From contig NZ_BDCA01000033.1 of assembly GCF_001613265.1 (NCBI RefSeq), forward strand, positions 1 through 64,000: 64,000 bases of DNA, read 5' to 3'. Shown in pieces: positions 1 to 64,000 of the stretch. Source of the DNA: Nocardia vermiculata NBRC 100427 (lineage in GTDB: Bacteria > Actinomycetota > Actinomycetes > Mycobacteriales > Mycobacteriaceae). The notes beneath the pieces were generated by a model. That model saw only the letters and a list, made by a program, of their open reading frames with translations. It had not been told where the DNA came from and searched no databases. Every line of letters begins with the position of its first letter. The stretch's first letter is position 1. The position numbers and the translations under genes are program-made.

Positions 1-32
1 GCCGCCCGGTGCGGCAGGCATGTGTCGATCGG

Positions 33-46
33 CCGGGCTCGCCCGG
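33..46 (-). terminator. possible weak terminator hairpin after the acyl-CoA synthetase gene
   Basis: CCGGGC and GCCCGG form a short perfect stem 3 nt past the stop codon of the minus-strand acyl-CoA synthetase gene. No T-tract follows on the minus strand, so this could equally be a chance GC hairpin. Confidence 0.25.
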
Positions 47-48
47 GT

Positions 49-1701
49 TCAGCCGCCCGCGTAGGTCCGGATCACCTCGGCCCGCTTCACCTTCCCGGTG
101 GCGTTACGGGGTAGCACCTCGGTAGTGATCACCCACTTCGACGGCACCTTGTACCGAGCGATGCGCTCGGCGACGAAGGAGCTGAGCTCGGGCTCGGTGA
201 CCGCGGCCGGGTCGGAGACGACGACGATCGCGCACACCTCCTCCCCCAGATCCGCATGTGCCACGCCGATGACCGCGGATTCACGCACCGCGGGATGTTC
301 ACCCAGCGCGTTCTCCACCTCGATCGGATAGACGTTCTCCCCGCCGCGCAGAATGAGATCCGAACGGCGGCTGCTCACGGTGAGGTGCCCACCCTCCATC
401 GTGCCCAGATCGCCCGTGCGCATCCAGCCGTCCGCGCCGATCGCGGCGGCCGTGGCCTCCGGATTGTTCCAATAGCCGAGCATCACGAGCGGACCACGCA
501 GGCAGATTTCGCCTTCGGTCCCGTCGGGCAGCGACCGTCCCTGTTCGTCGCGGATCTCGACGCTCATCGTCGCGATCGGAGTGCCGGCGGAATCGGGTCG
601 CTGTTCCAGATCCGCCGCCGTCGCAAACGTTGCGGCAGTGGAGGATTCGGTGAGGCCGTAGGAGGTCCCCAGGGAGCGGGCGGCCACCGGAAGGGAGCGG
701 CGCAGGCGTTGTTTGAACGACGCGCTCGACGGAGCGCTGTTGACCGAGACCGTCTGCAGTGAGGACAGGTCGTATCCCGACAGGTCCCCGTGCTCCAGCA
801 GGCGGTGCAGCATGGTCGGCACGGCACCCCAGTTGGTGACCCGCTCGGTCTCGATGAGCCGCAGCACCCGGTCGATGTCGAAGCGGCCGGTGTTGATCAC
901 GGCGGTCTCGCCGAAGGCGAGGCGGGGAACGGCGAGATTGTGCAGCGCCGCGATGTGGAACAACGGTGTGGCCAGCAGGAACCGGCGAACACCCGGTGCG
1001 TGCCCCAGGGCCGCGGCGACCGCATCGTTCAACCGATAGAAGTCGACGGCGGCGATCATGTTCCGATGCGAGTGCAGGGCACCCTTCGGCCGGCCCGTGG
1101 TGCCGCTGGTGTAGAGAATGACCGCCGGATCGTCCTCGTCGGTGTCGTAGGCCGGCAGGGCCGACCCGGGCGCCGCCGTGGCCAGTCGCGCAATGTCGTC
1201 TTCGATCGAGAGCACCGGAACCGCGACCTCGCCGAGCAGGGCTCGGCGCGGCGCGTCGGCGACCACCAGGCGCGGCGTCGAATGCTCCATGCCATAGGCT
1301 ATTTCGCGCGCGGACCACATCGAGTTCATCCCCACGGTGATCGCGCCCAGCGCGGTCGCCGCCCAGAACGTGAGGATCCATTCCGCGTTGTTGGCCGACA
1401 GGATCGCGACCCTGTCGCCCTTGCCGATTCCGAAGTCCTCGCGCAGCGCCCGGCTCAGGGAGGCCACCCGATCCAGATGTTCGGCGTACGTGAGCCTGGT
1501 GCCGCCGCCGACGAGGTATTCCGCATCCCCGTGCGCCGCCGACTCCGCGAGCAGCTGCTGCAGCGCGCGTTTACGGTGCTTGAACACCGGCATCGGCACA
1601 CCGTTGACGAGCTCTTCGGTGATCTCGAAATCGGCGCCCGGCGCGGTGAGAGACGCAGTCACTTCCGCGCGCGATTTCCCCGGCACTGGTTGACCCGACA
1701 T
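49..1701 (-). CDS. acyl-CoA synthetase (AMP-dependent ligase, FadD-like)
   Basis: 550-residue ANL-superfamily ligase that should activate a carboxylic acid to its acyl-CoA through an acyl-AMP intermediate. The ATP-binding loop YTSGTTGRPKG lies at residues 197-207, followed by YGLTESS and TGDLG motifs. The C-terminal adenylation lysine is in RNATGK (about residue 537). Length and motif order are normal for a long-chain or aromatic acid ligase. It is the last gene of a minus-strand run thiolase-SDR-ligase, 59 bp after the SDR, so it probably feeds substrate into the same beta-oxidation-like pathway. The acid substrate cannot be read from the sequence. Confidence 0.93.
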   Translation of the reverse strand: MSGQPVPGKSRAEVTASLTAPGADFEITEELVNGVPMPVFKHRKRALQQLLAESAAHGDAEYLVGGGTRLTYAEHLDRVASLSRALREDFGIGKGDRVAILSANNAEWILTFWAATALGAITVGMNSMWSAREIAYGMEHSTPRLVVADAPRRALLGEVAVPVLSIEDDIARLATAAPGSALPAYDTDEDDPAVILYTSGTTGRPKGALHSHRNMIAAVDFYRLNDAVAAALGHAPGVRRFLLATPLFHIAALHNLAVPRLAFGETAVINTGRFDIDRVLRLIETERVTNWGAVPTMLHRLLEHGDLSGYDLSSLQTVSVNSAPSSASFKQRLRRSLPVAARSLGTSYGLTESSTAATFATAADLEQRPDSAGTPIATMSVEIRDEQGRSLPDGTEGEICLRGPLVMLGYWNNPEATAAAIGADGWMRTGDLGTMEGGHLTVSSRRSDLILRGGENVYPIEVENALGEHPAVRESAVIGVAHADLGEEVCAIVVVSDPAAVTEPELSSFVAERIARYKVPSKWVITTEVLPRNATGKVKRAEVIRTYAGG

Positions 1702-1760
1702 TGCTTACCTTCCTCGGCACCGCCCTCGTGGGCGGTGAACCTGTTACTTCCGCCGGACAC

Positions 1761-2579
1761 TCAACGAATCGTCAGCTGACCGCCATCGATATTCCAGGAC
1801 TGTCCGGTTATCCAGCCGGCCTGCTCACTGGCCAGGAATACGGCCGCCCAGGCTACTTCCTGCGCCCGGCCGATGCGCCGCAACGGCACGTTCGCCTCCA
1901 CGTAGCGCTGCCACATCTGCGGTGTCAGATCCGACAGCCGGCTGGTCCCGGTCACTCCCGGGCACAACGCGTTGACCCGGATTCCGGCCGGGCCCAATTC
2001 CTTTGCCATCGATGAGGTCAGCGACTGGACGGCTGCCTTCGACGCCGCGTAGGCGGCGGTATTCGGACCGCTCAACTTGCCCGCCAGCGAGGACATGTTG
2101 ACGATGCTGCCCGGCCCGCCGCGCTCGACCATGGTGCGGGCGAAGGCACGGCTCACCAGGAAGGTCCCGCGCAGGTTCACCTTCAGCACCGTGTCCCAGA
2201 CGTCGACGTCCAGTTCGAGCACCGGTACCCGGTCGCCGGCTCGTGCCGCGGCGGCGTTGTTCACGACGATGTCGACGTGCCCGTATTCCGCGAGCACCGC
2301 CTCGACGAGTTCGTCCACCGCCGCCTCGTCGGACACATCGCAGACGTGCGCACTCGCCCGCCGGCCCAGGGCACGGATCTCCTCGGCCACCGAGTCGATA
2401 TCGCGCCAACCGCAGGCACGTTCGTCGTCGGTGTAACGATCGGGAGTCCGTCCGGTGCCGGTCACCACGACATCACATCCCGCGCGGGCCAGCGCCACGG
2501 CCGTCTCGCGGCCGATGGAGCGCATCCGGCCGGCGCCGGTGACCACGGCGACCGCACCCTCGAATCCGGTGAGCTGCAC
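1761..2579 (-). CDS. SDR family oxidoreductase
   Basis: 272-residue classical short-chain dehydrogenase. The coenzyme loop TGAGRMRSIG is near the N-terminus, NNAAA comes mid-protein, and the catalytic Y-x-x-x-K is in AAYAASKAAV. The C-terminal IDGGQ is typical. A charged insertion (RTPDRYTDDERACGWRDID) follows the second beta strand, which is longer than in standard family members. I chose the GTG at 2579 because it starts just before the Rossmann motif and sits 4 bp past the thiolase stop. The open frame continues upstream only as thiolase shadow. By context it acts as a hydroxyacyl-CoA or alcohol dehydrogenase in the same operon. Confidence 0.9.
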   Translation of the reverse strand: MQLTGFEGAVAVVTGAGRMRSIGRETAVALARAGCDVVVTGTGRTPDRYTDDERACGWRDIDSVAEEIRALGRRASAHVCDVSDEAAVDELVEAVLAEYGHVDIVVNNAAAARAGDRVPVLELDVDVWDTVLKVNLRGTFLVSRAFARTMVERGGPGSIVNMSSLAGKLSGPNTAAYAASKAAVQSLTSSMAKELGPAGIRVNALCPGVTGTSRLSDLTPQMWQRYVEANVPLRRIGRAQEVAWAAVFLASEQAGWITGQSWNIDGGQLTIR

Positions 2580-2583
2580 AGGA

Positions 2584-3801
<1,218 letters not shown>

Positions 3802-3804
3802 TCA

Positions 3805-3824
3805 TACCAATCAAGCGCTTGGTA
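3805..3824. promoter_or_regulatory. candidate TetR-family operator before the thiolase operon
   Basis: TACCAA and TTGGTA form 6-bp arms around an 8-bp centre, and the centre itself extends the perfect palindrome CAAGCGCTTG (3812-3821). The core ATCAAGCGCTTGGT fits the pattern AnCAAGnnCTTGnT that I recall for the KstR2 regulator of cholesterol ring catabolism. It lies about 75-90 bp upstream of the thiolase start. Confidence 0.6.
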
Positions 3825-3828
3825 AGAT

Positions 3829-4590
3829 TCAGTCGAACCAATTCCACTGCCACGGCGTGATCGCGCGCAGCGGCCCCTCGAAGACCACGGATTCGACGCC
3901 ACCGGTATCGACGGCGTCGGCGCGCGCCCGATCGCGGGCAGCGAGGTCGACCACGAATTCCAGCGGATCGACCTCGAGATAGATCAACTGCAACCGCCAC
4001 TGCGGCAGATTCTCCCGGTCCACCCCGGCGATCTGCAGCCGCTCACTGCGAAACGTCCATCCGCCGACCGCGCCGGCAGCTTCGAGCAGTTGCGGCATCC
4101 GCACCCGGTCGTACCAGCGATCGACCGCTTCGGTGGCGACGGATTCGGGTTCGAGCAGTTCACATATTCGTACATGGACGCCACGCATCGGACGGAACGG
4201 TAAGGCCGCCAACGATATCTGCGTACGATCACTCATCCGGCCGCGCACGGGCCGGTAGAACCCGGTGACCGAGCGCTGCGTCCATTGCCGTTCGGGCCTG
4301 CGGCCCTGATCCAGGGTCGACCGGCCCAGTGCCTTCCACTCGCGCTCACTGTCGTCGACCGGTTTGTCGAACCAGTACATCGCCATGTAGTGGAAGTCCC
4401 GCATCACCGGGTCGTTTCTGGTGCTGACCTCCGCACAGTCCGGAGACAGCACCCACCTGTCGCCGTAGACGACTCCCTGCAGGGCAAGGTTTTCGGGTCG
4501 ATGATCGAGCATGTGCCACTCGTTGTAGGCGACATGTTTGTCGGGGTTGGTGATCTGCGGGAACGAGAAGAAGGCACGCTTGGCAGTCAT
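3829..4590 (-). CDS. conserved hypothetical protein of a catabolic operon (possible dimeric alpha/beta-barrel)
   Basis: 253 residues with no signal peptide or membrane segment. The N-terminal part (FFSFPQITNPDKHVAYNEWHMLDHRPENL) resembles EthD/dimeric alpha-beta barrel proteins, and a similar pattern in the second half (WYDRVRMPQLLEAAGAVGGW) suggests two repeats of that fold. I do not recognise a named enzyme. It sits 52 bp after the TetR gene and before the thiolase promoter. It could be a small catabolic enzyme or binding protein of the same pathway. Confidence 0.75.
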   Translation of the reverse strand: MTAKRAFFSFPQITNPDKHVAYNEWHMLDHRPENLALQGVVYGDRWVLSPDCAEVSTRNDPVMRDFHYMAMYWFDKPVDDSEREWKALGRSTLDQGRRPERQWTQRSVTGFYRPVRGRMSDRTQISLAALPFRPMRGVHVRICELLEPESVATEAVDRWYDRVRMPQLLEAAGAVGGWTFRSERLQIAGVDRENLPQWRLQLIYLEVDPLEFVVDLAARDRARADAVDTGGVESVVFEGPLRAITPWQWNWFD

Positions 4591-4642
4591 GGGTGTTGGT
4601 CCTTCCCGGTGACACGACGAGCACCGGCGATTCCGGAATCCG

Positions 4643-5293
4643 TTACTTGTAGTCGGCGAGGACGAGCCCGGTGACGTCCTCCACGTTGCGCAGCGCCTCC
4701 GCGAAGCCGATCCGCCCCGAGGTCCACGAGGTCAATGCGGTGAGCATGGTCCCGCCGATAGCCAGTGCGGCGACCCGAGCCCGCTCGGGCGGCACCCCGT
4801 CCATCAGTTCGAGCAGCGCCACCCGGTTGGCGGCGGCACGCTGGTCCAGCGTCTCGATGACGTATTCGTCCGTCGAGGAGTACAATTCGATTTCCAGACG
4901 GGCGAAGTTCGGTCTACGCCGGAATGCTCGCATCTCCCGCCGCTGCACATCGAGCACCCGCTCGTACACGCTGCGGCCGTCCGCACCGCGGGGTGCGGCA
5001 CGTTCACTGCCCAGCTTCTCCAACAGCCGGTTGTTCCAGCCCTGCATGGCCGCCGCAAGCAGTTGCTGTTTGGCCGGAAAGTAGCGGTACAGCGTGCCCA
5101 GCGCTACCCCGGAACGTTTGGAGACGTCCCTCATCTTGATGCGATCGGGTTCCATTTCCCCGAGCATCTCGATCACGGCATCGGACAACCGGCGGCGCCG
5201 CTCGAGCTGGTTCGCCGTCATCGATTCGACGCTCATCGGCACTTCGGCGCCGGAGGGCACGGTACCGACGACCACGCCTGCCCCGGCGATCAC
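4643..5293 (-). CDS. TetR family transcriptional regulator
   Basis: TetR repressor with the N-terminal helix-turn-helix in MRDVSKRSGVALGTLYRYFPAKQQL and a ligand-binding C-terminal half. The start is uncertain. GTG at 5293 overlaps the stop of the upstream amidohydrolase by 4 bp (GTGA), giving 216 residues, while ATG at 5236 gives a more usual 197-residue protein. It lies inside the catabolic operon and probably controls it through the palindromes at 3805-3824 or 6206-6218. Confidence 0.88.
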   Translation of the reverse strand: MIAGAGVVVGTVPSGAEVPMSVESMTANQLERRRRLSDAVIEMLGEMEPDRIKMRDVSKRSGVALGTLYRYFPAKQQLLAAAMQGWNNRLLEKLGSERAAPRGADGRSVYERVLDVQRREMRAFRRRPNFARLEIELYSSTDEYVIETLDQRAAANRVALLELMDGVPPERARVAALAIGGTMLTALTSWTSGRIGFAEALRNVEDVTGLVLADYK

Positions 5294-6201
5294 TGCGCCC
5301 GCTCCCCCGGGAGCTTCAGCACCCGGCGCGCGTTCTCGTGCAGGAACTGCGGCCACACCTCGGCACGGAACGGCACCTGCGGTAATTCGTCCACAATGCG
5401 TTCCAGCGAGAGCCCTGCCGGAAAGTACCCGGCATAGATGATCTTGTGTGCCCCACGGGTATTGGCGTAGTCGACGATCGCGCGGGGATAGTGTTTCGGC
5501 GCGAATGCCGAGGTCGAGTAGTACAGGTTCGGCCATTTGATCATGAGTTTGACCGCCAGATCCTGCCACGGCTCGCACCCGTGCCTGGTGACGAAGACCA
5601 GATCGGGGAAGTCGAACATCACATCGTCGATGAGTTCGACGTGCTGAACGGCCGCCCGCACCCGGGGCCCCGGAATGCCCGCACAGGCGAAGATCGGGAT
5701 GTCGAGCTCCACGCATTTGGCGTAGATCGGGTACATCTGTGCCGCGTTGAGCGCCACCTGCGGGAAGGTTCCCGCCGCGAAGGAACTCACCGAGCGGATG
5801 CCGAACTCCTCGAACTCGGCCTGCATCCGCCACAGTGTGCCCATGATGTCGTTGGGATCGACGGCCGAGCCCTGCGGCACGAATCGATCCGGATGCCGCT
5901 GTACCGCGCGACGCCCGGATTCCGTTGCGACGCTGACCATCCCCATGGCTATCCCGTTGCGGTCCATCGCACGCAGCGTGACCGCCACCGGATCGTCGGT
6001 CGGGAGATCCCGGGGCACGCCTTTGAACATGTACTCCGCGGGAAAGGAGAATTCCTCCCGGCTCTCCCGGTCCTTCGTCTGCCGGGTGATGAAGTCGTAC
6101 TGGTCGTTGCCCGATTCACGAAAACCTATGTGTGTGTCGATGATCGGCTGCTGGGCCGGGTGCGCCGGCCCCGCCTGTGGTGACATCTGCATTCGCCCCA
6201 C
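5290..6201 (-). CDS. amidohydrolase family 2 protein
   Basis: 303-residue TIM-barrel metal-dependent hydrolase of the ACMSD/amidohydrolase-2 type. The metal-site motif near the N-terminus is DTHIGF rather than the usual D-x-H-x-H, so the second histidine is missing. HENARRVL at the C-terminus is the classical family signature. It would hydrolyse or decarboxylate a small acid. First gene of the minus-strand operon. GTG at 6201 is the furthest start; ATG at 6192 or 6186 are alternatives, and no good ribosome site precedes any of them. Confidence 0.85.
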   Translation of the reverse strand: MGRMQMSPQAGPAHPAQQPIIDTHIGFRESGNDQYDFITRQTKDRESREEFSFPAEYMFKGVPRDLPTDDPVAVTLRAMDRNGIAMGMVSVATESGRRAVQRHPDRFVPQGSAVDPNDIMGTLWRMQAEFEEFGIRSVSSFAAGTFPQVALNAAQMYPIYAKCVELDIPIFACAGIPGPRVRAAVQHVELIDDVMFDFPDLVFVTRHGCEPWQDLAVKLMIKWPNLYYSTSAFAPKHYPRAIVDYANTRGAHKIIYAGYFPAGLSLERIVDELPQVPFRAEVWPQFLHENARRVLKLPGERAQ

Positions 6202-6205
6202 TTTT

Positions 6206-6218
6206 AGAATCAGGTTCT
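6206..6218. promoter_or_regulatory. candidate operator before the amidohydrolase-TetR operon
   Basis: AGAA and TTCT flank a 5-bp centre immediately upstream of the first start codon. Read on the minus strand it is AGAACCTGATTCT, a shape common for TetR regulators of lipid catabolism. Its position would let a repressor block transcription start. Confidence 0.4.
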
Positions 6219-6412
6219 TATCTATACCAACGGAACGTACCTGAGCACCGTGGATTTTGTCTCAGCCCTCCGAGAGAAAAAAGAACCGTGTTCTAGCTCG
6301 CGGATCTGACCAGGCCGAACGGGCCGGCCCGAGGTCGACCCGGATTCCGGTCAGTGGAAACAGCGGCTTGCGCGACGGTGTTGCCTCCAGCGGCTCGGCA
6401 CCGGAAGCGGAT

Positions 6413-7276
6413 TCAGCCGTCGACCGAGCGGATGGCGTCGGTCACCGCGGCCAGTGCCATCAGCCGCACCACATCGACGTGGGTATCGAGCTCGCCGGTC
6501 GCGGCGGCGATGAAACCGTCGCCGTCGAACCGGGTGTGCGGCGGGGTGAGCGCCCGGGACAGGCCGTCGTGCGCGCCCTGCGCGACGATCCGGCAGGACG
6601 GTTTGTCCAAGCGGGCGTTGGTGACGACCGCACCGATCGTGGTGTGGGTGCGGTCTTCGTCGAATTCGAAAGGCTGCCGGAGCATCTCGACGGCGTCGAG
6701 GGATATGCCGGTACCGCCGTGATCGATGTCGCCGAATGCGTTGACAACGCACAGCGCGCCCACGACCAGCTCTCCGAGACGGCGTTGCGCGTATACCAGC
6801 CCACCCGGCCGCCGCCCCTGCGGTCCGCGCCACTGGGCAATGTAGGCCCCGGTGCCGGCTCCGATCCGGCCGGACAGCACCTGGTCGTCGGAGACCGCGC
6901 GGGCCGCGGCATAGCCGGCTTCGGCAGTGGGCCGCGCGGCCGGATCCCCGGCAGCGAGATCGAACAGGGCCAGCGTCGGGACGATCGGAACGCGACCGGC
7001 AGGTGTCGGCACCCCGCGGCCCTGTTCCTCCAGATATCGCATTACGCCGTCGGCGGCCGCCAAGCCGAATGCGGAACCGCCGGTCAATACGACGGCATCG
7101 ACGGCGACCACGGATTTGTCCGGCGCCAGTGCGTCCAGTTCTCTCGACGCCGGAGCACCGCCACGCACCTCACAGGAGGCGACACTTCCCTGCGGCAGCT
7201 CCAGCACCGTGCAGCCGGTCCGCCCTACCGAGTCGGTCCAATGCCCCACGCGCACACCGGATATCCCGAAATTCAC
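6413..7276 (-). CDS. P1 family peptidase (DmpA/L-aminopeptidase-like)
   Basis: 287-residue member of the DmpA N-terminal-nucleophile hydrolase fold. The family matures by self-cleavage in front of a Ser or Thr. Here TTIGAVVTNARLDK at about residues 215-228 supplies the nucleophile region, and GGSAFGLAAADGV lies in the amino-terminal half. Members cleave N-terminal amino acids or short peptides and amides. It follows the SnoaL-like gene on the same strand after 210 bp of non-coding DNA, so it may have its own promoter. Confidence 0.88.
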   Translation of the reverse strand: MNFGISGVRVGHWTDSVGRTGCTVLELPQGSVASCEVRGGAPASRELDALAPDKSVVAVDAVVLTGGSAFGLAAADGVMRYLEEQGRGVPTPAGRVPIVPTLALFDLAAGDPAARPTAEAGYAAARAVSDDQVLSGRIGAGTGAYIAQWRGPQGRRPGGLVYAQRRLGELVVGALCVVNAFGDIDHGGTGISLDAVEMLRQPFEFDEDRTHTTIGAVVTNARLDKPSCRIVAQGAHDGLSRALTPPHTRFDGDGFIAAATGELDTHVDVVRLMALAAVTDAIRSVDG

Positions 7277-7486
7277 CGCATCCGCCCTCCCGCTCGCACC
7301 CCCGAGGGAGCGCGAGAAGCATCGTCTCCGAAACGCACTGCACTCCGATCATCTCACCACCGGCCGAGCACGCACGACAAGCGCCGGACAATCGGTCCGC
7401 ATGTGGGTCCGACGACGATTCGCGACACGGGCCCGCCCGGCCCCGCACACTCCCCCGCGCGGTATCTCGGACCTGTCGGCGCCGGT

Positions 7487-7927
7487 TCAGCCCGGCGTCA
7501 CGATCCGAATGTCACCGACGGTGTGGTGCACCTCGAACAGCAGCTCGGTGATCCGCCAGCCCGCACCGGTCCGGCGCAGCGTGTGCCGGTAGACGCCGAA
7601 GCACTCGTACGGTTCGAATGCCGCCGCGGCCCCGGCGCCGTAGTGATACACCCGGGCCTTGCAGGTCGACTCGGCGCGGTCGCCGTCGACGGAGACGATA
7701 TGAGTGGCGAACAGATGCTGGCTGGGACCACAGCCGTCCAGCATCGATCGAATCATCTGCACGATGGCGGTACGCCCGGTCAGCGGCGCACTGCTCGCCG
7801 TTCCGTACCGGGCCACCGCATCCTCGGCGAACACCTCGTCCAACTGCGCCCAGTCCCGATCGTCGAGAGCGTAGGCGTAGCGATTGACCACATCGGTCAC
7901 CGCCGCATTATCGGGTAGTGCCGTCAT
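7487..7927 (-). CDS. SnoaL-like / NTF2-fold protein
   Basis: 146 residues with the cone-shaped NTF2-like pattern: an N-terminal helix (VTDVVNRYAYALDDRDWAQLDEVF), then AEDAVARY, and a C-terminal sheet ending in WRITELLFEVHHTVGD. Such proteins serve as small isomerases, hydratases or lyases in catabolic and steroid pathways. It lies 28 bp after the Old Yellow Enzyme gene on the same strand, so the two are probably co-transcribed. Confidence 0.82.
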   Translation of the reverse strand: MTALPDNAAVTDVVNRYAYALDDRDWAQLDEVFAEDAVARYGTASSAPLTGRTAIVQMIRSMLDGCGPSQHLFATHIVSVDGDRAESTCKARVYHYGAGAAAAFEPYECFGVYRHTLRRTGAGWRITELLFEVHHTVGDIRIVTPG

Positions 7928-7955
7928 CTGTCACCTCCGGGTCGTGACCACGTGT

Positions 7956-9095
7956 TCAGTACAGTCGGCTCTCGTACTTCTTGCGCTCGTAGGTCGGCAG
8001 CGCCCCGCCGGTCCGAATGGTCTCGGCGATGGCCGGATCGGCCAGGTGCAGCCGGCCGATGGCGACCAGGTCGAATTCCTCTTCGTCGACTCTGCGCAGC
8101 AACCCGCTGAGATCGGCCGGTTCGGGCACACCCGAATCACGCAGAGATTTGGTGAGACCGACACTGCCCACCGCCATACTCGCGGCACCGGTCAGCTTCT
8201 TCGCCCAGCCGGCCAGCGACAGGTCACTGCCGTCGAAAGCGGGGGTGTCGAACCGGCGGATACTGGCATCGAGGACATCGACCCCGGCCTCGACGAGAGC
8301 CCCGAGAACCACACCCAATTCGTCCGGAGTCTCCGCTATCCGGGCACCGTAATCCTGCTGCTTGTGCTGGGAGAAACGGTAGAAGATGGGCAGATCCGGC
8401 CCGATCTCGGCCCGGATCGCCCGCACGACCTCGACCGGGAATCTGGTGCGCCGCACCAGATCACCACCCCAGTCGTCGTCACGCCGGTTGGTCGACTCCC
8501 AGAGGAAGGCATCGAGCAGATAGCCGTGCCCGCCGTGGATGGCGATCCCGTCGAAGCCGGCGTCCACCGCGTTACGCGCCGAACGCACATAGGCCGCGAT
8601 CACCTCGGTGATGTCCTGCTCGGTCATCGCACGGACGGGTGCGCTCGCCCGTTCGATGTAGCGGTCCGGATACACCGTGTGACCGGGGGTACCCCACAGC
8701 CCGGACGGTCGCATCGACACTGCCGGATCCGCATCCACCATCGCGCCCCACAGCGGTCCGACATGCCACAGCTGCGGAATGATCCGACCACCGGCCCGGT
8801 GCACGGTGTCGGTGACATGACGCCAGCCCGCGAGGGCCTGCCCACCGTGCATCCGCGGCACCCGCGGATTGTCCACGGCGGCCGGATGATCGATCGCGAC
8901 ACCCTCGGTGATCACGAGCCCGGTACCACCCTCGGCGCGACGCCGGTAGTAGTCGGCCACATCGGTGCCCGGCACCCCCTCCGGGGAATACGACCGGGTC
9001 ATCGGTGACATGACGATCCGGTTGGGCAGCCTCAGCGATCGGATCTCGAAGGCGGAGAACAGAGCGTTCGAGGTGAGTTCGCGGGTCATGGCCAC
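7956..9095 (-). CDS. NADH:flavin oxidoreductase (Old Yellow Enzyme family)
   Basis: 379-residue FMN TIM-barrel enzyme. RLPNRIVMSPMTRSYSP is the usual N-terminal FMN contact, IHGGHGYLLDAFLWESTNRRDDDWGG is the family signature in the middle, and the C-terminal LVAIGRLHLADP binds FMN phosphate. It reduces the C=C bond of enones or related electrophiles with NAD(P)H. ATG at 9095 or 9089 are equally plausible starts. It faces the SDR at 9238 across tandem palindromes, which suggests shared control. Confidence 0.93.
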   Translation of the reverse strand: MAMTRELTSNALFSAFEIRSLRLPNRIVMSPMTRSYSPEGVPGTDVADYYRRRAEGGTGLVITEGVAIDHPAAVDNPRVPRMHGGQALAGWRHVTDTVHRAGGRIIPQLWHVGPLWGAMVDADPAVSMRPSGLWGTPGHTVYPDRYIERASAPVRAMTEQDITEVIAAYVRSARNAVDAGFDGIAIHGGHGYLLDAFLWESTNRRDDDWGGDLVRRTRFPVEVVRAIRAEIGPDLPIFYRFSQHKQQDYGARIAETPDELGVVLGALVEAGVDVLDASIRRFDTPAFDGSDLSLAGWAKKLTGAASMAVGSVGLTKSLRDSGVPEPADLSGLLRRVDEEEFDLVAIGRLHLADPAIAETIRTGGALPTYERKKYESRLY

Positions 9096-9130
9096 ATCGT
9101 CTCAATCCGGTGCCGCCGAACCAACCGAGG

Positions 9131-9170
9131 TTCCGGTCACCGGAAGTCCGCCCGGTGACCGGAAGTTCCG
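9131..9170. promoter_or_regulatory. tandem palindromic operator between the OYE and SDR genes
   Basis: Two near-identical copies lie side by side: TTCCGGTCACCGGAA (9131-9145, a palindrome) and CCGGTGACCGG (9152-9162) running into CGGAAGTTCCG (9160-9170). They share the repeated word CCGGT-C/G-ACCGGAAGT at a 19-bp spacing. They sit in the 142-bp gap between divergent start codons, where a single dimeric regulator could control both genes. Confidence 0.55.
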
Positions 9171-9237
9171 TTGCGAGGCCGCGGCGGCTCTGCTTCACTT
9201 CCGCTCGTTCGACAGGGTCCGCCGGCAAAGGAGCATC

Positions 9238-10047
9238 ATGCAGACATATGTCGTCACCGGCAGCGCATCGGGAATCGGCGCGGCGACGAAGGCGCGGTTG
9301 GAAGCCGACGGCCATCGGGTCATCGGGATCGACCGGCACCACGCCGACATCACCGCGGACCTCGGTACCCGAACCGGTCGGCGCGCCGCCGTCGCGGCCG
9401 TGCGCGAGCGCGCCGGCGACGCGATCGACGGCGTCGCAGCCGTCGCCGGGCTCTCCCCCTCGTCCGACCGGCCGCCGAGCCTGATGGTCTCGGTGAACTA
9501 CTTCGGCGCGATCGAACTACTCGAGGGGCTGCGCCCACTGCTGGCTGCCGCACACCATCCGGCGGCGGTGTTGATCAGTTCCAACTCCACCACGTGCGCG
9601 CCCCCCTGGCTCACCGAAGTGGCCGATGCCTGCCTGGCCGGCGACGAAGAGCACGCGTGCACCGTGGCCGACTCGCTCGACAATCCGATGGGCACCACCA
9701 CCTATCCGGCGACCAAGGCTGCCCTGGCCTTCTATACCCGGACTCGCTCCGCCGACTACATCACCGACGGAATTCGGCTCAACGCGGTGGCACCGGGAGT
9801 CATCGACACCCCGATGAGCCGCGGCTCCGGTGACGACCCGGCCACCGCGGCGGCGACCCGCAAATACATCGAGTCGATTCCGGCCGCACGAGCCGGACAA
9901 CCGGAGGAAGTCGCCTCCGTCCTGGCGTTCCTGCTCGGGACCGACTCGGCGTACATGATCGGCTCCGTCCTGTTCGTCGACGGCGGCTCCGACGCAGCGA
10001 TTCGAGGTACGGACTGGCCCGCGGCACGAGAAGTACAGCGCAGCTGA
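9238..10047 (+). CDS. SDR family oxidoreductase (3-alpha-hydroxysteroid dehydrogenase-like)
   Basis: 269 residues starting at an ATG with an AAAGGAG ribosome site 5 bases upstream. TGSASGIGAA is the coenzyme loop and Y-P-A-T-K the catalytic pair. The short strand layout with the compact DxHHADI turn and an inserted segment before the active site resembles the 3-alpha-hydroxysteroid dehydrogenase/carbonyl reductase group. The C-terminus has LFVDGGSDA. Divergent from the Old Yellow Enzyme gene; an enone reductase and a hydroxysteroid-type dehydrogenase would make sense together. The substrate is an inference. Confidence 0.9.
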   Translation: MQTYVVTGSASGIGAATKARLEADGHRVIGIDRHHADITADLGTRTGRRAAVAAVRERAGDAIDGVAAVAGLSPSSDRPPSLMVSVNYFGAIELLEGLRPLLAAAHHPAAVLISSNSTTCAPPWLTEVADACLAGDEEHACTVADSLDNPMGTTTYPATKAALAFYTRTRSADYITDGIRLNAVAPGVIDTPMSRGSGDDPATAAATRKYIESIPAARAGQPEEVASVLAFLLGTDSAYMIGSVLFVDGGSDAAIRGTDWPAAREVQRS

Positions 10048-10058
10048 CCGATCCGAGG

Positions 10059-10670
10059 TCAGTCCGGTCCGCCCCGCCGGAGCTGGAACGTCATCCGGCT
10101 CAACAGCCGATCACGCAGCACCAGTGTGTGTGCCAGTACCGCGCACATATGCGCGGTGAATACCACGAGCAGGGCGTAGGCGAGGACCGTGTGCACCTCC
10201 CGCAGGAGGTGATACAGCGGGGCGTTCTCCGGGACGAGCGCGGGCAGCAGAATTCCGCCGACGAGCCGAATCGGAATTCCCGACGCCGACGCCAGTGCCC
10301 ACCCGACGAGTGGCTGCGCGACGAACAGCACGTACATGAGCGCCTCCGAGACGCCGGCCACCAACCGCTCCGGCCGGCCGATGGAGGGCAGCTGCGGTGG
10401 TGGCGCGGCACGCAACCGGTTACCGATCCGTACCACCGCCAGGACCACGACGATCACGCCGACGGTCTGATGCAGGACGAGCACCCGGTCGTAGTTGCCG
10501 AGCGAACCGACCAGCAACGCCCCGAGAAACAGCATCGCGACGATCGACACCGCCATCGCCCAGTGCAGGATTCGCGCGGTCGAGCCGAAACGGGCCGGTT
10601 GTTCGGACTGGTGCGTCGGGGACCGGTCCGGGCGGTCCGAGTGCGCGCTGATCTCCTCCGCCGTACTCAT
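10059..10670 (-). CDS. cytochrome b561 family membrane protein
   Basis: 203 residues with four predicted membrane helices (starting about residues 37, 63, 107 and 161) after a polar N-terminal tail. Histidines at RILHW, VLLHQTVG, LLREVHTVLAY and FTAHMC are placed to bind b-type hemes. Likely a membrane electron carrier. Its ATG overlaps the stop of the catalase-like gene (ATGA), so it is translationally coupled to it and probably supplies electrons to that exported heme protein. Confidence 0.88.
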   Translation of the reverse strand: MSTAEEISAHSDRPDRSPTHQSEQPARFGSTARILHWAMAVSIVAMLFLGALLVGSLGNYDRVLVLHQTVGVIVVVLAVVRIGNRLRAAPPPQLPSIGRPERLVAGVSEALMYVLFVAQPLVGWALASASGIPIRLVGGILLPALVPENAPLYHLLREVHTVLAYALLVVFTAHMCAVLAHTLVLRDRLLSRMTFQLRRGGPD

Positions 10671-11713
10671 GCCCGGCCCTCGAGCCGCACGGCGCCGGAA
10701 CCGTCACCCTCACCGGAACGACGTCGATACGATTCCGCGTAGGCCGCCGAACGCGCGGACAGCAAGGGGTCGTCGGAGGGGGCGAGACCGTCCGGCAACA
10801 CCAGCGGGTCGAAATTGATATTGCGGACGTTGCCCGCCGTTTCGGTGGCGACGTCGGTGAGCACCACCGACCCCACCGCCACGGTGCGGCGGTCGGCAGG
10901 CCACGGCACCGTCGCGTCGTCGGTCCGGTCCTTCCCCGGTACTCCCACCACGATCAGCATCGTCCAACGCCGCGGCCGCTGCTCGATATCGGCGGCCAGC
11001 CGATCGAACAGATAGTCGCCGCCGCGCCCCGGGGCCGGTTCCGTTCCGTTCGACTCGGGCACCAATTTCCACCTGACCGGAACGGTCACACCGTCGGCAT
11101 TACTCGATGCGAAGGCGTTGAGACCGTTGAATGTCGTCGTCGCGAACGTCGGAGCGACCGGTTCGGATTTCGCCACCGCCATGGCGGCAACAGTTCGCGG
11201 ATGGGTCGACAGATATGCCGCCTTGGCTCGCGGATCCGGTTTTCCGGTCGCCGGGTCGGCGGCGAACGCCAGCATTCTGTCGTAGAAGTCCTGCGGTGTC
11301 GGGTCGAGGAAGACCGGCAGGTTGATCAACGCCAGACGCCATTGTTCGCCCTCCGGAAGCAGGATTCGCAGCCCCAGCCCCCGGACGATGTCCGCGGCAT
11401 CGGCGACGTGCGGATTCCCACCGGAGAGCGAGAATCGCCCGATCAGTTCGTATCGTCCGGCCCGGAAAACCGATGCGGAACACAGGTCGGCGCCGTTACC
11501 GTTGCTTTCGAAATAGCCCGCTACCGCGACCCCCTTCGCGTGATTGCGACGAAATCCCGAAAATACACCGTTCACATTCTGAAAACGATCGACAATTGCA
11601 CGTGCGGTGAGCCGCGCGGGCCCGATGACATTCTCGGTCAAGAGAAACCCTACCGAACTCACAGCACCCGCTCCACCGACCACGAGCGCGCCGAGGAATG
11701 CACGTCTGTCCAT
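10667..11713 (-). CDS. catalase-like heme peroxidase (SrpA type) with twin-arginine-like N-terminus
   Basis: 348 residues, much shorter than a monofunctional catalase (about 480 or more). After an export segment beginning MDRRAFLGALVVGG (RR-x-F-L, Tat-like) come the catalase core elements: the distal histidine in RRNHAKGVAV, LSGGNPH with the following helix, and a C-terminal AAYAESYRRR segment that probably holds the proximal tyrosine. I started at the MDRRAF methionine; the frame is open further upstream but unlike coding sequence. Paired with cytochrome b561, it probably acts as a peroxidase rather than a catalase. Confidence 0.85.
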   Translation of the reverse strand: MDRRAFLGALVVGGAGAVSSVGFLLTENVIGPARLTARAIVDRFQNVNGVFSGFRRNHAKGVAVAGYFESNGNGADLCSASVFRAGRYELIGRFSLSGGNPHVADAADIVRGLGLRILLPEGEQWRLALINLPVFLDPTPQDFYDRMLAFAADPATGKPDPRAKAAYLSTHPRTVAAMAVAKSEPVAPTFATTTFNGLNAFASSNADGVTVPVRWKLVPESNGTEPAPGRGGDYLFDRLAADIEQRPRRWTMLIVVGVPGKDRTDDATVPWPADRRTVAVGSVVLTDVATETAGNVRNINFDPLVLPDGLAPSDDPLLSARSAAYAESYRRRSGEGDGSGAVRLEGRA

Positions 11714-11898
11714 TATCACCTTTCTCGAATATTCGGCCCCTTCGACAAACCTAGGCCGCGATCGGCGCCTGCGGGGCCGGGAAAGAATGACGAAAGCGTG
11801 ACGTCGCGCCGCGGACCACGAGTACGGCCGTCGGATCGTCCACGCCGCCATATAGTCGGACGTGTGGACGCGACGAACGATGACAACGATGGCGACCG

Positions 11899-12603
11899 AT
11901 GGCCGTTCTGATCGCCGACGACGATCCGGTGGTGCGTGAGGTCGTGCGGCGCTATCTCGAACGCGATGCGCTCACCGTGCTCGAAGCCGCCGACGGACCG
12001 GCGGCGATGGCCGAGCTGACCCGGGCCGGCACTCCGGTGGATCTGGCCGTCCTGGATGTCATGATGCCCGCGCCCGACGGTATCGAGATCTGCCGCGCGA
12101 TTCGCCGCGGCCGCCACCCGGACACACCCGTCATCCTGCTCACCGCCCTGGGAGACGAACACGACCGGATCCTCGGGCTGGAGGCGGGGGCCGACGACTA
12201 TGTCGTCAAACCGTTCAGTCCACGCGAATTGGCGCTGCGCATCGCCTCGGTACTGCGCCGTTCCCGGCGCGAAGCGCACTCCGCGCCCACTGTCTTGCAG
12301 GACGGCCTGCTGACGGTGCGGGAGGAGTCGCGCATGGTGTGGGCCGACGAGGTAGCGGTCGAGCTCACCGCTCGCGAATACGACCTGCTCGTATTTCTGC
12401 TGCGGCATCGGCACCGGGTGTTCGGTCGCGAGGAATTACTGGCGCAGGTGTGGGGGTGGGACTTCGGCGATCTGTCCACCGTGACCGTGCACATCAAACG
12501 GTTGCGGGCGAAACTCGGTGCGCATCACCGGATCGAAACAGTCTGGGGCCACGGCTATGTCTGGGACCGGGACAGCGGAGGTTCCGGAGCGGCCGATGCC
12601 TGA
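11899..12603 (+). CDS. two-component response regulator, OmpR family
   Basis: 234 residues. The receiver domain has the acidic pair DDD at 7-9, phospho-acceptor Asp53 in LDVMMP, Thr82 and Lys104. The winged-helix DNA-binding domain (about 130-225) has the family signatures [13 protein letters not shown] and [14 protein letters not shown]. The next gene, its kinase, starts inside its last codons. Divergent from the catalase-like/cytochrome b561 pair across 185 bp, which makes that pair a possible target. Confidence 0.95.
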
Positions 12604-13633
12604 AGACACGCTGCAACTGGTGGTGTACGCCGTGGCCGGCTCGTTGCCGGTGGCGGTACTCGGGGCGTGGATCCTGCGGGCTACCAGCAACCGCTCGCTC
12701 ACCGCCAGTATGGCTGTGCTGGTGCTCATTCCGACGCTGTCGACGCTCGCGGGAATCGCCGGGGCGATGGGACTGATATTCGGACCGCAATTCCAGCGCA
12801 TCGCGATCGTGCTCGTGGTGGTCGCCGCGATCACCCTGCCGACCGCGTTGTTCCTGGGCCGCCGCCAAGCGCGTAAGACGGTGTGGGAGAAACAGATCCG
12901 GGAGCAGGAACGCACCGCCGAGCGCTCCCGGCGGGAGCTGGTGGCATGGGTGAGTCACGACCTGCGGACACCGCTGGCCGGTATCCGCGCCATGGCCGAG
13001 GCACTGTCGGACCGGGTCGTCGAAGGGGCCGACACGACCCGCTACGCAAACCAGATCCTGCGCGAGACCGACCGGGTCTCCGCCCTGGTCGACGACCTGT
13101 TCGAGATGTCGAAGATCAACGCCGGAGCCCTGCGCCTGGACCTCGAGCCGCTGGATATACGGGAGCTGATCGACGAGGTGCTCGCCGCCCGCCGGGCACA
13201 GGCCGATCGTGCCGGGATCGAACTGTCGGTCTACCAACCCGGCACGCCGGTGATCGCCACGGCGAACGACCGCGCGCTGACCCGGGCACTCGACAACCTG
13301 GTCAGCAACGCCATCGCCTACAGCCCGCCCGACAGCCGGGTCGTCGTGGCGGTCGGCCGGGACGAGGACGCGGTGTGGATCCGAGTCGACGACTGTGGTC
13401 CCGGAATCGCCGACTCCGATATGCCACGCGTATTCGAGGTCGCCTACCGCGGTAACGCCGCCCGCACTCCGGTGCCCGCGGGAGGAATGCCCAGTGGCAG
13501 CGGGATGGGTTTGGCCATTGCCGCGGGACTCGTGCAGGCGCATCGCGGAGTGATCACCGCGGCCAACCGGGATCAGGGGTGCCGATTCGAAATGCGCGTC
13601 CCGACGCATACTCCTTCGACGGGCAGAATGTGA
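12596..13633 (+). CDS. sensor histidine kinase
   Basis: 345 residues. Three hydrophobic segments (about 5-28, 37-63 and 68-88) with almost no extracytoplasmic domain suggest that it senses a membrane or intramembrane signal. Phospho-acceptor His121 is in [11 protein letters not shown]. The ATPase domain shows the N box [11 protein letters not shown]1 DDCGPGI and G2 GSGMGLAIA. The ATG at 12596 overlaps the regulator gene by 8 bp, which is why this start was chosen over longer forms. Confidence 0.93.
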
Positions 13634-13649
13634 TGGAGTCCGGACTTAA

Positions 13650-13678
13650 TTGAAGTTGACGTCAACCTCAACTACGGT
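13650..13678 (+). promoter_or_regulatory. MerR-style promoter/operator before the acyl-CoA dehydrogenase
   Basis: The arms TTGAAGTTGAC (13650-13660) and GTCAACCTCAA (13661-13671) are reverse complements except at one position, so the whole is a near-perfect 22-bp palindrome with the perfect core GTTGACGTCAAC. TTGAAG at its left end and TACGGT at 13673-13678 could be the -35 and -10 boxes, 17 bp apart. That places the operator between them, as MerR-family activators require. No merR gene is in the window. Confidence 0.55.
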
Positions 13679-13786
13679 ACCGGCATGGGCACCGCCAGGT
13701 CACGGCACGAAACCTGGCCGGCACGCTGCACGAGCACCGGGACCCGACCGCCCATACCGGGATCCATACGACGATCAGGAGATCGC

Positions 13787-15016
13787 ATGTCGATGTTCGA
13801 CCTCTCCGAGCGAGCCGAGGAGTACCGCACCCGGTTGCTCGAGTTCATGGATTCCCACGTCTACCCGGCCGAGGCCGTCTACGACGAGCAGATGCGCGCC
13901 GCCGGTGACCCGCATTACCAGCCGCCGATCCTGGAACAGCTCAAGGAGCAGGCCCGTGAACGCGGACTGTGGAATCTGTTCCACCCCTACCCGGAGTGGG
14001 GCCCGGGACTGACCAATCTCGAATACGCGCCGCTGGCCGAGATCATGGGGCGCAGCCATATCGCGCCGGAGGTGTTCAACTGCAACGCTCCCGATACCGG
14101 GAACATGGAGGTGTTCACCCTCTTCGGCACCGACGAACACAAGCAGAAGTATCTGAAGCCGCTGCTGGAGGGCACCATCCGGTCCGCGTTCGCCATGACC
14201 GAACCCGCGGTTGCCAGCTCCGATGCCACCAATATCGAGCTGTCGATGGTGCGCGACGGCGACGACTATGTGCTCAACGGCCGCAAATGGTTCGCCTCCA
14301 ATGCGCTGCACCCGCACTGCGCCGTTCTGATCGTCATGGGTAAGACCGATCCCGAGGCGGCACCACACCGGCAGCAATCGATGATGGTCGTGCCGATCGA
14401 CGCTCCCGGCGTCACCGTGCTGCGCGGACTGCCGGTCTTCGGCTACCAGGACCGCGAGGGCCACGCCGAGATCGACTTCGACAACGTGCGCGTGCCGGCG
14501 AAGGACGTCCTAGCAGGTGAGGGCGAAGGCTTCGCGATCAGCCAGGCGCGACTGGGCCCCGGCCGCATCCATCACTGCATGCGCGCCATCGGTATGGCCG
14601 AGCGCGCCCTGGAGCTGATGTGCCGGCGCGCGAACGCCCGGACCACTTTCGGCAAGCCGGTCAGCGCGAACGCCAACATTCAGGACTGGATCGCCGAAGC
14701 CCGGATCGATATCGAGATGATCCGCCTGCTCACCTTGAAGACCGCGTACCTCATGGACACCGTCGGCAACAAACACGCGCGCACCGAGATCGCCGCGATC
14801 AAGGTCGCCGCACCGCAGATCGCGTTGCAGATCGTCGACCGGGCGATCCAGGTCTACGGCGGCGCCGGCGTCACCGACGACTTCCCCCTCGCGATGGCCT
14901 GGGCACATCTGCGCACGCTGCGGCTGGCCGACGGTCCCGACGAGGTCCACAAGCGCACCATCGCGCGGCAGGAGCTCAGGAAGTACCGCGACGACGCGAC
15001 CGCGAAGAAGCCCTAG
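13787..15016 (+). CDS. acyl-CoA dehydrogenase
   Basis: 409-residue FAD-dependent acyl-CoA dehydrogenase. [17 protein letters not shown] is the substrate/FAD signature in the middle domain, and [16 protein letters not shown] is the C-terminal family signature. The N-terminal [22 protein letters not shown] places it in the larger branch that acts on branched or longer substrates, often annotated as acyl-CoA dehydrogenase of the FadE2/ACAD10-11 type. ATG at 13787 follows CAGGAG; ATG at 13793 is an alternative. It stands alone behind a MerR-like palindrome. Confidence 0.93.
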
Positions 15017-15043
15017 AGCGCGACCCGTCGCAACGCAGCGTGG

Positions 15044-16027
15044 TCACCGCCCCGCGTGGGTATCTATCACGTCTGCGGCAGGCCGGCGCGGCGTATGCGG
15101 CAGTGGGGCGGCACCTGGCGGCAGCCAGCCCAACCGCACCATGGTCTGCGGATAGGCACAGTCCGCGAGCACATGGCGGCGCAGCCGGGCACGCAGATCC
15201 GGCATCGCCAGCGGCTCGGACTGCAGGCTCGACGACAACCCCAGCGCGGTCGCCGACAACAGCAGTGCACTCGCGGCCTCCCCTGCCTGTAGCCGCGCCT
15301 GCCGGTCGTCACCGATGGTGCACAGCACCAGCCACTCGGCGGCCTCCGGCTGGGTGGCGAGGTCGGCCAGTTCCGGTGATTCGAAACGGCGCACCGCGAC
15401 CTCGGCGTCTGATCGCTGCACCGGAGTGTTGGCGGCCGGGACGCCGTCGGGCGTACCGTGCCGTCCGCTCCAGACCGCGAGTTCGTGCAGGTAGGCCGGG
15501 TCGGCAGCATGGCGCAGCGAGGCCGTCCGTGCTGCGGTGGCGAGTTCGGAGCGCAGGTCCGGCGGTACCTGCCGGGCCGCCGCACCGAAGGCACGAGCCG
15601 CACTCGACACCTCGCGCACGTGAGCCTGTGGCACCGGGCGGGCACCGTAACGCCGTCGATCGGATTGCCGGTGCGAGATGGCGGCGGCGAGTTCGATATC
15701 GCGTGCGGTCGGCTGCCGGGGGCTCAGCGCTAGCGCCGCGAGATGATCCGGGACCGCGTCGTCGGGCAGATAGGTGACCTCGGCCGACCAGCCGAGCATC
15801 GCCAGCGCCACCCGCATGTGGTGCAATGCGGCACCGCAGCTCATCAACAACGCCCGCTGCGCGGGATCGGTGACCGCGAGATGCCGGGTCGCGTCGGCGT
15901 ACAGATGGATACCGTCCTCGCGCAACGACCAGCGCCACGGCTGGGTGTTGTGGACGGAAGGCGCGCGCACCGCCATATCCAGGGCGTCGGTGAAGATGTC
16001 GATGTAGGGCGTGGTGGCCACGGTCAT
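15044..16027 (-). CDS. Acg-like nitroreductase family protein
   Basis: 327 residues. APSVHNTQPWRW at the N-terminus and the R-Q-S-D-R-R-R segment (AAISHRQSDRRRYG) are typical of the two-lobed nitroreductase fold of the Acg family (Rv2032-like). In Mycobacterium this family belongs to the dormancy (DosR) regulon and may store FMN rather than turn over substrate. The ATG at 16027 is preceded by GAAAGG. I saw no DosR box in the 150 bp upstream, so the regulation may differ here. Confidence 0.88.
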   Translation of the reverse strand: MTVATTPYIDIFTDALDMAVRAPSVHNTQPWRWSLREDGIHLYADATRHLAVTDPAQRALLMSCGAALHHMRVALAMLGWSAEVTYLPDDAVPDHLAALALSPRQPTARDIELAAAISHRQSDRRRYGARPVPQAHVREVSSAARAFGAAARQVPPDLRSELATAARTASLRHAADPAYLHELAVWSGRHGTPDGVPAANTPVQRSDAEVAVRRFESPELADLATQPEAAEWLVLCTIGDDRQARLQAGEAASALLLSATALGLSSSLQSEPLAMPDLRARLRRHVLADCAYPQTMVRLGWLPPGAAPLPHTPRRPAADVIDTHAGR

Positions 16028-16177
16028 GGTGCCGGTTCTGCCTTTCGAGCGTCGCACGGACAGGAGGCTCGGGCGTCGAGCGCCGATCGAGCCCACATCA
16101 GATCAACCTCCGGCAAGGGCGCGAAGTTTCGTAATAGTTCACAAAGCCTGGCCCTCAGCGCTTGTCACTATCGCCGT

Positions 16178-17326
16178 TCACGATCCGTCGGCATCGAGTT
16201 CGCGATAGCGCAGCGCCCACCACACCTGCTGCGCGACATGCGGATCCTTCAACGAGGCACCGGTGAGTTCCTCGAAACGCGACAACCGGTAGCGCACGGT
16301 GTTGTGATGCAGATACAGGCGATGCCCGGTCTCGCTCGCATTCAGGCCCGCCGCCAGATAGGCGTCCACGGTCGCGAGGATCGCACCGGCCTCCGCGGTA
16401 TGGATGGGGGTGATGTACCGCGCCACCACGGCAGCGCCGATATCGCTGTCACCGACAACCGCCGGCAGTACCCCCAGGTCGATGAGAGTATGGCGGCCCG
16501 GCTTGCCGAACAGGCGAGCAGTGTCGGCCACCCGCCCTGCGATGTGCAGTGAATGCGGCATGCGCTCGAGCGGGCATTCGGGACCGATGCCGAGGTAGAC
16601 CCCGGGCGGTGGCGGCGCCGCGTCCCGCGGGTCGCAGGCACCCACCACGTCGCCGTCCAGCAGGGCGACCACGCCGTGTGGTGGACGGAATCCGGGACGC
16701 TGGCGTAGTTCCCATTCGGTGTGTTCCGGCTCGGCGGTGATCGCCCGGAATGCCGCATACGATCCGTCCAGGCGCAGACCGATGTACTGTGCGCGGCGCC
16801 GCAGCTCCCCGGCCGGGAGGCTGCCCTCGGCGAGCGCTCGCACCATCTCGTCGCGACGGTTGTCCAGTCGCCGGTTGATCTGGGACTCCGCTTCCCGGTG
16901 GCCGGAGCTGTAGGCGACCGTCGCCGCGTCCGAGGCGCGCAGCAACGACCCGAGCACCGAGATCAATGCCGCGCCGGGGCGCGTCGCCCAGTCCTGGGAC
17001 GTGCCGATCCGTTCGATCGTCTCCCCCACGACGATCTGCCAGCCACGCAACATCGCATCGAGGGACACACCCCATTCGGCGCGCAACGCACCGTATTCAC
17101 GGAACCGCGTCAGTTCCGGCTCGTCGAGCGGCCGGTCGCCCACCGTGGCACCGATCAGGCTTTCGAGGGCACCGGCGATCGAGGGCACCAGGGATTCGGT
17201 GGCGATCCCCCGGTACGCCGGGATCTCGCTCTGCAGGCGGGCGCGGATGTGCTCGGCGAACGCGACCGGGTCCCCGATCGCGGAACTCCGCAACCGTGGA
17301 TGCGTCGACCCGGTGCCGTCGCTCAC
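16178..17326 (-). CDS. PucR/CdaR-type transcriptional regulator
   Basis: 382 residues. The C-terminal part DAYLAAGLNASETGHRLYLHHNTVRYRLSRFEELTG is the characteristic PucR-type helix-turn-helix; the N-terminal 150 residues look like the RsbR-like/GGDEF-related sensor region common in actinobacterial members. Begins at GTG. These proteins usually activate nearby or their own genes in nitrogen or aromatic catabolism. It ends 151 bp upstream of the Acg-like gene on the same strand, so it could control that gene. Confidence 0.88.
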   Translation of the reverse strand: MSDGTGSTHPRLRSSAIGDPVAFAEHIRARLQSEIPAYRGIATESLVPSIAGALESLIGATVGDRPLDEPELTRFREYGALRAEWGVSLDAMLRGWQIVVGETIERIGTSQDWATRPGAALISVLGSLLRASDAATVAYSSGHREAESQINRRLDNRRDEMVRALAEGSLPAGELRRRAQYIGLRLDGSYAAFRAITAEPEHTEWELRQRPGFRPPHGVVALLDGDVVGACDPRDAAPPPPGVYLGIGPECPLERMPHSLHIAGRVADTARLFGKPGRHTLIDLGVLPAVVGDSDIGAAVVARYITPIHTAEAGAILATVDAYLAAGLNASETGHRLYLHHNTVRYRLSRFEELTGASLKDPHVAQQVWWALRYRELDADGS

Positions 17327-17433
17327 ACCGACCGACGATACCGCCGCATCGCACCCGCCGGGTCACGCATCGGCGGGTGTCACCACTCGGATGGGTGCAG
17401 CGGGCGCCGGGGCCTCAGCGCGGGCGGTCCGGT

Positions 17434-17994
17434 TCAGCGTGGCGGCCGGTTGTCCCCGGCCAGACGTCCCCGCCGGATCAGGGCGCGTTTGGTGCCGGGT
17501 GGGACCGGTGGCAGCGGCGCCTCCGAATCCGCCGGTGGTTCGGCGGGATTGGTCAGCATGAACAGCGTGACCGAGGTCGCGGGGGTGAAACCACTGCGGG
17601 TCATCAGGGTCGCGGAGGCGGTATTACTCTGCTCCACATCGGTGACGATGCGCCGCGCTCCGCGTGCGAACAACGCCTGTGCGCACACCTCGACCAACCG
17701 TTGCGCGATCCCGTGCCCCTGCAAATCCGGTGCCACCGCGATCCACTCCAGATACCCCCAGTCGTCGCGCAGCTCGAATTCCATCGAACCGAGGACGAAT
17801 CCCACCACCCGATCCGAGTCGAGTGCCACCCAGCATGCCTCGTCGGCCGAGTCGAGATGTTCGGCCACCGAGGTCAGCGACCAGGAGGTGTAGGGCTTGG
17901 CGGTGGTGTCGAATACCGCGTGCCCCAGATCCAGTACCTGGCGCAGATGGCCCAACCCCATCGGCACGATCACCACATCGACATCCATCAGCAC
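17434..17994 (-). CDS. GNAT family N-acetyltransferase
   Basis: 186 residues. The acetyl-CoA pyrophosphate loop is QGHGIAQRLV after the beta strand GYLEWIAVAP. Residues 150-186 form a proline-rich, basic tail after the domain. The start is GTG at 17994 or ATG at 17988; neither has a clear ribosome site. Its acceptor substrate is unknown. Upstream on the same strand lies the 42-residue small ORF, with 183 bp between them. Confidence 0.85.
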   Translation of the reverse strand: MLMDVDVVIVPMGLGHLRQVLDLGHAVFDTTAKPYTSWSLTSVAEHLDSADEACWVALDSDRVVGFVLGSMEFELRDDWGYLEWIAVAPDLQGHGIAQRLVEVCAQALFARGARRIVTDVEQSNTASATLMTRSGFTPATSVTLFMLTNPAEPPADSEAPLPPVPPGTKRALIRRGRLAGDNRPPR

Positions 17995-18177
17995 AGTTTG
18001 CCAGAGGTATGCTCGTCCGGATACGCGTCATTCACCATCCGGTCGCGACAGCTGCGGCGAGATCTCGATCATGCACTGCCGCAGCCGATTCCATGCGGCA
18101 ATACAGCCGTGGTATCGCATCGGCTTCCGCCGCACCCGGACCGCACTCGGTGATCCGGACCCCCAGGCCAAGCGTAC

Positions 18178-18306
18178 CTACCGCAGCGGAACCTCGTGAT
18201 TCATGACCTCGACCCACCAGGACTCCAATGGGCTGTGCTCGGGCCAGTTCACCAGCATGGCGTCCTGTTCGAACTGCTCGGAATTCATGATCTCGGCTTC
18301 GTTCAT
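18178..18306 (-). CDS. small ORF, 42-residue peptide of unknown function
   Basis: ATG to TAG, 42 residues, acidic in the first half with a tryptophan-rich stretch (LESWWVEVMN) and ending NHEVPLR. Three of its residues are Trp and six are Met. By my count about 86% of its codons end in G or C, as expected for a real gene in this genome. GAGG lies about 9 bases before the ATG. No homologue comes to mind. Possible roles are a small regulatory protein or a peptide precursor. It sits alone between ilvD and the acetyltransferase. Confidence 0.5.
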   Translation of the reverse strand: MNEAEIMNSEQFEQDAMLVNWPEHSPLESWWVEVMNHEVPLR

Positions 18307-18646
18307 TCTTCGGCACCTCGTCCCTCATCGTGAACGCATCGGCCTCGACAATCGAACTACCTCATCAGCATTCGGCCGATGGACCCCCGCGCGACGACCG
18401 CACAACCACTGGCACGGTGCCGGTGTCACAGGGACGTAGGCGGATGAAAGCAACAGTGGTTCGGCACTCGTCGTCGCGGAATCTCCAGCCGAAGCCGAGG
18501 GCGACGGGCGTCGAGCCCGCAGCGGGGCGTCCTCGCGGTGCGAGGACGAACCGCACCTCCTTTTTAGCACGAAAATGTGTGGCGCGCCGTCGCGTTGGGT
18601 AAGGCGGCCACTTCCGAGGCGGGAACCGAACGGTCGGCCGGCACGT
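18307..18646. other. 340-bp non-coding stretch between the small ORF and ilvD
   Basis: No convincing gene here. It contains a perfect 9-bp stem with a GGT loop, CGTCCTCGC/GCGAGGACG at 18528-18548. On the minus strand this is preceded by a strong AAAAAGGAGG Shine-Dalgarno-like run with no start codon at the right distance. Probably the ilvD 3' region. Confidence 0.4.
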
Positions 18647-20338
18647 TCAGCCGGTCACGGCACCATCGGCAGCAGAGCTGACGAGTTTGCGGTACTTGGC
18701 CAGCACACCGGAGGTGTAGGTCGGCGGGGGCGGCGCCCAGCCCTGGGTGCGCGCACCGAGGTCCGCCTCGTCGATCTCGACGTCGAGGCTGCGGTTCGCA
18801 ACGTCCAGCACGATCGGATCACCGTCCCGGACGAAGGCGATCGGCCCGCCGTCGACCGCCTCGGGGGCGATATGACCGACACACAGGCCGGTGGTGCCGC
18901 CGGAGAACCGGCCGTCGGTGAGCAGCAAGACATCCTTACCCAAGCCGGCCCCCTTGATTGCGCCGGTGATCGCGAGCATTTCTCGCATGCCGGGCCCGCC
19001 CTTGGGCCCCTCGTACCGGATCACGACCACATCGCCGGCCGCGATGGTGCCGTCGGTGAGCGCATCCATCGCCGCGCGCTCCCCATCGAAGACCCGCGCC
19101 GTCCCCCGGAAGACGTCGGAATCGAATCCTGCAGTCTTGACCACCGCCCCCTCGGGGGCCAGCGAGCCGTGCAGGATCGTGAGGCCGCCGGTGCGGTGGA
19201 TCGGACGATCGAGGGTCCGGATCACCTCACCATCGAGGACCGTGTCGAGATCGGCCAGGTTCTCGGCCATGGTTCTGCCGGTCACCGTCAGCACGTCGCC
19301 GTGCAGCAGTTCCGCATCGAGCAGCGCCTTCATCACCACCGGGATACCGCCGATCCGGTCGACATCGTTCATGACATAACGACCGAAGGGCTTGAGATCA
19401 CCCAGATGCGGGACCTTGTCCCCGACCCGATTGAAATCGGCGAGGGTGAGATCCACTCCGGCCTCCCGGGCGATGGCCAGCAGATGCAGCACCGCGTTGG
19501 TGGAGCCACCGAGCGCCATCACGACCGTGATGGCGTTCTCGAATGCCTCCAGCGTCAGAATGTCGCGTGCGGTGATACCGCGCCGGAGCAACCCGACCAC
19601 CGCCTCGCCGGATCTGCGCGCATACTCGTCGCGGCGACGATCGGGAGCCGGCGGGGCGGCCGAGCCCGGCAGGCTCATCCCCAGCGCCTCGGCGGCCGAG
19701 GCCATCGTGTTGGCGGTGTACATCCCACCGCAGGCCCCCTCCCCCGGACAGATCGCACGCTCGATGCGGTCGACATCGTCCCGGCTGATCAGCCCCTTCA
19801 TACAGGCGCCGACCGCTTCGAAGGCGTCGATGATCGTCACATCCTTGCCGTCGACATTTCCCGGCAGGGTCGAGCCGGCGTAGAGGAACACGCTCGACAG
19901 ATCGAGGCGGGCCGCCGCCATCAACATGCCCGGCAGGCTCTTGTCGCACCCGGCGAGCAGGACCGAACCGTCCAGCCGTTCGGCCATCATCACGGTTTCG
20001 ACGGAGTCGGCGATGACCTCGCGGCTGACCAGCGAAAAGTGCATACCCTCATGGCCCATCGAGATGCCGTCGGAGACCGAGATGGTGCCGAACTCGAGGG
20101 GATACCCGCCACCCGCGTGCACGCCTTCCTTGACGGCCTTCGCCAGCCGGTCGAGCGAGAGGTTGCACGGCGTGATCTCGTTCCAGCTGGAGGCGACACC
20201 GATCTGCGGCTTGGCCCAGTCGTCGTCGCCCATGCCGACCGCACGGAGCATGCCACGCGCGGCGGTCCGCTCCACCCCATCGGTGACATCGCGCGAGCGA
20301 GGTTTGATATCTATCGACTCGTCCCGGTCCTGTGTCAT
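18647..20338 (-). CDS. ilvD: dihydroxy-acid dehydratase
   Basis: 563 residues. Converts 2,3-dihydroxy-isovalerate and 2,3-dihydroxy-3-methylvalerate to 2-keto acids in valine, leucine and isoleucine synthesis. The Fe-S cluster cysteines are in [19 protein letters not shown] and [21 protein letters not shown] and GHIAPEA are further family signatures. I start at [22 protein letters not shown] (20338), because the 21 residues upstream do not match the family. Not next to other ilv genes, which is usual in actinobacteria. Confidence 0.97.
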
Positions 20339-20503
20339 AGCGCCAGCGTACGGCCGATACCAGCTGGTGAACGCCGAATACGCGTCCGGCGCGGCACCCA
20401 TCGCTCGAGCTTCCTGCGCGGCTACCGCTGCCGCAGCAATAATCCCGCACAGCAGGAGCGACCCCCGGCTGTGCGGCGCATCACTGTAGTTTCTGCCGAC
20501 GTG

Positions 20504-20520
20504 ACGGAGCTCACCTCCGT
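20504..20520. promoter_or_regulatory. inverted repeat before the MFS exporter gene
   Basis: ACGGAG and CTCCGT are perfect 6-bp arms around CTCAC, and GTGA/TCAC extend them with one extra base. The repeat lies 28 bp upstream of the MFS start in the gap shared with ilvD, a plausible repressor site. No adjacent regulator gene. Confidence 0.4.
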
Positions 20521-20547
20521 TTCACGACAGTTTTCTGGAGGAACTCG

Positions 20548-22011
20548 ATGACGACACTCCCCGACCCTGTGGACACGGCCGATGCGGCCGCCACACCCCG
20601 GCGCTTCCGCAGAAGGCGGGCCGCGTGGACGATCCTCACCATCCTGGTACTGGTCGAGATCATCAGCGCATTCGAAACGTCGATGGTCTACGCCGCGATT
20701 CCCACGATCATCCGGGACCTGCACAGCGATGCCGGCACGGTCGGCTGGTCGGTCACAGCATTTCTGCTGGTCGCGGCCGCCGCCGCGGCGGTGTGCGGAC
20801 GCATCGGCGATATGTACGGTCGCGAACGGGTCCTGGTCGTGATTCTCGCGGCGACCATCATCGGTTCGCTCATCAGCGCACTCGGCGACAGTATCGGCGC
20901 CCTCATTCTCGGTCGCGCCGTTCAGGGTGTGGCCGGCGCCATTCTTCCGTTGTGTGTGGGCCTGGCTCGCGAGCACCTGCCGAGGGAGAAGATTCCGGTC
21001 GCAGTCGCGGTCATCTCCGGTGCGGCGATCGCCGCGGGTGCCGCAGCGACCTACATCGCCGGTCTGATGATCGACCACGCCAGCTGGCACATGATCTTCA
21101 TCGTCGCAGCGATCTACGCCGCATGCATGCTCGCGCTGGTGCTGTTCGTGCTGCCGTGGCGCCCACCCACCGGCAGCACCCAGCGGATCGACTATGTCGG
21201 CACCCTCGCCTTCGCACCGGCCATTGCGGCAATCCTGTTGGGTATCAACAAGATCAGCGATTGGGGCTTCCTGGACGCCAAGACCCTCGGCTTGATCGTG
21301 GCCGGAGCGGTCGTGCTGGTGCTGTGGGTGCGCTGGGAGCTGCGGGTCGACGATCCGATCATCAACGTGCGGATCCTGACCGATCGCCATCTCGCGTTGA
21401 CGATGCTCGCCACGGTGACGCTGGCAGCGGGCCCGTTCGGCATCAGCACCATGATCAACTCGCTGATCCTGCAGTACCCCTCGGATATGCCGTTCGGCGT
21501 CGGCCTCTCCCCGACCGATGCCGGTTTGCTGACCTTGATCGGCGCCATGTTCGGTTTCGTCTTCACTCCGGTGAGCGGCTGGTTCGCCCGTACCGTGGGT
21601 GCTCGGATATCGCTGCTCATCGGCGTGCTGGTCTTCGGTGTCTACTCCGTGCTCATCCTCTTCGTCCATCACTCGACGATCGGCATGTTCTTCGCGGTGG
21701 TCTGCGCCTCGATCGCCGCATCGTTCGCCTATACGGCACTGCCGAACCTCATCGTCGAATCGGTGGATGTCGAAAACACCAGTGAGGTCTCCGGAATCAA
21801 CGCGGTCATCCGCACCGGCGGACAGGGCATCGGCACCTCGATCGCCGGGGCGGTGCTGACCGCGACCGCAGTCGCGGGCGTCAGCAGTTTCGGCGGACTG
21901 CAGGCGGTCGCCGCGATCATGCTCGTTGGTACGGTCCTGACTCTCGTTCTGACGCTGATGATCCGGCGCGGCAGTGTCTATCGGAACACCACGGTGTCGA
22001 CGCAGGCGTGA
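20548..22011 (+). CDS. MFS transporter, DHA2 (EmrB/QacA-like) drug exporter
   Basis: 487 residues and about 14 hydrophobic segments. The motif-A-like loop GRIGDMYGRERVL follows helix 2, and the start of helix 1 has the EIISAFETSMVYAAIPTI pattern of 14-helix drug:H+ antiporters. TTTTCTGGAGGAACTCG gives a good ribosome site for the ATG. Divergent from ilvD. The exported compound is unknown. Confidence 0.92.
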   Translation: MTTLPDPVDTADAAATPRRFRRRRAAWTILTILVLVEIISAFETSMVYAAIPTIIRDLHSDAGTVGWSVTAFLLVAAAAAAVCGRIGDMYGRERVLVVILAATIIGSLISALGDSIGALILGRAVQGVAGAILPLCVGLAREHLPREKIPVAVAVISGAAIAAGAAATYIAGLMIDHASWHMIFIVAAIYAACMLALVLFVLPWRPPTGSTQRIDYVGTLAFAPAIAAILLGINKISDWGFLDAKTLGLIVAGAVVLVLWVRWELRVDDPIINVRILTDRHLALTMLATVTLAAGPFGISTMINSLILQYPSDMPFGVGLSPTDAGLLTLIGAMFGFVFTPVSGWFARTVGARISLLIGVLVFGVYSVLILFVHHSTIGMFFAVVCASIAASFAYTALPNLIVESVDVENTSEVSGINAVIRTGGQGIGTSIAGAVLTATAVAGVSSFGGLQAVAAIMLVGTVLTLVLTLMIRRGSVYRNTTVSTQA

Positions 22012-22103
22012 GATGTGGCCGGGCCTCCCACCGGAGGTCCGGCCACCGGGGCGGCCCCCATCCGTGCGGACGGATTGGCGCAGGTCTCGGGCAGACTGGC
22101 CGG

Positions 22104-22667
22104 ATGGCACGTTCCACCGGGCAACGCCCCGCACCGGAAGATCTGGCCGCCGCGGCGGACCGGACGGTTCCCGACCTGCTGGCACCGGATCTGCGGGTGT
22201 TGTTCTGCGGAATCAATCCGGGACTGTGGTCGGGTGCCACCGGCAACCACTTCGCCGGACCCGGAAACCGATTCTGGCCCGCCCTGTACCGGTCCGGGTT
22301 CACCTCGCGAGTGTTGCGCCCCGACGAGCGGGAGGAACTACTCGCACTCGGGCTGGGTATCACCAACGTCGCCACCCGCACCACCGCGAAGGCGGACCAG
22401 CTCACCCCGCAGGAATTGCGTGACGGCGGCGTGGTGCTCCGCGAGAAGGTGCGGCGACTGCGGCCCCGAGCGCTCGCCGTCCTCGGATTGGGCGCCTACC
22501 GCACCGCTTTCGGGCACAAACGAACCACGGTCGGACGGCAATCCGACACCATCGGCGCGACAGAGATCTGGGTGCTGCCCAATCCCAGCGGTCTCAACGC
22601 GCACTACACGCTGGATGCGCTGGCCGCCGAGTTCGCGAAGCTGCGGGAGGCAACCGCGGCCGAATGA
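22104..22667 (+). CDS. mug: G/T(U)-mismatch-specific DNA glycosylase
   Basis: 187 residues. GINPGLWSGATGNHFAGPGN is the Mug active-site motif (the asparagine activates water) and NPSGLNAHYT the second DNA-contact motif. Removes uracil or ethenocytosine from mismatched DNA. ATG at 22104 begins the conserved part; a longer frame upstream has no similarity. It is followed by a strong hairpin shared with the convergent gene. Confidence 0.94.
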   Translation: MARSTGQRPAPEDLAAAADRTVPDLLAPDLRVLFCGINPGLWSGATGNHFAGPGNRFWPALYRSGFTSRVLRPDEREELLALGLGITNVATRTTAKADQLTPQELRDGGVVLREKVRRLRPRALAVLGLGAYRTAFGHKRTTVGRQSDTIGATEIWVLPNPSGLNAHYTLDALAAEFAKLREATAAE

Positions 22668-22692
22668 CCCCGGCCGGTGTCACCCCCGCAGA

Positions 22693-22723
22693 GTGCCCCG
22701 TACCGGATTCCGGCACGGGGCAC
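22693..22723. terminator. bidirectional hairpin between mug and the SPW protein gene
   Basis: GTGCCCCGT pairs with ACGGGGCAC, and inside it CCGG pairs with CCGG around ATT, with one A-C mismatch. A long GC-rich stem between two convergent stop codons (22667 and 22738). No T-tract, as is common in actinobacteria. Confidence 0.75.
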
Positions 22724-22737
22724 GAGTTCGGATTCGG

Positions 22738-23235
22738 TCAGCCGGCGACCATGTCACGCTCGACACGAGTGGGAGCGGTGGTGCGCCGCTTCCGCATTCC
22801 GGCAGCCAGCATGCCGGTAGCGACGAGACCGAGTGCGGTGATGATGCCGCCGGTCCATTCGTTGTTCCAGATCACCGCTGCGGTGGAGGGGCCCACGACC
22901 CATGGCGTGAGCAGCATCCAGATCCCCATCGGCACCAGTGTCCAGCTCAGCCGATGGCATCGTTCGGGCGCCACGACGAGCGCCAGACCGACACCGGCGA
23001 CCGCGATACCGACGATCAGATTGATCACTGCCAATCTCGACAAACCGCCGGCTGCCCCGGCGACGGGGAACGTGGCGACCACCCACGGTGAGATCACCAG
23101 ATACAGGCCGGCCAGCATCAGCAGACCGTCGACCGCGACCGCTTGCGGCGCGGCCAGGATCCGGTCGTGCCGCTCCCGGATCTCCACAGCGTCCGGATGA
23201 TCGGTGAAATCCAGGTGTCGCGACACATTCGCCAT
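22738..23235 (-). CDS. SPW repeat membrane protein
   Basis: 165 residues with four membrane helices. The paired ISPWVVA and LTPWVVG motifs mark the two SPW repeats, each followed by a helix. Polar N-terminus of about 35 residues before the first helix. I start at MANVSRHLDFTDHPDAVEI (23235); the frame upstream is not conserved-looking. Function is not established for the family. Monocistronic, convergent with mug. Confidence 0.85.
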   Translation of the reverse strand: MANVSRHLDFTDHPDAVEIRERHDRILAAPQAVAVDGLLMLAGLYLVISPWVVATFPVAGAAGGLSRLAVINLIVGIAVAGVGLALVVAPERCHRLSWTLVPMGIWMLLTPWVVGPSTAAVIWNNEWTGGIITALGLVATGMLAAGMRKRRTTAPTRVERDMVAG

Positions 23236-23546
23236 GACAAACACCTTCTTTCTGTTGTTATCAACCTCCTCGCCCTGCCCGGCAGGGCAACGACCTACAC
23301 CCCCATCTTCGGACGATCGGCGGGCGCGGAAAGTCACAGTCGAGAGGCGTTTTCGTCATGTTTCGCGCACGGCCGGATGTCGGATGATCCGGCTACCGGC
23401 GGCCGCGCACCGCGTCGACGTACTCCCGCCCTGCGGGACGCTCGGGTACGACGCCCGGAGTTTCCCCGGACGCGGTGCGACACTGGATCCACTTCTCGGC
23501 CGTCACCGAAAAGTGTTGCCCACTAGGTATTTCAGGAAGGTACGAC
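23236..23546. other. 311-bp divergent intergenic region
   Basis: Carries the 5' regions of the SPW gene (minus) and the SDR gene (plus). Apart from the CAGGAAGG ribosome site of the SDR I see no clear operator or small gene. Confidence 0.6.
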
Positions 23547-24305
23547 ATGAACGATCGAGTAGCCGTGGTGATCGGCGGAGCATCGGGGCTCGGCAAGGCC
23601 ATCGCGCACGCCCTGGCCTCCGACGGATATCTGGTAACGGTGGCCGATCGCGACGGCGCCGGCGCGCAGGGCGTCGCGGCCGAGATCGGGGGCTCCGCCC
23701 ACACCGTGGACGTCACCGACGAATCCGCGGTGCAGGCGCTGTTCGAGTCGGTCCGAGAGCGAGCGGGTGCGGTCCACGCGGTGGTCAACACGGCCGGACT
23801 GAGCAGCTGGTCGCCGATCGTCGACCACGACGTCCAGGAGTTCCGCCGCGTGGTCGACATCAACCTGGTCGGTGCCTTCATCGTGTTGAAACACGCCGGA
23901 CGGGTAGTGGCCGACGGTGGTGCGCTGGTGTCGCTCTCGTCGCTGAACGGGCGGCAGCCGGGCGAGGGACTGTCCGCCTACTGTGCGGCCAAGGCCGGTC
24001 TGTCGATGCTGACCCAGGTGGCCGCGCTGGAACTGGCCCCGCGCGGGATCCGGGTCAACGCGATCGCACCGGGCCTGGTCATCACTCCGCTCACCGAGGC
24101 GATCCAGGCCATCCCGGGCGTCACGGAGGACTATGTCGACAACACCCCACTCGGACGCGCCGGGCTACCCGAGGAGATCGCCGCCGCCCTGTATCTGTGC
24201 TCGGATCAGGCGGCCTGGATTACCGGCGAGGTACTCGACATCAACGGCGGCGCCCACCTGAAGCGGTACCCGAACCTGCGCACCCATATCGAGGCACTGT
24301 CCTGA
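23547..24305 (+). CDS. SDR family oxidoreductase
   Basis: 252 residues, classical SDR: GGASGLGKAIA coenzyme loop, NTAG, catalytic YCAAKAGL, and C-terminal LDINGGAH. The acidic residue at the end of the second strand (VADRD) predicts NAD(H) preference. ATG at 23547 has CAGGAAGG 6 bases upstream. Apparently a single-gene transcript; substrate unknown. Confidence 0.9.
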   Translation: MNDRVAVVIGGASGLGKAIAHALASDGYLVTVADRDGAGAQGVAAEIGGSAHTVDVTDESAVQALFESVRERAGAVHAVVNTAGLSSWSPIVDHDVQEFRRVVDINLVGAFIVLKHAGRVVADGGALVSLSSLNGRQPGEGLSAYCAAKAGLSMLTQVAALELAPRGIRVNAIAPGLVITPLTEAIQAIPGVTEDYVDNTPLGRAGLPEEIAAALYLCSDQAAWITGEVLDINGGAHLKRYPNLRTHIEALS

Positions 24306-24371
24306 GCGGCCGGCCACCGCGGCCGCCGATACGATCTCGAGGCTGTGACCTGCGTGGCAGCACGCACGGTT

Positions 24372-24392
24372 TTGATTAGCTAGGCTAATCAA
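24372..24392. promoter_or_regulatory. perfect inverted repeat, MarR-type operator, before an MFS gene
   Basis: TTGATTAGC and GCTAATCAA are perfect 9-bp arms around TAG, about 40 bp upstream of the MFS start. A-T-rich arms in GC-rich DNA and the TTAGC/GCTAA core are what MarR-family repressors bind. No marR gene flanks it. Confidence 0.6.
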
Positions 24393-24431
24393 TGTGGATC
24401 ATTCGCCCCCGAACGTTCAGCACCAGCGTCC

Positions 24432-25844
24432 GTGGTGACCGAACGATCCGGAACCGGCGGCATGTTCTCCTCGCTGTCCGTCCGCAACTACCGCTACTAC
24501 TTCGCCGGCCAGGTGGTGTCCAACACCGGCACCTGGATGCAGCGGATCGCACAGGACTGGCTGGTACTCACTCTCACCGGCAGTGCCTTCGCCGTCGGTA
24601 TCACCACCGCCATGCAGTTCCTGCCAATGCTGTTGTTCGGCCTCTACGGTGGCGTCATCGCCGACCGCTTCCCGAAGCGTGAACTGCTGGTCATCACGCA
24701 GGCGGCCATGGGAGTGCTCGCGGCCGTGCTCGGTGTCCTCGCGCTCACCGGCGCTGTCGCGGCCTGGCATGTGTACCTGCTGGCACTGCTGCTGGGCATG
24801 GTGACCGTGGTGGACAACCCGACCCGCCAGTCCTTCGTCCCGGAAATGGTCGGCCGGCAACAACTCCGCAACGCAGTCAGCCTGAATTCCGCGAATTTCC
24901 AGGCCGCACGGCTCATCGGACCGGCAGTCGCCGGCGTGCTCATCGCCGCGGTCGGGTCCGGCTGGGCCTTCCTCATCAACGCCTGCTCCTTCGTCGCCGT
25001 CATCGGCGGGCTGCTCGCCATGCGGAAGTCGGAGTTGCAGCCGGTGCCGCGCCTGCCGCGACAGAAGGGCCAGCTGCGCGAGGGGCTGCGCTACGTCAGA
25101 TCCCATCCGCAGCTGCTCTGGCCCATCGTCATGGTCGGTTTCATCGGCACCTTCGGGTACAACTTTCCCACCGTATTGTCCGGTTTCGCCTATCACGTCT
25201 TCTATGTCGACGCCGGAAAATACGGCCTGCTCAACACCGCGCTGGCCGCGGGCTCGCTGGCCGGCGCCCTGCTGGCGAGCCGTCGCGGCCGGGTGCGACT
25301 GCGGATGCTGGTCGGTACCGCCATAGCGTTCGGGCTGCTGGAGGCGGTCACCGCCTTCGCACCGAACTACTGGCTGTTCGCGGCGCTGCTCACCGTCGTC
25401 GGCCTGCTCGGACTCACCTTCAACACCACCGGCAATTCGATGGTGCAACTGGAGACGGACCCGTCCATGCGCGGGCGGGTGATGTCGCTGTACATGATGG
25501 TGTTCACCGGAGGGACGCCGATCGGCGGACCGGTCGTGGGGTGGGTCACCGAAGAATTCGGCCCCCGGATCGGGCTGTTCGCCTGTGGTGCGGTGTCCGC
25601 GGCATCCGCGGCACTGGTCGGGCTGATCCTCGCTCGCACGGCCGGACTGCGCCTGCGCATCTCACGCGCCGGAGTGTCGTTCGTGCCCCGCGAGGTCCGT
25701 CCGGCGCCGGCGCAGCCGCACCCGGCGCCCGAGAATCAATTGTCCGAGACCCGCGCGGCCAGCCACTGCGTCAAGGTTTCGGCCGATCGCTCCGCCTGCG
25801 CACCGGGAAGCAGACTGTCGGGGCCCGGGACCGCGCCGAAATAG
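24432..25844 (+). CDS. MFS transporter, EntS-like exporter
   Basis: 470 residues with 12 predicted helices. The N-terminus SLSVRNYRYYFAGQVVSNTGTWMQRIAQDWLVL is typical of the enterobactin-exporter-like MFS_3 group. Helices end near residue 400. The last 50 residues (proline-rich, then SETRAASHCVK...) lie antisense to the 3' end of the next gene, so the true stop may once have been earlier. GTG at 24432 is the furthest start; ATG at 24462 (MFSSLSVRN) is a good alternative. Confidence 0.88.
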   Translation: MVTERSGTGGMFSSLSVRNYRYYFAGQVVSNTGTWMQRIAQDWLVLTLTGSAFAVGITTAMQFLPMLLFGLYGGVIADRFPKRELLVITQAAMGVLAAVLGVLALTGAVAAWHVYLLALLLGMVTVVDNPTRQSFVPEMVGRQQLRNAVSLNSANFQAARLIGPAVAGVLIAAVGSGWAFLINACSFVAVIGGLLAMRKSELQPVPRLPRQKGQLREGLRYVRSHPQLLWPIVMVGFIGTFGYNFPTVLSGFAYHVFYVDAGKYGLLNTALAAGSLAGALLASRRGRVRLRMLVGTAIAFGLLEAVTAFAPNYWLFAALLTVVGLLGLTFNTTGNSMVQLETDPSMRGRVMSLYMMVFTGGTPIGGPVVGWVTEEFGPRIGLFACGAVSAASAALVGLILARTAGLRLRISRAGVSFVPREVRPAPAQPHPAPENQLSETRAASHCVKVSADRSACAPGSRLSGPGTAPK

Positions 25845-26491
25845 CGTGCCTGCGGGTCGGCGACGACCGGGCGCGGATCCGACTGCGCGGTGAGCGCCGT
25901 GCGGATCCACTCGTCCATCCCGAACACCTCCGGCCCGCCGATCTCGATACCACCGCCGGCGGCCGCGGCGGCTGCGGTCCGGGCGACCACCGCAGCCACC
26001 TCCCGAGCCGCCATCGGCTGCACTCCCGCGTTCGGCAGCCGCACCGCGCCGTCGACGGTTGCCGAGTCGGCGATACCGGAGGCGAACTCGAAGAATTGGG
26101 TCGCGTGCACGATCGAGTACGGCAGGGTCGATCCCTCGATCAGCTGCTCCTGTGCGAGCTTGGCCCGCAGGTACCCCGATTCCGGCAACCGGCCGGTCCC
26201 TACCACCGACAAGGCGACGTAATGACCGACGCCGGCCTTCTCTGACGCGGTGAGCAGGTTCGTGGTGGAGGTCCGGAAGAAGTCCATGACATCGTCGTCG
26301 GCGAACGAAGGCGAATTCGAGACGTCCACGACGACGGCCGCACCGCGCACCGCGGCGTCGAGCCCGTCGCCGGTCAGGGAGTTCACCCCCGTCCTGGGCG
26401 ACGCGGCCACGGTTTCGTGGCCCTGCTCTCCCAGCCGCCCGACAACCGTCGAACCGATCAGCCCGGTTCCCCCGATGACGACTACCTTCAT
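25736..26491 (-). CDS. NAD(P)-binding protein (NmrA-like atypical SDR)
   Basis: 251 residues. KVVVIGGTGLIGSTVV is the NAD(P)-binding loop of the extended/atypical SDR group. There is no classical Y-x-x-x-K pair; the region LPYSIVHATQFFEFA is typical of NAD(P)H-binding proteins used as redox sensors or quinone reductases. ATG at 26491 has AAGGAAGG upstream. Its 3' end overlaps the convergent MFS gene by 109 bp. Confidence 0.87.
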   Translation of the reverse strand: MKVVVIGGTGLIGSTVVGRLGEQGHETVAASPRTGVNSLTGDGLDAAVRGAAVVVDVSNSPSFADDDVMDFFRTSTTNLLTASEKAGVGHYVALSVVGTGRLPESGYLRAKLAQEQLIEGSTLPYSIVHATQFFEFASGIADSATVDGAVRLPNAGVQPMAAREVAAVVARTAAAAAAGGGIEIGGPEVFGMDEWIRTALTAQSDPRPVVADPQARYFGAVPGPDSLLPGAQAERSAETLTQWLAARVSDN

Positions 26492-26701
26492 AACCGCACC
26501 TTCCTTCCGAGATGAATTGTCCCGAGATGAATTGTGGAGGCCACGTCCCCGGCGAAGCTTATGCTCGGGCGCGGTACGCGCGGACCGAACCGGGAGCACG
26601 AACCAGGTTCTTCGCCGAAACGAGATCTCACGTCCGGACGGCGTCGGCCGATCGGGCCGGGATACTCGACACCAGCCAGTCGATCGACGAGGAGGATGTT
26701 C

Positions 26702-27706
26702 GTGTCCGCACTGTTCTTACTCGAAGCGGGTCAGGAACCGGCAGTGTCACTGCGGGGTTTCGTGCGCCGGCACCCGTGGATCCGGCTCAGTACGGATCCG
26801 CTGTTCCTGCAGCACGATCGCGGCGCCGCGGCGCGGCGGGTCGCCCTCGTCTCCGGTGGCGGATCCGGTCACGAACCGATGCATGCCGGATTCGTCGGTC
26901 CGGGGATGCTGGATGCCGCCGTGCCGGGGAAGATCTTCGCTTCGCCGCACAATCGACAGGTCTACGAGGCGAGTAAGGCCGTCGCTCGCGACGGCGGGGT
27001 ACTGCACATCGTGAAGAACTACACCGGAGACAAGATCAACTTCGGCATCGCGGCCGAACGGCTCGCCGCCGACGGGATCGAGGTCGCCCGGGTGCTCGTC
27101 GACGACGATGTCGCCACCGAATCCGACGCGACCGCGACCGGCCGGCGTGGCACGGCCGCAACCATCGTCGTGGAGAAGCTTCTCGGCGCTGCCGCCGACC
27201 GCGGTGACGACCTGAACTCACTCACCGCGCTGGGCCGCGACGTGGCCGCGCGCAGCCGCAGCATCGCGGTGGCCTCCGCGGCGCTGACCTCACCGCACAC
27301 CGGGACGCGAACCTTCGAACTCGAACCCGGTCAGCTCGAATACGGGGTGGGTATCCACGGTGAACGCGCCGCCGCATCGATCGCGCGGCCGCCGCTCACC
27401 GAACTCGTCGAGCGCATGGTCACCGATATCCTCGGCTCGCTCCCCGCCGGCAACCGAGACCCGTTGTTACTGTTGGTCAACGGGCTCGGTGCGACCACCG
27501 ATCTCGAGCTCTGCACGGTGCTCGAACTCGCCGCGCGCCGGCTCACCGACCTGGGTCACGAGATCGCGGCGGTGGAGTTCGGCACGTTCGTCGCGGCACT
27601 GGACATGAGCGGTTTCTCGATCACCCTGACCCGCCTCACCGACGGCCTGCTCGAGCTCTGGCAGGCCCCGACCGGCGCACCCGCATGGAAGGACCAGCGA
27701 CGATGA
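26702..27706 (+). CDS. dhaK: dihydroxyacetone kinase subunit DhaK
   Basis: 334 residues. SGGGSGHEPMHAGFVGPGM is the family hallmark, and the histidine that binds dihydroxyacetone as a hemiaminal is about residue 219 in GVGIHGE. It pairs with DhaL to phosphorylate dihydroxyacetone in glycerol metabolism. GTG at 26702 lies 6 bases after GGAGG, whereas the in-frame ATG at 26696 touches the Shine-Dalgarno and is unlikely. The N-terminal 20 residues (ALFLLEAGQEPAVSL) differ from the usual KKLINDP start. Confidence 0.93.
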   Translation: MSALFLLEAGQEPAVSLRGFVRRHPWIRLSTDPLFLQHDRGAAARRVALVSGGGSGHEPMHAGFVGPGMLDAAVPGKIFASPHNRQVYEASKAVARDGGVLHIVKNYTGDKINFGIAAERLAADGIEVARVLVDDDVATESDATATGRRGTAATIVVEKLLGAAADRGDDLNSLTALGRDVAARSRSIAVASAALTSPHTGTRTFELEPGQLEYGVGIHGERAAASIARPPLTELVERMVTDILGSLPAGNRDPLLLLVNGLGATTDLELCTVLELAARRLTDLGHEIAAVEFGTFVAALDMSGFSITLTRLTDGLLELWQAPTGAPAWKDQRR

Positions 27707-28380
27707 CCAGCGCGGCAACGACAACTCTCGACGCCACCGTCCCTCGGCTGCACGAGGCGTTCGTGTCGGCGGAGCCGGTGTTGACCGCACTGGACGAGAT
27801 CGCCGGTGACGGGGACTTCGGGGTCAACCTCCGGGACGGCTTCACCGAGGTCACCCAGCGGCTGTCCGGGCCGGACTCCCCGTCCCCGTGGGACGCGGTG
27901 CGCGCGGTGTTCCTCGACGAGGTCGGCGGGACGAGTGGCCCTCTGTTCGGATTGCTGTTCCAGGCACTCGGTGTCCGAGCGGCACAGTCGGATACCTATG
28001 CCGACGCACTACGGCTCGGCCTCGCCGACGGACTCGCCGCCATCGAGCGCGTCGGTGAGGCGCAGGTCGGTGACCGGACCATGGTCGATGCGCTGGCACC
28101 CGCCGTCGAGACGGCCGCCACGGACCGCGACGATCATGCCGCGCTGGTGAACTCCGCAGTGGAGGGGGCGTTGTCCACGTCCTCCCTGCGGGCACGCCGC
28201 GGCCGCGCCAGCTACCTCGCCGAGCGTGCAGTCGGGCACCCCGACCCGGGCGCGATCGGTATGGCGCTGCTGTTGTGTGTCCTGGCGGAGCCGATCACCG
28301 CACCGGAGACGACCGCACGGGAACGTACCCGCCTGCTCGAGGCGGCAGCTCGTGCGGCACCGGCCCGCGACGACACGTGA
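27703..28380 (+). CDS. dhaL: dihydroxyacetone kinase subunit DhaL
   Basis: 225 residues. GDGDFGVNLRDG carries the Mg-nucleotide-binding aspartates, and GGTSGPLFGLLFQAL and GRASYLAERAVGHPDPGA are typical DhaL motifs. The ATG overlaps the dhaK stop (ATGA), so the two subunits are made together. No DhaM or PTS component is nearby. The phosphate donor, ATP or a distant PTS, therefore remains open. Confidence 0.93.
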   Translation: MTSAATTTLDATVPRLHEAFVSAEPVLTALDEIAGDGDFGVNLRDGFTEVTQRLSGPDSPSPWDAVRAVFLDEVGGTSGPLFGLLFQALGVRAAQSDTYADALRLGLADGLAAIERVGEAQVGDRTMVDALAPAVETAATDRDDHAALVNSAVEGALSTSSLRARRGRASYLAERAVGHPDPGAIGMALLLCVLAEPITAPETTARERTRLLEAAARAAPARDDT

Positions 28381-28422
28381 CGCCCGCGGCGAGTACTGCC
28401 GGGAACAACTAGCCTGGGCGAG

Positions 28423-30429
28423 GTGACGATCACCGAGTTACCCTTCGGGTCCTGGCCGACTTCCACCACGTCCGCACATGTCGTCAGCGCCGCGGTGCGT
28501 CTCGGTGAGGTGCGGGTGGACGGGGTCGACGTGTACTGGTCGGAAGGCCGTCCGGCCGAAGGAGGCCGGACCCAGATCGTGCGCCGCACTCCCGACGGAA
28601 CCCGTACCGACCTGTTGCCGGAGGGGATGAACGCGCGTACTGCGGTGCACGAATACGGTGGCGCCGCATGGTGGGTGCGCGACGGGGTGCTGTATTTCGT
28701 CGACTGGGCCGATCAGCGGCTGTACCGGATCGAGCCCGGGGGTGCACCGGTCGCGCTCACCGGCGCACCCGCCGTGGCGCGCGGGGATCGTTACGCCGAC
28801 GGCGCATTCGGTCCGGACGGCACCCTCGTGGCGATCCGGGAGCGCCATCCGGCCGGCGGACGGGGTGCGATCGATGTGCGCAACGAGATCGTGCGCTTGT
28901 CCGCCGACCGGCAGTCGGAACCCGAAGTTCTCGTCGACAGCTCGGATTTCGCGGTCGCACCGCGCCCGAGTCCGGACGGCGCCCGGCTGGCCGTGATCAC
29001 GTGGGACCATCCGTCGATGCCGTGGGACGACACGGTGCTGCGGGTTCGTGATCTCGCCGACGGCACGGAGACCGTCGTCGCGGGCGGGCCGGGCGAATCG
29101 GTGCAGGAACCGCGCTGGTGCGACGACGGCTCCCTGTTGTTCCTGTCCGACCGCAACGGCTGGTGGAACCTCTATCGCTGGACACCGGGCGGCGACATCG
29201 AGACCGTCATCGAGGTGGATGCCGAAATCGGTGTTCCCGCCTGGCAGCTGGGCTCCGCGCGCTATGCCGTACTCGGCGATCGGGGCATCGTGTTCGCGCG
29301 GTGGCGTGATGGTTACGACGGACTGGCCCTGCGCCTGCCGGACGGATCGGTCCGTGATCTGGACGTCCCGTTCTCGGCGATCGCCGCGGTCGAGCGTGCC
29401 GACGAGAACTCGGTGGTCGTGGTAGCGGGCACGCCCACCACCGAATTCGGTGTCTATCGCCTCGGATTCGGCAACGGTCCCGGCATCGACATCGACATCG
29501 ACACCCTGCGCGCGGCACGCGATTCGGAGATCGACGAGGCCGACATCTCGGTGCCCGAGCCGATCTCGTTCCCGTCGACCGACGACACCGGAGCAACGCG
29601 CACCGCGCATGCGCTGTTCTATCCACCCGCGAACTCCCGATACCGCGCTCCCGACGGGGAACTACCACCACTGCTGGTCGTGATCCACGGTGGTCCCACC
29701 TCACAGGCGATCCCAGTACTCGCCTCGAGCACTCAGTACTGGACCAGCCGCGGAATCGCGGTCGTGGACGTAAATTACGGCGGTTCCACCGGCTACGGCC
29801 GCAGCTACCGGACGTTGCTGCGTGGATCCTGGGGCGTGGTGGACGTGGCCGACTGTATCGCCGCGGCGCGGTGGCTCGCGGACACCGGCCGGGTCGACCC
29901 GCAGCGGCTCGCCATCCGCGGCGGTTCGGCCGGCGGCTACACCACACTCACCGCGCTGACCCGAACGGACACCCCGTTCGCGGCGGGCGCCGATCATTTC
30001 GGCGTCGCCGACCTCGAGGCGCTCGCCGCCGAGACGCACAAATTCGAGAGCCGGTATCTGGACGGCCTGGTCGGGGAATATCCGGCCGAACGGGAGCGCT
30101 ACCGCGAACGGTCGCCGATCCACCACGTCGACCGATTCCGCAGCCCACTGATCGTGCTGCAGGGCAGCGAGGACGCGGTGGTACCACCCAACCAGTCCCA
30201 GATGATCGTCGACGCACTGCGTGAGCGCCGGATCCCGGTCGCGTATCTCCTCTTCGAGGGGGAACAGCACGGCTTCCGACGTTCGGAGAACATTCGGAAG
30301 GCTCTGGATTCCGAATTGAGTTTCTACGGGCAGGTATTCGGATTCGAACTACCCGCCCGCGAAGGAATCGAACCGGTGGCGGTCGAGAACCTCGACACCG
30401 CCTCCATCGGTGCGGCACTGGGAGGGTGA
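28423..30429 (+). CDS. S9 family peptidase (acylaminoacyl-peptidase/prolyl-oligopeptidase-like)
   Basis: 668 residues: a seven-bladed beta-propeller domain (about 1-390) and a C-terminal alpha/beta-hydrolase domain. Catalytic triad by motif: Ser502 in RGGSAGGY, Asp584 in GSEDAVVPP, His616 in GEQHGFR. Cleaves short peptides or acyl-amino acids in the cytoplasm; no signal peptide. GTG at 28423. The following hydrolase gene begins 2 bp after its stop. Confidence 0.93.
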   Translation: MTITELPFGSWPTSTTSAHVVSAAVRLGEVRVDGVDVYWSEGRPAEGGRTQIVRRTPDGTRTDLLPEGMNARTAVHEYGGAAWWVRDGVLYFVDWADQRLYRIEPGGAPVALTGAPAVARGDRYADGAFGPDGTLVAIRERHPAGGRGAIDVRNEIVRLSADRQSEPEVLVDSSDFAVAPRPSPDGARLAVITWDHPSMPWDDTVLRVRDLADGTETVVAGGPGESVQEPRWCDDGSLLFLSDRNGWWNLYRWTPGGDIETVIEVDAEIGVPAWQLGSARYAVLGDRGIVFARWRDGYDGLALRLPDGSVRDLDVPFSAIAAVERADENSVVVVAGTPTTEFGVYRLGFGNGPGIDIDIDTLRAARDSEIDEADISVPEPISFPSTDDTGATRTAHALFYPPANSRYRAPDGELPPLLVVIHGGPTSQAIPVLASSTQYWTSRGIAVVDVNYGGSTGYGRSYRTLLRGSWGVVDVADCIAAARWLADTGRVDPQRLAIRGGSAGGYTTLTALTRTDTPFAAGADHFGVADLEALAAETHKFESRYLDGLVGEYPAERERYRERSPIHHVDRFRSPLIVLQGSEDAVVPPNQSQMIVDALRERRIPVAYLLFEGEQHGFRRSENIRKALDSELSFYGQVFGFELPAREGIEPVAVENLDTASIGAALGG

Positions 30430-30431
30430 TC

Positions 30432-31388
30432 ATGGCAACGGAACGAATGGTCGAGACCAACGGTGTGTCGCTGCGGGTCACCGAAGCCGGCGACGCGAAC
30501 GCGCCGGTAGTCGTAGCGGCCCACGGCTTTCCGGAACTGGCCTACTCGTGGCGGCATCAGATCCCGGCCCTGGCTGCCGCGGGCTATCACGTCCTGGCCC
30601 CCGACCAGCGCGGGTACGGCGGGTCGTCGCGGCCCGAGGCCGTCGAGGACTACAACATCGTGGAACTGACCGGCGATATCGCCGGCCTGCTCGACGCGGT
30701 CGGCGCCGAGCGGGCCGTGCTCGTCGGGCACGATTGGGGCTCCCCCGTCGTCACGAACTTCGCGCTGCTGCACCCGCACCGCGTCGCCGGGGTGGTCACG
30801 CTGAGCGTGCGGCCCGTGCCGCGCCCGCAGGCTCCCCCCACTCGCATCTGGCGCAAGAAATTCGGGGACAACTTCTTCTACATTCTCTACTTCCAGGAAC
30901 CCGGCCTCGCCGATGCGGAATTGAACGGCGACCCGGCCCGCACCATGCGCAGGATGATCGGCGGTCTCGGCGGTGGTGCCTTCGCGGCGCCGCAGATGGG
31001 TGCCCCCGGGTCTGCCGGCTTCATCGATCGGTTGCCCGAACCCGAGGCGCTGCCGGGCTGGATCACCCGGTCCGAACTCGACCATTACATCGACGAGTTC
31101 TCGCGCACCGGCTTCACCGGCGGGCTCAACTGGTACCGGAACTTCGATCGCAACTGGGAACTCACCGAACAGACTCCGGCCGCAACCATTGCGGTGCCGA
31201 CGCTGTTCCTCGGCGGCAGCGACGACCCGGTTCTCGCGACCAGCTCACCCGAGCGGATCCCCGAGGTGGTGTCGGGCGCCTACCGCGAAGTGGTGATCGA
31301 CGGCGCCGGTCACTGGCTGCAACAGGAAAAACCCGACGAGGTGAACCGGGAGCTGCTCGGCTTCCTGGACGGACTGCCTCCGTGGTGA
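30432..31388 (+). CDS. alpha/beta hydrolase, epoxide hydrolase-like
   Basis: 318 residues. HGFPE (oxyanion side) and the nucleophile Asp101 in VGHDWGS mark the epoxide hydrolase/haloalkane dehalogenase branch; GAGHWLQQEKP holds the catalytic His. ATG at 30432 follows GGAGG by 6 bases; GTG at 30426 overlapping the peptidase stop is less likely. Tightly coupled to the S9 peptidase gene. An aspartate nucleophile argues for an epoxide or C-halogen substrate rather than an ester. Confidence 0.92.
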   Translation: MATERMVETNGVSLRVTEAGDANAPVVVAAHGFPELAYSWRHQIPALAAAGYHVLAPDQRGYGGSSRPEAVEDYNIVELTGDIAGLLDAVGAERAVLVGHDWGSPVVTNFALLHPHRVAGVVTLSVRPVPRPQAPPTRIWRKKFGDNFFYILYFQEPGLADAELNGDPARTMRRMIGGLGGGAFAAPQMGAPGSAGFIDRLPEPEALPGWITRSELDHYIDEFSRTGFTGGLNWYRNFDRNWELTEQTPAATIAVPTLFLGGSDDPVLATSSPERIPEVVSGAYREVVIDGAGHWLQQEKPDEVNRELLGFLDGLPPW

Positions 31389-31440
31389 GCCGCGTGCCCG
31401 GCCTCGCGGTCCTGCCCGACGGCGGCCCCGCATCGCCCGG

Positions 31441-32718
31441 ATGTCCGCGGCGGGCCGCCGCCGCGACCTCGTGATCCGGCCCCCGTCGGCAGCGGAGCCG
31501 GTGTCGTTCCTGCGGACATCGTGGTCGACCGATCCGTTCGCGTTGTGTTCCTACTCGTTCCAGGCGCCGAGTCGGCTGGGTGTGGATATGCGCACGATGC
31601 TGGCCGAACCGGTGGACGGACGAGTGTTCTTCGCCGGCGAAGCGACGTCGGTGGATGCGCCGGCCACCACACGTGGGGCGCTGGAATCCGGGCGGCGCGC
31701 GGCGCGCGAGATCCACCGCACCGCCCGGCCGGGCGCCCGGGTCGTGGTGGTGGGCGCCGGTTTCGCGGGTCTGGGCTGTGCACACGCCCTGGAGCGGTTC
31801 GGGTTCGACGTGCAGGTGGTCGAGGCGCGCAGCCGCGTCGGCGGACGGGTCTGGACGCGTCGAATCGCCGGAGTGCCGGTTGAATTGGGCGCCTCGTGGA
31901 TTCACGGTGCCGAACGTAATCCGATGGCGGCACTGTTGCGACGCAGCGGTGGGCGGGGATACGAGGTCGACTACGACAACATCGTCGGAGGAGACGAGGC
32001 CGCGATGGCCGAACTCGACGAGTATCTCGAGGCCCTCGACGACGTCGAGGACCCGGATGTCACGGCCGTGTCGGCCCTGCTTCCCGACCCGATGCCGGCC
32101 GCCGTGCAGTACGCCACGAACCTCGCCTATGCGCAGGAATACGGCTGCGAGCCCGCCGAACTCGCGGTCGCGGCCGATCAGGGCTGGTTCGGCGGCGGGG
32201 CCGGGGCGGATCTGTTGCTGCTCGACGGATACGACCGCTTGATCGCGCACCTGCAGGGCCGGCGGGCAGTACAGGCCAACACCGTCGTCGCCACGGTCTC
32301 GCACACCGCCACCGGCGTGCGTCTCGGAACGGCGGACGGCGGGCACCTCGACGCCGACGCGGTGGTACTCACGGTGCCGATCGGCGTGCTCAAAGCGTCG
32401 GCGATCGAGTTCTCCCCGCCGCTGCCCGACGGCAAACAGGAAGCGATCGCCGCACTCGGCGCCGGGCTGCTGGACAAGCTGTGGCTGGAGTTCGATTCCG
32501 TGTTCTGGGATCCCGAGCCCGAATTCATCGAGTGGCGCGACCCGGATGCACCGGGCCTGTGGTCGCTGTGGCTCAACGGATATGCCGTCTTCGGGCACCC
32601 CCTGCTGCTGGGTTTCAACGGTGGAGCTCAGGCGCGGGCGCTGGCCGGGGCCACCGATCGCGAGGTCGTGGCCGGCGCTCTGCACGCCCTCGGCCACCCC
32701 GATTTCCCCCTCCGCTAG
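31441..32718 (+). CDS. flavin amine oxidase with circularly permuted domain order
   Basis: 425 residues. Residues about 20-98 are what normally ends a polyamine/monoamine oxidase: FLRTSWSTDPFALCSYSF, then the FAD-pyrophosphate motif FFAGEATS (64-70) and ATTRGALESGRRAA. Only then does the usual N-terminus begin: VVVVGAGFAG (101-110), GGRVW (134-138), GASWIHG (150-156), and the flavin-side lysine LLDKLWLEF (Lys346). The frame stops at HPDFPLR, just where the DPFALCSYSF block should follow. All core parts are present but in rotated order. The start is uncertain; GTG at 31501 is an alternative and no strong ribosome site precedes ATG 31441. A decayed tandem duplicate or an assembly error must be excluded. 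Confidence 0.8.
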   Translation: MSAAGRRRDLVIRPPSAAEPVSFLRTSWSTDPFALCSYSFQAPSRLGVDMRTMLAEPVDGRVFFAGEATSVDAPATTRGALESGRRAAREIHRTARPGARVVVVGAGFAGLGCAHALERFGFDVQVVEARSRVGGRVWTRRIAGVPVELGASWIHGAERNPMAALLRRSGGRGYEVDYDNIVGGDEAAMAELDEYLEALDDVEDPDVTAVSALLPDPMPAAVQYATNLAYAQEYGCEPAELAVAADQGWFGGGAGADLLLLDGYDRLIAHLQGRRAVQANTVVATVSHTATGVRLGTADGGHLDADAVVLTVPIGVLKASAIEFSPPLPDGKQEAIAALGAGLLDKLWLEFDSVFWDPEPEFIEWRDPDAPGLWSLWLNGYAVFGHPLLLGFNGGAQARALAGATDREVVAGALHALGHPDFPLR

Positions 32719-32871
32719 CCGGCTCGGAACCTCGCCGCGACGACGAGGCCCTGATTCGTTCCCGGGATCCCGGGCGTTTCCACTGGCCGGAAGCGCCGTA
32801 TCCCGATGCCCGGCAAGCTTCTACGCTGCATTGAATGGTTGCTCGGCCGACCTGAATGCGTAGGTAGCGAT

Positions 32872-34314
32872 ATGTCAGTTTCTATATCCGACAGCGATTC
32901 CCCTTCCGCAGGGACCGGCAGCGAACCCGGCGGCTCGACCGGATACTGGACCGGAATTCTGCTCATCCTGGTACTTCTCACCGAGCAGGCGTCGCTGGCG
33001 TTCGCGCTGTTCACACCCGCACTGCCGAAGATCGCCGCGAAATATCAGACGACCGAAGTCGTGTGGGTGATGACGGCACTGGTCCTGGCCGCCGCGATCG
33101 CCTCCCCGATCCTGGGCAAACTCGCCGACATCCACGGCAAGAAGCGGATCCTGGTGGTCACCGCGATGATCGCCGGGCTCGGCGCCTTCATCTCGGCGGT
33201 CGCGCCCACCTTTCCCATTCTGCTGATCGGCCGATTCCTGTCGGGCGCGGGTTTCGCGTTCACCGCACTCGGCTATTCGCTGATCCGCGACGTCTTTCCG
33301 GCGCGGCTGCAGCCCATGTCGATTTCCATCGCGAACACCGGCGTCGGCATCATCGCGGTGGCCGCGCCGTTGATCTCCGGTTTTCTCCTCGACCACGTGG
33401 GAGTGTCGTCGATCTTCTGGTTCTCGTTCGCACTGTGTGCGGTCGGTGGCCTGCTCACCCTGTTCTTCGTTCCCGAAACCACTGTCCGAGCACACGTCTC
33501 GGTCGACTGGCTGGGCGCCTTCCTGCTCACGGTCGCCCTGTTCACCGTCATGCTCGCCCTGTCACTGGGGGCCGAATGGGGCTGGGCCAGTGGCAGGACA
33601 CTCGGCACGCTTGCTGTGACGGTCGTTTTCGCCGTCGCCTGGGTGCTCTGGGAACGGCGCGCACGCGAACCGCTGATCAGCATCCCGATGCTTGCCGGCC
33701 GGAAGGTGGGAATCACGCTGTTGGCCGGCGGTATCGCCTACGGCGCCACAACTCTCATAGCGACCCTGATGCCGATGCTGCTGCAGACTCCGAAGGACGC
33801 GGGCGGCTACGGATTCGGGCTGTCGGTAACCGGCATGGCGCTGTGGATGTTGCCCGGCGGTGTTCTCATCGTCCTCGGTGGAGTGTTCGTCGGCGCCACC
33901 GCGCGGTGGATCGGCTTCCGGACGCAGCTGATCATCGGCGCAGGCCTGATCGCGATCGGCGCCGTCCTGCTGGCGACCACCCCCGACCAACCGTGGCAAG
34001 TGGTCTCCGCCTACGGCATCATCGGGTTCGGGTCGATGATCTACGCTGCCGTGCCCAACCTCGTGCTACTCGGACTGGACGAGGAACAGCGCGCCATCGG
34101 GGCCAACTTCACCGGCCTGTCACAGTCCATGTTCGGCGGCATGCTCTCCTCACTGGGCTTCGCGTTCCTGGCTCAGCACATGCTCGCGGTGTCCCCTGCG
34201 GGCCCGGTCTACAGCTCCGACGGCTTCATGGTGGCATTCCTGGTCGCCGGCGGTGCCGCCGCGATCGGCGCACTCCTCGCCCTCGGCATCACCGTCGGCC
34301 GCGTACGGCGATAG
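32872..34314 (+). CDS. MFS transporter, DHA2 family
   Basis: 480 residues, 14 predicted helices after a polar 25-residue N-terminus (SDSPSAGTGSEPGGSTG). The motif-A loop is GKLADIHGKKRIL. Starts at ATG 32872, with a weak TAGGTAG upstream. Homologous in layout to the MFS at 53823 and less so to that at 20548. Convergent with the HxlR gene, 12 bp apart. Substrate unknown. Confidence 0.9.
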   Translation: MSVSISDSDSPSAGTGSEPGGSTGYWTGILLILVLLTEQASLAFALFTPALPKIAAKYQTTEVVWVMTALVLAAAIASPILGKLADIHGKKRILVVTAMIAGLGAFISAVAPTFPILLIGRFLSGAGFAFTALGYSLIRDVFPARLQPMSISIANTGVGIIAVAAPLISGFLLDHVGVSSIFWFSFALCAVGGLLTLFFVPETTVRAHVSVDWLGAFLLTVALFTVMLALSLGAEWGWASGRTLGTLAVTVVFAVAWVLWERRAREPLISIPMLAGRKVGITLLAGGIAYGATTLIATLMPMLLQTPKDAGGYGFGLSVTGMALWMLPGGVLIVLGGVFVGATARWIGFRTQLIIGAGLIAIGAVLLATTPDQPWQVVSAYGIIGFGSMIYAAVPNLVLLGLDEEQRAIGANFTGLSQSMFGGMLSSLGFAFLAQHMLAVSPAGPVYSSDGFMVAFLVAGGAAAIGALLALGITVGRVRR

Positions 34315-34326
34315 GCGATCATCGGT

Positions 34327-34692
34327 TCAGGGGTTTTCCGCGTCGTAGACATCGCGCGCCCGTTCGATGGCAGGCAGGTACTCGGCCGCCCATGCCAGCA
34401 CGGCATCCACCGGTTGCCGCAGTGTTTTGCCGAGCGGGCTGATCCGGTACTCGACCGCGACGGGGCGAGTGCCGGTGACAACTCGTTCGATCACGCCGTT
34501 GCGCTCGAGCCGGCGCAGGGTCGCGGTCAGCGATTTCTGGGTGACTGCGGGAATGGCGCGGCGCAGTTCGTTGAACCGGCACGGGCGTTCGCACAGTTCG
34601 TTGAGAATGCTGAGCGACCATTTGTCGAGCACCTGATCGAGCAGTTCGCGGTGCGCGGTATCTATTCGCAATTCGTCGTGCGCGGTATCCAT
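34327..34692 (-). CDS. HxlR family transcriptional regulator
   Basis: 121-residue winged-helix protein. KWSLSILNELCERPCRFNELRRAIPAVTQKSLTATLRRLERNGVIERV is the full HxlR signature. The usual cysteine at the redox/electrophile-sensing position is present (LCERPCRF). It is divergent from the RidA-like gene across 70 bp with an inverted repeat, so it probably represses both itself and that gene. Confidence 0.92.
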   Translation of the reverse strand: MDTAHDELRIDTAHRELLDQVLDKWSLSILNELCERPCRFNELRRAIPAVTQKSLTATLRRLERNGVIERVVTGTRPVAVEYRISPLGKTLRQPVDAVLAWAAEYLPAIERARDVYDAENP

Positions 34693-34732
34693 GCCGAAAC
34701 CTGGTTTCGTTGAAGTGTCCTCTTGCTACTAA

Positions 34733-34747
34733 GTATCGTAGCGATAC
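34733..34747. promoter_or_regulatory. HxlR operator candidate between HxlR and RidA genes
   Basis: GTATCG and CGATAC are perfect arms around TAG. A second, overlapping pair GCTAC/GTAGC surrounds the left half. It sits 16 bp before the RidA-like start, within the divergent promoter region. Confidence 0.55.
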
Positions 34748-34762
34748 CTGAAAAGAGGAGAG

Positions 34763-35182
34763 ATGAGGACCATGACCGTCGAGCACTTCACCCCCGCAGG
34801 CATGCTGCAGCCGACCCCCTACCACCACGTCGCGATCGGCAGCGGATCGAAGCATGTGCACATCAGCGGGCAAGTGGCACGGCGCGCCGACGGCACCCCC
34901 GTCGCACCCGGCGATCTTGCCGGACAAGTCGCCGAGGCACTGCGCAATACCGCGATCGGCCTGTCCGCGGCGGGCGCGTCCTTTGCCGACGTCGTACGCC
35001 TGACGTTCTACGTCACCCGATGGAGCCCGGAGCAGATCGGCCGGTTCATGGCCGGGGTCGAATCCGTCGCAGGAGAGATCGGTCTCCCGATACCGATGCC
35101 CCCGGCCTCGCTCATCGGCGTCGAGTACCTGTTCGAAGCCGATGTGCGGGTCGAGGTCGAGGCGACCGCGATACTCGACTGA
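34763..35182 (+). CDS. RidA family protein
   Basis: 139 residues with the YjgF/RidA trimer fold: HVHISGQVARRADG, an ALRNTAIGLSAAGASFADVVRLTFYVT strand-helix unit, and IGVEYLFEADVRVEVEATAI at the end. Family members hydrolyse reactive enamines/imines. The Arg that binds the carboxylate in true RidA proteins is replaced by Leu/Phe-rich sequence (GVEYLFEAD), so another activity is possible. The start is ATG 34763 or 34772; AAAGAGGAG is just upstream. Confidence 0.88.
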   Translation: MRTMTVEHFTPAGMLQPTPYHHVAIGSGSKHVHISGQVARRADGTPVAPGDLAGQVAEALRNTAIGLSAAGASFADVVRLTFYVTRWSPEQIGRFMAGVESVAGEIGLPIPMPPASLIGVEYLFEADVRVEVEATAILD

Positions 35183-35208
35183 CCGATCCGGATGCCGAGC
35201 AGGGCCGG

Positions 35209-35547
35209 TTACGCTGCGCTGCCGACGGCCTCCTTCGGGGAGCGCACCATCGCCGCAGCGGCGATCAATACCACCGACAGCACCGCCGCGACGAGGAATG
35301 CGGTGTGCACGCCGTGCGCTGCCGCCCCGATCGGTGCGGTGCCCTCGCCGAGTGCCGACTCGGTGCCGCGCGTCATCATCGTCACGAACAGCGCGGTCCC
35401 CGCCGCACCCGCGACCTGCTGCACAGTGCTGACCGTCGCGCTGCCGTGGGAGTACAACTCCGCCGGCAGCGACCCCAGCGCCGAGGTCATCAACGGGCTC
35501 AGAGCACAGCTGATCCCCGCACTGACGATCACGTGCGCGGCGATCAC
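35209..35547 (-). pseudogene. C-terminal remnant of a DHA2-type MFS transporter
   Basis: 112 residues matching only the last third of a 14-helix drug exporter (LGSLPAELYSHGSATVSTVQQVAGAAGTALFVT...). The N-terminal ~370 residues are missing. Homology stops abruptly at about 35547, where a different reading frame on the opposite strand begins. A truncation product, unlikely to function. Confidence 0.78.
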
Positions 35548-35650
35548 GAGAGCGATCGAGGAGTGGGTCGAGGCATGCGCGCCCGGTGGCGGCGACCCGG
35601 ATCTGGCCTCGATCTACCGCACGGTCTGCGCCCGCCTGCGATCGCTGTGA
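35548..35650 (+). pseudogene. possible C-terminal remnant of an unidentified plus-strand gene
   Basis: The plus frame ends AIEEWVEACAPGGGDPDLASIYRTVCARLRSL-stop with protein-like composition, but no start or N-terminal part belongs to it: upstream the same frame is only antisense of the MFS remnant. This looks like the tail of a gene joined head-to-head with the MFS remnant by a deletion. I do not recognise the family. Confidence 0.35.
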
Positions 35651-35664
35651 TAGCGGGTGAGACC

Positions 35665-36135
35665 TCAGCTCAACTGAGTGAGCAAGCGCCGCAGCGCCGG
35701 CACGGCGGATTCCACCGCCCTGCGGTCGGCTTCCGGTAGTCGCGCCAGTGTTTCGTGCAACATGGCCGCGCTGGCGCGATCGTAGCGATCCAGCAGCTCG
35801 CGCGCCCGCACGGAAGCGATGAGCATCGCCCCGCGGCCGTCCTCCGGAGTCGGCAACCGTTCGACGAGCTTCGCGGTCGTCATGGCCCGCAGCAGATTGC
35901 TGATGGTGGACTGCGCCATATTCAATTCGGCCGCCGCCCGGCTCGGCGGCAGCCCCCCGGTCGCCACCAGCAGCCGGAGCAACTCGATCTGCGCCTCCGG
36001 CAGGTCCGGCAAATCTTCGGCGGCGCGGGTACGCCGCAGGACAGCGCGCCGCAACGGACCGAGCACGGCACTCAGCTGAGCCTCTACCGGAATGGGCGGG
36101 GTCGGATCCGATCGGGCGGTCGAAGGCTGCTCCAC
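35665..36135 (-). CDS. MarR family transcriptional regulator
   Basis: 156 residues. The winged helix is in GLPPSRAAAELNMAQSTISNLLRAMTTAKLVERLPTPEDGRGAM, including the D-x-R wing motif (EDGRG). GTG at 36135 is preferred because the frame upstream is of low quality. Next to the MFS remnant on the same strand, so it may have lost its original partner; divergent from the carboxylesterase. Confidence 0.85.
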   Translation of the reverse strand: MEQPSTARSDPTPPIPVEAQLSAVLGPLRRAVLRRTRAAEDLPDLPEAQIELLRLLVATGGLPPSRAAAELNMAQSTISNLLRAMTTAKLVERLPTPEDGRGAMLIASVRARELLDRYDRASAAMLHETLARLPEADRRAVESAVPALRRLLTQLS

Positions 36136-36286
36136 ATCGCTATTGTGCCGTGCGCTTCGACGGCTCCGGAGCTGCGACGACGGAAAAGGCGCACAACGAC
36201 ACCGTTTTCGCGGAAACACCGCTGCGGAAGACCTGGGCAGCCTAAAGTGCTTTTGTCGCAAAACTACATGAAGGCAGGGAGTTCAC

Positions 36287-37894
36287 ATGCCGATCCGCAC
36301 CCCCTGGCGCACCGGAATGCGGTGGCTGCCGTCGATCCTCATCAGCGCCGTTGCGCTTGCGGTGGCAACCATCACACCGCCCGTCCAGGCCGCACCTCCG
36401 GCGGGTGCGGAGCCCGTGGTGACCGTGACCGGCGGACAGATCCGCGGTGCGCGCGCAGACGGGGTCGTCCGGTATCTAGGAGTGCCGTTCGCGCACGCCG
36501 GGCGCTTCGCACCCCCACAACCGGCACCGGCATGGCCAGGGGTGCGCCCTGCGGTCGACCACGGCCCGCAGTGTGCGCAATCGTCCCCGGTCCCGGGGGT
36601 GGCACTGCAGCCGTCGAGCGAAGAGTGTCTCAGCATCGACCTCTACGTGCCCGAACACCCGGCCGGCACCACACTTCCGGTGATGGTATGGCTCTACGGC
36701 GGCGCGTTCGTGCTCGGATCCAATGCCCAATACGATGCTCCGACCCGGCTCGTCCGCGATGGCCGAGTGATCGTCGCCGTTCCGAATTATCGCGTCGGAC
36801 CCTTCGGATTTCTGGCCCTACCCGAGCTGGCCGCCGAGAATGACGGCGCGACAGGGACCTACGGCGTCATGGATCAGCAGGCAGCACTGCGCTGGATCCG
36901 CGACAACGCCGCCGGCTTCGGTGGAGATCCCGCTAATGTCACCCTGTTCGGCGAATCGGCCGGCGGCATGAGCGTATGCACTCAGCTCGCCTCTCCCACA
37001 GCTCGCGGTCTGTTCGCCAAGGCGATCGTCGAAAGCGGTTCGTGCGCACGAAGTCCGCTCGCGCCGCCCACCCGAGGGCTCGCCTATCAGCGATCAGCCG
37101 ACTACGCCTCCAGCCTGGGGTGCGCCGACCCCACCACCCGGGCGGCCTGTTTACGGGCACTGCCCCTCGATCGGCTCCTCGACTCCCCCACAACCCAGCT
37201 CAACACCATGGCCGTCACCTGGAGCCCGGTGCGTGACGGGGTAGTGGTGACCGATACCCCCGAGAACGCCTTGGCGGCCGGTGCCGCGCGTGACATCCCC
37301 CTGGTGGTGGGCAGCAACGCGGAGGAGGGTGCGACATTCATCGCCCTGCTCGACTATGCGCACGGCACCACCCCCTCGGCGATCGACTACACCGGGTGGG
37401 TGCGAGAACTGTTCGGCGAGAACACCGATCGCATTCTCCAGCGCTATCCGGGATCCACCTTTCCCACCCCTGCCGCTGCCAAGGAACGCGTGCTCACCGA
37501 CGGATTCTTCGCCTGCCCGGCACAATTCACAGCCGAGGCCGCCCGGCGCGGCGGCACAGCCGTATGGCGGTACCAGTTCAATGACGCCCTCCTACCCACC
37601 AATCCGCTACTGCCGGGCGCGTTCCACGGCGCCGAAGTCCCGTATGTATTCTCCGCGCTCATGGGCCTGCCCATCCCGTTGCCGCCTGCCGCCGACCGGC
37701 TTTCGCGTGACATTCAGGACAGCTGGGCGCAATTCGCCTATACAGGCAATCCCGAGACACCGGCACTCACCCCCTGGCCCAACGACGATGCCGACACTAC
37801 TCTGGAACTCGCGCGCAGCCATATCGGACTCGCGGACACCTTCGCCGCACAGCATCACTGCGACCTGTGGGCCGGCATCGATCACATCGGTTAG
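36287..37894 (+). CDS. secreted type-B carboxylesterase
   Basis: 535 residues. A Sec signal peptide (MRWLPSILISAVALAVATITPPVQA, cleavage about residue 35) is followed by a cholinesterase-type domain: the oxyanion loop WLYGGAFVLGS and nucleophile Ser224 in FGESAGGMS. Glu and His partners lie in NAEEGATF and GAFHGAEVPYVF. Hydrolyses esters outside the cytoplasm. Single gene, with the divergent MarR gene as its possible regulator. Confidence 0.94.
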   Translation: MPIRTPWRTGMRWLPSILISAVALAVATITPPVQAAPPAGAEPVVTVTGGQIRGARADGVVRYLGVPFAHAGRFAPPQPAPAWPGVRPAVDHGPQCAQSSPVPGVALQPSSEECLSIDLYVPEHPAGTTLPVMVWLYGGAFVLGSNAQYDAPTRLVRDGRVIVAVPNYRVGPFGFLALPELAAENDGATGTYGVMDQQAALRWIRDNAAGFGGDPANVTLFGESAGGMSVCTQLASPTARGLFAKAIVESGSCARSPLAPPTRGLAYQRSADYASSLGCADPTTRAACLRALPLDRLLDSPTTQLNTMAVTWSPVRDGVVVTDTPENALAAGAARDIPLVVGSNAEEGATFIALLDYAHGTTPSAIDYTGWVRELFGENTDRILQRYPGSTFPTPAAAKERVLTDGFFACPAQFTAEAARRGGTAVWRYQFNDALLPTNPLLPGAFHGAEVPYVFSALMGLPIPLPPAADRLSRDIQDSWAQFAYTGNPETPALTPWPNDDADTTLELARSHIGLADTFAAQHHCDLWAGIDHIG

Positions 37895-38044
37895 CGGCCG
37901 CACAACGAGTCTTGCTCCTGCCGGCGCGACCGAGGCCCACCACCGGTCGCCACACCGCGACCACCGTCTGCCGAGCACCGCCTCCACACCCGCAGGTGAC
38001 ATCGGCTCTGCGGCGTGAGCGACGCCGGTTCCGGACGGTCCGGC

Positions 38045-38908
38045 TCAGGGCATGCGGGCAGACACGCCCGCACCGATCTCCACCGTGTGACCGGTGACGT
38101 GCCGGGCCTCCGGTGAGGCGAGATAGATCGCCGCGGCCGTAATGTCCTCCGGCTCCGTCCATGGGACGCCCAGCGGGTTCAGCTTGGCGTACCGGCCGCG
38201 GACCTGCTCCCGTGTGGGTCCGTCCAAATCCGGCGCAAACAGTGAATACATGGCGGGGTTGTGCACCATATCCGTCGAAACGGTGCCGGGGCAGATGATA
38301 TTCGCGGTCACACCGGTGCCCGCCAATTCCAGAGCGAGGGTCTTGGTCAGCCCGATCACGCCCCATTTTGCCGCGACGTAGTGGCCCAGGTTGGGGGTGC
38401 CGGAGCGCCCGCCCATCGAGGAGATCGTGATGATCCGCCCCCACTGCTGTGCGGTCATGATCGGGGCGACGGCCCGTATCGTGTTGAACACTCCGGTCAA
38501 GTCGATATCGAGCATCGTCTGCCACTGCGCGTCCGACAGCTCGGTCACCGGTGCGAAACTGACCACGCCCGCATTGGCGATGCATACGTCGATCCGGCCG
38601 AAGGTCTCGACCGCAGTGTCGACGACTTCACGCATACGGGCCGAATCGCGAACGTCCGCTTGGACTGTCAGGCAACGCGCACCGGCCCGCTCCACCAGCG
38701 ACCGGGTTTCCTCGAGATCGTCGCCGGTGGCGAGTCCGTAGGGCACGGTGTCGACCTCGGCGCACAGGTCGACGGCGACGATCGAGGCTCCGCGGCGGGC
38801 GAATTCGACTGCATGGCTGCGACCTTGCCCGCGGGCCGCACCGGTGATCAGCACTGTCGTCCCGGCACGGTCGCCGGCGGTCTCGGTGGTGTGCTCGAAA
38901 TGTGTCAT
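38045..38908 (-). CDS. mycofactocin-coupled SDR family oxidoreductase
   Basis: 287 residues. The coenzyme loop is TGAARGQGRSHA, followed by the insertion VDTVPYGLATGDDLEETRSLVERAGARC that is diagnostic of SDRs whose nicotinamide cofactor does not exchange and which use the peptide-derived redox carrier mycofactocin. Catalytic YVAAKWG. ATG at 38908 overlaps the upstream amidohydrolase stop (ATGA). Oxidises an alcohol, perhaps a terpenoid or steroid. Confidence 0.92.
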   Translation of the reverse strand: MTHFEHTTETAGDRAGTTVLITGAARGQGRSHAVEFARRGASIVAVDLCAEVDTVPYGLATGDDLEETRSLVERAGARCLTVQADVRDSARMREVVDTAVETFGRIDVCIANAGVVSFAPVTELSDAQWQTMLDIDLTGVFNTIRAVAPIMTAQQWGRIITISSMGGRSGTPNLGHYVAAKWGVIGLTKTLALELAGTGVTANIICPGTVSTDMVHNPAMYSLFAPDLDGPTREQVRGRYAKLNPLGVPWTEPEDITAAAIYLASPEARHVTGHTVEIGAGVSARMP

Positions 38909-39762
38909 CGGATCCGGTATGTCCTCACGGCGGTGTCGGTATAGAAGGACTGTTGCTCGGCGGCGGACGCTTCGCCGAGCAGGACGGCGAGCGTGTCGAT
39001 CCATTGCCGGTAGCTGCCGGCCACCGTTTCGATCGGCATGTTCGAGCCGAACATCACTCGGTCCCAGCCGAACTCGGCAATCGCCGTCTCGACCCAGGGG
39101 CGCAGCACATCGACCGACAGGTCGGTGGTCGTCATCCCCAGACCCGTGACCTTGCACGTGCTGCCGGGCCGTTCGGCGCAGTGGCGGATCGCCTCCTGCC
39201 AGGCGCGGAAGCCGTCGTTGTCGGTCGTGCTCGGCCATCCGGTGTGTTCGAGCACGACGGGAAGCTGCGGATGCTCGGCGAGTACATCGAGCCACCGGTG
39301 CATGTCCTCGGGGCCGGTCACCAGGTCGAACACATAGCCGTGGCGTTGCAACCACGACAGCACGGTCGCCGCCGCACCGGATTCGGGTTCCAGACCCGAC
39401 AGCACCCGTATTCCGCGGAAGCGGGCACGACTTGCCTGCTGCTCCAGGTCGGCGAGGAGCGCGTCGCGGTCGAGGCCGGGGTCGACACTGCCGATCATCA
39501 CCAGCTCCAGTCCGTCGCGGTCGGCGAGTTCGTCGACCCACCGTGCCTCGTCGAGGTAGGCGCGCGCAGCGGTGGTCGCCGACACGTGCACGAACTTCTC
39601 GACCGGTAGCCCACCCGCCGCGGCCCGATAGTCCGCGGGGAGGAAATCCGCGTACAGGTCGTGGACCCCGGCCTGCTCCGCGAAGGGCCGCAATGCGGTG
39701 TACCAATCATTTTCGCTGACCTGCCACAGATGCATATGCGCATCGACGACTCCAGTGACCAT
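38905..39762 (-). CDS. amidohydrolase family 2 (lactonase/decarboxylase-like)
   Basis: 285 residues, TIM-barrel. VDAHMHLWQV has the H-x-H metal motif; EHTGWP and MFGSNMP complete the site. Close in style to L-fuconolactonase/2-pyrone-4,6-dicarboxylate hydrolases. ATG at 39762 follows GAGGAG. Sits 10 bp after the LLM gene and 4-bp-overlaps the mycofactocin-type SDR, so it is the middle gene of a three-gene operon. Confidence 0.92.
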   Translation of the reverse strand: MVTGVVDAHMHLWQVSENDWYTALRPFAEQAGVHDLYADFLPADYRAAAGGLPVEKFVHVSATTAARAYLDEARWVDELADRDGLELVMIGSVDPGLDRDALLADLEQQASRARFRGIRVLSGLEPESGAAATVLSWLQRHGYVFDLVTGPEDMHRWLDVLAEHPQLPVVLEHTGWPSTTDNDGFRAWQEAIRHCAERPGSTCKVTGLGMTTTDLSVDVLRPWVETAIAEFGWDRVMFGSNMPIETVAGSYRQWIDTLAVLLGEASAAEQQSFYTDTAVRTYRIR

Positions 39763-39772
39763 CGTGTACTCC

Positions 39773-40783
39773 TCACCAGCTGTGCAATGTGGGCATGACC
39801 CGCTCTGCGAACCGGGCGACCGCGTCGTACCCCTCACCTCGCAGGTCGATGCCCGGGTGTGGGCCGAACAGCACCAGGTCGGTCAGCCCGAGCCCACGTA
39901 CGTGCGGTTCGAGAGTTTCGAGAACCAGGTCCGCGGTGCCGATCAATTCGTTGGCTCGGTATGTCTCGGCCGACGGCGCCAAGCCGTATTCGAGATCCGG
40001 GTCGCCGAATTCCGAGCGAATCGTGCGGTAGTAGTCCCACCGGTGGTGGTAGTGGTGTTTGTTCCGCTGCCACACGGCGTCGGGTTCTTCGTCGGTGACG
40101 GTGATGCTCCACGGATTCGATACCCGCGTCGACCCCCGTGCGATCCCGGCCGAGTCGAGCGCCGCGTGATACGCCGCATGCACGGCCGGATCGACGCTGG
40201 CCGCAGCGAGATTCGCTCCGTGCCGACCGGCGCGCTCGGCCGCCGCAACGGTGGTCGCGGCGACCCAGATCGGCGGGTGCGGTTGCTGGACAGGTGTGGG
40301 TTGAACCCGGACGTCGTCCAGGGTGTAGTGCCGGCCGTGATGGGAGAACGACTGACCGGACCAGCCCTGCGGAAGGATATCGAGGGCCTCTTCCATCCGG
40401 GACGGACGCGTCTTCGGATCGAGCCCGAATGCTCGGTATTCGGCGAGGCTGTGACCGATCCCGAGACCCACGTCCAGACGCCCGCCGGAGAGTTGGTCGA
40501 GCACCGCCGTCTCCTGAGCGAGAGCCAGCGGATGATGCAACGGCGCGACATAGATGTACGAGCCGACTCGGGCCGTCGTCGTCCGTGTCGCCAGCGAACC
40601 CAGAAATACCGGCATGGAGGGGCCGTAACCGTCGGAAGTGAAGAAGTGCTCCTGGACCAGCAACGAATCGAAGCCGAGCTTCTCGGCCTGCTCGAACAGC
40701 CACAGGCAGTCGCTCCACATCTGCTGCCAGGATTCCTCGCGATACGGCGACTTGCGCATCTCCAACGTCAAACCCACCCGCAT
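39773..40783 (-). CDS. LLM class flavin-dependent oxidoreductase
   Basis: 336 residues, luciferase-like TIM barrel: VQEHFF near the N-terminus, APLHHPLALAQETAVLDQLSGGRLDVGLGIGH for flavin binding, and RPSRMEEALDIL. Uses reduced FMN or F420. ATG at 40783 follows GGAGGTG. First gene of the operon with the amidohydrolase and the mycofactocin-type SDR; together they look like oxidation of an alcohol, monooxygenation and hydrolysis of a lactone, which is inference. Confidence 0.93.
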   Translation of the reverse strand: MRVGLTLEMRKSPYREESWQQMWSDCLWLFEQAEKLGFDSLLVQEHFFTSDGYGPSMPVFLGSLATRTTTARVGSYIYVAPLHHPLALAQETAVLDQLSGGRLDVGLGIGHSLAEYRAFGLDPKTRPSRMEEALDILPQGWSGQSFSHHGRHYTLDDVRVQPTPVQQPHPPIWVAATTVAAAERAGRHGANLAAASVDPAVHAAYHAALDSAGIARGSTRVSNPWSITVTDEEPDAVWQRNKHHYHHRWDYYRTIRSEFGDPDLEYGLAPSAETYRANELIGTADLVLETLEPHVRGLGLTDLVLFGPHPGIDLRGEGYDAVARFAERVMPTLHSW

Positions 40784-40836
40784 GAACACACCTCCGGAAG
40801 CATCGGTCCCACCATCCTGCGATGGCACGAACTCGG

Positions 40837-40851
40837 ATCGCCAATACCGAT
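40837..40851. promoter_or_regulatory. LysR-type binding site between LLM operon and lysR
   Basis: ATCG and CGAT flank CCAATAC, giving the T-N11-A motif of LysR regulators. It lies 54 bp before the LLM start and 19 bp before the regulator start. Confidence 0.5.
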
Positions 40852-40869
40852 ATTTCCGTGATCTAGTAT

Positions 40870-41781
40870 GTGGACATGCTGGATCTGGTCAGCCTGCGCG
40901 ACCTCCAATACATCGTCGCGGTCGACCGGGAACGCAGCATCACTCGCGCGGCCGCCGCGATCCCGATGGCCCAGCCCGCATTGAGTCAGGCGATCGCGCG
41001 GATCGAGCGCCGCCTCGGTGTCACGCTGTTCCGGCGTACGAGCCGCACCGTCGTACCGACCGCCGCCGGCAGCCTGCTCGCCGACCGAGCGCGGACCATC
41101 CTGACCGACATCCACCACGCCGTGCGCGATACGCGCGCGGCCGGCGGCCACCAGCACGTGCGTATCCACGTCACCGAACCGTCACTGACGGTGCCCCGCC
41201 GGGTCTTCGCGGCCGTGCGCAGCGCCCTCCCGGACACGGCGGTACGCCAGATGACGGTGCCGCGGTCGCAGGTGGCCGACATGCTCGCGAGCGGAGAACT
41301 CACACTCGCCGTCGGACCGCGCGAAGACGGCGCCCGCATCGAGGCGGGCCGGCTGTGCCGAGAACGCGTCGTCGCCGTCATGTCCGACACACATCCACTG
41401 GCCGCGGCGCGAGCCGTCACACCGGCGCAAGTCGTGGCGTATCCGATCGTGACGATCGACGACGACATGAGCGACTGGAATGCGACCGTCACCCGCTATC
41501 TCACCCGCGCCGGCCACATTCCGCAGTGGACCGGATCCTCGGCGTTCGGCGCCGTTGCCGCAGCGGACCTGACCAACGAAACACAGGCCGTCTTCCTGGC
41601 CATCGAATCGATCGCGCGCAGCCAGCCTGCGGGGCGCACCTACCGCCCGTTCACACCCAACTGGCAGATCACCTGGTTTCTCAACTGGCACCGCGACACC
41701 GCGAACGCCACATTCGCCGAAACCGTCGTCGGCGCAGTACGGCGGAGCTTTCGGCCGTCCGACACCAGCGACGGCGAATAG
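40870..41781 (+). CDS. LysR family transcriptional regulator
   Basis: 303 residues. The N-terminal helix-turn-helix is LRDLQYIVAVDRERSITRAAAAIPMAQPALSQAIARIERRLGVTLFRRTSR, followed by a periplasmic-binding-protein-like effector domain. GTG at 40870 or ATG at 40876 (two codons later) start it. Divergent from the LLM/amidohydrolase/SDR operon, the normal arrangement for its target. Confidence 0.93.
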   Translation: MDMLDLVSLRDLQYIVAVDRERSITRAAAAIPMAQPALSQAIARIERRLGVTLFRRTSRTVVPTAAGSLLADRARTILTDIHHAVRDTRAAGGHQHVRIHVTEPSLTVPRRVFAAVRSALPDTAVRQMTVPRSQVADMLASGELTLAVGPREDGARIEAGRLCRERVVAVMSDTHPLAAARAVTPAQVVAYPIVTIDDDMSDWNATVTRYLTRAGHIPQWTGSSAFGAVAAADLTNETQAVFLAIESIARSQPAGRTYRPFTPNWQITWFLNWHRDTANATFAETVVGAVRRSFRPSDTSDGE

Positions 41782-42146
41782 CTCCCGCTCGGAGCACCCA
41801 CCGCTCCATCGACCGCGATCGGTGCCCTTCGGACGAGCGAGCCCGGGTGCACCACCGAATTGCCGGCGCACGACAACCGACCGGCGCGTGTTCGACCACA
41901 CGTTCGAAGCCTGTTCCCATAAGGGGCGAATCACACCTGGCAGACAACGGGACACCGGTGCCGGCTCGTGATCGCGCCGATACACACAGACGCGACGGCG
42001 GCAATACACAGGCAACAAGCTGCAGTGCTGGATTCTTCTAAAAATGTTGGACTGCAACACGTTCCGGTATGGTCGTCCAGCGTGCCCACACAACACATGC
42101 CAGGTGGTCCCACAGCAGGCAGCAGAAAGGGACACAACGCGACACC
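41782..42146. other. 365-bp intergenic region before the P450 gene
   Basis: No gene seen. TGTTG and CAACA are 5-bp arms around GACTG at 42045-42059, and TATGGT follows at 42069-42074. These could be an operator and -10 box, but the match is weak. Confidence 0.35.
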
Positions 42147-43412
42147 ATGCGCGAGGGTCGTGCGTTGAGCAATACAGATCCGAGATTCCAGGGTGGCACT
42201 CCCGGCCCGCGCAGGTCCCCGGAGTCCACCACCGCCCCCGTCCGGCTCGACGACCCCGCGTTCGCGGCCGACCCCCACCACATGTACCGAACCATGCGCC
42301 GGCACGGCCCGCTGGTGCCGGTCGAACTGTCCGCCGGAGTGCCCGCGACGCTCGTGGTCGGCTATCAGGTGGCCGTGCAGATCCTCAACGACGAGCACCA
42401 CTTCCCCGCCGACCCGCGTAGATGGGAGAACAACGCCGGCCCGGGGTGTCCGATGGTGCCGATGCTGGGCTATCGCCAGAATGCGTTGCGCACCGCGGGG
42501 GTGGAACACGAGCGCTACCGGCGCACCATCATCGCGGCATTGGATACCGTCAACCTGCACACGGTGCACGACACGGTCGCGCGGGCGGCCGAAACACTGA
42601 TCAACGGCTTCTGCGAACGCGGGACCGCGGATCTGCAGATGGACTACGCCTACCCGCTGACCTTCCGGGTCATCAGTGAGCTGATGGGATTTCCCGAAGA
42701 TGCCGCGGCCGCGGCATATCAGGGAATGGCGGCGATGCTGGAAGGCGAAGGCGCCGAAGAGGGGCAGCAGCGTTTCGTCGAGGCACTCGTCGGCGTCGTC
42801 CAGCAGAAGCAGGCCGAGCCCGGCGACGACCTGACCTCACAGCTGCTGCAGCATCCAGACGGGCTCGACCTGATGGAGATGGTGAATCAGGCGGCACTGC
42901 TGTTCTCGATGGGCACGGAGCCGACCTGCAATCTCATCCTCAACGCGTTGCTGCTGTTGATGACCGACGGACAATACGGCGGCGAGATCCTCAGTGGCGC
43001 CATGGCCACCCGGGACGCCATCGATGCCGTGCTGTTCGAGGACCCACCGCTGGCGAACTGGTGCGTGAGCTATCCCAAGCAGCCGCAACTGGTCGGCGAT
43101 AGGTGGCTGCCGGCCGATCAACCGGTGGTCGTCAGCTTGGCCGCGTGCAACAACGATCCGTCCGTCGCCGGCGGCGACCGTAAGGGCAACCGGTCACATC
43201 TGGCGTGGGGCGCCGGACCGCACGCCTGTCCGGCACAGCCGCTCGCACTGACGATCGCCTCGCAGGCCATCGATCTACTGCTCGACGCACTACCCGATAT
43301 CCGTTCGCAAGTGCCTGTGCAGCAACTGGATTGGCGACCGGGACAGTTCCACCGCGCGGTGGCGGCACTTCCGGTCCGGTTTCCGGCCTGCCCGCCGATG
43401 CGTCTCACCTGA
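42147..43412 (+). CDS. cytochrome P450 lacking the ExxR motif (CYP157-like)
   Basis: 421 residues. Heme-ligand Cys361 is in WGAGPHACPAQPLAL, and the NNDPS region is in place. The K-helix that normally reads E-x-x-R is AVLF (294-297) before EDPP, and the I-helix has SMGTEPT instead of A/G-G-x-D/E-T. Loss of ExxR is known for the CYP157 family of Streptomyces conservons. Here none of the conservon genes (kinase, roadblock, DUF742, GTPase) flank it. TTG at 42165, 7-8 bases after GAGGG, is an alternative start. Confidence 0.85.
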   Translation: MREGRALSNTDPRFQGGTPGPRRSPESTTAPVRLDDPAFAADPHHMYRTMRRHGPLVPVELSAGVPATLVVGYQVAVQILNDEHHFPADPRRWENNAGPGCPMVPMLGYRQNALRTAGVEHERYRRTIIAALDTVNLHTVHDTVARAAETLINGFCERGTADLQMDYAYPLTFRVISELMGFPEDAAAAAYQGMAAMLEGEGAEEGQQRFVEALVGVVQQKQAEPGDDLTSQLLQHPDGLDLMEMVNQAALLFSMGTEPTCNLILNALLLLMTDGQYGGEILSGAMATRDAIDAVLFEDPPLANWCVSYPKQPQLVGDRWLPADQPVVVSLAACNNDPSVAGGDRKGNRSHLAWGAGPHACPAQPLALTIASQAIDLLLDALPDIRSQVPVQQLDWRPGQFHRAVAALPVRFPACPPMRLT

Positions 43413-43519
43413 CCGCCCGCATACCGGTCGGTAAGGAATCGGAACCACCAACGCGCGCAAGGATATTCCGCTAACCTCCAGACATCGCACGCCGTCTCGT
43501 CGAAAGGCAGATCTCACGG

Positions 43520-45163
43520 ATGACAACGACCTCGCAGCACTCCGCATCCTCGTCCCGGCAGCACGCTCGCGAGATCGACGCAGTTGTCGTCGGCGCCGGA
43601 TTCGCCGGTCTGCACATGCTGTACAAGCTGCGCGGCCTCGGGCTGTCGGTGCAGGTGTACGAAGCGGGCGACGGGATCGGCGGCACCTGGTATTGGAACC
43701 GCTATCCGGGTGCGCGCGTCGACGTGAAGAGCATGTACTACAACTACTCCTTCGACCCCGAGCTCGAGCAGGAGTGGGAGTGGACGGAGAAGCTGCCGCC
43801 GCAGCCGGAGTTGCTCCGGTACATCAACCACGTCGCGGACCGCTTCGATCTGCGTAAGGACGTGCAGTTGCGCACCCGGGTCACCGCCGCGGTGTACGAC
43901 GAGTCCACCGCGCGGTGGCAGATCACGACCGATCGGGGCGAGCTCGTGTCGGCGCGATTCGTGATCATGGCGACAGGTTGCCTGTCGGCGCCGAAGCTGG
44001 TGGAGATCCCGGGCGTCGAGACGTTCCGGGGTCGCAGTTTCCACACCGGTAACTGGCCCGAGCAGGAGGTGGATTTCACCGGTCGGCGGGTTGCGGTGAT
44101 CGGCACCGGTTCCTCTGGTGTGCAAGTCATTCCGCTCATCGCCGAATCGGCCGGACAGCTCACCGTATTCCAGCGAACCCCGAACTATGTTCTCCCCGCC
44201 GGCAATCACACGATCGATCCCGACTTCCAACGCGACATCAAGTCCCGCTATCGCGAAGTGCGCAAGGCCAATCGGGAATCGTCGTTCGGTATCGCGCGCC
44301 CCGAAGCCACCAAGGGTGCACTCGAGGTGAGTGAGGAGGAGCGCAACGCCTTCTACCGCGCGGTGTGGGACGACAAGAACAGCGAACTGGTCAGCATGCT
44401 GACCGGCTTCACCGACACCCTCCTCGACGAGAGGTCGAACGAGACTGCAGCCCAGTTCATTCGGGACCGAATCGCCGAGATCGTCGAGGATCCGGCGGTG
44501 GCTCGGATACTGCAGCCCGCCGGACTGTTCGGCGTCAAACGTCCGGTCCTGGGGACGCGCTATTACGAAACCTTCAATCGCTCCAATGTCCGGCTCGTGG
44601 ACGTCGCCGCGACCCCGCTCACCTCGATCACCGAGTCCGGACTCGCGACGACGGAGGAAAATTTCGAGTTCGACGACATCATCTACGCCACCGGATACGA
44701 CGCGATGACCGGCGCGCTGGACGCGATCGACATCCGCGGCCGGGAGGGTGCGTCACTGCGCGAGAAATGGGCCGCCGGTCCCGTCACCTACCTCGGCCTC
44801 ACCGTGGCGGGCTTTCCGAACCTGTTCACGATCACCGGCCCGGGCAGCCCCTCGGTCCTGTCGAACATGCTGGTTTCCATCGAGCAGCACGTCGACTGGG
44901 TGGGCGATGCCATCGACGCGCTGCGTTCCAAGGGTGTCACGACCATCGAGGCCGAACCCGCCGCGGAGCAGGAATGGACCCGCCACGTCGACGAGGCCGG
45001 CAACATGACGCTGTACCCGAAGGTGGACTCCTGGTACGTCGGATCGAACGTGCCGGGCAAACCGAGGGTGATGTACGCCTACATCGGCGGTGTCGGCGCC
45101 TACCGCGAGAAGTGCGAGCAGGTCGCCGCGGACGACTATGCGGGGTTCACTCTGAGCCGTTGA
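43520..45163 (+). CDS. Baeyer-Villiger-type flavin monooxygenase
   Basis: 547 residues. Two Rossmann motifs, GAGFAG (25-30) and GTGSSG (195-200), flank the BVMO fingerprint F-x-G-x-x-x-H-x-x-x-W-P, here FRGRSFHTGNWP (169-180). GGTWYWNRYPGARVDVKS is typical of the cyclohexanone/pentadecanone monooxygenase group. It inserts oxygen next to a ketone using FAD and NADPH. 107 bp after the P450 gene on the same strand. Confidence 0.94.
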   Translation: MTTTSQHSASSSRQHAREIDAVVVGAGFAGLHMLYKLRGLGLSVQVYEAGDGIGGTWYWNRYPGARVDVKSMYYNYSFDPELEQEWEWTEKLPPQPELLRYINHVADRFDLRKDVQLRTRVTAAVYDESTARWQITTDRGELVSARFVIMATGCLSAPKLVEIPGVETFRGRSFHTGNWPEQEVDFTGRRVAVIGTGSSGVQVIPLIAESAGQLTVFQRTPNYVLPAGNHTIDPDFQRDIKSRYREVRKANRESSFGIARPEATKGALEVSEEERNAFYRAVWDDKNSELVSMLTGFTDTLLDERSNETAAQFIRDRIAEIVEDPAVARILQPAGLFGVKRPVLGTRYYETFNRSNVRLVDVAATPLTSITESGLATTEENFEFDDIIYATGYDAMTGALDAIDIRGREGASLREKWAAGPVTYLGLTVAGFPNLFTITGPGSPSVLSNMLVSIEQHVDWVGDAIDALRSKGVTTIEAEPAAEQEWTRHVDEAGNMTLYPKVDSWYVGSNVPGKPRVMYAYIGGVGAYREKCEQVAADDYAGFTLSR

Positions 45164-45235
45164 TCGGGCCCCTGCCGCTGCCGGCGGGCCGATGCGGCCG
45201 GTAGCAGCAGGGTATCGGTTGTCGCCGCGACGCCG

Positions 45236-45250
45236 CTGCCGAAGCGGCAG
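45236..45250. terminator. small hairpin downstream of the BVMO gene
   Basis: CTGCCG and CGGCAG pair perfectly around AAG, 72 bp past the BVMO stop and in front of the convergent reductase gene. No T-tract. Confidence 0.35.
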
Positions 45251-45364
45251 TCGTACTTGTCGTCATCCCGTGGCGAGCAGAAGGCTGCAGCGCTGAGCGG
45301 CCGAGCTCGTCACGGCTGCGCTCAGGGCGCGTGAGATTCGAACAACCTGCTGCCGCAACGGCAG

Positions 45365-45760
45365 TCAGACGGCATCGAACACGATGATTCCGCCGATCCT
45401 GTTGCCGAGGCGTACGAAGCGGGGCACCTCCGAACCGGCTGCTCCGGGCGGCATGATACGCGGGTTACACACCGTGACGGTACCGCCGCGAAGACGCAGC
45501 CGCGCCTCGCCGGCAGCGACCACGTTCCGGGCCCACTGGGTCTCACCGTGCAGCAGCAGGACCGCCAGCACCCCGCCGCGACGTGAGATCTTGACCGGCG
45601 TCTCGTATCTGTTTCCCGATCTGCGGCCGACATGCTCGACCACGGCGTACCCCGGTAGCGACGGCCCGACACGCCGCATCCAGGGATTCACGTACCGCAC
45701 GCCCAGCCGATCGATCCACTTCGGGAAGAAGTGCGGCAGTGAACCATCGATGCTCGTCAT
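45365..45760 (-). CDS. deazaflavin (F420)-dependent nitroreductase family protein
   Basis: 131 residues of the Ddn/PNPOx-like split-barrel fold: HVGRRSGNRYETPVKI is the usual F420-binding strand-turn (normally T-x-G-R-x-S-G-x-x-R), followed by LLLHGETQWARNVVAAGEARLRLRG. Reduces quinones or nitro compounds with F420H2. Convergent with the BVMO gene. Confidence 0.88.
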   Translation of the reverse strand: MTSIDGSLPHFFPKWIDRLGVRYVNPWMRRVGPSLPGYAVVEHVGRRSGNRYETPVKISRRGGVLAVLLLHGETQWARNVVAAGEARLRLRGGTVTVCNPRIMPPGAAGSEVPRFVRLGNRIGGIIVFDAV

Positions 45761-45841
45761 ATCGATCAGAGTAGGGGCGTGCGGCCCCTCGATCCGAGGA
45801 GAATCGATCGAGCCTGCCCGCAGCAGAAGGAAGTGGAGACG

Positions 45842-46681
45842 GTGAATGTCGCAGCGCCCGGCGTAGCTCTGGCACTGTTGTGCCTGGTGATGGTCACCGC
45901 CTCAGCGGCGGTGTACCGGATCGCGAGTCTCGGTTCGACGCTGATCGTGCCCGGTGCGGCCGTTCGGGCGGTCGTACAACTGAGCCTGGTGGCATTGGTG
46001 TTGGCCGCCGCCCTCCGCCACCTGTGGTCCTCGTTCCTGGTCCTGGGTGTGATGTTCGCAGCCGCCGTGTTCACCGCTGCCCGCCGGGCACGCGCGGGAC
46101 GCTCGGGGGTATGGCTGACCGCAGCCCTGGCGGCCGGGTGGGCCGCCGTGCTTCCGCTGATGCTCGGCAGCGGAGTGGTTCCGCTCGCGGGGCCCGCGGT
46201 CGTGCCTGTCGGCGGCATCGTCCTCGGCGGCGCGATGACCTCGACCTCCTTGGCGGCGCGCCGCGCACTGGATACCGTTCACGACCGTTTCGGTGAAATC
46301 GAAGCCGCGATGAGCCTGGGTTTCACCGATCGCCAGGCACGCCTGGAAATCATCCGCACCACAGCCGCGGACGCGCTCCTGCCGGGTGTCGACCAAACCC
46401 GCACGGTCGGATTGGTCACGCTGCCGGGCGCATTCGTCGGCGTCTTGATCGCCAGCGGCTCCGCGGGCCGTGCGGCAGCAGTGCAAATCCTCGTTCTGCT
46501 CGGCCTGCTTCTCGCACAAGCATGTGCGGTGGCGGTCACTGTCGAGCTGGTAGCCCACGGGCGAGTCCACCGGCGATCCCGGATACCCGCGATCGGCAAT
46601 GGTCACCACACGGTGGCGAGGAGGTTGTCGAGCGTGCAGAAGCACCTGGGAAAACGGGGAGCGGCGCCGGGCAAGCCCTGA
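45842..46681 (+). CDS. FetB-like ABC transporter permease (UPF0014/YbbM family)
   Basis: 279 residues, about seven hydrophobic segments. GGAMTSTSLAARR and TRTVGLVTLPGAFVGVLIASGS are the conserved loops of FetB, the permease of an iron exporter. The ATPase subunit FetA is normally adjacent, but none is here, so the partner must be elsewhere or lost. GTG at 45842 is preceded by GGAG; the longer frame has no family similarity. The polar tail after residue 240 is long. Confidence 0.88.
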   Translation: MNVAAPGVALALLCLVMVTASAAVYRIASLGSTLIVPGAAVRAVVQLSLVALVLAAALRHLWSSFLVLGVMFAAAVFTAARRARAGRSGVWLTAALAAGWAAVLPLMLGSGVVPLAGPAVVPVGGIVLGGAMTSTSLAARRALDTVHDRFGEIEAAMSLGFTDRQARLEIIRTTAADALLPGVDQTRTVGLVTLPGAFVGVLIASGSAGRAAAVQILVLLGLLLAQACAVAVTVELVAHGRVHRRSRIPAIGNGHHTVARRLSSVQKHLGKRGAAPGKP

Positions 46682-46818
46682 GGATCGGAAAGATGTAGGC
46701 GACGTGTTCCATTCATCGGGAGAAACGATCGCGCCGGCACGACGCCGCTCATAGCGTCCCGCCCCGGGCCGCCCTTCCACCAATGCGGGCCCTTACCAAG
46801 ATAATTGAAGGAGTGCCG

Positions 46819-47538
46819 ATGCCACCGATTGCATCTCGCCTGTCCGCCATGATCGTATCGGTCGTCGCGGCGGTTGCGATCATCACCGCCGGAGGCGGTA
46901 GCGCGGCAGCTGCGCCGCAGACCGGTGAAATGACCCTCACGTTCGTTCGCCACGGCGAATCGGCCGGCAATGCTTCCGGCCTCATCGACACCTCCATCCC
47001 GGGCCCCGCACTGACCGAACAGGGGTGGAAACAGGCCGGTGCAGTCGCTGTACGCCTGCGCGACTGCCGGTTCGACGGTGTCTACGCATCGCGGATGATC
47101 CGCACCGAGATGACGGCGAAGCCGACGTCGGAACTCTGCCATCAGCAGACGATCGTCGAGGACGGCTTCCACGAAATCGAGGCCGGCGACTACGAAGGCC
47201 GGCCCGAGAGCGAAGCCAACGCGGGCTACTTCCAGGCACCGACCCAGTGGATACAGGGCAACCTCGATGCCCGCATACCCGGTTCGATCAACGGCCACGA
47301 GTTCAAGAAGCGGATGGACGACTCCATCCAGGACATTCAGGACCGCGGCGACAAGCGTGCGGTGGTCTTCTCTCACGGTGGCGCCATCATGGTCTGGACG
47401 CTCATGTCCGTGTCGAATCCGGATCCGAGCAAGCTGCAGACCGACCCGCTCCGCAATACCGGGCAGGTGGTCGTGAAGGGCAGTCCGGCGAAGGGCTGGA
47501 AGCTCGTTTCCTGGGACGGTAGTCCCGCCGGCACCTGA
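46819..47538 (+). CDS. secreted histidine phosphatase family protein
   Basis: 239 residues. Signal peptide about 1-31 (MIVSVVAAVAIITAGGGSAAAA). The phosphoglycerate-mutase-like motif RHGE is Arg44-His45-Gly-Glu, with the second catalytic His in FSHGGAIM. An acid phosphatase acting outside the membrane is likely. ATG at 46819 follows GAAGGAG by 5 bases; the upstream in-frame ATG at 46783 lacks such a site. Confidence 0.92.
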   Translation: MPPIASRLSAMIVSVVAAVAIITAGGGSAAAAPQTGEMTLTFVRHGESAGNASGLIDTSIPGPALTEQGWKQAGAVAVRLRDCRFDGVYASRMIRTEMTAKPTSELCHQQTIVEDGFHEIEAGDYEGRPESEANAGYFQAPTQWIQGNLDARIPGSINGHEFKKRMDDSIQDIQDRGDKRAVVFSHGGAIMVWTLMSVSNPDPSKLQTDPLRNTGQVVVKGSPAKGWKLVSWDGSPAGT

Positions 47539-47552
47539 GCGAACCGTCCGAA

Positions 47553-47595
47553 GGCCCCGGCCCCGTGCGCGTCTACTGCGGACGGGGCCGGGGCT
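47553..47595. terminator. strong bidirectional hairpin between convergent genes
   Basis: GCCCCGGCCCCGT (47554-47566) pairs with ACGGGGCCGGGGC (47582-47594), 13 bp without mismatch around a 15-nt loop, plus a closing G-U pair. It separates the phosphatase gene (plus) from the DUF1214 lipoprotein gene (minus). Confidence 0.85.
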
Positions 47596-47640
47596 CTGGG
47601 ACCGCTACGCACCCGGAGAGCTACGAGGTGTGTCGAATGC

Positions 47641-49098
47641 TCACCGTGTCGCCGTCATGCGGCGGTCGAATGCCGCCTGTCGTTGCGATCGCTGCGTGTC
47701 CCGTTCCGAGGGCGATACGGTCGCGGCACCGGAGTCCCTCGTCGAGGCGAGGTCGGCGACATCGACCACGGCAACGTCGCGGAGGGCTCGGTCGAGCGGC
47801 TTGCTGCGTTCGGCCGGGAAGCTCTGCCATCGCAGGGCGATCATTCCGGAGCCGTGGCCGTCCGGGTCCAGCCAGTTGTCGATGCCCGGATCCTTCTCGG
47901 AGATGACGAAGGTGTAGGTGCCGTCGGGGTTCGGCGTCGCCTGTGAGGTGTTGAGACTGCTGGTGCGACGGCGGTATTCATATGCGGCTCCCCAGGGGTC
48001 ACTCAGCTGCACACCCAGCGATCGTGCACCGAGTGGGTCGACGGTGAAGGTCAGTGCCTGATCGTCGCGCAGGCGAAACCAGCCGCCGGTGGACACACCG
48101 CGGCCTCCCGGGCGTTCCCGGACGGCACGGATGGTGTTCGGCTCCTGTGAGTAGTAGTAGGTGTTGAAGTACTTCACCCAGAACGGCGCGATCTGCGACA
48201 GGATTTCCGCGGAACGCGCGGCGAGAGTGTCGGTGTCGCGCTGTGGTGCGGCCGGTGGGCCGGAAATGCGCCTGATCTCAAGTGGCGCGGGACCTTGGCT
48301 GCTCCAGTCGTCGATCAGGTCGCGGGCCAGCGCCCGGGATGTTTTTCCGGGCGGGATCCGGATATGGTTCGGGCGGCCGTCGGCCGGCCTGGAGTCGACG
48401 GTGATCACGAAATCTCCGTCGTCGGTCGTCTGCAGGTTCTCGCTGCTAATCGACCCGACGATTCCGCCGCCCTCGGCGGTGAAGCTGGTGGTGCCGGGAA
48501 TGGCGTCTCTGAATTCGAGGTGCAGTTCGAGCGGACCTCCTTTACCGAGGCGGCCTCGTATCTCGTAGGCGCTGTCACCGGAGATTGCGCTCTGCCGATA
48601 GACGTTGTCGGGATTCTCGATGCCGTACCCACTGGCCGGCATGGGTTTGTCAGCGAATCGGTGCGAGGGGGCGACCGTCCACATGAATGCGGGCCGGTCG
48701 GGATCTCCGGTCACCGCGTACTGGGCGGCGGCCGCCCCGATTGCTTTCGCGGAACTGTCGACGGTGGCGGCACCGGCAGGATGTGCGGCCTGCGGGTCGG
48801 CGCGATACAGCTGCGCCACCTGGTCGATCTGCGACCGCATCACGTCGGTCGCCAGGATCTTCCGCACCTGTTCCTCGAGTTCGAGCTGCGCCCCGGTAGC
48901 CAATACCGTGCCCTTCGATACGGCAGTCGTTGCCGAGGTCGGACCCCCGATCGACGATGGCTCGCTCGAACATGCCGTCACTATCGACAGAGCGACGGTA
49001 ACTGAAACACCGCTGACGACCGCCGATTTCACCATCCGCCGGAGTTGCCGGTGAGGTCGGGAAGCTCGCCTCGGCGAGGTCTCGTGGGTTCGGTCCAT
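47641..49098 (-). CDS. DUF1214-domain lipoprotein
   Basis: 485 residues. A basic N-terminus and hydrophobic segment end in the lipobox SIVTAC (lipidated Cys43), so it is membrane-anchored outside. The C-terminal half (PNTIRAVRERPGGRGVSTGGWFRLRDDQALTFTVDPLGARSLGVQLSDPWGAAYEYRRR...) is a DUF1214-like domain, also found in the protein at 55377. Function unknown. ATG at 49098 has AAAGG at 7 bases. Divergent from a TetR gene across a perfect operator. Confidence 0.85.
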   Translation of the reverse strand: MDRTHETSPRRASRPHRQLRRMVKSAVVSGVSVTVALSIVTACSSEPSSIGGPTSATTAVSKGTVLATGAQLELEEQVRKILATDVMRSQIDQVAQLYRADPQAAHPAGAATVDSSAKAIGAAAAQYAVTGDPDRPAFMWTVAPSHRFADKPMPASGYGIENPDNVYRQSAISGDSAYEIRGRLGKGGPLELHLEFRDAIPGTTSFTAEGGGIVGSISSENLQTTDDGDFVITVDSRPADGRPNHIRIPPGKTSRALARDLIDDWSSQGPAPLEIRRISGPPAAPQRDTDTLAARSAEILSQIAPFWVKYFNTYYYSQEPNTIRAVRERPGGRGVSTGGWFRLRDDQALTFTVDPLGARSLGVQLSDPWGAAYEYRRRTSSLNTSQATPNPDGTYTFVISEKDPGIDNWLDPDGHGSGMIALRWQSFPAERSKPLDRALRDVAVVDVADLASTRDSGAATVSPSERDTQRSQRQAAFDRRMTATR

Positions 49099-49239
49099 TG
49101 TCTTGCCTTTCACCATCGAACAGACACCCGGCAGATTTCGCTGAACGGGTGCCCTCGTGTGCAGGACCTGCGCAGTGGAACAGTCGACGACCGGTATCGG
49201 TGAACACATCGTGTCGTCGGTGTTCCTGAGGCTTGATTG

Positions 49240-49263
49240 GACAGTAGACGCCCGTCTACTGTC
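49240..49263. promoter_or_regulatory. perfect TetR operator between the DUF1214 lipoprotein and TetR genes
   Basis: GACAGTAGACG and CGTCTACTGTC are perfect 11-bp arms around CC. TTGATT (49233-49238) and TCTACT (49255-49260) could be -35 and -10 boxes 16 bp apart, putting the operator over the promoter. Transcription would start within a few bases of the TetR GTG (49269), so that mRNA is probably leaderless. Confidence 0.75.
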
Positions 49264-49268
49264 AAGGG

Positions 49269-49844
49269 GTGTGCGCATCCAGATCCGCCGACAAGGCTTG
49301 GGGCAGAGACGAAGTAAGGCGAGCCGTACTCGTGGCTGCGCGAGCAAGACTCGCGGAGAAGGGGCTGTCGTTCAGCATGCGCGAGCTCGCCGCCGACGCC
49401 GGAGTCAACCTCGGGCTCATCCACAAACATCTCGGCAACAAGGAGGACGTCGTACGTGCCGTCCTGGCCCGCAACAATGCCCGATCCGCTGCCGCCATAC
49501 AGGGGATCGATTCACTGCCGGAGGCCGTGCACAGGCTGTTCCTGGTGGGGGTGGCCGACCCTCAGTACGTTCGAATCGTCGCGTGGTTGATCCTGCATGA
49601 TCGAGTCGATCTTCTTCCGAACTCGGACGCCGACGAGATCGCGGCAATCACCAGATTGTCCTCACCATCCGTCGACGGCCGGGTGCGGCTGATGACTGCA
49701 CTGTCCGCGATTGCCGGATGGTCCCTGTTCGGCGACGGAATCCTACGTTCGGCCGAAATACCTGACGATGCCCACAAAATGTATGAAAACCATATTGCGG
49801 AACTACTTTCCGCGATAGTGCAGGACGAGCACAGGGCGAACTGA
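49269..49844 (+). CDS. TetR family transcriptional regulator
   Basis: 191 residues. FSMRELAADAGVNLGLIHKHLGNKEDVV is the helix-turn-helix; the rest is an all-helical ligand domain. GTG at 49269 directly follows the operator. It should repress itself and the divergent DUF1214 lipoprotein gene. Ligand unknown. Confidence 0.9.
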   Translation: MCASRSADKAWGRDEVRRAVLVAARARLAEKGLSFSMRELAADAGVNLGLIHKHLGNKEDVVRAVLARNNARSAAAIQGIDSLPEAVHRLFLVGVADPQYVRIVAWLILHDRVDLLPNSDADEIAAITRLSSPSVDGRVRLMTALSAIAGWSLFGDGILRSAEIPDDAHKMYENHIAELLSAIVQDEHRAN

Positions 49845-50010
49845 GGTTCTCAGCCGCGGCGACCGTGCCATCGATTCCGAAAGCTCCTGCCCGAGGCCGA
49901 CGGCCTGCACCGTGCGGACCGCCGGTGTCGGCAGTTCGGTGCCGAACGTCGGCACCTGCATGCAGCACCCGGCGGGCCGGACAACCTGTGAGAACTCGTC
50001 TGGAGGGCGT

Positions 50011-50436
50011 TTACCCGCAGTGTTCGATCTTCGAGAACCACCCCTGCCACCCCGGGTCGGTAAAGCCTCCCCACTGAATACAGACCCCCTTGGCCGCGAG
50101 CCGCACCGGACCTGCGTAGTAGGCGTACATCCCCTTGTCCACGATCGCCGCCGTATGCGTTTCGGACGACAGGGACGCCGCCATCATGACCTTGGTTCCC
50201 GGATTGTTCCTCGTGGTGACCACGCAGTTGGTACTGCCGTTGTACAGCAGATGGATGCGCGCACCCGGGAGATCATGATGGTCGATCTCACGGTAGTTGC
50301 TGCCACATGCTTCCGCCGGGGTCGCAACAGCATTCGCCGGAACGGCCACCGCCATCGATCCGGCAAGGATCGCCGCCACAGCCAGGCCGAGCTTGGCCCC
50401 GTATTCGAGAAGACGCATTGGATTCAACTTTCTCAT
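50011..50436 (-). CDS. secreted spore-associated-protein-like protein
   Basis: 141 residues, or 135 from the second ATG at 50418. The signal peptide ends near VAVPANA-VA. The mature part, with ACGSNYREIDHHDL, TNCVVTT, MYAYYAGPVRLAAKGVCIQWGG and a terminal HCG, resembles the Streptomyces spore-associated protein (SapA-like) family. Four cysteines could form two disulfides. Role unknown; this family also occurs in non-sporulating actinobacteria. Confidence 0.78.
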   Translation of the reverse strand: MRKLNPMRLLEYGAKLGLAVAAILAGSMAVAVPANAVATPAEACGSNYREIDHHDLPGARIHLLYNGSTNCVVTTRNNPGTKVMMAASLSSETHTAAIVDKGMYAYYAGPVRLAAKGVCIQWGGFTDPGWQGWFSKIEHCG

Positions 50437-50577
50437 GTGTTACGACAGACCACGGAAACACCGCCATCCATGTCGCGGCGATCTTTACAGACTTCCCGCC
50501 CGAGCCGAATCAGCAATATTCCCATCGGTGGTAGCCGTACGCTCCCACGCAATCGCATCCGATATGGTCGTCCTGGA

Positions 50578-50652
50578 CCGACACGGGGTGCCGGAAACGG
50601 CTGAGAGACAGACCCGTCGAACCTGATCTCGATAACGCGAGCGAAGGGATGC
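50578..50652 (+). ncRNA. TPP (thiamine pyrophosphate) riboswitch aptamer
   Basis: All conserved elements are present in order: GGGGTGCC (50585-50592); stem P3 GCCG/CGGC closed by a GAAA tetraloop; the thiamine-sensing CTGAGA (50601-50606); ACCC (50612-50615) closing P2; ACCTGATCT (50621-50629); stem P5 CTCG/CGAG, a compensated change from the usual CTGG/CCAG; the pyrophosphate loop ATAACG; and GCGAAGGGA (50641-50649). P1 is not clear. AGGAG lies 10 bases downstream, but no intact gene follows on this strand. Confidence 0.88.
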
Positions 50653-50718
50653 CGAGCAGGAGCGGAATGCTGATCCGATGCTGCCCCGCAGCTCTTCCCA
50701 CACCAGGGAGTTGGCCAG
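50653..50718 (+). promoter_or_regulatory. expression-platform region of the TPP riboswitch
   Basis: AGCAGGAGCGGA precedes an ATG at 50667, a sensible ribosome site for a riboswitch-controlled gene. The frame from that ATG runs only 38 codons without recognisable similarity, to a stop at 50781-50783. The site therefore seems to have lost its gene. Confidence 0.45.
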
Positions 50719-50877
50719 ATGCTACTGAAGAACGAGACCGTTCTCGTCACCACCCCGCTCCAAAAGGTCACCACTCCAGATGATTTCGCCGCCGCAGTAC
50801 TGTTCTTCGCAAGCGACTGGTCGCGGGCGGTGACGGACCAGAACCTCGTAGTCGACGGCGGACTGGTGATGAACTGA
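50719..50877 (+). pseudogene. C-terminal remnant of an SDR oxidoreductase
   Basis: 52 codons from ATG 50719 read TTPLQKVTTPDDFAAAVLFFASDW, continue SRAVTDQNLVVDGGLVMN and then stop. This is the last fifth of a classical SDR, from the P-L-G-R region to the terminal DGG motif. The Rossmann and catalytic parts are missing. It follows the riboswitch but is not a thiamine gene. Confidence 0.75.
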
Positions 50878-51218
50878 CTGCCGTCTCCCGGACACGGCAT
50901 CTCGGTACCCGACCGATAGGCATCCGCCAGCGCTCGGCCGCATAGCAATTACCCCAGTCGCCGGTACAGAACCAACCGTTCATACGTCGGTGCCCTGTAT
51001 GCATTCTGATAGTTGTACAGAACTCTGCACCGTGCCGACCTGATCGACAGCGCCGTCGCCCAGGCCGGGAGAAGGCCTCGACACCGGGAGCGGCGGTGTG
51101 TGTCCTATACGGCGACGCCACTCGCTGCACGGCCGCGACGACGGAACCACCGATCGCTCGACCTCGCAGCGAGACTGCTGATGTGCCGGTTCAGGCAACC
51201 TTCATCAGTCCTGATCCC
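50878..51218. other. 341-bp stretch without a recognisable gene
   Basis: Frames here are short, with mixed composition and no family motif. The stretch borders two gene remnants, so it may be decayed coding DNA. Confidence 0.5.
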
Positions 51219-51671
51219 TTACGTCGACGCGATGGCATCCGCGGTGAAATCGTCGAGGCCGTTGAGCCGGGTGTTGTGTACCGCTCGAATCAGCCAGCAC
51301 CCCTCGCGTTTTACCAGAACTGCGGTGATAATACCGCGCCTGTCCTCGCCGACGGTGGAACCGGGTAGGACGTGATCGGGCCAGGACCATTCAGTGTGCA
51401 CCAGCATCACATCGGGGCCCAGGGGCTGGATATCGAGTATCGACTGGCTGTAGTTGTGTTTCTGCGTCAGAACCGACTCCGGCACATCCTCGTGACCGAC
51501 GACGTTGGCCGCTCGCGATCGCCACCAGATTCCTCGATGTGTGATGAAATCACAGTCCTCGGTGAACAGTTCACCCCATTCGCTCATGTCATGCCGGACC
51601 CAGAGTTCGGTATAGCGGTCGAGCAGTCTTCGGATCTCATGTTGGTCGGCGTCCATGTCGAGAATTCTCAA
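51219..51671 (-). CDS. SnoaL-like / NTF2-fold protein
   Basis: 150 residues: DADQHEIRRLLDRYTELWVRHDMSEWGELFTEDCDFITHRGIWW at the N-terminus, then GCWLIRAVHNTRL near the end, as in SgcJ/SnoaL-type proteins. ATG at 51671 or, five codons later, 51656. No neighbour on the same strand, so its pathway is unknown. Confidence 0.8.
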   Translation of the reverse strand: MRILDMDADQHEIRRLLDRYTELWVRHDMSEWGELFTEDCDFITHRGIWWRSRAANVVGHEDVPESVLTQKHNYSQSILDIQPLGPDVMLVHTEWSWPDHVLPGSTVGEDRRGIITAVLVKREGCWLIRAVHNTRLNGLDDFTADAIAST

Positions 51672-51980
51672 ATCTAAACAGTAGTTGAGGTCAAGTTCTC
51701 GCCGCCGCCGTTTGGGACTGCCTGAGTTCGGTCGACTCGCCGGGATTCGCCGGCACAGGGCTCAGCGAGATTGCGAACGCCCCGTAGGTCGCGGTTCGAG
51801 GTCGCTCTTTCGATCCAACCGATCAGCCATCTAAGCGAGGAGGATTAGTCCCGAGCGGGTACCTCGCATTGTCAAAGGGTGGGAACCGAGTACGCCGGAA
51901 AGAGGCCGCGGCGAGCTGGAAGAACTGGTCAGGTGGGTCCACGGGGACCGACCGCCGCAACAGCGATCTAGGATTCAGCC
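51672..51980. other. 309-bp divergent intergenic region
   Basis: Separates the SnoaL-like gene (minus) from a TetR gene (plus). GCGAGGAGGA at about 51836 resembles a ribosome site but no start codon follows at the right distance. No clear palindrome. Confidence 0.5.
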
Positions 51981-52616
51981 ATGGCGCGGAACGGCGCGGT
52001 CACGCGCGAACGGTTGATCGATGCCGCAGAGAAGGTGTTCGCGGCGCAGGGTATCGAGCAGGCCAACCTGCGCGACGTCAACCGCGCCGCGGGCCAATCC
52101 AATAATTCGGCACTGCACTATCACTTCGGTTCCAGAGAAGCTCTCCTCAAGGAGGTTCTCAAGCGCCACCGTGCGGAGACAGACGCCCAGAGGCGGGAAC
52201 TCGTCGCGGGACTGTCCGGCACAGTGCCCTCGATCGCGGACCTGCTGGTGGTATCGATCTGGCCTCTGGCCTTTCAACTCGAAAGCAGCAGCGGGCGAAG
52301 CTTTCTGCGCATCGCGCTCCACATACGGCACCGAAGCGAGGTGCGCACGCACCACATCTTCAACCCGGACAGTAGTGACGATCTTCGGTGGGCGTACGCG
52401 CAGCTGCAGTCACGGCTTCGGCACCTTCCGGAGTCACTGCGCGACGAACGATTGGGCGTGTGGATCGACATGGCGGTTGCCGCGCTTGCCGGTCGTGCCG
52501 AGTGCATCGACCATGGGGTCGAATTGGCGCTCGACAACAACGCATTCATGAACAACCTGATCGACATGGGCGTCGCGGCGCTCACCGCGCCGAGCAGCCT
52601 CGTCGCGTCGGACTGA
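51981..52616 (+). CDS. TetR family transcriptional regulator
   Basis: 211 residues. LRDVNRAAGQSNNSALHYHFGSREALLKEVL is the helix-turn-helix with the HYHFGSRE variant found in regulators of catabolic genes. It precedes the dioxygenase-MFS-DUF1214 operon by 235 bp on the same strand and is the obvious candidate to control it. Confidence 0.92.
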   Translation: MARNGAVTRERLIDAAEKVFAAQGIEQANLRDVNRAAGQSNNSALHYHFGSREALLKEVLKRHRAETDAQRRELVAGLSGTVPSIADLLVVSIWPLAFQLESSSGRSFLRIALHIRHRSEVRTHHIFNPDSSDDLRWAYAQLQSRLRHLPESLRDERLGVWIDMAVAALAGRAECIDHGVELALDNNAFMNNLIDMGVAALTAPSSLVASD

Positions 52617-52774
52617 ACTTCGAACCGCCTCCCGGTGACCGGGATCGCCAGCAGCGACTCGGGTGATTGCCGGCTCTCGACGACGAAGGCCCCCCGACCA
52701 CGGTGTATGCACCTCGGGTGGGGCAGGCTGCTTGCCAGTCAGCATCTGCGGCCGAGCGTGAGACAGCCATGCTC

Positions 52775-52830
52775 TTGACAACACATCCCTTCTCGCCTCA
52801 TAACTAATCCACCCAGCTTATATATGGGTG
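52775..52830 (+). promoter_or_regulatory. promoter and inverted repeat before the dioxygenase operon
   Basis: A perfect -35 box TTGACA (52775-52780) and CATAAC (52799-52804), 18 bp apart. Downstream CACCCA and TGGGTG form arms around a 9-bp A-T-rich centre (52810-52830), a good place for a repressor to block elongation or initiation. Confidence 0.55.
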
Positions 52831-52851
52831 CCGAGTGAGAGGGAGCTACGT

Positions 52852-53757
52852 ATGGCCATCGAAGTACTGCCGGTCACCAACACGATCGGTGCGGAGGTTC
52901 GTGGCGTCGACCTCCGCACATGTAGCGATGAAGAGTTCGAGACCGTGCGCCGCGCTCTGCACATGCATCAGGTGATATTCCTGCGCGGAGCAGCGTTGAG
53001 CCCGGATGACCATCTCGCGGTGGCGCGGCGATTCGGAACGCCGAGCATCTTCCCGATCTCGCGACTGCGGGGCGCCACCGAGCCGAGCCTTCAGGTCATC
53101 TCCGACGGCCCCGACTCGCCACCGACCGCGGAAATGTGGCACACCGACCTCACCTGGATCGCGACGCCGCCGCGCTACGCGCTGCTGTGCGGCGAGGTCA
53201 TCCCGGCAGCAGGCGGGGACACACTGTGGGCGTCGATGACCGCGGCATACGAGGCGCTCTCGCCCACCATGCAGGAGATACTCGCGGGGCTCGAGGTCGA
53301 GCACACCACAGACAGCTTCGTCGACTCGATTCTCGGTCGGGGCGGTCACAGTAGTGAAGCGCAGGATCTGGCCGACCAGCTGAAGATGGCCTACCCCCGA
53401 GTCGTTGTCCACCCGCTGGTACGCACACACCCGGAAAATGGGCGGCGAATCCTGTTCATCGGCGGTCCTTCGAGAGATCGAATCAAGGGGCTACGCCGGG
53501 TCGAAAGCGATGCGCTGCTCGGCTTCCTGGCACATCACGTGGCCGACGAGCGGTTCCAATGCCGGTGGCGTTGGTCGGCCGGGGATCTTGCCATCTGGGA
53601 TGAGCGATCGACGATGCACCGCGCTGCTGCCGACCACTTCCCGCAGCACCGGACGGTCCGGCGAATCGAGATCGACGGGGATCGGCCGTATTTCGACCCG
53701 GATGCTCACCCGACCGCAGCAGTTCCCGAGCCAGACCGTTCGCGACTGTCCGCGTAG
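52852..53757 (+). CDS. TauD/TfdA family Fe(II)/2-oxoglutarate dioxygenase
   Basis: 301 residues. The iron triad is His97 and Asp99 in EMWHTDLTW and His256 in STMHRAAADHF; Arg267 or Arg270 in HRTVRR would hold 2-oxoglutarate. Oxidises an unactivated C-H, in this family often to release sulfite or cleave an aryloxyacid ether. ATG at 52852 follows GGGAG by 7-8 bases; the GTG at 52828 has no such site. First gene of a three-gene operon. Confidence 0.93.
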   Translation: MAIEVLPVTNTIGAEVRGVDLRTCSDEEFETVRRALHMHQVIFLRGAALSPDDHLAVARRFGTPSIFPISRLRGATEPSLQVISDGPDSPPTAEMWHTDLTWIATPPRYALLCGEVIPAAGGDTLWASMTAAYEALSPTMQEILAGLEVEHTTDSFVDSILGRGGHSSEAQDLADQLKMAYPRVVVHPLVRTHPENGRRILFIGGPSRDRIKGLRRVESDALLGFLAHHVADERFQCRWRWSAGDLAIWDERSTMHRAAADHFPQHRTVRRIEIDGDRPYFDPDAHPTAAVPEPDRSRLSA

Positions 53758-53822
53758 CGGCCGCCGACGTCACACCGAAGTTCGACATCCATGTCCCGAC
53801 CGCCGGCACCGAAGGAAGCTCG

Positions 53823-55355
53823 ATGGCGCTCAATTTGACCCGGACCGATGGCCCTGTCTCCAAGTCCCGCATCGTTATCGTGCTGGCGTCGATCATCTTG
53901 CTGTCCGAGATCGCGACGTTCGAGATGATCATGGTGCTCCCGGACCTGCCGCACCTCGCCCGGCACTTCCGCACGCTCGACATCGCGTGGGCCTTCTCGA
54001 TCGTCACACTGGTCGGCGCCTCCGTCCAGCCGCTGGTCGGTAAGGCCGCCGATCAGTGGGGAAAGAAACGCACCATTGTCGTCCTGGCCGTGTTGTGCGC
54101 GATAGGCAGCGTGATCTGTGCGCTCGCCCCGAACTTCACCCTGCTGCTGGTCGGCCGCGCGCTACAGGGGGCGATGGTCGGCATTGTCGGAATATCCTAC
54201 GGCCTGGTTCGTGACGTCGTCCCGCGCGACGCCGTGCCGATCGCGCTCGGCGCGGTGGTGACCGGTATCGGTATGGCCGCGGTGGCGGGGCCGTTCATCG
54301 CCGGTGCCCTCATCGATACCTTCGGGCCGCAGTCGGTCTTCTGGTTCATGGCGATCTACATGGCGCTGCTCATCCCGGTCTATGTCGCGATTGTGCCCGA
54401 GAGCGACGTCCGGTCGAACAGGCCGGTCGACTACTTCGGCGTCGTGCTCCTCGGCCCGGGCATCGGCGTTGTGCTGCTCGCCGTCTCCAAGGGCAACACG
54501 TGGGGATGGACCGCGGGGAGCACCCTCGCCCTGGCCGGGCTCGGTGTTGCGATGCTCGCGGTGTTCCTGGTGTGGGAGAAGATCACCACTCATCCGGTCA
54601 TCGACCTGAACATCCTCTTCGGCCGCCGGTTCGGGCCGACCGTACTCGCTGTCGCATGCGTGTCCTACATGATGAATGCCGACGCGATCATCCGGCCGAC
54701 TCTGCTCGAGACCCCTCACCTGCCCGGGATCTCTTACGGTGCAGGGCTATCCGCCACCCAGTTTGCGATCTGGACGTTCCCGCTCGGCCTCGTCGGCATG
54801 TTCACCGGGCCGCTCGGTGGGTACCTGGCCAAGAAGGTCGGTGCACGTCTGGTGCTCATCACCTCGGCAGTACTCTTCCTTGCGGTGATGTTCGCCGGCA
54901 GCTTCCTGCCGACCGTGCAGTGGCAGATCGGGCTGCTCAGCTTCGCCGCCGGCTTTGCGATCGGGTTCCTGCATTCGTCCAACGGCAACCTCATCCAGGA
55001 CGCGCTGCCTGCCACGCAGGGCGGAATCGGTAACACCATCGCCGGCATGCTCACCCTGCTCGCCGGCGCCACAGCGTCGACGCTCACCGGAATCGTCATG
55101 TCCCACAACGTCCTCGCCGTCAGCCCGCAGACGCACGCGGCGCTGTACAAGGACACAGCCCTCACCCACGGCTACTGGGTTGCCATGGGGGTCGGCGCTC
55201 TCGGTCTGGCTATCGCGCTGATCATGCGGCACGGCCGGCGGCCCGCCCAGGGGGGCCTCGTCGAAACCGACGAGGCCACCGCTCACGGACGCAGCGCAGT
55301 CGACGCCGAGCAGTCAACCTCCCGAAACGTCGCCGCCCCCGGCTCTGCGAAATAG
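53823..55355 (+). CDS. MFS transporter, DHA2 family
   Basis: 510 residues, 14 predicted helices and a polar C-terminal tail of about 45 residues. The motif-A loop is GKAADQWGKKRTI. Its layout and many segments match the MFS at 32872. Between the dioxygenase (65 bp upstream) and the DUF1214 gene (21 bp downstream), so it probably imports the substrate or exports a product of that enzyme. Confidence 0.93.
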   Translation: MALNLTRTDGPVSKSRIVIVLASIILLSEIATFEMIMVLPDLPHLARHFRTLDIAWAFSIVTLVGASVQPLVGKAADQWGKKRTIVVLAVLCAIGSVICALAPNFTLLLVGRALQGAMVGIVGISYGLVRDVVPRDAVPIALGAVVTGIGMAAVAGPFIAGALIDTFGPQSVFWFMAIYMALLIPVYVAIVPESDVRSNRPVDYFGVVLLGPGIGVVLLAVSKGNTWGWTAGSTLALAGLGVAMLAVFLVWEKITTHPVIDLNILFGRRFGPTVLAVACVSYMMNADAIIRPTLLETPHLPGISYGAGLSATQFAIWTFPLGLVGMFTGPLGGYLAKKVGARLVLITSAVLFLAVMFAGSFLPTVQWQIGLLSFAAGFAIGFLHSSNGNLIQDALPATQGGIGNTIAGMLTLLAGATASTLTGIVMSHNVLAVSPQTHAALYKDTALTHGYWVAMGVGALGLAIALIMRHGRRPAQGGLVETDEATAHGRSAVDAEQSTSRNVAAPGSAK

Positions 55356-55376
55356 CAACGAAAGGATCCACCGACC

Positions 55377-56645
55377 ATGCCGATACCATCCACAGCAGTC
55401 GAAACCTCCTCCGTTATCGCATCATTGGATCAATCCTGGGCTTCTCTGGTCGGCCACCTCGCCGCTGCCGCGGAAGTATTGCGGTCCGATCCCGTCGCCG
55501 AGAACCCGGCGCTACGCGCCTCCGGATACCGATACCTGCTCAATCTGATCAATGCCGCACTCGAGCAGGAAGTGTTCAGTGCCGACGCCGAATACCCCGA
55601 GGTCGGCCATCTTCAGGACAGCACCAAGCGGTACGGCACCGAATCACCGGACTGCCTGTTCGGACACTTCGCGGTCGACCCGAAAGGCACCTACCGCCTC
55701 ACCGGCGTCGGTGGCCGGGCACGCTACCTCGGTGTCACGGTCTACTCGACGATGCGGGTGTACGAACCACTGCTCGACAATCCCGACGCGGACTTCACGA
55801 CGATCTTCGCCACGGCCACCGGATCGACCCTCGGTGCCATCTCGAACCCCGGCGGGCTGGCACTGGACGAGGACGGCAACTTCGAGGTGATCATCAGTGC
55901 CACACCGCAGGAGGGCAACTGGCTGCCGCTGGACCCGCAGGGCGCCCGGATCATGACCCGCCAATACTTCTACGATTGGACCGCCGAGTCCCCGTACCAC
56001 TTCTCGGTCGAACGGCTCGACCAGGCCGGACCGGGTCCGAAGGCAGATCCGGAATCGGTGCAGCACGAACTCACCGGAGTCGGACGCTTCGTCGACGGCT
56101 TCGCTCACTTCTGGGCTCAGATGTACGCGGCAAAGAACCGTGAACAGCACAACCGACTCGTCACCCAGCCGGCGCTGCAGGCCGGCTACGCCGGCGACGG
56201 CGGCCACATCGCTTACGGTGGCGGCGTCCTGGAACTCGGCCCGGACGAGGCGGCGATCATCACGGTGAAGCCACCCGTCGCACACTTCTGGAACATCCAC
56301 CTCGGCGACTACTGGGGACAATCGCTCGACTACACCTTCCGCCAGACCTCATTGAACGGTCACATGGCCCACATCGAAGACGACGGCACGTTCACCGCCG
56401 TGGTCGCTCATCGTGACCCCGGGGTGGCCAACTGGCTCGACACCGCCGACAACACGATCCTGCGCGTGTGCTACCGCTGGTGGTTGTGCCCGAGCCCCGA
56501 GGTTCCCACCCCCGCGATGCAAATCGTCTCGTTCGACGACCTCGACGACGTGCTCCCGGCGAGCGTCGCTCGGATCAGCACCGAGAGCCGACGGCTAGCT
56601 CTCGACAACAGGCGCCGGGCGGTGTTCAAGCGGTATCAACGTTGA
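55377..56645 (+). CDS. DUF1214-domain protein
   Basis: 422 residues, no signal peptide. The C-terminal region (PPVAHFWNIHLGDYWGQSLDYTFRQTSLNG..., then FTAVVAHRDPGVANWLDTADN) is the DUF1214 domain; the N-terminal part, with YRYLLNLINAALEQEVF, is shared by longer family members. Related to the lipoprotein at 47641, so two paralogues exist here, one exported and one cytoplasmic. Last gene of the dioxygenase operon. Function unknown. Confidence 0.88.
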   Translation: MPIPSTAVETSSVIASLDQSWASLVGHLAAAAEVLRSDPVAENPALRASGYRYLLNLINAALEQEVFSADAEYPEVGHLQDSTKRYGTESPDCLFGHFAVDPKGTYRLTGVGGRARYLGVTVYSTMRVYEPLLDNPDADFTTIFATATGSTLGAISNPGGLALDEDGNFEVIISATPQEGNWLPLDPQGARIMTRQYFYDWTAESPYHFSVERLDQAGPGPKADPESVQHELTGVGRFVDGFAHFWAQMYAAKNREQHNRLVTQPALQAGYAGDGGHIAYGGGVLELGPDEAAIITVKPPVAHFWNIHLGDYWGQSLDYTFRQTSLNGHMAHIEDDGTFTAVVAHRDPGVANWLDTADNTILRVCYRWWLCPSPEVPTPAMQIVSFDDLDDVLPASVARISTESRRLALDNRRRAVFKRYQR

Positions 56646-56828
56646 CATCCCAGCCCCGGGCACAACAGTAAACCCACGGTCCTGCTTGCCCGAGTCCGCC
56701 CATTCAGAAACAACACATCAGAAACTGCGCCACCACCTGCTCGCCGCTGCGCCGCACCGGGCCTCGGACAGACGGCGGGCGTCTCCATCGCGGCGTTTCC
56801 CCGTCTGATGGTTCATCACGAGGAATAG

Positions 56829-57170
56829 GAGCGGACCACGCGGAGGGCGCTCGGGCAGCGGACGTTCGAGGCTGCACACCGCGAAGGCGAGGCGCTCGAT
56901 CTCGAGGCCGCCATCGCCTACGGCCTCGGTACGGAGCCTGCCGCCACCCCGCCCACCAAGGTGCCGGCGGCGGAGCCGACCACACGGGAGCGGCAGGTGG
57001 CCGACCTCGGTGCCGAGGGGCTGACCAACCGGGCCATCTCCGCCCGTCTGGTCATCTCCGTACGCAACGCAGAAGGCCATGTCGAACACATCCGGGCCGA
57101 GCTCGGTTCACCTCGCGGGCCCAGATCGCTTCCTGGGTCACCGAACGCCGACAACCCCGAACTCGAGGCA
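56829..57170 (+). pseudogene. frameshifted C-terminal remnant of a LuxR-family ATPase regulator
   Basis: From after a stop at 56826 the frame reads ALGQRTFEAAHREGEALDLEAAI and then the LuxR helix-turn-helix ERQVADLGAEGLTNRAISAR to EGHVEHIRAELG. At about 57108 the frame shifts: the continuation FTSRAQIASWVTERRQ is found in another frame, consistent with loss of one G in a GG run. The N-terminal ATPase and TPR-like parts are absent. A relic of a large regulator. Confidence 0.8.
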
Positions 57171-57230
57171 ACTCAGCAGTCGTACCCGAACTTCACGCGG
57201 GACCCCGGCCGTGTCGGCCGGATGCTCGTT

Positions 57231-58868
57231 TCAGGCTTCGAACAGGGCTGCGGCGCGCTCACCGAGCATCACCGCGGTGGCGTTGGGGCCCCGACGAGGC
57301 ACGGTAGGAAGTACCGAGGTATCCGCAACGCGCAGACCGTCGACGCCGCGGACTCGAAGGAATTGGTCGACGACCGCACCGGGGTCACTCTCGGGGCCCA
57401 TACAAGCACTGCCCGAGAGGTGAAAATTCGAGTTGAGCGTTGCGCGGATCCAGTTGTCGAGTGCGGTGTCGTCGCGAATGTTCGCCGCGACCGGTGCCGT
57501 GATCTCCTCGACCCATGGCTTCAGCGGGCCGCTACCGAGGAGTTCGACACACGTCCGAATTCCCGTGCGCAAGCGAGCCAGATCGTAGTCGGTGCTCAGA
57601 TAATTGAACCGCAGTTCCGGATGTATATGCGGGTCGCCGGACAGCAGGCGCATCTCACCACGATTCTCGGGATTCTGCAGGCCGACCATAATATTCAAGT
57701 CACCCTGCCGGACGACCTGAGTGGCCAGCCTTTTCAGGGATACGCCCCGCAAGGCCGACAGCGTTTTCCTCGGACGACGAATGGTATCCGTCGCACCTTT
57801 GAGGATCGCCGCCTTCCCTCCTCCCGCCATCATGACACCGAGCGGGGCGACGAACAGCAGCAGTTCGACATCGCCGGCCGGGTCGTTGCCCGAATCCAGG
57901 TTCAGCGCGGCCTGAGGCACCAGCATTTCCGGGTCGAACGGCACGTCCCGGCCCGCTGTGAATCCCACATAGACGTCCGGATGGTCCGACCAATCCTGCC
58001 CGACCCCGGGTGCGTTCACCACCACGTCTATTCCAGCCTGGCGTAGTTGCTCAGCGGGGCCGATTCCCGACAGCATCAGCAGATGCGGAGACTTCACCGA
58101 GCCCGCCGACAAGACGATCTCGTTGCCACGAACAGTCTCACGCCCCCGGCCGAAATCTACCTCGACACCAACCGCTCGTCCCCTTTCGAGCACGACACGT
58201 AGCACGGTGGCATTTCCCTGCACCGTCAAATTCTTGCGGCCCAGGTGCGGAATCAGATGGGAGATAGCAGCATTCACCCTGATGCCGTCGACAAAGTTCC
58301 CGGGCACGAGCCCTGCGCCCGGGGCTCGGTCGCCGTTCTTGTCCGCTTCCTCCGGGAAACCCGCCGACACGCATGCGTCGAGAAAAGCATCGGACAACGG
58401 ACTCCGCAATTTACCTTTCGCACGCTGCACCGGAATCGGGCCGTCCACTCCATGCCCGCTACCGGTGAAATCCAGATCATGCTCAGCTTTACGATAAAAG
58501 GGCAGACATGCGTCATACGACCACAGGTCGTTACCGGCTGCGACCCACTCATCGAAATCAGCCCGCCGCGCGCGCACATAGTTGGCGCCATTCATCGCAC
58601 CCGACCCGCCGAATATCTTTCCCCGCGGCACAGTGTAGGGCAGATCGGGAGTAAGAAATCCCTTGAACGGCCAGTTGCCGGGATGTCCCGGCAACATCGC
58701 CGACAACGACGACACGCGCAGGATCTCCTCGGGGAATTCGCCGGTGGAGCCGAAGACCGGACCCGCCTCCAACAGCAACACTCTACGGTTCGAGTCTTCG
58801 GACAAACGCGATGCGAGCACACAGCCCGACGAACCGGCACCCACCACGATGACATCGAAATCGTCCAC
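57231..58868 (-). CDS. GMC family FAD-dependent oxidoreductase
   Basis: 545 residues. VIVVGAGSSGCVLASRLSE (FAD, 7-25), PRGKIFGGSGAMNGANYVRAR (GMC signature 1) and SAGSVKSPHLLMLSGIGP (signature 2). The active-site His is in NSNFHLSGSACMG, and the second position is Asn in RRGPNATAVM. A choline-dehydrogenase-like alcohol oxidase or dehydrogenase. Single gene, opposite the LuxR remnant. Confidence 0.94.
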   Translation of the reverse strand: MDDFDVIVVGAGSSGCVLASRLSEDSNRRVLLLEAGPVFGSTGEFPEEILRVSSLSAMLPGHPGNWPFKGFLTPDLPYTVPRGKIFGGSGAMNGANYVRARRADFDEWVAAGNDLWSYDACLPFYRKAEHDLDFTGSGHGVDGPIPVQRAKGKLRSPLSDAFLDACVSAGFPEEADKNGDRAPGAGLVPGNFVDGIRVNAAISHLIPHLGRKNLTVQGNATVLRVVLERGRAVGVEVDFGRGRETVRGNEIVLSAGSVKSPHLLMLSGIGPAEQLRQAGIDVVVNAPGVGQDWSDHPDVYVGFTAGRDVPFDPEMLVPQAALNLDSGNDPAGDVELLLFVAPLGVMMAGGGKAAILKGATDTIRRPRKTLSALRGVSLKRLATQVVRQGDLNIMVGLQNPENRGEMRLLSGDPHIHPELRFNYLSTDYDLARLRTGIRTCVELLGSGPLKPWVEEITAPVAANIRDDTALDNWIRATLNSNFHLSGSACMGPESDPGAVVDQFLRVRGVDGLRVADTSVLPTVPRRGPNATAVMLGERAAALFEA

Positions 58869-59054
58869 TTCCGGATCCTAATATCTCGACTCGAGAGCGA
58901 TCCGATGTTCCCCGCGGCGCAAGCACGGCAGAGAACAGGCCGAGAAGAAGGGGAATTGCCCGGAACTACCTCGGCGGCAACCGGATTGGTGTGGCCCCGG
59001 TGAGTACCGAAACCACACCGCGGCACACACAGCCGGCCTGCGACGGACGGTATG

Positions 59055-59516
59055 TCAGCGTGCGCCGGCGGGCACCGTCACGGGCTCGTTGCCGGTCGCG
59101 AGCCAGCGGAATCTGGTGCCGAGCACCGTGTCGATACTGAACTTCCCGGCGCCGACGACGGCCAGGAGCAGTGCGCCCGCGCCCAGTGCCAGGACGAATT
59201 CGTAACCACCGTCCGAGCTCCAGATCCCCTTACCGATGTGCGCAATGAAGAAGGCACCGAGCATGTCCAGGAACAGCAGGGCACCGAAGATCGGCGTCAG
59301 GATTCCCACGAGCAGCGCAATACCGCCGATGATCTCGACCCAGGTGGCCAGGAAGGCGGACAGGGCCGGCACCGGAGCACCCATGCCTTCGAATGCCGCC
59401 TTGGTCGCGGAGTACCCCTGGGTATTGGCCTTCTGTAGACCGTGCGCCAGGAAGATGACGCCGAATCCGATGCGGGCGAGCAGAATACCGATGCTGCGCA
59501 CGTGGGGGATGTTCAT
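59055..59516 (-). CDS. DoxX family membrane protein
   Basis: 153 residues, four helices. LLARIGFGVIFLAHGLQK and FLATWVEIIGGIALLVGIL are family hallmarks. DoxX-like proteins are linked to redox stress and thiol homeostasis in mycobacteria. Divergent from a MarR gene across three operator copies, so induction by a reactive or aromatic ligand is likely. Confidence 0.92.
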   Translation of the reverse strand: MNIPHVRSIGILLARIGFGVIFLAHGLQKANTQGYSATKAAFEGMGAPVPALSAFLATWVEIIGGIALLVGILTPIFGALLFLDMLGAFFIAHIGKGIWSSDGGYEFVLALGAGALLLAVVGAGKFSIDTVLGTRFRWLATGNEPVTVPAGAR

Positions 59517-59563
59517 TGGTTACCTTTCACCTACCAGGAACCACCTGCACTGCAGGGGTAAAT

Positions 59564-59646
59564 GACTTCATCCATTAAGTCGAAGCTAACTGATGTGACT
59601 TCACGGTGCAAGTCACATCGAGGTGCGAGTGACTTCAACCATGAAG
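59564..59646. promoter_or_regulatory. three phased MarR-type operators between doxX-like and marR genes
   Basis: The pattern GACTT-N8-AAGTC occurs at 59564-59581 (exact), 59597-59614 (exact, with arms extended to GATGTGACTT/AAGTCACATC at 59592-59619) and 59631-59648 (right half degenerate, AAGCT). The copies start 33 and 34 bp apart, about three helical turns, so they lie on the same face of the DNA. Confidence 0.75.
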
Positions 59647-59651
59647 CTACA

Positions 59652-60146
59652 ATGACGCCTATGGCAACCGAATCGGAGCCCCGCTGGCTGGACGACGAGG
59701 AACAGGACACGTGGCTGTCCCTGATCGGCGTGTTGATGAAGCTGCCCGCGGCGCTCGATGCTCAGCTGCAGCGCGATGCGGGCGTCACTCACTTCGAGTA
59801 CATGACGATGGCAACGCTGTCCCAGGCGCCCGAGCGGACCCTACGGATGAGCGCCCTCGCCGCGTCTACCGAATCGTCACTGTCCCGGTTGTCCCAGGTG
59901 GTCTCACGATTGGAAAAGCGGAACTGGGTCCGCCGGGCCCCGGACCCGTCCGATGGCCGCTACACACTGGCAACCCTCACCGACGACGGCTGGGAGAAGG
60001 TCCGCGAGACCGCGCCCGGACACGTACAGGCCGTCCGTGACTATGTGTTCACCCCGTTGACCAAGGCACAAATTCGTCAGCTGACCGGTATCGACAACCG
60101 GATTCTGAAGGCCATCAGATCGGATCAGGCGCGCCCTGAGCACTGA
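59652..60146 (+). CDS. MarR family transcriptional regulator
   Basis: 164 residues. LRMSALAASTESSLSRLSQVVSRLEKRNWVRRAPDPSDGRYTLATLT is the winged helix with the D-x-R wing. It starts at ATG 59652 or 59661; there is no ribosome site and the third operator copy ends just before it, which suggests a leaderless message. Expected to repress itself and the divergent DoxX-like gene. Confidence 0.92.
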   Translation: MTPMATESEPRWLDDEEQDTWLSLIGVLMKLPAALDAQLQRDAGVTHFEYMTMATLSQAPERTLRMSALAASTESSLSRLSQVVSRLEKRNWVRRAPDPSDGRYTLATLTDDGWEKVRETAPGHVQAVRDYVFTPLTKAQIRQLTGIDNRILKAIRSDQARPEH

Positions 60147-60297
60147 ACGCCCGACAGCCACTCCCCCACCGCCGAAGCACTACTTTCCATTGGAATCCTC
60201 CTGGCACCAACACTTTTCGATGCTTTACTGTTTCACCTCGGCACGACCGGGTATCCGGTGTGCACGCGGCATCGCCGAGAGAGCAGGTGGGAATTCG

Positions 60298-60705
60298 ATG
60301 ATCACCCGATCCGTTCGTCTCTGGATCTGCGCGCTGGCCGCCCTCGGTGCGACATTCGGCTCGAGCGCATGTGCGACCACGACCGAGCCGGCCGAGCCCG
60401 GCGCACCGCAGCCCGCCGACACCGGCGCCGATCCGACGATTTCCCCCAGAGCGGCGCAGGACCTGTGCGAGACGTTGCAGAGCCATGTCCCAGGCTGGCA
60501 CGGCAAGGATGATGTCTTGGTCAAGACCCAGTTCAACGGGGTTGTGCACGAATGGGCGGCACGGAACAACGGGATCAATATCGCGATCGTCCGGCATCGC
60601 GACGTCCTCGACACCACGACATCGGCTACCTGCCCGCAGGTGCGCGCCGACATGCTGCAAGCCACGGGCACAACGGATCTGGCGTCAGCACTGGTGGGAT
60701 TCTGA
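60298..60705 (+). CDS. small lipoprotein of unknown function
   Basis: 135 residues. Signal peptide with lipobox GSSAC (Cys25), then a Pro/Thr-rich linker and a compact domain (LCETLQSHVPGW ... INIAIVRHRDVLDTTTSATCPQVRADML). The style is that of nocardial/mycobacterial DUF3558-like lipoproteins but the match is not certain. The ATG follows AGGTGGGAATTCG. No operon partner. Confidence 0.75.
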   Translation: MITRSVRLWICALAALGATFGSSACATTTEPAEPGAPQPADTGADPTISPRAAQDLCETLQSHVPGWHGKDDVLVKTQFNGVVHEWAARNNGINIAIVRHRDVLDTTTSATCPQVRADMLQATGTTDLASALVGF

Positions 60706-60753
60706 CGAACTACGCCACAACCACTTCCATGCCGAGGGTCGAGCACCGCCACA

Positions 60754-60803
60754 TTGTTGACCAATCAGTCCACATCTGGTGTTATGGACTAATCAGTCAA
60801 CAA
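60754..60803. promoter_or_regulatory. paired TetR-type operators before an SDR gene
   Basis: Two 12-bp sites, GACCAATCAGTC (60759-60770) and GACTAATCAGTC (60787-60798), lie 28 bp apart within a larger inverted repeat whose 19-bp arms start TTGTTGAC and match at 16 positions. GACT/AGTC half-sites are typical of TetR repressors. The SDR starts 20 bp further. Confidence 0.65.
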
Positions 60804-60822
60804 CAGGAAGTGGGAGGCTGCC

Positions 60823-61557
60823 ATGAAGGTCCTGGAAGGCAAAGTCGCGGTCGTGACCGGAGGTAACTCGGGTATCGGACTGGCGATCGTGCGGGCTTAC
60901 CTCGACGAGGGTGCCCGGGTGTTCGTCGCCGGACGTCGTCAGGCGCAGCTCGACGAGGTCGAGGCCGAACTCGGTCCCGGGGTCACCGGAGTTCGCTGTG
61001 ACGTGGGCAGGCTCGAGGACCTCGACGCACTCTATGCGACGGTCGCCGAGCAGGCGGGCCGGATCGATGTCCTGGTCGCCAACGCCGGGATCGGGATCGT
61101 GGCGCCATTGGGCGAGATCACCGAGGAACAGTTCGACGCCATCTTCACCACCAACGTCAAGGGCTCGCTGTTCACCGTGCAGAAGGCGCTGCCGCTGCTC
61201 TCACCAGGAGCGGCGATCATCCTCACCGGATCAACGGCAGCCTCGCGGCCCGAGCCGTACCTGCCCGTGTACGGGGCGAGCAAGGCCGCGCTCCGCAACC
61301 TGGTTCGCGGGTTCGCCCACGCCGCCGGGGAACGCCGGTACCGGATCAACATGCTCTCCCCCGGCGGCACCCGCACGCAGGGCCTGGTCGACCTGATCTC
61401 AGCCGAGACGGCCGCCACCGCCGGGGAGTCGGTTCCACTCGGCCGGCTGGCCGAACCCGACGAGATCGCCGCAGCGGCCGTCTTCCTCGCCTCGGACGCG
61501 TCCAGCTATGTCAACGGCTCCGAGCTCGCCGTGGATGGCGGCGCCGCCCAGATCTGA
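60823..61557 (+). CDS. SDR family oxidoreductase
   Basis: 244 residues, classical SDR: TGGNSGIGLAI coenzyme loop, NAG, Ser in LTGST, catalytic YGASKAAL, terminal AVDGGAAQI. ATG at 60823 has GTGGGAGG in front. The arginine pair after the second strand (AGRRQ) suggests NADP(H). Substrate unknown; the regulator of the paired operators is not adjacent. Confidence 0.92.
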   Translation: MKVLEGKVAVVTGGNSGIGLAIVRAYLDEGARVFVAGRRQAQLDEVEAELGPGVTGVRCDVGRLEDLDALYATVAEQAGRIDVLVANAGIGIVAPLGEITEEQFDAIFTTNVKGSLFTVQKALPLLSPGAAIILTGSTAASRPEPYLPVYGASKAALRNLVRGFAHAAGERRYRINMLSPGGTRTQGLVDLISAETAATAGESVPLGRLAEPDEIAAAAVFLASDASSYVNGSELAVDGGAAQI

Positions 61558-61596
61558 GCCGCGCAAGCGCACCCCGCGATCATCATCGGCCAGAAT

Positions 61597-61821
61597 TCAC
61601 CGCAACCGTTCCGAAGGCCCGTTGAACTCGTATTCCGCTTGTTCGACGGCGCGGCGAATCTCGGCTTCTGCGATCTCAGCACGACTGCTGATGGTCACGG
61701 CGTCGGAGGGGATATCGATGCTGATCGACTCGACACCTTCTATTCGAGCAATCCCGTGCGAAACCGTCTCCTCGCAATGCGTACACGCCATTCCGAGAAC
61801 CGAGTAGGTTCGTGTGATCAT
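61597..61821 (-). CDS. heavy-metal-associated (HMA) domain protein, copper-chaperone-like
   Basis: 74 residues. The metal-binding motif MACTHC (Cys13, Cys16) follows a beta strand, with the usual beta-alpha-beta-beta-alpha-beta layout. Binds Cu(I) or another soft metal. No copper ATPase or CsoR-type regulator is nearby. The frame is open further upstream, but the ATG at 61821 begins the domain. Confidence 0.88.
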   Translation of the reverse strand: MITRTYSVLGMACTHCEETVSHGIARIEGVESISIDIPSDAVTISSRAEIAEAEIRRAVEQAEYEFNGPSERLR

Positions 61822-61847
61822 GATGGGCTCGATACCCTCGTGGACTT

Positions 61848-62258
61848 CTATTCCGTAAGGGGACGGGCATCGCGGAGGGTCCGCGTCAGGCTGTTGGCAC
61901 GGCACAGACGCCCGTCACCGGCGAAGTGAGCGAACTCGTGCACTTCGATCGAGAATTCCTTTGTTTCGTCGCATCGAGTCTCGGTGATGTGCATGAGATA
62001 TCTGGCAGCCACCCGGTCCTCGTGGGCGAACGCTTCCAGGATTTCCAGGCGCAGACATGGCCTGCGGCGACGGACCACCTGCACGTGTGCGAGGAGCTTG
62101 TCACGGTCCATGACGTAACCGTCGGCCACTGTGATCATGTCGAGAGTGTGGAACCTGTCGACCAGCGTGCTGAGATCTTCTTCGCCCTCGACGATTGCTT
62201 GGTGGAAGCCTTCGACGAAATCTGTGATGCGTTGGCGGGCATCGGACTCGGTCGGCAT
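61848..62258 (-). CDS. SnoaL-like / NTF2-fold protein
   Basis: 136 residues: ITDFVEGFHQAIVEGEEDLSTLVDRFHTLDMITVADGYVMDRDKLLAHVQVV with an NTF2-like continuation RVAARYLMHITETRCDETKEFSIEVHEFAHF. ATG at 62258; a GGAG lies 11 bases upstream. 26 bp before the HMA gene on the same strand, so the two may be co-transcribed. Role unknown. Confidence 0.78.
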   Translation of the reverse strand: MPTESDARQRITDFVEGFHQAIVEGEEDLSTLVDRFHTLDMITVADGYVMDRDKLLAHVQVVRRRRPCLRLEILEAFAHEDRVAARYLMHITETRCDETKEFSIEVHEFAHFAGDGRLCRANSLTRTLRDARPLTE

Positions 62259-62438
62259 AATGATCGCGACTCCTTGTTCCCAGTGACATATCGGGGTTCT
62301 GTCGGTACGCCCACTTTGCTCGATGCCGGCATCAGTGTCGATAACCTGCAAGGTCATGGAGCCCGTGATCGGGCCCGCCCACGGTAAGAACACCGATGCA
62401 CGACAACGGGTTCAGAAGGAGCTATGCCACCAGGCTCA

Positions 62439-62900
62439 CTATGCCTGCTCGTAACGGATGTCGTACCGCGCGGCGATCGGATTGATCTTCGCCGGGTCCA
62501 GCACTCCGTCGGTCAGGACCGATGCACCGGCCTCGAACAGGTCCTGCAGATAGCATTCCCACCCACCGGGCGAGGAGATCTGCAGCATCCGCGGCGGCGG
62601 ATCGGAGACGCACCGCAAGGCGTGCGGAATCCCGTGTGGCAGTAACACGAACATGCCCGCCGTCGCGGTGAACGTCCGGTCGTCGAAATCCACACCGAGC
62701 TCGCCGTCCAGCACATAGATGCACTCGTCGGCGACATGATGGGTGTGGCGCGGAATATCTCGCGCCAGAGCCACTTCCAGCAAGGAGAACCGCCCTTCGG
62801 TGTCGTCTGTCGCGGCCTTCACCGCGAATGACGGCGGTAGCGGAACACGACCGGGCCGAACTTCTCCCGAAGCCAAACAGAGAAAACGATCATGGGACAT
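62439..62900 (-). CDS. cupin domain protein
   Basis: 153 residues, single cupin. His52, His54/55 and Glu59 in PRHTHHVADECIYVLDGELGV and a later His in LPHGIPHAL form the metal site. May be a small dioxygenase or isomerase. AAAGG is the ribosome site. Divergent from the TetR gene at 62978, which probably controls it. Confidence 0.9.
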   Translation of the reverse strand: MSHDRFLCLASGEVRPGRVPLPPSFAVKAATDDTEGRFSLLEVALARDIPRHTHHVADECIYVLDGELGVDFDDRTFTATAGMFVLLPHGIPHALRCVSDPPPRMLQISSPGGWECYLQDLFEAGASVLTDGVLDPAKINPIAARYDIRYEQA

Positions 62901-62977
62901 CGCGTGCTAACCTTTCGGTAAAGAAACCGGAACCGGAGTCCTAATCCGTTTCAAGCATAACCCGAAAGGAACGACGC

Positions 62978-63577
62978 GTGTCAACAGAACCACGCAAGGC
63001 CCGCGCCGATGCCGCCCGCAACCGGGAGCGAATCCTGGAGGCGGCTCGGAGCTTGTTCGCCGAACGTGGATCTCAGGTGCAGCTTCCCGAGGTGGCGCGT
63101 ACGGCAGGCGTCGGCGTCGGCACCGTCTACCGCCACTTCCCCGCACTACGCGATCTCATCGAAGCTGCTGCCGAGCAACGTTTCCAGGAGATCGAGGCCT
63201 TCGCCCGCACCGAATGCCTCGAAAACGCCGAGCCCGGCCAGGGACTGGTTCGCTACCTCCACCATGTCGGCGAGGTGCTCACCGCGGACCGCGGACTGTC
63301 GGCAGCGATCGAGTACACCCGGCAATCGCCGGGCAGTGAGCCACGGGGTACCTCACGAGCCCAGCTCGAATCGGTCGTAGCAGAAATCATCGCGCGCGAC
63401 CGAGCCACAGGCACTCTTCGCCACGACTGCGGTACGGCCGACGTCCATCTCCTCGTCGGCGCCATCTCGGCGACTATCCGAACTCGGAGTGGTGACTGGC
63501 GGCGCCTGGTCGAGCTCGCCCTCGACGGTCTCCGGTCACGGGCTACTCCTGGACAGGGCGCGCGCATCCACCGATGA
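62978..63577 (+). CDS. TetR family transcriptional regulator
   Basis: 199 residues. NRERILEAARSLFAERGSQVQLPEVARTAGVGVGTVYRHFPALRDLIEA is a textbook TetR N-terminus. GTG at 62978 with AAAGGAA upstream. Divergent from the cupin gene across 77 bp. Confidence 0.92.
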   Translation: MSTEPRKARADAARNRERILEAARSLFAERGSQVQLPEVARTAGVGVGTVYRHFPALRDLIEAAAEQRFQEIEAFARTECLENAEPGQGLVRYLHHVGEVLTADRGLSAAIEYTRQSPGSEPRGTSRAQLESVVAEIIARDRATGTLRHDCGTADVHLLVGAISATIRTRSGDWRRLVELALDGLRSRATPGQGARIHR

Positions 63578-63624
63578 CTGTGTGCTGGTCACCATTTCGC
63601 AGTGGCACAGCGAGCGCCCGAGCC

Positions 63625-63641
63625 ATGACCTGAGAGGTCAT
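63625..63641. promoter_or_regulatory. perfect inverted repeat upstream of the DUF1772-like gene
   Basis: ATGACCT and AGGTCAT pair perfectly around GAG. It lies 75 bp before a small ORF (63716) and could be an operator for it and the following gene. Confidence 0.4.
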
Positions 63642-63715
63642 CGACAGTGACCACGGGCCGGGCGATGGTGGTCCCGGTGAGACCGTCACCTCTGTCCGAG
63701 CCAGGAGTTATCGCC

Positions 63716-63832
63716 ATGTTTTCGATCGAGATCGCCCACCCTGCAACGAGACCCGCGGTGCCGACGAGGTATATCGCGTTCCACGAGCCGGCCGGTCGGC
63801 GCTCGGACAGCACCGACGCGGTGCTGTCGTGA
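63716..63832 (+). CDS. possible small leader ORF upstream of the DUF1772-like gene
   Basis: 38 codons starting at an ATG with AGGAG 8 bases upstream; its TGA overlaps the GTG of the next gene (GTGA), an arrangement typical of translational coupling. The peptide itself has no recognised motif, so it may only serve to bring ribosomes to the next start. Confidence 0.35.
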   Translation: MFSIEIAHPATRPAVPTRYIAFHEPAGRRSDSTDAVLS

Positions 63833-64000
63833 AGGTCGGGTCCGTCCCGGACGTCGCCCGCCCGGTCGCACTGCTGTCCAGCGGCCTGCTCGCGGGTGCG
63901 TTCGGCTATGGCGCGGTCAACGTGGTGTATGCCTTTCACGCCGTCTCGCCGGAAGTCCGATTCACCTTCCACACCGCCCTGATGTCGGTCAACGGATTCG
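63829..64000 (+). CDS. DUF1772-like membrane protein, cut by the window end
   Basis: The first 57 codons include a membrane helix and LLAGAFGYGAVNVVYAFHAV followed by FTFHTALMSVNGF, which matches the start of DUF1772/anthrone-oxygenase-like membrane proteins. The GTG at 63829 is chosen because of the GTGA overlap with the small ORF before it. The rest lies outside the window. Confidence 0.65.
   Translation, partial: MKVGSVPDVARPVALLSSGLLAGAFGYGAVNVVYAFHAVSPEVRFTFHTALMSVNGF

Follow-up and report, generated by a model that had tools for sequence, protein, structure and literature searches.

A probable natural circular permutant among the flavin amine oxidases of Nocardia vermiculata and its relatives in Actinomycetota

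The stretch of DNA analysed here, 64,000 nucleotides of contig NZ_BDCA01000033.1 of Nocardia vermiculata NBRC 100427 (the window), carries an intact flavin amine oxidase gene in which the block that canonically comes last leads the protein. We consider, with a probability of about 0.87, that this gene encodes a PAO/LSD-type FAD amine oxidase that has undergone natural circular permutation, within a family that extends across Actinomycetota. It is one member of a whole permuted family and not a single case. The rotated order is conserved and the genes that carry it are under purifying selection in several lineages, in agreement with the initial annotation of this DNA, which had proposed a natural circular permutant from the letters of the one gene.

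Results and discussion

Block order of the window gene

The features of the gene on which the analysis is based are as follows, with coordinates given in the window.

31441..32718, + strand: permuted flavin amine oxidase coding sequence, 425 aa, intact frame with a PF01593 match
31504..31722, + strand: residues 22-94, the moved segment, which is C-terminal in canonical proteins and contains WSTDPF, CSYSF, FFAGEATS and the GALESGRRAA helix
31723..31737, + strand: joint between the old C-terminus and the old N-terminus, residues 95-99, between a modelled helix (77-94) and strand (100-104)
31732..31950, + strand: canonical N-terminal segment, residues 98-170, with the FAD Rossmann motif GAGFAG, EARSRVGGRVW and GASWIHG
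32293..32691, + strand: canonical middle segment, residues 285-417, ending 8 residues short of the stop
32476..32478, + strand: Lys346 in GLLDKLWL, aligned with a lysine of LSD2

The earliest candidate start of the frame is the ATG at 31441, and the GTG at 31471 is likewise possible. The protein matches the Pfam family PF01593 (Amino_oxidase) in three stretches with an E-value of 3.9e-68 and a score of 231 bits, the cut-off being 19.8, and none of the best 25 of 42 NCBIfam matches lay above its family cut-off. With phmmer, residues 14-91, 100-170 and 246-409 aligned to residues 697-773, 338-409 and 515-683 of LSD2, each significantly, LSD2 being the best relative among solved structures. The block order is C-N-M (C-terminal, N-terminal, middle) and not the colinear N-M-C. 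When the junction alone served as query, its match was split in two, with the halves exchanged, in both alignments shown, those to spermine oxidase and to LSD2, and for the PDB entries 5ttj, 7khn and 7kho the matched stretch spans the joint (query residues 42-146), which we take for a chance extension. The limits of the moved segment come from the alignment to LSD2 697-773, a segment HMM and the alignment to canonical C-terminal fragments.

The Rossmann motif GxGxxG (101-110), EARxRxGGR (128-138) and the GEAT motif (63-70) are all present. As had been noticed initially, the C-terminal motifs (WSTDPF at 28-33, CSYSF at 36-40, FFAGEATS at 63-70 and GALESGRRAA at 79-88) lie ahead of the Rossmann start, VVVVGAGFAG at 101-110, and the frame ends in HPDFPLR (residues 419-425). 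The limits first given for the C-terminal block, 26-87, place it correctly but differ by one or two residues from those found here. Neither a stop nor a frameshift, which had been raised as a concern, interrupts the reading frame at the C-N junction, and the impression that nothing essential is missing holds, with the C, N and M segments each present once, their order rotated and the old termini joined.

The PF01593 flavin amine oxidases such as maize polyamine oxidase (1b37), spermine oxidase (7oxl) and LSD2 (4gu0) have the blocks, the FAD motifs and the lysine in common with the window protein but run N-M-C. Canonical-order Tat-type FAD oxidoreductases of Actinomycetota (for example L014-L016, L029 and L036; L and G numbers are our handles for loci and genomes) are likewise homologous over all three segments but unpermuted. 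Since family-level annotation hides block order, permuted genes are easily overlooked.

A permuted family in Actinomycetota

ORFs of fetched loci were typed using segment HMMs corresponding to residues 22-94 (C), 98-170 (N) and 285-417 (M) of the window protein. ORFs with all three segments fall into two clean classes, C-N-M and N-M-C, and in no ORF of the typed set does a segment occur twice. We found 32 intact C-N-M genes in 32 Actinomycetota genomes, the window included, plus one damaged copy; 30 distinct intact permuted genes went into the tree set together with 32 canonical-order genes, and L117 and L118 bring the permuted total from 30 to 32. The joint between the segment matches is 1-3 residues long in 30 of 30 permuted proteins. 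With 31 further intact genes in C-N-M order, that order in the window is beyond chance.

The permuted order recurs in related genomes, a check that the initial annotation had proposed. Within the genus, 12 of 150 genomes gave a match at E <= 1e-30 and two of these, the window's own and G110, hold the permuted form, while in the other 10 genomes the match starts no earlier than residue 87 and all 11 loci have the canonical order. When genome contigs were searched with the protein, one relative was found, L011 from a Nocardia metagenome bin, which likewise has the permuted order and shares 80% identity across residues 13-417; its sequence is identical to that of L012 from G110. Across 301 genomes of the family the junction search found the window's own genome as the sole full match without a stop; phylum-wide, full matches were obtained in 11 of 396 genomes, the own genome and one damaged copy included. 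The class-wide search at E <= 1e-70 located the permuted form in at least 26 of 394 genomes, again with the own genome, and its genome counts are lower bounds owing to the strict E-value. Six of the 24 permuted genomes typed in that search have a second match in the same assembly that starts at query position 105 or later, which we read, from the match start alone, as probable canonical-order paralogues.

The genome searches covered Actinomycetota, and beyond the phylum we searched plasmid, phage and viral collections. Among the matches listed for the plasmids (20 of 89 records, from 72,556 searched) 80% of the junction query was nowhere covered, and all matches other than H5 reach one half of the query only. 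H5, on a Skermanella plasmid, was rejected as a broken gene with an N-terminal fragment followed by a C-terminal block in different frames, that is, in canonical order. L049 5959-6565 on a Skermanella rosea plasmid is a broken canonical amine oxidase whose annotation, a 264-base gene for an FAD-dependent oxidoreductase, covers its end only. The phages (50,697 records) gave no junction match. The viral contigs L080-L087 proved canonical (the C block of L085 being partial), L088 and L096 have the N segment only, and a further query of the viral contigs found no permuted gene. Within Actinomycetota, G176 and G235, from the family search, were set aside because their near-full junction match has a stop inside: it runs from the end of one canonical gene over a TGA into the beginning of another. 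The genes of G369 (L121) are canonical, and for L122 and L123 the segment typing is incomplete.

Assembly and selection

A rotated order could arise on paper, if the assembly had put together, the wrong way round, two halves taken from different or duplicated oxidase genes, and the window assembly does consist of 80 contigs while the closest relative, L011, comes from a low-coverage metagenome bin. The same order and the same joint are however found in the 31 further intact genes of other assemblies, some of which comprise only 1-4 contigs (G641, G672, G683, G948, G977 and G1113). In addition the remaining 12 matches in the window's own genome are confined to the Rossmann region, so that no second close oxidase gene is at hand for a chimera. 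An assembly error is refuted for the family as a whole and we find it scarcely credible as an explanation of the window gene.

It is also highly improbable that the gene is a non-functional remnant, the decaying end of one gene fused to a truncated second copy. One family member is indeed damaged: in L039 (1267-2412) the C and N segments are followed by a stop and, still in frame, by part of M, while the stretch ahead of M and about 50 positions of M itself are missing. This copy is a gene that has recently decayed or else the product of faulty assembly. Against a remnant stand the other 32 frames, open across all three segments with 420-817 codons from stop to stop, and the Rossmann glycines, the GGR motif and the GE of the C-terminal motif, which are invariant in 30 of 30 proteins. 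Substitution patterns point the same way, with dN/dS at 0.10-0.19 in three close pairs, moved segment included. For the window and L011 we obtained a dN of 0.129 and a dS of 0.751 (NG86; ratio 0.17), with 58, 41 and 162 differences at the three codon positions over 405 codons, and for the moved segment of this pair a ratio of 0.11 over the first 84 codons and 0.08 over 72. The other two close pairs gave 0.10 (L055/L056) and 0.19 (L067/L068); in three more distant pairs, where dS is less reliable, the ratio was 0.40-0.54. The frame decay that the initial annotation had reckoned with is not seen, purifying selection extending to the moved segment, and this selection together with the independent assemblies speaks against mis-assembly or decay.

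Predicted structure

An AlphaFold2 model built with 17 alignment rows, in which canonical relatives were entered as unchanged fragments, had a pLDDT of 73.1 and a pTM of 0.75; the unpermuted fragments of these relatives align to both halves of the window protein. A prediction from two sequences only was poor (pLDDT 44). Around the joint the 17-row model consists of a helix (77-94), a short loop and a strand (100-104), with block-mean pLDDT of 87-94 over residues 81-130, and its weak places amount to 58 residues with pLDDT below 50. Foldseek ranked LSD2, maize polyamine oxidase and LSD1 at the top, and VIA-align superposed model residues 99-425 on 1b37_A 5-379 with a Z of 21.4 and an rmsd of 2.9 over 322 aligned residues; both programs keep chain order, and the superposition covers residues from about 92 on and not the moved segment 22-94. 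The structure prediction recommended at the outset has yielded a model in which the predicted fold of residues 99-425 is PAO-like.

In a circular permutant of this kind the new termini would fall in a loop, the one that leads from the final helix of the middle segment to the strand of the C-terminal segment, and the old termini would be linked by a loop of a few residues running from the C-terminal helix to Rossmann strand 1. The permuted protein would most likely fold into an ordinary two-domain oxidase, bind FAD and oxidise an amine with O2 or another acceptor. For the window protein we infer FAD binding, activity, chemistry, substrate and location from its sequence.

Catalytic lysine and export signals

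The alignment position of Lys346 is presumably that of the catalytic, flavin-near lysine of the family, a role which Lys346 itself would then have in the window protein. Of the permuted rows 18 of 30 have this lysine, and of the canonical rows 30 of 32. In the permuted proteins that lack it (L044, L046-L048, L057, L058, L060, L061, L063-L065 and L069) it is replaced by T, V, L, A or R, and 11 of these 12 constitute, with no other member, a single branch in the tree (support 95), L069 being the twelfth. With the lysine absent from 12 of 30 members the family need not share one chemistry.

A Tat-like N-terminus is present in 27 of the 30 permuted proteins checked. Using a simple pattern and not a trained predictor, we found an RR motif followed by a lipobox in 20 of 30, and by eye an RR-hydrophobic start without a lipobox in L066, L067, L068, L070, L071, L072 and L076; neither RR motif nor lipobox was found in the window protein, L011 or L062. 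The same pattern, which misses some variants, detected RR and lipobox in 16 of 32 canonical rows. On these counts export is probably ancestral in the permuted family and its signal was probably lost in the window branch, and the Nocardia pair (window and L011) is probably cytoplasmic. The family is spread over Actinomycetota, with most checked members Tat-like, many of these with a lipobox, and the Nocardia pair without a signal.

The absent export signal in the window protein, L011 and L062 would also suit a protein that has lost oxidase activity and taken on another FAD-binding or regulatory role, as would the lack of a shared operon evident by eye in the neighbourhoods listed. We hold such a loss to be distinctly unlikely, given the strong purifying selection and the retention of Lys346, the Rossmann motifs and the C-terminal GEAT motif.

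Origin of the permutation

We infer a single origin for the permuted family, which the trees neither reject nor demonstrate. The first tree held 62 rows and the test tree 59, the long-branched canonical sequences L081, L085 and L087 having been dropped; the damaged L039 as well as L117 and L118 are left out of the tree. In the unconstrained maximum-likelihood trees the permuted proteins are not all grouped. Twenty of them, the window protein included, form one group with a support of 100, which fits one origin or several, and the window protein, L011, L059 and L062 form one clade, also at 100. L066-L072/L076 and L042/L043 sit among canonical rows with weak deep support (values of 16, 23 and 59 in the 59-row tree and of 42-67 in the 62-row tree). 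This placement, and the canonical L085 with its very long branch, which joins L066-L072/L076 at a support of 90 in the 62-row tree, would be expected if permutation had occurred more than once, with the main group, L066-L072 plus L076, and L042/L043 as separate permutants at the same loop. We regard this as rather unlikely, for the data do not reject one clade of all permuted proteins (dlogL 1.45, AU p 0.43 with 59 rows and 5000 resamplings, too few according to the program's warning), and both cut point and joint length agree across the family.

The initial annotation had attributed the order to tandem duplication followed by loss of the outer halves, a route that is plausible but not proven. 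Permutation by duplication predicts fused duplicates (PMC3320104), and among the ORFs scanned no fused duplicate oxidase, nor any protein with a duplicated segment, was seen. However, G176 and G235, genomes from other genera of the same bacterial family, each contain a head-to-tail pair of canonical oxidase genes that share a reading frame and are separated by one TGA.

L119 956-2626 and 2630-3967, + strand: tandem canonical pair of G176
L120 4236-2797 and 2793-1486, - strand: tandem canonical pair of G235

Readthrough or loss of the TGA would be enough to turn such a pair into a fused double oxidase. Their genes are 32-33% identical to each other and distant from the permuted family (C-segment 25-29 bits); the pairs show that the needed geometry exists, not that this route was taken. 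In a further set of loci (L028, L029 and L032-L036) a canonical oxidase gene has, about 1 kb upstream and on the same strand, an ORF with a weak C-segment match, an arrangement that suggests tandem oxidase arrays.

A fuller history, on which we would put even odds, is that an exported FAD amine oxidase was permuted once, in ancient times and perhaps through in-frame tandem pairs like those still present in relatives, and founded a separate Actinomycetota family that later diversified, the Nocardia branch returning to the cytoplasm and the 11-member branch losing the lysine and perhaps turning to other chemistry.

Comparison with known permutants

The flavoenzyme fold that is cut here also underlies the drug targets MAO and LSD1 and, to our knowledge, few natural circular permutants have been described among large two-domain enzymes with a cofactor. 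We take the fold of the FAD-binding fluorescent protein LucY to differ from that of the flavin amine oxidases. LucY tolerates permutation, but in its description (PMC4408115) the permutations are engineered, whereas those of the window family are natural. The saposin/swaposin and transhydrogenase cases (PMC3320104) concern the same kind of event, with old termini fused and new termini elsewhere, in other proteins. The word "oxidase" is absent from the main text of that circular-permutation review, and no description of a permuted flavin amine oxidase was found in the open-access literature, judged by title and start of abstract, among the matches listed. Nature has retained a cut through this flavoenzyme fold in many lineages, and the family offers a ready set with which to ask where the fold can accept its termini, how FAD is loaded onto a protein with an internal Rossmann start and whether export or activity changes on permutation.

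Genomic neighbourhood

Directly upstream of the permuted gene and on the same strand lies a hydrolase gene.

30426..31388, + strand: alpha/beta hydrolase gene

In L011 too an alpha/beta hydrolase gene, similar as judged by eye, adjoins the permuted gene, but in the opposite orientation (155-1135, - strand), and the difference in orientation between the window and L011 suggests a local inversion. No shared gene cluster was evident by eye in the ORF lists of L112-L115. Elsewhere in the window an ORF at 26534-28380 overlaps a DAK2-domain gene by 22 bases, and the two together look like a two-subunit dihydroxyacetone kinase.
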